This document shows positions 1 through 11,712 of a stretch of 11,712 bases of DNA, one piece after another; within the stretch, counting starts at the first letter, position 1; every line of letters begins with the position of its first letter. The notes under the pieces are model-generated. The model was not told the origin of the DNA, ran no database searches, and was given only the letters and a program-made list of their open reading frames with translations. Source of the stretch: an uncultured Alphaproteobacteria bacterium (GTDB taxonomy: Bacteria; Pseudomonadota; Alphaproteobacteria; Bin95); assembly GCA_913060845.1 (NCBI GenBank), contig CAJXVF010000023.1:1-11712 (forward strand). Reading direction: 5' to 3'. A program made the translations under genes and the position numbers.

Positions 1-42
1 CCTCTCTATTCGTCGGCAGCGTCAGATGTGTATAAGAGACAG
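1..42. other. Residual Nextera sequencing adapter with i5 index (artificial, not genomic)
   Basis: Bases 10-42 are the Nextera read-1 adapter, ending in the 19-base Tn5 mosaic end AGATGTGTATAAGAGACAG (24-42). Bases 2-9, CTCTCTAT, are an 8-base index that matches the Nextera i5 index known as S502/N502. The same adapter and index appear in reverse complement at the other end of the window. This is library-preparation DNA and should be trimmed. Genomic sequence starts at about base 43. Confidence 0.98.
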
Positions 43-283
43 CTTCAAAGGTGTCATTGACGACCTGACGGACTTTTTGGTCAATCGCTTCGCCCATAAC
101 GGACTTGCCGAAGCGTTGGCGCAGAATCTTCAGCGGCGCTTTGCCGGGCCGGAAACCAGGCAGCGACACTGTCGGAGCCATTTCCTTCAGGCGATCTTCA
201 ACAGCGGCGTCAATTTCGCTCGCTTCGATCACCATTTTGTACTCGCGCTTAAGGCCTTCGGCCAGCGTTTCCGTCACCTGCAT
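43..283 (-). CDS. tig: Trigger factor, N-terminal fragment (3' part missing at contig end)
   Basis: This is the first 80 residues of trigger factor, the ribosome-bound chaperone that meets nascent chains at the exit tunnel. In the family the N-terminal domain docks on ribosomal protein L23. The signature loop is visible as GFRPGK at residues 43-48, just where the family has it. The preceding MQVTETLAEGLKRE and the following FGKSVMGEAI are also typical of the ribosome-binding domain. The start is the ATG at 283-281. Its Shine-Dalgarno is weak (an AGG lies directly upstream). The peptidyl-prolyl isomerase and C-terminal chaperone domains are missing because the contig ends in adapter at base 42. 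The gene lies 55 bases downstream of the tRNA-Leu gene on the same strand, so the two could share a transcript. Confidence 0.93.
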
Positions 284-338
284 CCTGAACAATCCGTCGC
301 CTGAGAAAGAAGATTATGTCCTAGCTTTATAGTGCCGA

Positions 339-424
339 TGGTGCGGGTGAAGGGACTCGAACCCCCACGACCGTAGGTCACCAGAACCTAAATCTGGCGC
401 GTCTACCAATTCCGCCACACCCGC
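339..424 (-). tRNA. tRNA-Leu, anticodon UAG
   Basis: Read on the minus strand, a complete class II tRNA can be folded. The acceptor stem is GCGGGTG (424-418) with CACCCGC (349-343), followed by discriminator A and an encoded CCA (341-339). The D arm contains GGTAGAC. The anticodon stem is CCAGA/TCTGG around the loop TTTAGGT, giving anticodon UAG, which reads CUA (and other CUN) leucine codons. A long variable arm, as expected for leucine tRNAs, is followed by the T loop TTCGAGT. The T stem has two G-U pairs at its outer end. No intron is seen. Confidence 0.96.
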
Positions 425-459
425 ATATCGACATCGTAAAGCCGCTCCGAACCGCGCGT

Positions 460-488
460 TCTATAGCATTCAAGCCCACTGCGAAAGG
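460..488 (-). promoter_or_regulatory. Possible promoter of tRNA-Leu (weak)
   Basis: The 119-base gap between the E1-like gene's stop and the tRNA holds, on the minus strand, a -10-like TATAGA (465-460). It would place transcription start near 453, about 29 bases before the mature tRNA 5' end. The hexamer 17 bases further upstream (CCTTTC, 488-483) is a poor -35. No convincing terminator for the E1-like gene is visible in this gap (only a 4-bp AGGC/GCCT inverted repeat), so read-through into the tRNA is also possible. Confidence 0.25.
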
Positions 489-543
489 CCTGGGCGCCTG
501 GAATCGCGCTTGCAGCCATATTTATCACGCAATCCGCTACTGT

Positions 544-2898
544 TTAGGTCGTTTGTGCACGCCAGATAACACGTGCAGCGGCATCCAATATGGCATCTGC
601 GTCGATACGCAGCGTGCGATATAAGTCGGGCAGATTGGCGGATTGCCCAAAGCCCTCAACGCCAAGTGTGGCCACATCCCTACCCGAAGCGGCACCAATC
701 CACCCGAGCGTCGCTGGATGCGCGTCACAGATGGTGACAAGGCCAGCACCCAGCGGTGCAGCGTCAAGCAATGTGCGGACGTGAGCGTGGTCCAGCCGAT
801 TCGCGCGCTCAGCCCGAAGCCAATCCTCATGCAAAAGGTCCGGCGACGTTATGACCAACACGCCGGCGTCCGGGCAGTCTTCCAACAGGGCAGCATGGGC
901 CTCTAAGGCTTCAGGAACCACAGCGCCCATGGCGGCGATGATGATATCCGCTGATTTTCCAGGCGGTTTCAGCCAATACGCACCCTTCAGAACGGCCTGC
1001 TTTAGGCTCGCATCCATCTGGCGCTGGGGCTGCTCCAACCCTCTGGTCGAGAGGCGGAGGTATGAGGAGACGCCATCATCAGACAGCATTCCCTCGAATC
1101 CCGCCTGCATAATGACGGCCAGCTCGTCCACATAAGCCGGTTCATAACTGTGCAGATTAGGCAGACCCATGCCGATGAGCGAGGTTGTCTGGCTTTGGTG
1201 CGCGCCGCCCTCTGGTGCAAGCGTCACACCCGAAGGCGTGCCGACAACCATGAACTTGGCACCCTGATACAGCGCATAAATCAGTGCATCCAGACCGCGC
1301 GCGACAAAAGGATCGTAGAGCGTTCCGACCGGCAGCAACCGCCGTCCAAAAAGTGGTTCGGTCAGCCCAAGGGCCGCCAATGCCAGGAACAAATTATTTT
1401 CAGCGATGCCTAATTCCAGGTGTCGGCCTTCCGGCTTTTCTTCCCAACGCTGCGTGGACGGCACGTTTTCCGCCTTGAAGACATCCGCCTTCGGCTTTCG
1501 GCTGAACACGCCGGTGCGATTGACCCATCCGCCAAGATTGGTTGAGACCGTGACATCAGGCGAAGTCGTCACGATTCGCTCCGCCAGCTCACCGCCATTC
1601 CGGGCGACCTCAGCCAGGATGCGGCCAAAGCCTTCCTGGGTAGACGCCTTTGCTGATCCTTTAACTGCAAGGTCAGGCACCGCGATCTCTGCCTTTTTAA
1701 TGGGCGGTGCGGTTTTCCGGGCAATGAAAGGCGCGGATTCGACAAGCGTTTGCAATGCCGCGGCTTGATCATCCACGCCAGCCCACGGCTCCCATTCAGC
1801 ACCGTCCGGCACATTGCGGACGGCCTTAAATGTCGCCATCTGGTCGACCGTCATAAGCCCGGCATGATTGTCCTGGTGCCCTGCGAGTGGTAAGCCGAAG
1901 CCTTTGGTCGTGTAGGCGATGAAGCATGTTGGCGCATCTGTTTTGGCTGCCTCATCGAAGGCTTCCATGAGGGTTTCGAGGCAATGACCGCCCAAATCCT
2001 CCATCAACCGCGCCAGCGTTGCGTCATCCCGCTTTTCCAGAATGGCGCGAATACCGGGCTTATGGCTAATTTCATCCTCAATCCGTTCCCGCCAAGCCGC
2101 ACCGCCTTTGAATGTCAGCGCAGAATAGGTGCTATTGGGGCATTCATCGATCCATGTACGCAGCGCCTTGCCGCCAGCCTCAGCAAATGCTGCTAGCTGC
2201 CGCTTGCCGTATTTCAGCTCAACGACATTCCAGTCCATAGCTTTGAATAAGCCCATGATCCGGTCAAACAGGTCGTCATTGACGACGCTATCCAAGCTTT
2301 GGCGATTGTAATCAATCACCCACCAGACATCGCGAACGTCGTGCTTCCAGCCCTCCATCAGGCATTCAGCGATATTGCCCTCGTCCAATTCCGCATCACC
2401 GACGATTGCGACCATGCGGCCAGGTTCTTCACCGGCAGCGGGGTTCTTCAGGCCTTGGTGCGCGGCCACATAATCCTGCGCCAGGGACGCAAACACCGTC
2501 ATCGCAGCACCCAAACCAACAGAACCCGTGGAGAAATCCACGTCATCCGCATCTTTGCTGCGGGATGGATAGGCCTGCGCGCCGCCAAGGGCACGGAAGC
2601 GCTCCAGCTTTTCACGGGATTGGCGGCCCATCAGATATTGGATCGCGTGATAGGCTGGGCTCGCATGGGGTTTCACGGCCACCCGGTCTTGGGGGCGCAG
2701 CGCATGGAAATACAGCGCGGTCAGAATTTGCGCGCATGATGCGCTCGACGCCTGATGCCCGCCAACCTTCAGGCCATCCAGGTTTGGGCGAATATGATTG
2801 GCGTTATGGATGATCCAGCTGGACAGCCAAAGCACCCGATCCGCCAATGTCTCCATCAGTTTCACGCGATTTGATTGCGGCTTTGAATGATCAGACAT
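544..2898 (-). CDS. Homodimeric-type pyruvate/2-oxoacid dehydrogenase E1 component (AceE/MdeB-like, transketolase family)
   Basis: This 784-residue protein is a single-chain thiamine-diphosphate enzyme, in the family that decarboxylates pyruvate or a related 2-oxoacid and passes the acyl group to a lipoyl E2. The N-terminal domain has GGHQAS (46-51), KPH (76-78), TGSVGLG (124-130) and the ThDP/Mg motif starting GDAELDE (167-173), with its partner Asn about 30 residues on in DYNRQS. The middle domain has LGIAENN, whose Glu at about 500 matches the cofactor-activating Glu of transketolases. It is about 100 residues shorter than E. coli AceE. The start chosen is the ATG at 2898, with GGGGAG (2913-2908) nine bases upstream. 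A TTG at 2949 is in frame but lacks a ribosome site. No E2 or E3 gene is in the window. It is divergent from an Lrp-type regulator, the arrangement of Pseudomonas putida mdeR and mdeB (2-oxobutyrate dehydrogenase E1-like). The family is sure; the choice between pyruvate and 2-oxobutyrate is open. Confidence 0.85.
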   Translation of the reverse strand: MSDHSKPQSNRVKLMETLADRVLWLSSWIIHNANHIRPNLDGLKVGGHQASSASCAQILTALYFHALRPQDRVAVKPHASPAYHAIQYLMGRQSREKLERFRALGGAQAYPSRSKDADDVDFSTGSVGLGAAMTVFASLAQDYVAAHQGLKNPAAGEEPGRMVAIVGDAELDEGNIAECLMEGWKHDVRDVWWVIDYNRQSLDSVVNDDLFDRIMGLFKAMDWNVVELKYGKRQLAAFAEAGGKALRTWIDECPNSTYSALTFKGGAAWRERIEDEISHKPGIRAILEKRDDATLARLMEDLGGHCLETLMEAFDEAAKTDAPTCFIAYTTKGFGLPLAGHQDNHAGLMTVDQMATFKAVRNVPDGAEWEPWAGVDDQAAALQTLVESAPFIARKTAPPIKKAEIAVPDLAVKGSAKASTQEGFGRILAEVARNGGELAERIVTTSPDVTVSTNLGGWVNRTGVFSRKPKADVFKAENVPSTQRWEEKPEGRHLELGIAENNLFLALAALGLTEPLFGRRLLPVGTLYDPFVARGLDALIYALYQGAKFMVVGTPSGVTLAPEGGAHQSQTTSLIGMGLPNLHSYEPAYVDELAVIMQAGFEGMLSDDGVSSYLRLSTRGLEQPQRQMDASLKQAVLKGAYWLKPPGKSADIIIAAMGAVVPEALEAHAALLEDCPDAGVLVITSPDLLHEDWLRAERANRLDHAHVRTLLDAAPLGAGLVTICDAHPATLGWIGAASGRDVATLGVEGFGQSANLPDLYRTLRIDADAILDAAARVIWRAQTT

Positions 2899-3012
2899 GG
2901 TGGCGGTCTCCCCGAAATATATCGCCCGAGTATAGCTGGGTTCAATCAATGCATTCTTGTTTTCTTGCGCACGTACAGCTCATAATTTGCGCATTCATGC
3001 TAAAATCTATTA
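2899..3012. promoter_or_regulatory. Divergent promoter/operator region between E1-like gene and Lrp-type regulator
   Basis: For the minus-strand gene, TATACT (2934-2929) is a good -10 without a clear -35. A second pair, TTGAAC (2945-2940), 18 bases, TATATT (2921-2916), would start transcription inside the Shine-Dalgarno sequence and is less likely. For the plus-strand regulator, TGcTAAAAT (2998-3006) looks like an extended -10 and would start transcription at or next to the ATG at 3013. Two copies of TTGCGCA (2965-2971 and 2987-2993), each with the palindromic core TGCGCA, are spaced 22 bases apart, i.e. about two helical turns. They lie upstream of the TATACT promoter and overlap the regulator's own promoter. 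This is a plausible but unproven operator pair for the regulator. AATGCATT (2948-2955) is a further small palindrome. Confidence 0.5.
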
Positions 3013-3495
3013 ATGAATAGCCATATCATGCCAAATATAACGACAGACCAGACAGACTTGCGGATCCTTCGGGCGCTACAGGCAGATGCCAGCCTCAGCA
3101 ATGTGGCACTCGCACAGATCGTAGGATTGTCGCCATCACCCTGCCTACGTCGGGTGCGCGCGCTGGAGGCTGCGGGCGTGATCCGCGGCCGCGCCGCCAT
3201 CATCGACGCCGCTGCAGTCGGATTGCCCGTCAGCGTCTTCTTGCAAGTCACATTGGAGCGCCAGACCGAAGTCAATCTGGAAGCGTTTGAATCCGCCGTG
3301 ACGGACGCTCCAGAAGTCATGGAATGCTACCTGATGACAGGCGACGCGGATTACCTTCTCCGCGTCGTCGCCCCTGACCTAGACGCGTATCACCGCTTCC
3401 TGATGGACCGCCTGACTAGCCTTCCTGGCGTTGCCAATATCAAATCCAGCTTCGCACTTAGGCAGGTTAAATATGGCTACTCTCTGCCTATCTAA
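3013..3495 (+). CDS. Lrp/AsnC family transcriptional regulator
   Basis: This 160-residue protein has the two domains of the Lrp/AsnC family. The N-terminal winged helix-turn-helix starts at TDLRILRALQ (about 14-23) and continues through LSNVALAQIVGLSPSPCLRRVRALEAAGVI to about residue 57. A RAM-type ligand-binding and oligomerisation domain follows (about 70-150), with the typical VMECYLMTGDADYLLRV stretch, LTSLPGV and a C-terminal repeat of beta strands. Members form octamers that wrap DNA and sense amino acids or related small molecules. Neither the ATG at 3013 nor the in-frame ATG at 3028 has a visible Shine-Dalgarno sequence, and a -10 lies 7 bases before the first, so the mRNA may be leaderless. 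It is divergent from the E1-like gene, which is its likely target. The ligand is probably an amino acid or 2-oxoacid (inference). Confidence 0.9.
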   Translation: MNSHIMPNITTDQTDLRILRALQADASLSNVALAQIVGLSPSPCLRRVRALEAAGVIRGRAAIIDAAAVGLPVSVFLQVTLERQTEVNLEAFESAVTDAPEVMECYLMTGDADYLLRVVAPDLDAYHRFLMDRLTSLPGVANIKSSFALRQVKYGYSLPI

Positions 3496-3508
3496 GCCTA
3501 TCGCTTAG
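3492..3508. terminator. Small hairpin over two convergent stop codons (possible bidirectional terminator)
   Basis: CTAAGC (3492-3497) and GCTTAG (3503-3508) can form a 6-bp stem with a 5-base loop. The structure contains the TAA stop of the Lrp gene (3493-3495) and the TAG stop of malonyl-CoA decarboxylase (3500-3498, minus strand). There is no U-tract on either side and the stem is weak, so an efficient intrinsic terminator is doubtful. It is the only terminator-like element between these convergent genes. Confidence 0.22.
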
Positions 3509-5093
3509 CCAGCGCCTTGATGCCATTTGAGACCGGGATGATGCGGTCTGGTGCGGAGTAGGATTCGTGGTTTTGATCGATCTCTGAGAGCTTGTAGAGA
3601 TAGTTGATCATCATTCCCGCAGACTGGCGCATGCCATTGCCGGACTGGTCGCCCAGCCAGTTTAGCCGCTCCATCCGCGCACCATTGGAGAGATGGAAAT
3701 GGGCAACCGGATCGAGTGCACGACCACCCCGGCCCTTGCGGTTTAGCAAGTAGTCGGAGGCTAAGCGGAGCATGGGGGGTGCCAGCGCTGCAGCTAGGCC
3801 CGTGTCCTCGCTCCAGTACTCAATGGCGAGGGCGGCGGTGATGAGGTCTTGATCGGATAGGTCATCATCCAGCGGTTCGGGCGGATCGCCAGCATCGAGT
3901 GCCGCCGTTTCGCCCTCACCAGACAGGCCCGCATTAGCAGCCGCAATCGCAGCGCTGAGCGCCTTGCGCTCATCCGATGTCAGCGATGTCGCTTCGATCT
4001 CATCCGGCTTCGCGCTCATCCAGCGCGCGAGGCCCGGTATCGGCGATAGCGTCGCGAAGTTCTTCAGGTTCGGCAATTCTTGCGACAAGGCCGCAACAAC
4101 GCGCTTGATCAAGAAATCGCCAAAGGAAATGCCGGCGAGGCCCTTTTGCGCATTAGAGATGGAATAGAAAATGGCGGTGTCCGCCCGGGCTGGGTCCCCG
4201 GCGGGCTTATCCATATCCAGAAGCTCCCCCACATCGCCAGCGATGCCTTGGACTAGCGCCACTTCGACAAAAATCAGCGGCTCATCAGGCATGCGAGGAT
4301 GGAAGAAGGCGTAGCAACGACGATCCGAATCAAGTCGATTCTTCAGGTCGTCCCATGAGCGAATGCGATGCACCGCTTCATATTCGATCAGTTTTTCCAA
4401 CAGTGCTGCAGGTGCGCCCCAATCAATTTGCTGAAGCTGGAGGAAGCCCACATCAAACCAACTGGCGAGCAGGCGTTGCAGGTCTTGCTGGAGTGGCGTC
4501 AGTACAGGTGTTTCACGCTGCCAGCCAAGCAATTCAGCCCGCATATCAACGAGGAATTTCACGCCCTCAGGTAAAGCGTTAAACTGGCGAAGCACGCGGA
4601 CTCTTGGGGCTTGCAGCGCGTCGCGAAGGCGGGTTTCGGCCTTCATTCGCGCGTCGCCATCTTCAGCGCTTTGAACATCCTGGATTGCCGCATCCACGGC
4701 GGCACGGTCTACGGCGAAGCGTTCTACGAGCAGTACGGCGAAGCGGCGGCGGCCATCCTCATTCAGACCCAAATACGCCTGACCGATGGCGGCGGCGCGT
4801 GCGCGGGCCGCGACCTCCCCGCCCCGGCTGTCGACGCATTCCTGGAAGGCTGCGAGCAGGCGTTCCTCGTCGGTTTCCGGCAAGTCCGCCTTGAGATTGA
4901 TTTCATTGTCCCGCCGACGCGGGCCGATTTCTTTGACCGTGCGCGCAATTTGCGCCCAGGCGCGATTGAGGACGCTGCTTGGCGCTGTCTCGGGCGCTGC
5001 AATTTGGTCCCTCATGTCGCCAGTGTCTCCAACATATGATGCGCCGCCCCCGAAGGCTGCGACAGGTCTGCGGATATGCGAAAAGAAACTCAT
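3498..5093 (-). CDS. Malonyl-CoA decarboxylase
   Basis: The 531-residue protein belongs to the malonyl-CoA decarboxylase family, which converts malonyl-CoA to acetyl-CoA and CO2 with a GNAT-like fold. A helical N-terminal region spans about residues 35-210. The catalytic domain has HPRMPDEP (265-272), FYSISNAQKGLAG (309-321), SFGDFLIKRVV (323-333), LSPIPGLARW (349-358) and VAHFHLSNGA (463-472). By comparison with the human enzyme, the catalytic pair should be a Ser in FYSIS (311 or 313) and the His in FHL (467). The acidic segment 391-415 looks like a linker. The ATG at 5093 has a weak ribosome site. An in-frame ATG at 5015 (residue 27) has GGAG 11 bases upstream and is an equally good start, giving 505 residues. 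It is the last gene of a minus-strand operon, 59 bases after the copper chaperone. No malonyl-CoA synthetase is present beside it, so the source of malonyl-CoA is unknown. Confidence 0.92.
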   Translation of the reverse strand: MSFFSHIRRPVAAFGGGASYVGDTGDMRDQIAAPETAPSSVLNRAWAQIARTVKEIGPRRRDNEINLKADLPETDEERLLAAFQECVDSRGGEVAARARAAAIGQAYLGLNEDGRRRFAVLLVERFAVDRAAVDAAIQDVQSAEDGDARMKAETRLRDALQAPRVRVLRQFNALPEGVKFLVDMRAELLGWQRETPVLTPLQQDLQRLLASWFDVGFLQLQQIDWGAPAALLEKLIEYEAVHRIRSWDDLKNRLDSDRRCYAFFHPRMPDEPLIFVEVALVQGIAGDVGELLDMDKPAGDPARADTAIFYSISNAQKGLAGISFGDFLIKRVVAALSQELPNLKNFATLSPIPGLARWMSAKPDEIEATSLTSDERKALSAAIAAANAGLSGEGETAALDAGDPPEPLDDDLSDQDLITAALAIEYWSEDTGLAAALAPPMLRLASDYLLNRKGRGGRALDPVAHFHLSNGARMERLNWLGDQSGNGMRQSAGMMINYLYKLSEIDQNHESYSAPDRIIPVSNGIKALAKR

Positions 5094-5152
5094 AAAAGAT
5101 GGATAGGTTCAACCCGTTACAATCGCATTACAGATAGGCAAAAACTTGGGGG

Positions 5153-5608
5153 CTACTTCCGTTTGCGCAGTGGCGAGACTTTGAATGCTACGTCGAGCGG
5201 CCCTGCATTTTCAAACACCAACCGCACTTTGATCTCATCATTGGCCTTCAATTGCTGTTTCAGGCCGATAAACATGAGATGCGCACCGCCGGGTTGCAGC
5301 TCGTAGCTGTCATTGGCTGGGATCACCAAACCATCTGGCAACTCGTGCATCTGGATGACATCACCATCTCGCTTCATCATGTGAATCTCTGTCATGGATG
5401 AGCAAGCGCACTCTGCGGATACGAGCCGGTCTGCGGCACCCTTGTTTTCAATCGAGAGATATCCGGCCCCTGTCGGCACGCCTTTTGGTGTTGCGCGGCT
5501 CCAAGGGTGGTCGATGCTGATGTCGCCAGCCTTATAGCTATGTGCGGCAGCAGGCAGTGCAGTGAGCGCAAGAATGAGAGCGACGGCGCGGCTGGCAGAT
5601 TTCAACAT
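5153..5608 (-). CDS. Periplasmic copper chaperone PCu(A)C
   Basis: This 151-residue protein is a PCu(A)C-type chaperone (DUF461 family), which binds Cu(I) in the periplasm and helps deliver it to the CuA/CuB sites of cytochrome oxidase. The signal peptide is clear: a positive start, a hydrophobic core (about 8-18) and an LPAAA cleavage region near residue 22. The copper ligands follow the family pattern: H76, ten residues, M87, then H110-x-M112, inside IHMMKRDGDVIQM and GGAHLMFIGL. Two extra cysteines, C67 and C69 (ECAC), sit just before the site. The start is the ATG at 5608 with GGAG 7 bases upstream. Longer in-frame starts at 5635 and beyond would put a non-secretory stretch ahead of the signal peptide. 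It lies 55 bases after the TPR gene and 59 before malonyl-CoA decarboxylase, so probably in one operon. No oxidase or Sco gene is in the window. Confidence 0.92.
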   Translation of the reverse strand: MLKSASRAVALILALTALPAAAHSYKAGDISIDHPWSRATPKGVPTGAGYLSIENKGAADRLVSAECACSSMTEIHMMKRDGDVIQMHELPDGLVIPANDSYELQPGGAHLMFIGLKQQLKANDEIKVRLVFENAGPLDVAFKVSPLRKRK

Positions 5609-5663
5609 CTGGAGACTCCATGCAGGTGGTTTCATCAGATATGGCGCGCGAAGGTTAAAATTC

Positions 5664-6977
5664 CTATGCGGCCATCTGCGCCCGCCAATAAGGCACGCCT
5701 TTGCTGGCTGCATGTTGCGCGCCACGCTCCGCCAAAAGCGCCTGGGCCAACGGCTTTCGGCCTGCTTTGACGGCGGAATCGATCAGCGCCTGCGCATAAA
5801 GGTCACGCTGGGCATGGCTACCGCCAACACGGCTCCAATCTTCCATGCAGCTAAGGAACCCATCACAAGCGCGCGCATAATCTCCATTGAAATAGGCTTG
5901 CACCGCGTCCGCCAGCGGCAAGGTGGCGTCTTGGGTGAGCTTGGCACCCCACCCGTCGCCATCTGCCCGTTCAGCCAGTGTTTGCCGGTGGCGCGCAACG
6001 GCTTCGCCGCGTCCCGTGCGGTTCAATGCGGCGGCGATATGTGTATCGGTGAAGGCGAGCAATTGATCGTCCAGGATTGTTTCCGCCTGTCCCGCCATAA
6101 CCTCCCACCGGTCGCCAACATCGACGCCCGTCATCTCCAGCCGCCAAAGCAGTGCGGTTGCGTTCTGGATATCGATATATGCCGCCGAATCACCCGGATA
6201 TACAGCGTTATCGAACAGATCGAGCGCGCCTTCATAGTCACCCGAATCCCAGTGGAATAATGCCCGGTGCCACCAGATATGGCGGGCCAATGGCGCACGG
6301 TCAGCCCATGCGTCCAAAGGATAGTTGAGCCACTGAATGCCCTCTGCATGCCGACCCTGCATCTCTAGAACGTGCGCGACGGAATGAATGCCCCAAATAT
6401 CATCCGGGTTGCGCACAACAGACGCGCGGCCATGGCGCTCAGCGGCGGCATAATCGCCCGCCTCCTCGTAACCAAAGGCCAGCATGCCCTGATAGTGGCC
6501 GTAGCCTTCCAGGTCTTCTGTCCAGGCATGGCTGACGCGGAGCATCGAATCGCGAAGGTCCAGGCTTCGACCGCGCCAGAACAGGCTCTGTTGCTGCATC
6601 TGCTTCAGAATGAACAGGTCCACCGGCCATTCCGCCAGATGCGCATAGAATGCCGTAGACGCTGCCGCCAAATCATTGCCATGCAGGGCTTCCAGGCCAG
6701 CCAACCAACCTTGGCCGCGACTATCCAACCCCTTGGCCGCTGCCGCATCCATATGCGCTTGGATGACAGGCAGCATCTTCCGGGATTGCGCACCCATCAG
6801 CAGATAACCTTTGAGCAGTTGGGCCATCGCGCAGTCCGGGTCCACTGCAATCGCGGCGTCTGCATATTCTGCGGCGTCTGCGCGGAATTCGAAGAAGCGG
6901 GCAATGCACGTATTGAAGGCGATTACCGCCGCATCGCTTTCAGTATCAACCGGATATCCGCGAACGTCCTGGCGCAT
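5664..6977 (-). CDS. Tetratricopeptide-repeat protein of the TTC38-like family
   Basis: This 437-residue soluble protein is built largely of paired helices with TPR character and resembles the TTC38-like family (conserved from bacteria to man, biochemical function unknown). Characteristic stretches are RGYPVDTES (6-14), DPDCAMAQLLKGYLLM (46-61), NPDDIWGIHSVAHVLEMQGR (190-209) and ARHIWWHRALFHWDSGDY (231-248). The conserved histidines H198, H202, H237 and H242 and E205 point to more than a passive scaffold, but no catalytic role is established. No signal peptide or membrane segment is seen. The start is the ATG at 6977, preceded by AAGGA 7 bases upstream. The reading frame stays open back to about 7397, but that part overlaps another gene in a different frame and has no similarity to the family. 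It starts 19 bases after the stop of the upstream membrane protein gene. Confidence 0.85.
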   Translation of the reverse strand: MRQDVRGYPVDTESDAAVIAFNTCIARFFEFRADAAEYADAAIAVDPDCAMAQLLKGYLLMGAQSRKMLPVIQAHMDAAAAKGLDSRGQGWLAGLEALHGNDLAAASTAFYAHLAEWPVDLFILKQMQQQSLFWRGRSLDLRDSMLRVSHAWTEDLEGYGHYQGMLAFGYEEAGDYAAAERHGRASVVRNPDDIWGIHSVAHVLEMQGRHAEGIQWLNYPLDAWADRAPLARHIWWHRALFHWDSGDYEGALDLFDNAVYPGDSAAYIDIQNATALLWRLEMTGVDVGDRWEVMAGQAETILDDQLLAFTDTHIAAALNRTGRGEAVARHRQTLAERADGDGWGAKLTQDATLPLADAVQAYFNGDYARACDGFLSCMEDWSRVGGSHAQRDLYAQALIDSAVKAGRKPLAQALLAERGAQHAASKGVPYWRAQMAA

Positions 6978-6996
6978 CAGTATTCCTTTGGTGTGT

Positions 6997-7458
6997 TTAG
7001 CGAACCACTTGTTGGCCCGGCGGCACGCCTGTGCCCCAAACCTTGAGTTCCTTGGTGCGCGGTACACGCCCGGCGGCGTGGTCTGCGCTGTTGTAGCGGC
7101 CAAGCTGCAGCACGATCTCGCTCGTGCGTCCGCCCGAAATCGCCAATCCGCCTTCCAATAGCTTCGTTGCACCCGGCGCTGTCGCCAGGACTTCGTAGCG
7201 GGCGAAGCACGGGCCGTTAGAGCTATTCTGCACCGCGATGACATATTCCAGATTGGCGCCATCTGCGCCCGCCGCTTGCTGCCAGCGGAAACTGGGCACC
7301 CCATTCCGAATCGCATTAGCACAGCGCTGGTCCGCCGCACGGTCTTCGCCCATGCGCTGCAGCACCATCGGCTCATAGCCAATCCAGGCCACAGCAAGCG
7401 CTAAAGCAAGCATGGCGATAAAGCCGATTGATATTATGGAACCGCGTCTACGCGTCAT
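6997..7458 (-). CDS. Hypothetical membrane-anchored protein
   Basis: The 153-residue product is not one I recognise. Residues 1-5 are basic (MTRRR), followed by one hydrophobic segment at about 8-27, which may be an uncleaved anchor or signal peptide, so the remainder should be periplasmic. That part (about 45-150) looks beta-rich, with LEYVIAVQNSSNGPCFARYEV, and could be an Ig-like or FxLYD-like fold (a guess). It has just two cysteines, in QRCANAI and GPCFARY, which could form a disulfide. The start is the ATG at 7458 with a GA-rich sequence 9 bases upstream. It is the first gene of the minus-strand operon, 19 bases ahead of the TTC38-like gene, which suggests a shared function. Confidence 0.7.
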   Translation of the reverse strand: MTRRRGSIISIGFIAMLALALAVAWIGYEPMVLQRMGEDRAADQRCANAIRNGVPSFRWQQAAGADGANLEYVIAVQNSSNGPCFARYEVLATAPGATKLLEGGLAISGGRTSEIVLQLGRYNSADHAAGRVPRTKELKVWGTGVPPGQQVVR

Positions 7459-7529
7459 TCTTGTGTCTCTCGCCCGGTTAGGCTTTCATCACATCAGCAT
7501 ACCGCACAAATTACCGGAGGAAACGTCCC
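7459..7529. promoter_or_regulatory. Divergent intergenic region between the two operons, with a strong ribosome site
   Basis: These 71 bases must hold promoters for both the minus-strand operon (from 7458) and the plus-strand catabolic operon (from 7530). I find no convincing -35/-10 pair on either strand and no clear palindromic operator. A strong Shine-Dalgarno, GGAGG (7516-7520), lies 9 bases before the ATG of the MaoC-like gene. Confidence 0.4.
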
Positions 7530-7982
7530 ATGGCTGGACTGTATTTTGAAGACTTCAAAGAAGGCACAGTTTTCAAGCATGACCTGACCCGCACGGTCAC
7601 CGAGATGGACAACGTGATGTTCTGCGCGTTGACCCATAACCCGCAGCCGCTGCATCTGGATGAAGAATTCGGCAAGCAGAGCGAGCATGGCGCGCGGCTG
7701 GTGAATTCATTGTTCACGCTTGGGCTGGTTATTGGTGTGTCCGTCGGCGACACAACACTTGGCACCACGGTTGGTAATCTTGGCATGACCGATTGCGCAT
7801 TCCGCAACCCGGTATTCCACGGCGATACGATTCGTTCGGAAACCACGATTTTGGAAAAGCGCGAATCCAAATCCCGCCCAACCCAGGGCATCGTCACGTT
7901 TGAGCATCGCGGCATCAATCAGCACGGCAAAGAAGTCGCCTATTGCAAGCGCATGGGCCTGATGATGAAGCGCCCCGTTTAA
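7530..7982 (+). CDS. MaoC-family (hot-dog fold) acyl-CoA dehydratase/hydratase
   Basis: This 150-residue protein is a single hot-dog domain of the MaoC/R-specific hydratase family, which adds water to enoyl-CoA thioesters. The opening YFEDFKEGTVF (5-15) and the hydratase segment ALTHNPQPLHLD (33-44) are diagnostic. In classical R-hydratases the catalytic dyad is Asp and His five residues apart. Here the His is H42 but the Asp position is N37. I recall similar NPQPLH segments in other MaoC-like proteins, so this may be a subfamily trait and not damage. It is a standard length for a one-domain hydratase. The start is supported by the GGAGG site. It is the first gene of a four-gene operon, 21 bases before a CitE-like lyase. 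That pairing suggests hydration of an enoyl-CoA to a 3-hydroxyacyl-CoA that the lyase then cleaves, or the reverse. Confidence 0.88.
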   Translation: MAGLYFEDFKEGTVFKHDLTRTVTEMDNVMFCALTHNPQPLHLDEEFGKQSEHGARLVNSLFTLGLVIGVSVGDTTLGTTVGNLGMTDCAFRNPVFHGDTIRSETTILEKRESKSRPTQGIVTFEHRGINQHGKEVAYCKRMGLMMKRPV

Positions 7983-8003
7983 GCTCAAAAAGGAACTGAC
8001 CCC

Positions 8004-8891
8004 ATGGACCCGCTCCGCTGCTTCCTGTTTGTGCCCGCTGATAGCGAGCGCAAATACCAGAAAGCGTCTGGCACCGCCGCCGACGCCCTTATTCTGGATC
8101 TCGAAGATTCAGTCAATCAAGACAACCTGCCCCAAGCCCGCCAGATGGCGCATGATTACCTTCTGCAAAGCCGAGACAAGCTGCGACCGCAGTCACTTTG
8201 GGTGCGCATCAACCCGCTCGACACCGATTTGAGCCTGGTTGATCTGGCAGCCGTTATGGGCGGGTCGCCGGATGGAATTATTCTGCCGAAGACGTTTTCC
8301 GCTGCAGAGGCGATCAAGCTTGATCACATGCTCTCTGCCTTGGAAGCACGGGAGAATATTCAGGTTGGCCGCACCAAAATTCTGGTGGTCGCGACAGAAA
8401 CTGCACGCTCCCTCTTCACGATGGATAGCTTCGTTGGTGCCAGTGACCGCATTTACGGCATGACCTGGGGTGCGGAGGACCTATCTGCTGCACTTGGCGC
8501 ATTCACGAACCAAATGGCCGACGGCGGTTATGAGGACGTATACCGCCTCGCCCGCTCCCTCTGCCTCGCCGCATGCAAAGCGGCTGAGACGGAACCGGTC
8601 GATTCGGTCTACCCAAACTTCCGGGATTTGGACGGCCTATTCAAAGAAGCCCTGCAAGGCCGCAAGACCGGGTTCACCGGCAAGGTCGCGATCCATCCAG
8701 ACCAAGTCGATGTGATCAACAAGGCTTTCGCGCCGACAGAGGATGAAATCGCCTTTGCACACCGCGTGATTGGCGCGTTCAAGGATAAGGGCGGGTCCGG
8801 TACCGTTGGAATGGATGGCAAAATGCTAGACATGCCGCACTTGAAGCAGGCTCGCACCGTGCTGACCATGGCGGAGCGCAACAATGCCTGA
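8004..8891 (+). CDS. CoA-ester lyase, HpcH/HpaI/CitE family (malyl-CoA lyase-like)
   Basis: The 295-residue protein is a TIM-barrel CitE/HpcH-type enzyme. Relatives include citrate lyase beta subunit, malyl-CoA and beta-methylmalyl-CoA lyases and (3S)-malyl-CoA thioesterase. Visible landmarks are RCFLFVPADSERK (5-17), the strand LILDLEDSV (29-37), the substrate Arg in WVRIN (66-70), the metal ligand E132 in ATETARSL, D159 in WGAEDLS, and GKVAIHPDQV near 230. The C-terminal GKMLDMPHLKQA is typical of stand-alone lyases. Together these predict a Mg-dependent retro-Claisen or aldol-type cleavage of a 3-hydroxyacyl-CoA, or its hydrolysis. A ribosome site AAAGGAA lies 9 bases before the ATG. The stop overlaps the next gene's start by 8 bases (ATGCCTGA). 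The exact substrate cannot be told from sequence. Confidence 0.9.
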   Translation: MDPLRCFLFVPADSERKYQKASGTAADALILDLEDSVNQDNLPQARQMAHDYLLQSRDKLRPQSLWVRINPLDTDLSLVDLAAVMGGSPDGIILPKTFSAAEAIKLDHMLSALEARENIQVGRTKILVVATETARSLFTMDSFVGASDRIYGMTWGAEDLSAALGAFTNQMADGGYEDVYRLARSLCLAACKAAETEPVDSVYPNFRDLDGLFKEALQGRKTGFTGKVAIHPDQVDVINKAFAPTEDEIAFAHRVIGAFKDKGGSGTVGMDGKMLDMPHLKQARTVLTMAERNNA

Positions 8892-9816
8892 AGCCATCCC
8901 CTTCGACGCCACCCGGCATTGGACGAAAGAACTGCCCAACGGCACGGTCGTTAAACTCCGTGAGTTTGATTTCGCTGGACCGTTTGCTGGGCGCGATCCG
9001 GCGTCGAAGATGGATGGGCCGCAGTGTTTCCGGGTAGAGCAACCGCCAGGATCCGTCGTTGAGACGCATTTCCATGTGGCGGATGAATTCCAGTTGATCG
9101 CGCTCGGCGGCGGGCGCTTGGGGCGGCACGGACTGATGCCGCTCTCCGTCCACTATTCCGGCGCTTACACGCCCTATGGCCCGATCGTGGCGGACGCGAC
9201 TGATGGTGTCGTTTATTTCACCTTGCGGCCAAGGCGGGATGCGGGCGCACTGTTCTTGCCAGCGGATCGGGAGAGGATGAAACCGGCGGCCAAGCGCTTC
9301 TTTATGGCGGAGCAAGATGAGGGCGTGATTGCGTCCTCCGCACTCGCCAACTTGGAAGCGCCCAGCCTGGTTTCCGCCTATGGGCCGGATGTGACGGGTG
9401 CTGCTGCATGGCGCGCAACGCTCGGACCCGGTCAGCGTCTCACGCCACCAAAACCTGCGGGCGACGGATATTTCATCGTGGTCGCAGAAGGCGGATGGGA
9501 ACATGGCGGCTCGATACTGCCGCAATGGTCCTGCGCGTTCGCGGGTCAAGGTGAAACACCGCCAGTTCTGTTAGCCGGACCAGATGGCCTCGACGCCATC
9601 ATCCTCCAGTTCCCAGAACATGCGAGCACAATAGAGAAAGCCTCTCCAAACGGCGCTGACGCACACGAATGCCCGCTCTGCGGCTTCGTTTATGACGCAG
9701 CGGCAGGCCTGGAAGAGGACGGCATACCAGTCGGTACGGCGTTCGCTGACTTGCCAAACGATTGGACCTGCCCGAACTGTGACGCAGCCAAAACCGAATT
9801 TGAGGCGCTCTCATAA
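8884..9816 (+). CDS. Bicupin protein with C-terminal rubredoxin domain
   Basis: The 310-residue protein is a fusion. The first cupin-like domain (about 45-120) has a metal-site motif ETHFHVADEFQ with H62, H64 and E68, and a likely fourth ligand H90 in LSVHYSG. This is the usual 3-His/1-Glu cupin arrangement, able to hold Fe, Mn or Ni. A second cupin-like stretch (about 170-245) keeps the beta pattern but has no matching ligand set. Residues 262-308 are a rubredoxin domain: CPLCGFVYD (263-271), FADLPNDW (287-294) and CPNC (296-299), with all four Fe ligands C263, C266, C296 and C299. The likely role is redox or oxygenase chemistry at the cupin metal with an attached Fe(Cys)4 site. The reaction is unknown. 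The start ATG overlaps the lyase stop by 8 bases, with GGAG before it. The stop is one base before the amidohydrolase ATG. The domain calls are firm, especially rubredoxin. Confidence 0.85.
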   Translation: MPEAIPFDATRHWTKELPNGTVVKLREFDFAGPFAGRDPASKMDGPQCFRVEQPPGSVVETHFHVADEFQLIALGGGRLGRHGLMPLSVHYSGAYTPYGPIVADATDGVVYFTLRPRRDAGALFLPADRERMKPAAKRFFMAEQDEGVIASSALANLEAPSLVSAYGPDVTGAAAWRATLGPGQRLTPPKPAGDGYFIVVAEGGWEHGGSILPQWSCAFAGQGETPPVLLAGPDGLDAIILQFPEHASTIEKASPNGADAHECPLCGFVYDAAAGLEEDGIPVGTAFADLPNDWTCPNCDAAKTEFEALS

Positions 9817-9817
9817 T

Positions 9818-10687
9818 ATGACCGATTATACGTTTGACGGCCCCGAGCCGGACTTTTCACCAAAGCCCGCCCGGTTCACGCCGCCGCCAGGCTCGGTCGA
9901 TTGCCATTGCCATGTCTTCGGCCCGTTCGATCAGTTCCCCTATGCAGAAGATCGCAGCTACACGCCGCCTGCATCTGTGTTGGCGGATTATCAGGCGATG
10001 CTTGCGGCGACAGGGTTAGAACGCTCCGTCATGGTGCAGCCAAGCGTCTACGGGTTCGATAACCGCGCCAGCTTAGATGCCATGCGCAGAATGGGCGACA
10101 AGATGCGCGGCGTGATGGTCGTGCCGAGCGACGTGACCGATGCTGTCCTGCAGGACATGCATGACGCCGGTGCGCGCGGTCTCCGCTTCAACGTCGATCT
10201 GAAAGGCGGCGTTGGGTTTACTGACTTAGACACACTCACGGCGCGGATCGCGCCTTTGGGGTGGCATATACAGGTGTTCGCGAAACCATCAACTTTCCTG
10301 GAAGCAGCGCACCACCTGGAAGCCCTGCCCTGTGATGTCGTGATCGACCATATGGGCCATGTGCCAGCAGCGGATGGCGTGCATGACTTGGCGTTCCAGC
10401 GGCTGTTAGCAATGCTCAGAGACGGTCGGACTTGGGTCAAAATATCCGGTACCTATCGGATATCGGCTGAAGCGCCGCCCTATTACGACGCACTGCCCTT
10501 GGCCCGCGCGCTGATCGCTGAAGCGCCAGACAAATGCGTATTCGGAACGGATTGGCCACACCCTAACTTCACCGGCCCGATGCCGAACGACAGCGCGCTC
10601 CTGAACTTCCTGGACGACGCCAGCCCGGACGTTGAAACCCGCGACCGGATTCTACTGGATAATCCGGTGAAACTTTACGGGTTTTAG
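9818..10687 (+). CDS. Amidohydrolase-2 family hydrolase, LigI-like (2-pyrone-4,6-dicarboxylate hydrolase group)
   Basis: This 289-residue TIM-barrel hydrolase resembles LigI, which opens the lactone 2-pyrone-4,6-dicarboxylate, and related lactonases such as 4-sulfomuconolactone hydrolase. Landmarks are VDCHCHVFGP with H30 and H32 (27-36), GLRFN (121-125), WHIQVF with H150, VIDHMG with D177 and H178, FGTDWPHPN with D245 and H248, and a NPVKLYGF end. The HxH, His and Asp set is that of the superfamily, some members of which act without a bound metal. The start is the ATG at 9818, one base after the preceding stop, so translation is probably coupled. A longer in-frame reading from 9692 would overlap the rubredoxin-coding part and is rejected. 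It is the last gene of the operon. Its substrate is presumably a lactone or cyclic ester made upstream; LigI activity itself is not proven. Confidence 0.88.
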   Translation: MTDYTFDGPEPDFSPKPARFTPPPGSVDCHCHVFGPFDQFPYAEDRSYTPPASVLADYQAMLAATGLERSVMVQPSVYGFDNRASLDAMRRMGDKMRGVMVVPSDVTDAVLQDMHDAGARGLRFNVDLKGGVGFTDLDTLTARIAPLGWHIQVFAKPSTFLEAAHHLEALPCDVVIDHMGHVPAADGVHDLAFQRLLAMLRDGRTWVKISGTYRISAEAPPYYDALPLARALIAEAPDKCVFGTDWPHPNFTGPMPNDSALLNFLDDASPDVETRDRILLDNPVKLYGF

Positions 10688-11664
10688 ACAGAGGGTTTTT
10701 CCTGCGGCACGGGCCCTTCGTTATCATCCTCCGCAATTGACTCAATCGTGGCGACAGTCTGCGCCATGACGCTGGCGTCTGCGAATTCACCACGATCCTC
10801 TTCAGCCACAGATTCATTCCTCGTCATGCGATAAACAGTGAAGCAAATTAGAAGCACGTGGATCGACGCCGTATAGAGAAACAAGCTCGATTGCCCCCAG
10901 GCTGACATTGCAGCAGAGGCCAGTAATGGCCCGATGGCCGCGCCGATAGCAAAGGTTAGCAATAGGCCGCCCGCCGCTTCAACAAAGCCATCCTGCTCCA
11001 CCATGTCATTCATGTGCGCAGCAGACAGTGCATAGAGCGGTAAAGCGAAGGTACCGAAAACAAAGATGCTAGCGAGCCTGGCAGTTTCAGACGTGTTGCC
11101 GAATACTGCGGCCCCAACGCCGCCCAAAACCGATCCAAAACAAGCAAAAATGATGACGCGGCGACGATCCATCTTGTCAGATGTGCGGCCAAGCGGCCAT
11201 TGGCCAATAGCGCCAGCCAGCGCGCCAATCGCCATAAATATTGCCGCTGCCTGGGCGCTACCGCCTGCTTTTTCCGCAAACACAGGCCCCAACGACCAGA
11301 AGGGTCCGTTCGTCAGTCCAACAGCCAAAACGCCAACCACGCCAACCGGCGAGAGCTTATAGAGTTTCAGCAAACGCACGCGGACATTGGCTGGTGCTGC
11401 TGGCTGCTCCGACTTCGTCATTGCTAACGGTACGGCAGCGATGGACACCAGAATGGAAGCCAAAGCAAACAGTGAGAACGCTTTGGGATCGTCAAGCGTT
11501 ACAAGTAGCTGCCCAAGACTAACCATACCCAGATTAATCACGATATAGACGGAGAACACGACGCCGCGCGTCTCGTTCGTGGCCTTCTCGTTCAGCCAAC
11601 TTTCGATGACCATGAATAAAACAGCAAAGCAAATACCGGTGATAAACCGCATGCCCTGCCAGAC
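10684..11664 (-). CDS. Major facilitator superfamily transporter, 5'-truncated
   Basis: The last 326 residues of an MFS permease are present. The sequence opens within the first half, at WQGMRFITGICFAVLFMVIESWLNE, a segment typical of YcaD-like MFS proteins after about three transmembrane helices, so roughly the first 70-100 residues are missing. About nine hydrophobic helices remain. The inter-domain loop lies around TKSEQPAAPANVRVRLLKLYK, and GQWPLGRTSDKMDRRRV is the MFS motif A-like loop of the second half. The last 45 or so residues form an acidic cytoplasmic tail (VAEEDRGEF, ESIAEDDNEG). The apparent start MYKRQ is adapter sequence and not protein. The stop overlaps the amidohydrolase stop on the other strand by 4 bases. 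The substrate is unknown; it could import the compound used by the neighbouring operon. Confidence 0.88.
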   Translation of the reverse strand, partial: VWQGMRFITGICFAVLFMVIESWLNEKATNETRGVVFSVYIVINLGMVSLGQLLVTLDDPKAFSLFALASILVSIAAVPLAMTKSEQPAAPANVRVRLLKLYKLSPVGVVGVLAVGLTNGPFWSLGPVFAEKAGGSAQAAAIFMAIGALAGAIGQWPLGRTSDKMDRRRVIIFACFGSVLGGVGAAVFGNTSETARLASIFVFGTFALPLYALSAAHMNDMVEQDGFVEAAGGLLLTFAIGAAIGPLLASAAMSAWGQSSLFLYTASIHVLLICFTVYRMTRNESVAEEDRGEFADASVMAQTVATIESIAEDDNEGPVPQEKPSV

Positions 11665-11712
11665 CTGTCTCTTATACACATCTGACGCTGCCGACGAATA
11701 GAGAGGTGTAGA
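11665..11712. other. Residual Nextera sequencing adapter with i5 index and P5 end (artificial)
   Basis: Starting at 11665, CTGTCTCTTATACACATCT is the reverse complement of the Tn5 mosaic end. It is followed by the rest of the adapter to 11697, then the index ATAGAGAG (11698-11705) and GTGTAGA, the start of the P5 flow-cell sequence. It mirrors the left end, including the same index, so genomic DNA stops at 11664. Confidence 0.98.

Follow-up and report, generated by a model that had tools for sequence, protein, structure and literature searches.

A conserved bicupin–rubredoxin fusion protein in proteobacteria, a candidate rubredoxin-coupled cupin oxygenase

The bacterial form of 3-hydroxyanthranilate 3,4-dioxygenase is a cupin that carries a rubredoxin-like Fe(Cys)4 site, and desulfoferrodoxin pairs a rubredoxin-type centre with a mononuclear iron in one chain. 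A further precedent comes from alkane hydroxylation. AlkB is a membrane diiron enzyme, and AlkB-Rd carries a C-terminal rubredoxin on an oxygenase whose relatives use a separate rubredoxin and reductase; the occurrence of such fusions next to unfused forms with separate partners is a recognised pattern in AlkB (PMC8918992). Here, we describe a protein that joins a predicted bicupin to a complete rubredoxin, encoded in an 11,712-nucleotide stretch of DNA (the window) from an uncultured Alphaproteobacteria bacterium (contig CAJXVF010000023.1). A preliminary description knew of no characterised enzyme with this layout, and our literature searches agree with it: no description of a cupin-rubredoxin fusion was found in the open-licence literature, where 14 papers contain both 'rubredoxin' and 'cupin' (among them PMC8503633, PMC5144071, and PMC12431658).

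The fusion gene is a single frame at 8884..9816 on the forward strand, with an ATG start, and encodes a bicupin-rubredoxin protein of 310 amino acids, as identified by the ORF, Pfam, an AlphaFold2 model and alignment. Cupin domain 1 (residues ~40-125; 9001..9258, +) contains H62, H64, E68, H90 and an invariant Y98 and is defined by the model, conservation and cupin motif 1. Cupin domain 2 (residues ~160-247; 9361..9624, +), without a histidine metal motif, is defined by an hhalign repeat and the model. The rubredoxin domain (residues 261-306; 9664..9801, +) with C263, C266, C296 and C299 is matched by Pfam PF00301 Rubredoxin over 261-306 with an E-value of 1.6e-18 and 66.9 bits against a cut-off of 23, and 2v3b 'rubredoxin 2' is its best match among solved chains. 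The cupin residues H62, H64, E68 and H90 and the four cysteines are all at the positions given in the preliminary description, and the Pfam domain search that it proposed confirmed the rubredoxin and left the cupin part without a Pfam family.

Searching proteins at E 1e-3 gave 307 relatives, and 24 of the best 120 carry a rubredoxin; a contig scan of genomes gave at least 483 confirmed stretches, of which 79 loci were kept. Of the 339 cupin rows gathered, 278 are distinct; 98 of these, the window's among them, are fused and 180 are unfused, and a few incomplete frames show as gaps in the 278-row alignment. Both CxxC pairs, that is, all four rubredoxin cysteines, are kept in every one of the 98 distinct fused rows. 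A misassembly or frameshift was considered as the source of the fusion and ruled out, because the identical architecture is seen in other assemblies: the fused protein of L002, from another assembly, is 94% identical to the window protein, and 98 distinct fused sequences exist. The two-cupin plus rubredoxin architecture is genuine and conserved, and the union of a bicupin with a complete rubredoxin, first proposed from the letters of the DNA, is borne out by PF00301, the AlphaFold2 model, the hhalign repeat and the fused sequences.

Among 385 genomes of the window's class, a cupin match was found in 18 and the fusion in three (G000, G001, and G003, all of the window's genus). Of 200 Burkholderiales genomes 170 were matched, by the rubredoxin only in most of the matches listed; matches spanning cupin and rubredoxin were found in at least seven genomes, again among the matches listed. 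One betaproteobacterial assembly (CANJQI, RH-23may17-68) has 14 fused copies among the fetched loci, and in this genome (G040) the rubredoxin was matched 21 times, with 15 of these matches falling in open frames 304-374 residues long. Four of the CANJQI fused genes stand in tandem on one contig (L005:8001-11866). Family members, where named, are annotated as 'rubredoxin' or 'hypothetical protein', and some are located on plasmids of bacteria from herbicide-contaminated soil. Several metagenome-assembled genome records titled Bordetella parapertussis (L017, L023, L024, L029, L044 and others) look, judged by isolate names alone, like environmental betaproteobacteria with doubtful names.

In the cupin tree, built from 103 rows (262 before thinning), the fused proteins fall into two groups, that of the window protein and a betaproteobacterial one. 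Parsimony requires two changes for the fusion state, yet two independent fusion events were not retained as the explanation: in an AU test on 77 rows (five of them added to a selection from the 103), a single fused clade passes with p 0.715, the constrained tree being slightly better. A single origin of the fusion is the simpler view of these sequences.

The AlphaFold2 model of the window protein has a pLDDT of 94.4 and a pTM of 0.91, and its lowest-confidence stretch is formed by the linker blocks 241-260 (pLDDT 76-80); a linker of about 20 residues joins bicupin and rubredoxin. Because this pTM is above the level normally allowed by a freely floating rubredoxin, which makes up 17% of the residues, the fused rubredoxin is probably docked. 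The best solved-structure matches of the model are two-domain cupin proteins, and residues 1-249 match the solved cupins ChrR (3o14), 2qdr, BacB, oxalate decarboxylase, AerE and salicylate dioxygenase. Cupin domains 1 and 2 are recognisable as repeats of each other (hhalign probability 74%, E 2.7e-5), and the label 'bicupin' is right because the model matches two-domain cupins and both barrels repeat one another. The confident model and the matches to solved cupins together identify a beta-barrel cupin fold. Pfam, listed to E-values up to 1, gave no cupin family for the window protein, and no Pfam or NCBIfam cupin family was over its cut-off in the window protein, in six unfused relatives or in the fused ones scanned with them (four and three proteins in two scans); weak, below-cut-off Cupin_2 matches appeared in three of the six unfused relatives in the Pfam scan. 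A profile of 55 unfused members searched against solved sequences returned only two non-significant matches (E 1.1 and 1.8).

Cupin motif 1 is G(X)5HXH(X)3-4E(X)6G and motif 2 is G(X)5PXG(X)2H(X)3N. Motif 1 is present in the window protein at residues 56-75, and 97 of the 98 fused rows and 171 of the 180 unfused ones have the looser form H.H.{3}[EQ].{6}G. Motif 2, the source of the third histidine, is missing from the window protein and from all 98 fused and all 180 unfused rows; since many accepted cupins deviate from motif 2, its absence concerns the metal site and not the fold. His62 and His64 are invariant in all rows with letters there (97 fused, 178 unfused), as are Tyr98, Gly99 and Pro100 (98 fused, 178 unfused). 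Position 68 is Gln in 75 and Glu in 23 of the 98 fused rows, and Gln in 163, Glu in 10 and Met in 5 of the 180 unfused rows; as some cupin enzymes use Gln as a metal ligand, Gln68 does not preclude metal binding. All 98 fused rows have His at position 90; of the 180 unfused rows, 91 have His and 87 have Gln there (thinned at 70% identity, His in 45/45 fused, and 63 His and 23 Gln among 88 unfused). His82 is found in 96 of 98 fused rows.

The preliminary description had claimed an intact 3-His/1-Glu site. Its residues are indeed present, with two of the histidines invariant and His90 in every fused row, but 'intact' is too strong, and a standard site is contradicted by the prevalence of Gln at position 68 in both sets and by the absence of motif 2. 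The order of strands in the model, together with the domain 2 repeat, suggests that Tyr98 may lie close to where the third histidine would be and that His90 would lie one strand earlier, facing the site or in the second shell. A weak oxalate-decarboxylase alignment would place motif 2 elsewhere than Tyr98, an hhalign comparison with seven Cupin_2 domains aligned only the motif-1 region, and the model of a 98-residue fragment intended for mapping of the site was poor (pLDDT 68.5). A cupin subgroup with Met68 and Gln90 comprises L219, L220, L166 and L230, and in L230 a rubredoxin gene is located directly upstream.

In a rival reading, the rubredoxin would have a structural or redox-sensing role on a cupin without redox activity, either an enzyme such as an isomerase or lyase or a binding protein. 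Besides the missing motif 2 and its histidine, this reading has on its side that many bicupins have functions other than oxygenation, that BacB and AerE rank among the nearest folds, and that 180 of the 278 family rows have no rubredoxin; a merely appended domain nonetheless sits poorly with a four-cysteine rubredoxin that is strict in 98/98 fused rows and with the rubredoxin-cupin gene pairs in Agrobacterium and G753, and we regard this reading as unlikely.

The fusion gene belongs to a tightly packed set of genes on one strand. A MaoC-like (R)-enoyl-CoA hydratase gene (7530..7982, +; Pfam, NCBIfam and solved-structure match), probably of the same operon, is followed by an HpcH/HpaI (CitE-like) acyl-CoA lyase gene (8004..8891, +), which overlaps the start of the fusion by eight bases (8884-8891), and an amidohydrolase_2 gene (9818..10687, +) lies one base downstream of the fusion. 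The amidohydrolase_2 protein is most like 2-pyrone-4,6-dicarboxylate hydrolase (LigI, a lactone hydrolase, the closest) and 4-sulfomuconolactone hydrolase, and the MaoC and CitE proteins resemble the itaconate enzymes RipB and RipC with matches far below the cut-offs. Composed of a hydratase, a lyase and a LigI-like hydrolase, the operon looks catabolic. The MaoC gene is upstream of the fusion in all five genomes of the genus examined (the window's, L002, L094, L095, and L096), CitE precedes the fusion in three and the amidohydrolase follows it in two; the contig of G004 (L095) ends soon after the fusion, so the absence of the amidohydrolase there is uninformative. Divergent from this operon and upstream of it is a gene with TPR-like repeats (5664-6977, −; below the Pfam cut-offs), which is kept in L002, L003 and L004. 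The sequence AGATGTGTATAAGAGACAG, a Nextera transposon adapter, occurs exactly at both contig ends (window 24-42, +, and 11665-11683, −); the ends are untrimmed, and an MFS gene at the right end of the window runs into adapter sequence.

The betaproteobacterial copies, judged from representatives, have other neighbours, namely TctC receptors, MmgE/PrpD, TauD, an FMN dehydrogenase and a 3-hydroxyacyl-CoA dehydrogenase. TctC receptor genes occur in the 6-kb surroundings of 41 of the 66 fused cupins and of 35 of the 67 unfused ones, a proximity that says little because these genes are very common in such betaproteobacteria. Neighbours vary widely among fused copies; as their types are mostly catabolic yet varied, the family looks catabolic and not bound to one pathway. 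Two small genes (83 and 86 amino acids; no Pfam match at E 0.001) are found upstream of the fused gene at L019:7277-7819, and this cluster recurs in L036, L042 and L060, standing directly before the fused gene in three of the four loci, L019 included. In Variovorax SRS16 (L223:11265-12820), genes annotated as 3-hydroxyanthranilate 3,4-dioxygenase and amidohydrolase lie about 4 kb from an unfused family cupin.

The gene context bears on a desulfoferrodoxin-like reading, in which the cupin iron would reduce superoxide or peroxide with rubredoxin electrons. The pairing of centres in desulfoferrodoxin itself counts for such a reactive-oxygen reductase, but the annotated neighbours are mostly catabolic or transport genes (TctC, MmgE/PrpD, MaoC, CitE, CoA enzymes) and not stress genes, fused copies are greatly multiplied in one betaproteobacterial genome, and none of the desulfoferrodoxin/superoxide reductase Pfam families matches the window protein at E-values up to 1, all of which makes this reading very improbable.

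Gene neighbours of a few unfused relatives point to partners of the cupin. On the Agrobacterium tumefaciens plasmid pAtH25_79a, genes for a rubredoxin, an FAD-dependent oxidoreductase and an unfused cupin are consecutive on one strand; by Pfam, they are Rubredoxin, Pyr_redox_2 plus Reductase_C, and a cupin without a match. The flavoprotein has 3fg2 'putative rubredoxin reductase' as its best solved match (1.5e-63), followed by putidaredoxin reductase, and the cupin is 31% identical to the window protein over 208 columns. In G753 (L230), a gap of 40 bases separates a rubredoxin gene (end at 300) from an unfused cupin gene on the same strand (start at 341). The fused rubredoxin is identical at 22 of 48 aligned positions to the Agrobacterium rubredoxin and at 26 of 46 to that of G753. 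Such neighbours suggest rubredoxin as the electron donor of the cupin. The G753 and Caballeronia cupins carry Met68 and Gln90, so the rubredoxin link is not tied to one ligand set. Unfused cupins close to that of G753 have no rubredoxin nearby; in the family of G753, a cupin match occurs in 5 of 11 genomes, and four of five further cupin places, on longer loci, have no rubredoxin, the fifth contig (3.3 kb) being below the 5 kb limit of the scan.

Neighbours were counted for a deduplicated set of 133 cupins in loci of at least 5 kb, with contig ends shortening some flanks. A separate rubredoxin is present within 6 kb of 4/67 unfused and 0/66 fused cupins, other fused copies uncounted (p 0.12), against a rough chance expectation of 0.4 in about 67 loci that assumes two rubredoxin genes per 4 Mb; two of the four are operon-like, and the other two lie 3.2 and 5.6 kb off on the opposite strand. 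An oxygenase-type reductase (three query proteins) is present within 6 kb in 7/67 unfused and 0/66 fused loci, and an NADH:flavin oxidoreductase (the fourth query) in 2/67 and 1/66. Either a rubredoxin or an oxygenase-type reductase is found within this distance in 8/67 unfused versus 0/66 fused loci (Fisher p 0.006, an optimistic value because the reductase queries were chosen after the annotated neighbours had been seen). By these counts it looks as if the fusions dispense with a separate rubredoxin or reductase partner. At the remaining 59 of 67 unfused loci, no rubredoxin and none of the three kinds of reductase was found within 6 kb, some loci ending sooner at contig ends, so much of the family may not need them.

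The preliminary description had suggested a self-sufficient oxygenase. The idea of an oxygenase with an electron supply gains independent support from Agrobacterium and G753, whose unfused cupin genes come after a rubredoxin gene, in Agrobacterium with the rubredoxin-reductase-like gene between the two, but 'self-sufficient' goes too far, since the fusion contains no reductase domain and none of the three kinds of reductase was found within 6 kb of the 66 fused copies. In the window's genome (83% complete), the fused domain is the sole PF00301 match, and in G001-G004 (the window's genus, 90-99% complete) it is the sole rubredoxin; no Agrobacterium-type reductase in G001-G004 reached E 1e-20, and G000 has one, on a contig other than that of the fusion. 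The PF18113 reductase with a rubredoxin-binding domain is found in two of ten fusion genomes (G040 and G043, which have fused copies and also shorter frames with a rubredoxin) and was not found in G000-G004, G041, G042 and G044. In the window's genus, the fused rubredoxin probably receives its electrons from another kind of flavoprotein, if it is reduced at all; otherwise, it has another purpose.

One such purpose is the strongest rival, although rather improbable: the rubredoxin iron would be a reservoir for refilling or re-reducing the iron site of an ordinary cupin dioxygenase, with no electrons supplied per turnover. This role has reportedly been proposed by Liu et al. for the rubredoxin-type iron of bacterial 3-hydroxyanthranilate dioxygenase. 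It would account for the failure to find a second rubredoxin or a reductase of the kinds searched in G001-G004 and for the absence of a rubredoxin neighbour from most unfused relatives, and the neighbouring LigI-like lactone hydrolase fits ring-cleavage chemistry; the separate rubredoxin and rubredoxin-reductase-like flavoprotein of Agrobacterium, however, suit electron transfer better than metal storage, and the fused domain is a full rubredoxin with 2v3b as its best solved match. Electrons might also flow outward, the cupin oxidising its substrate like a dehydrogenase and the rubredoxin removing the electrons to a flavoprotein and the respiratory chain. Rubredoxins operate in both directions, and for the outward direction the missing rubredoxin-reductase-type protein in G001-G004 is no argument against; such a sink is nevertheless quite improbable, as no respiratory or ETF-type partner was noticed among the annotated neighbours, and we know of no cupin that works as an electron source via rubredoxin.

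The reading that we prefer, with a probability of about 0.43, is that of a rubredoxin-coupled cupin oxygenase, a soluble catabolic enzyme fed by its rubredoxin. A mononuclear metal, probably iron, would be bound in the first cupin barrel by His62, His64 and neighbouring residues (Glu/Gln68, His90 and/or Tyr98), and would activate O2 on a small carboxylate or an intermediate of an acyl-CoA pathway. The C-terminal rubredoxin would hand single electrons to the cupin metal, having received them from a separate, probably shared flavoprotein reductase. The metal identity, the direction of electron flow and the O2 chemistry we infer. Against this oxygenase reading stands that, to our knowledge, cupin dioxygenases use O2 without outside electrons. 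A bolder version, which we hold as tentative and somewhat doubtful, is a new O2-activating class, a bicupin with an unusual His2-Gln/Glu(-His/-Tyr) site performing reductive, monooxygenase-type chemistry with rubredoxin electrons. If true, the class would exist as a two-gene or three-gene rubredoxin system, with or without an FAD reductase, and as a one-chain fusion that has multiplied in one betaproteobacterial genome to at least 14 copies, perhaps with a different carboxylate as the substrate of each. A rubredoxin-bearing cupin family would extend the cupin repertoire to electron-driven oxygenation, or alternatively would show an iron reservoir or repair site evolving again next to a cupin iron, and it would give a function to a family without a Pfam model.

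Comparison with the known systems places the window protein among analogues. The preliminary description had named 3-hydroxyanthranilate 3,4-dioxygenase and desulfoferrodoxin as nearest precedents, and both hold as analogies, not as relatives, for neither family is among the Pfam matches (that of the dioxygenase gave no match in the window protein at E-values up to 1). Desulfoferrodoxin/superoxide reductase differs in that the context in the window is catabolic and not one of stress. ACMSD is an amidohydrolase_2 family enzyme. The dioxygenase is alike in combining, within a single chain, a cupin metal site with an iron site of four cysteines (here predicted), and its pathway continues with ACMSD, comparable to the amidohydrolase_2 gene after the fusion here. 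Unlike the dioxygenase, the window protein consists of a bicupin and a complete rubredoxin connected by the linker, and unlike in its pathway, the hydrolase adjoining the fusion resembles LigI. The solved cupins ChrR (3o14), BacB, AerE, salicylate 1,2-dioxygenase and YxaG have 10-18% identity to the window protein, which compared with them is without the canonical second-motif histidine, and no rubredoxin is named in their entries. No AlkB membrane diiron hydroxylase domain was matched in the window protein by Pfam or NCBIfam, and AlkB 8f6t matches it through the rubredoxin only; the rubredoxin-fused alkane hydroxylases share a similar arrangement with the fusion described here, built in this case on an unrelated scaffold, the predicted bicupin.
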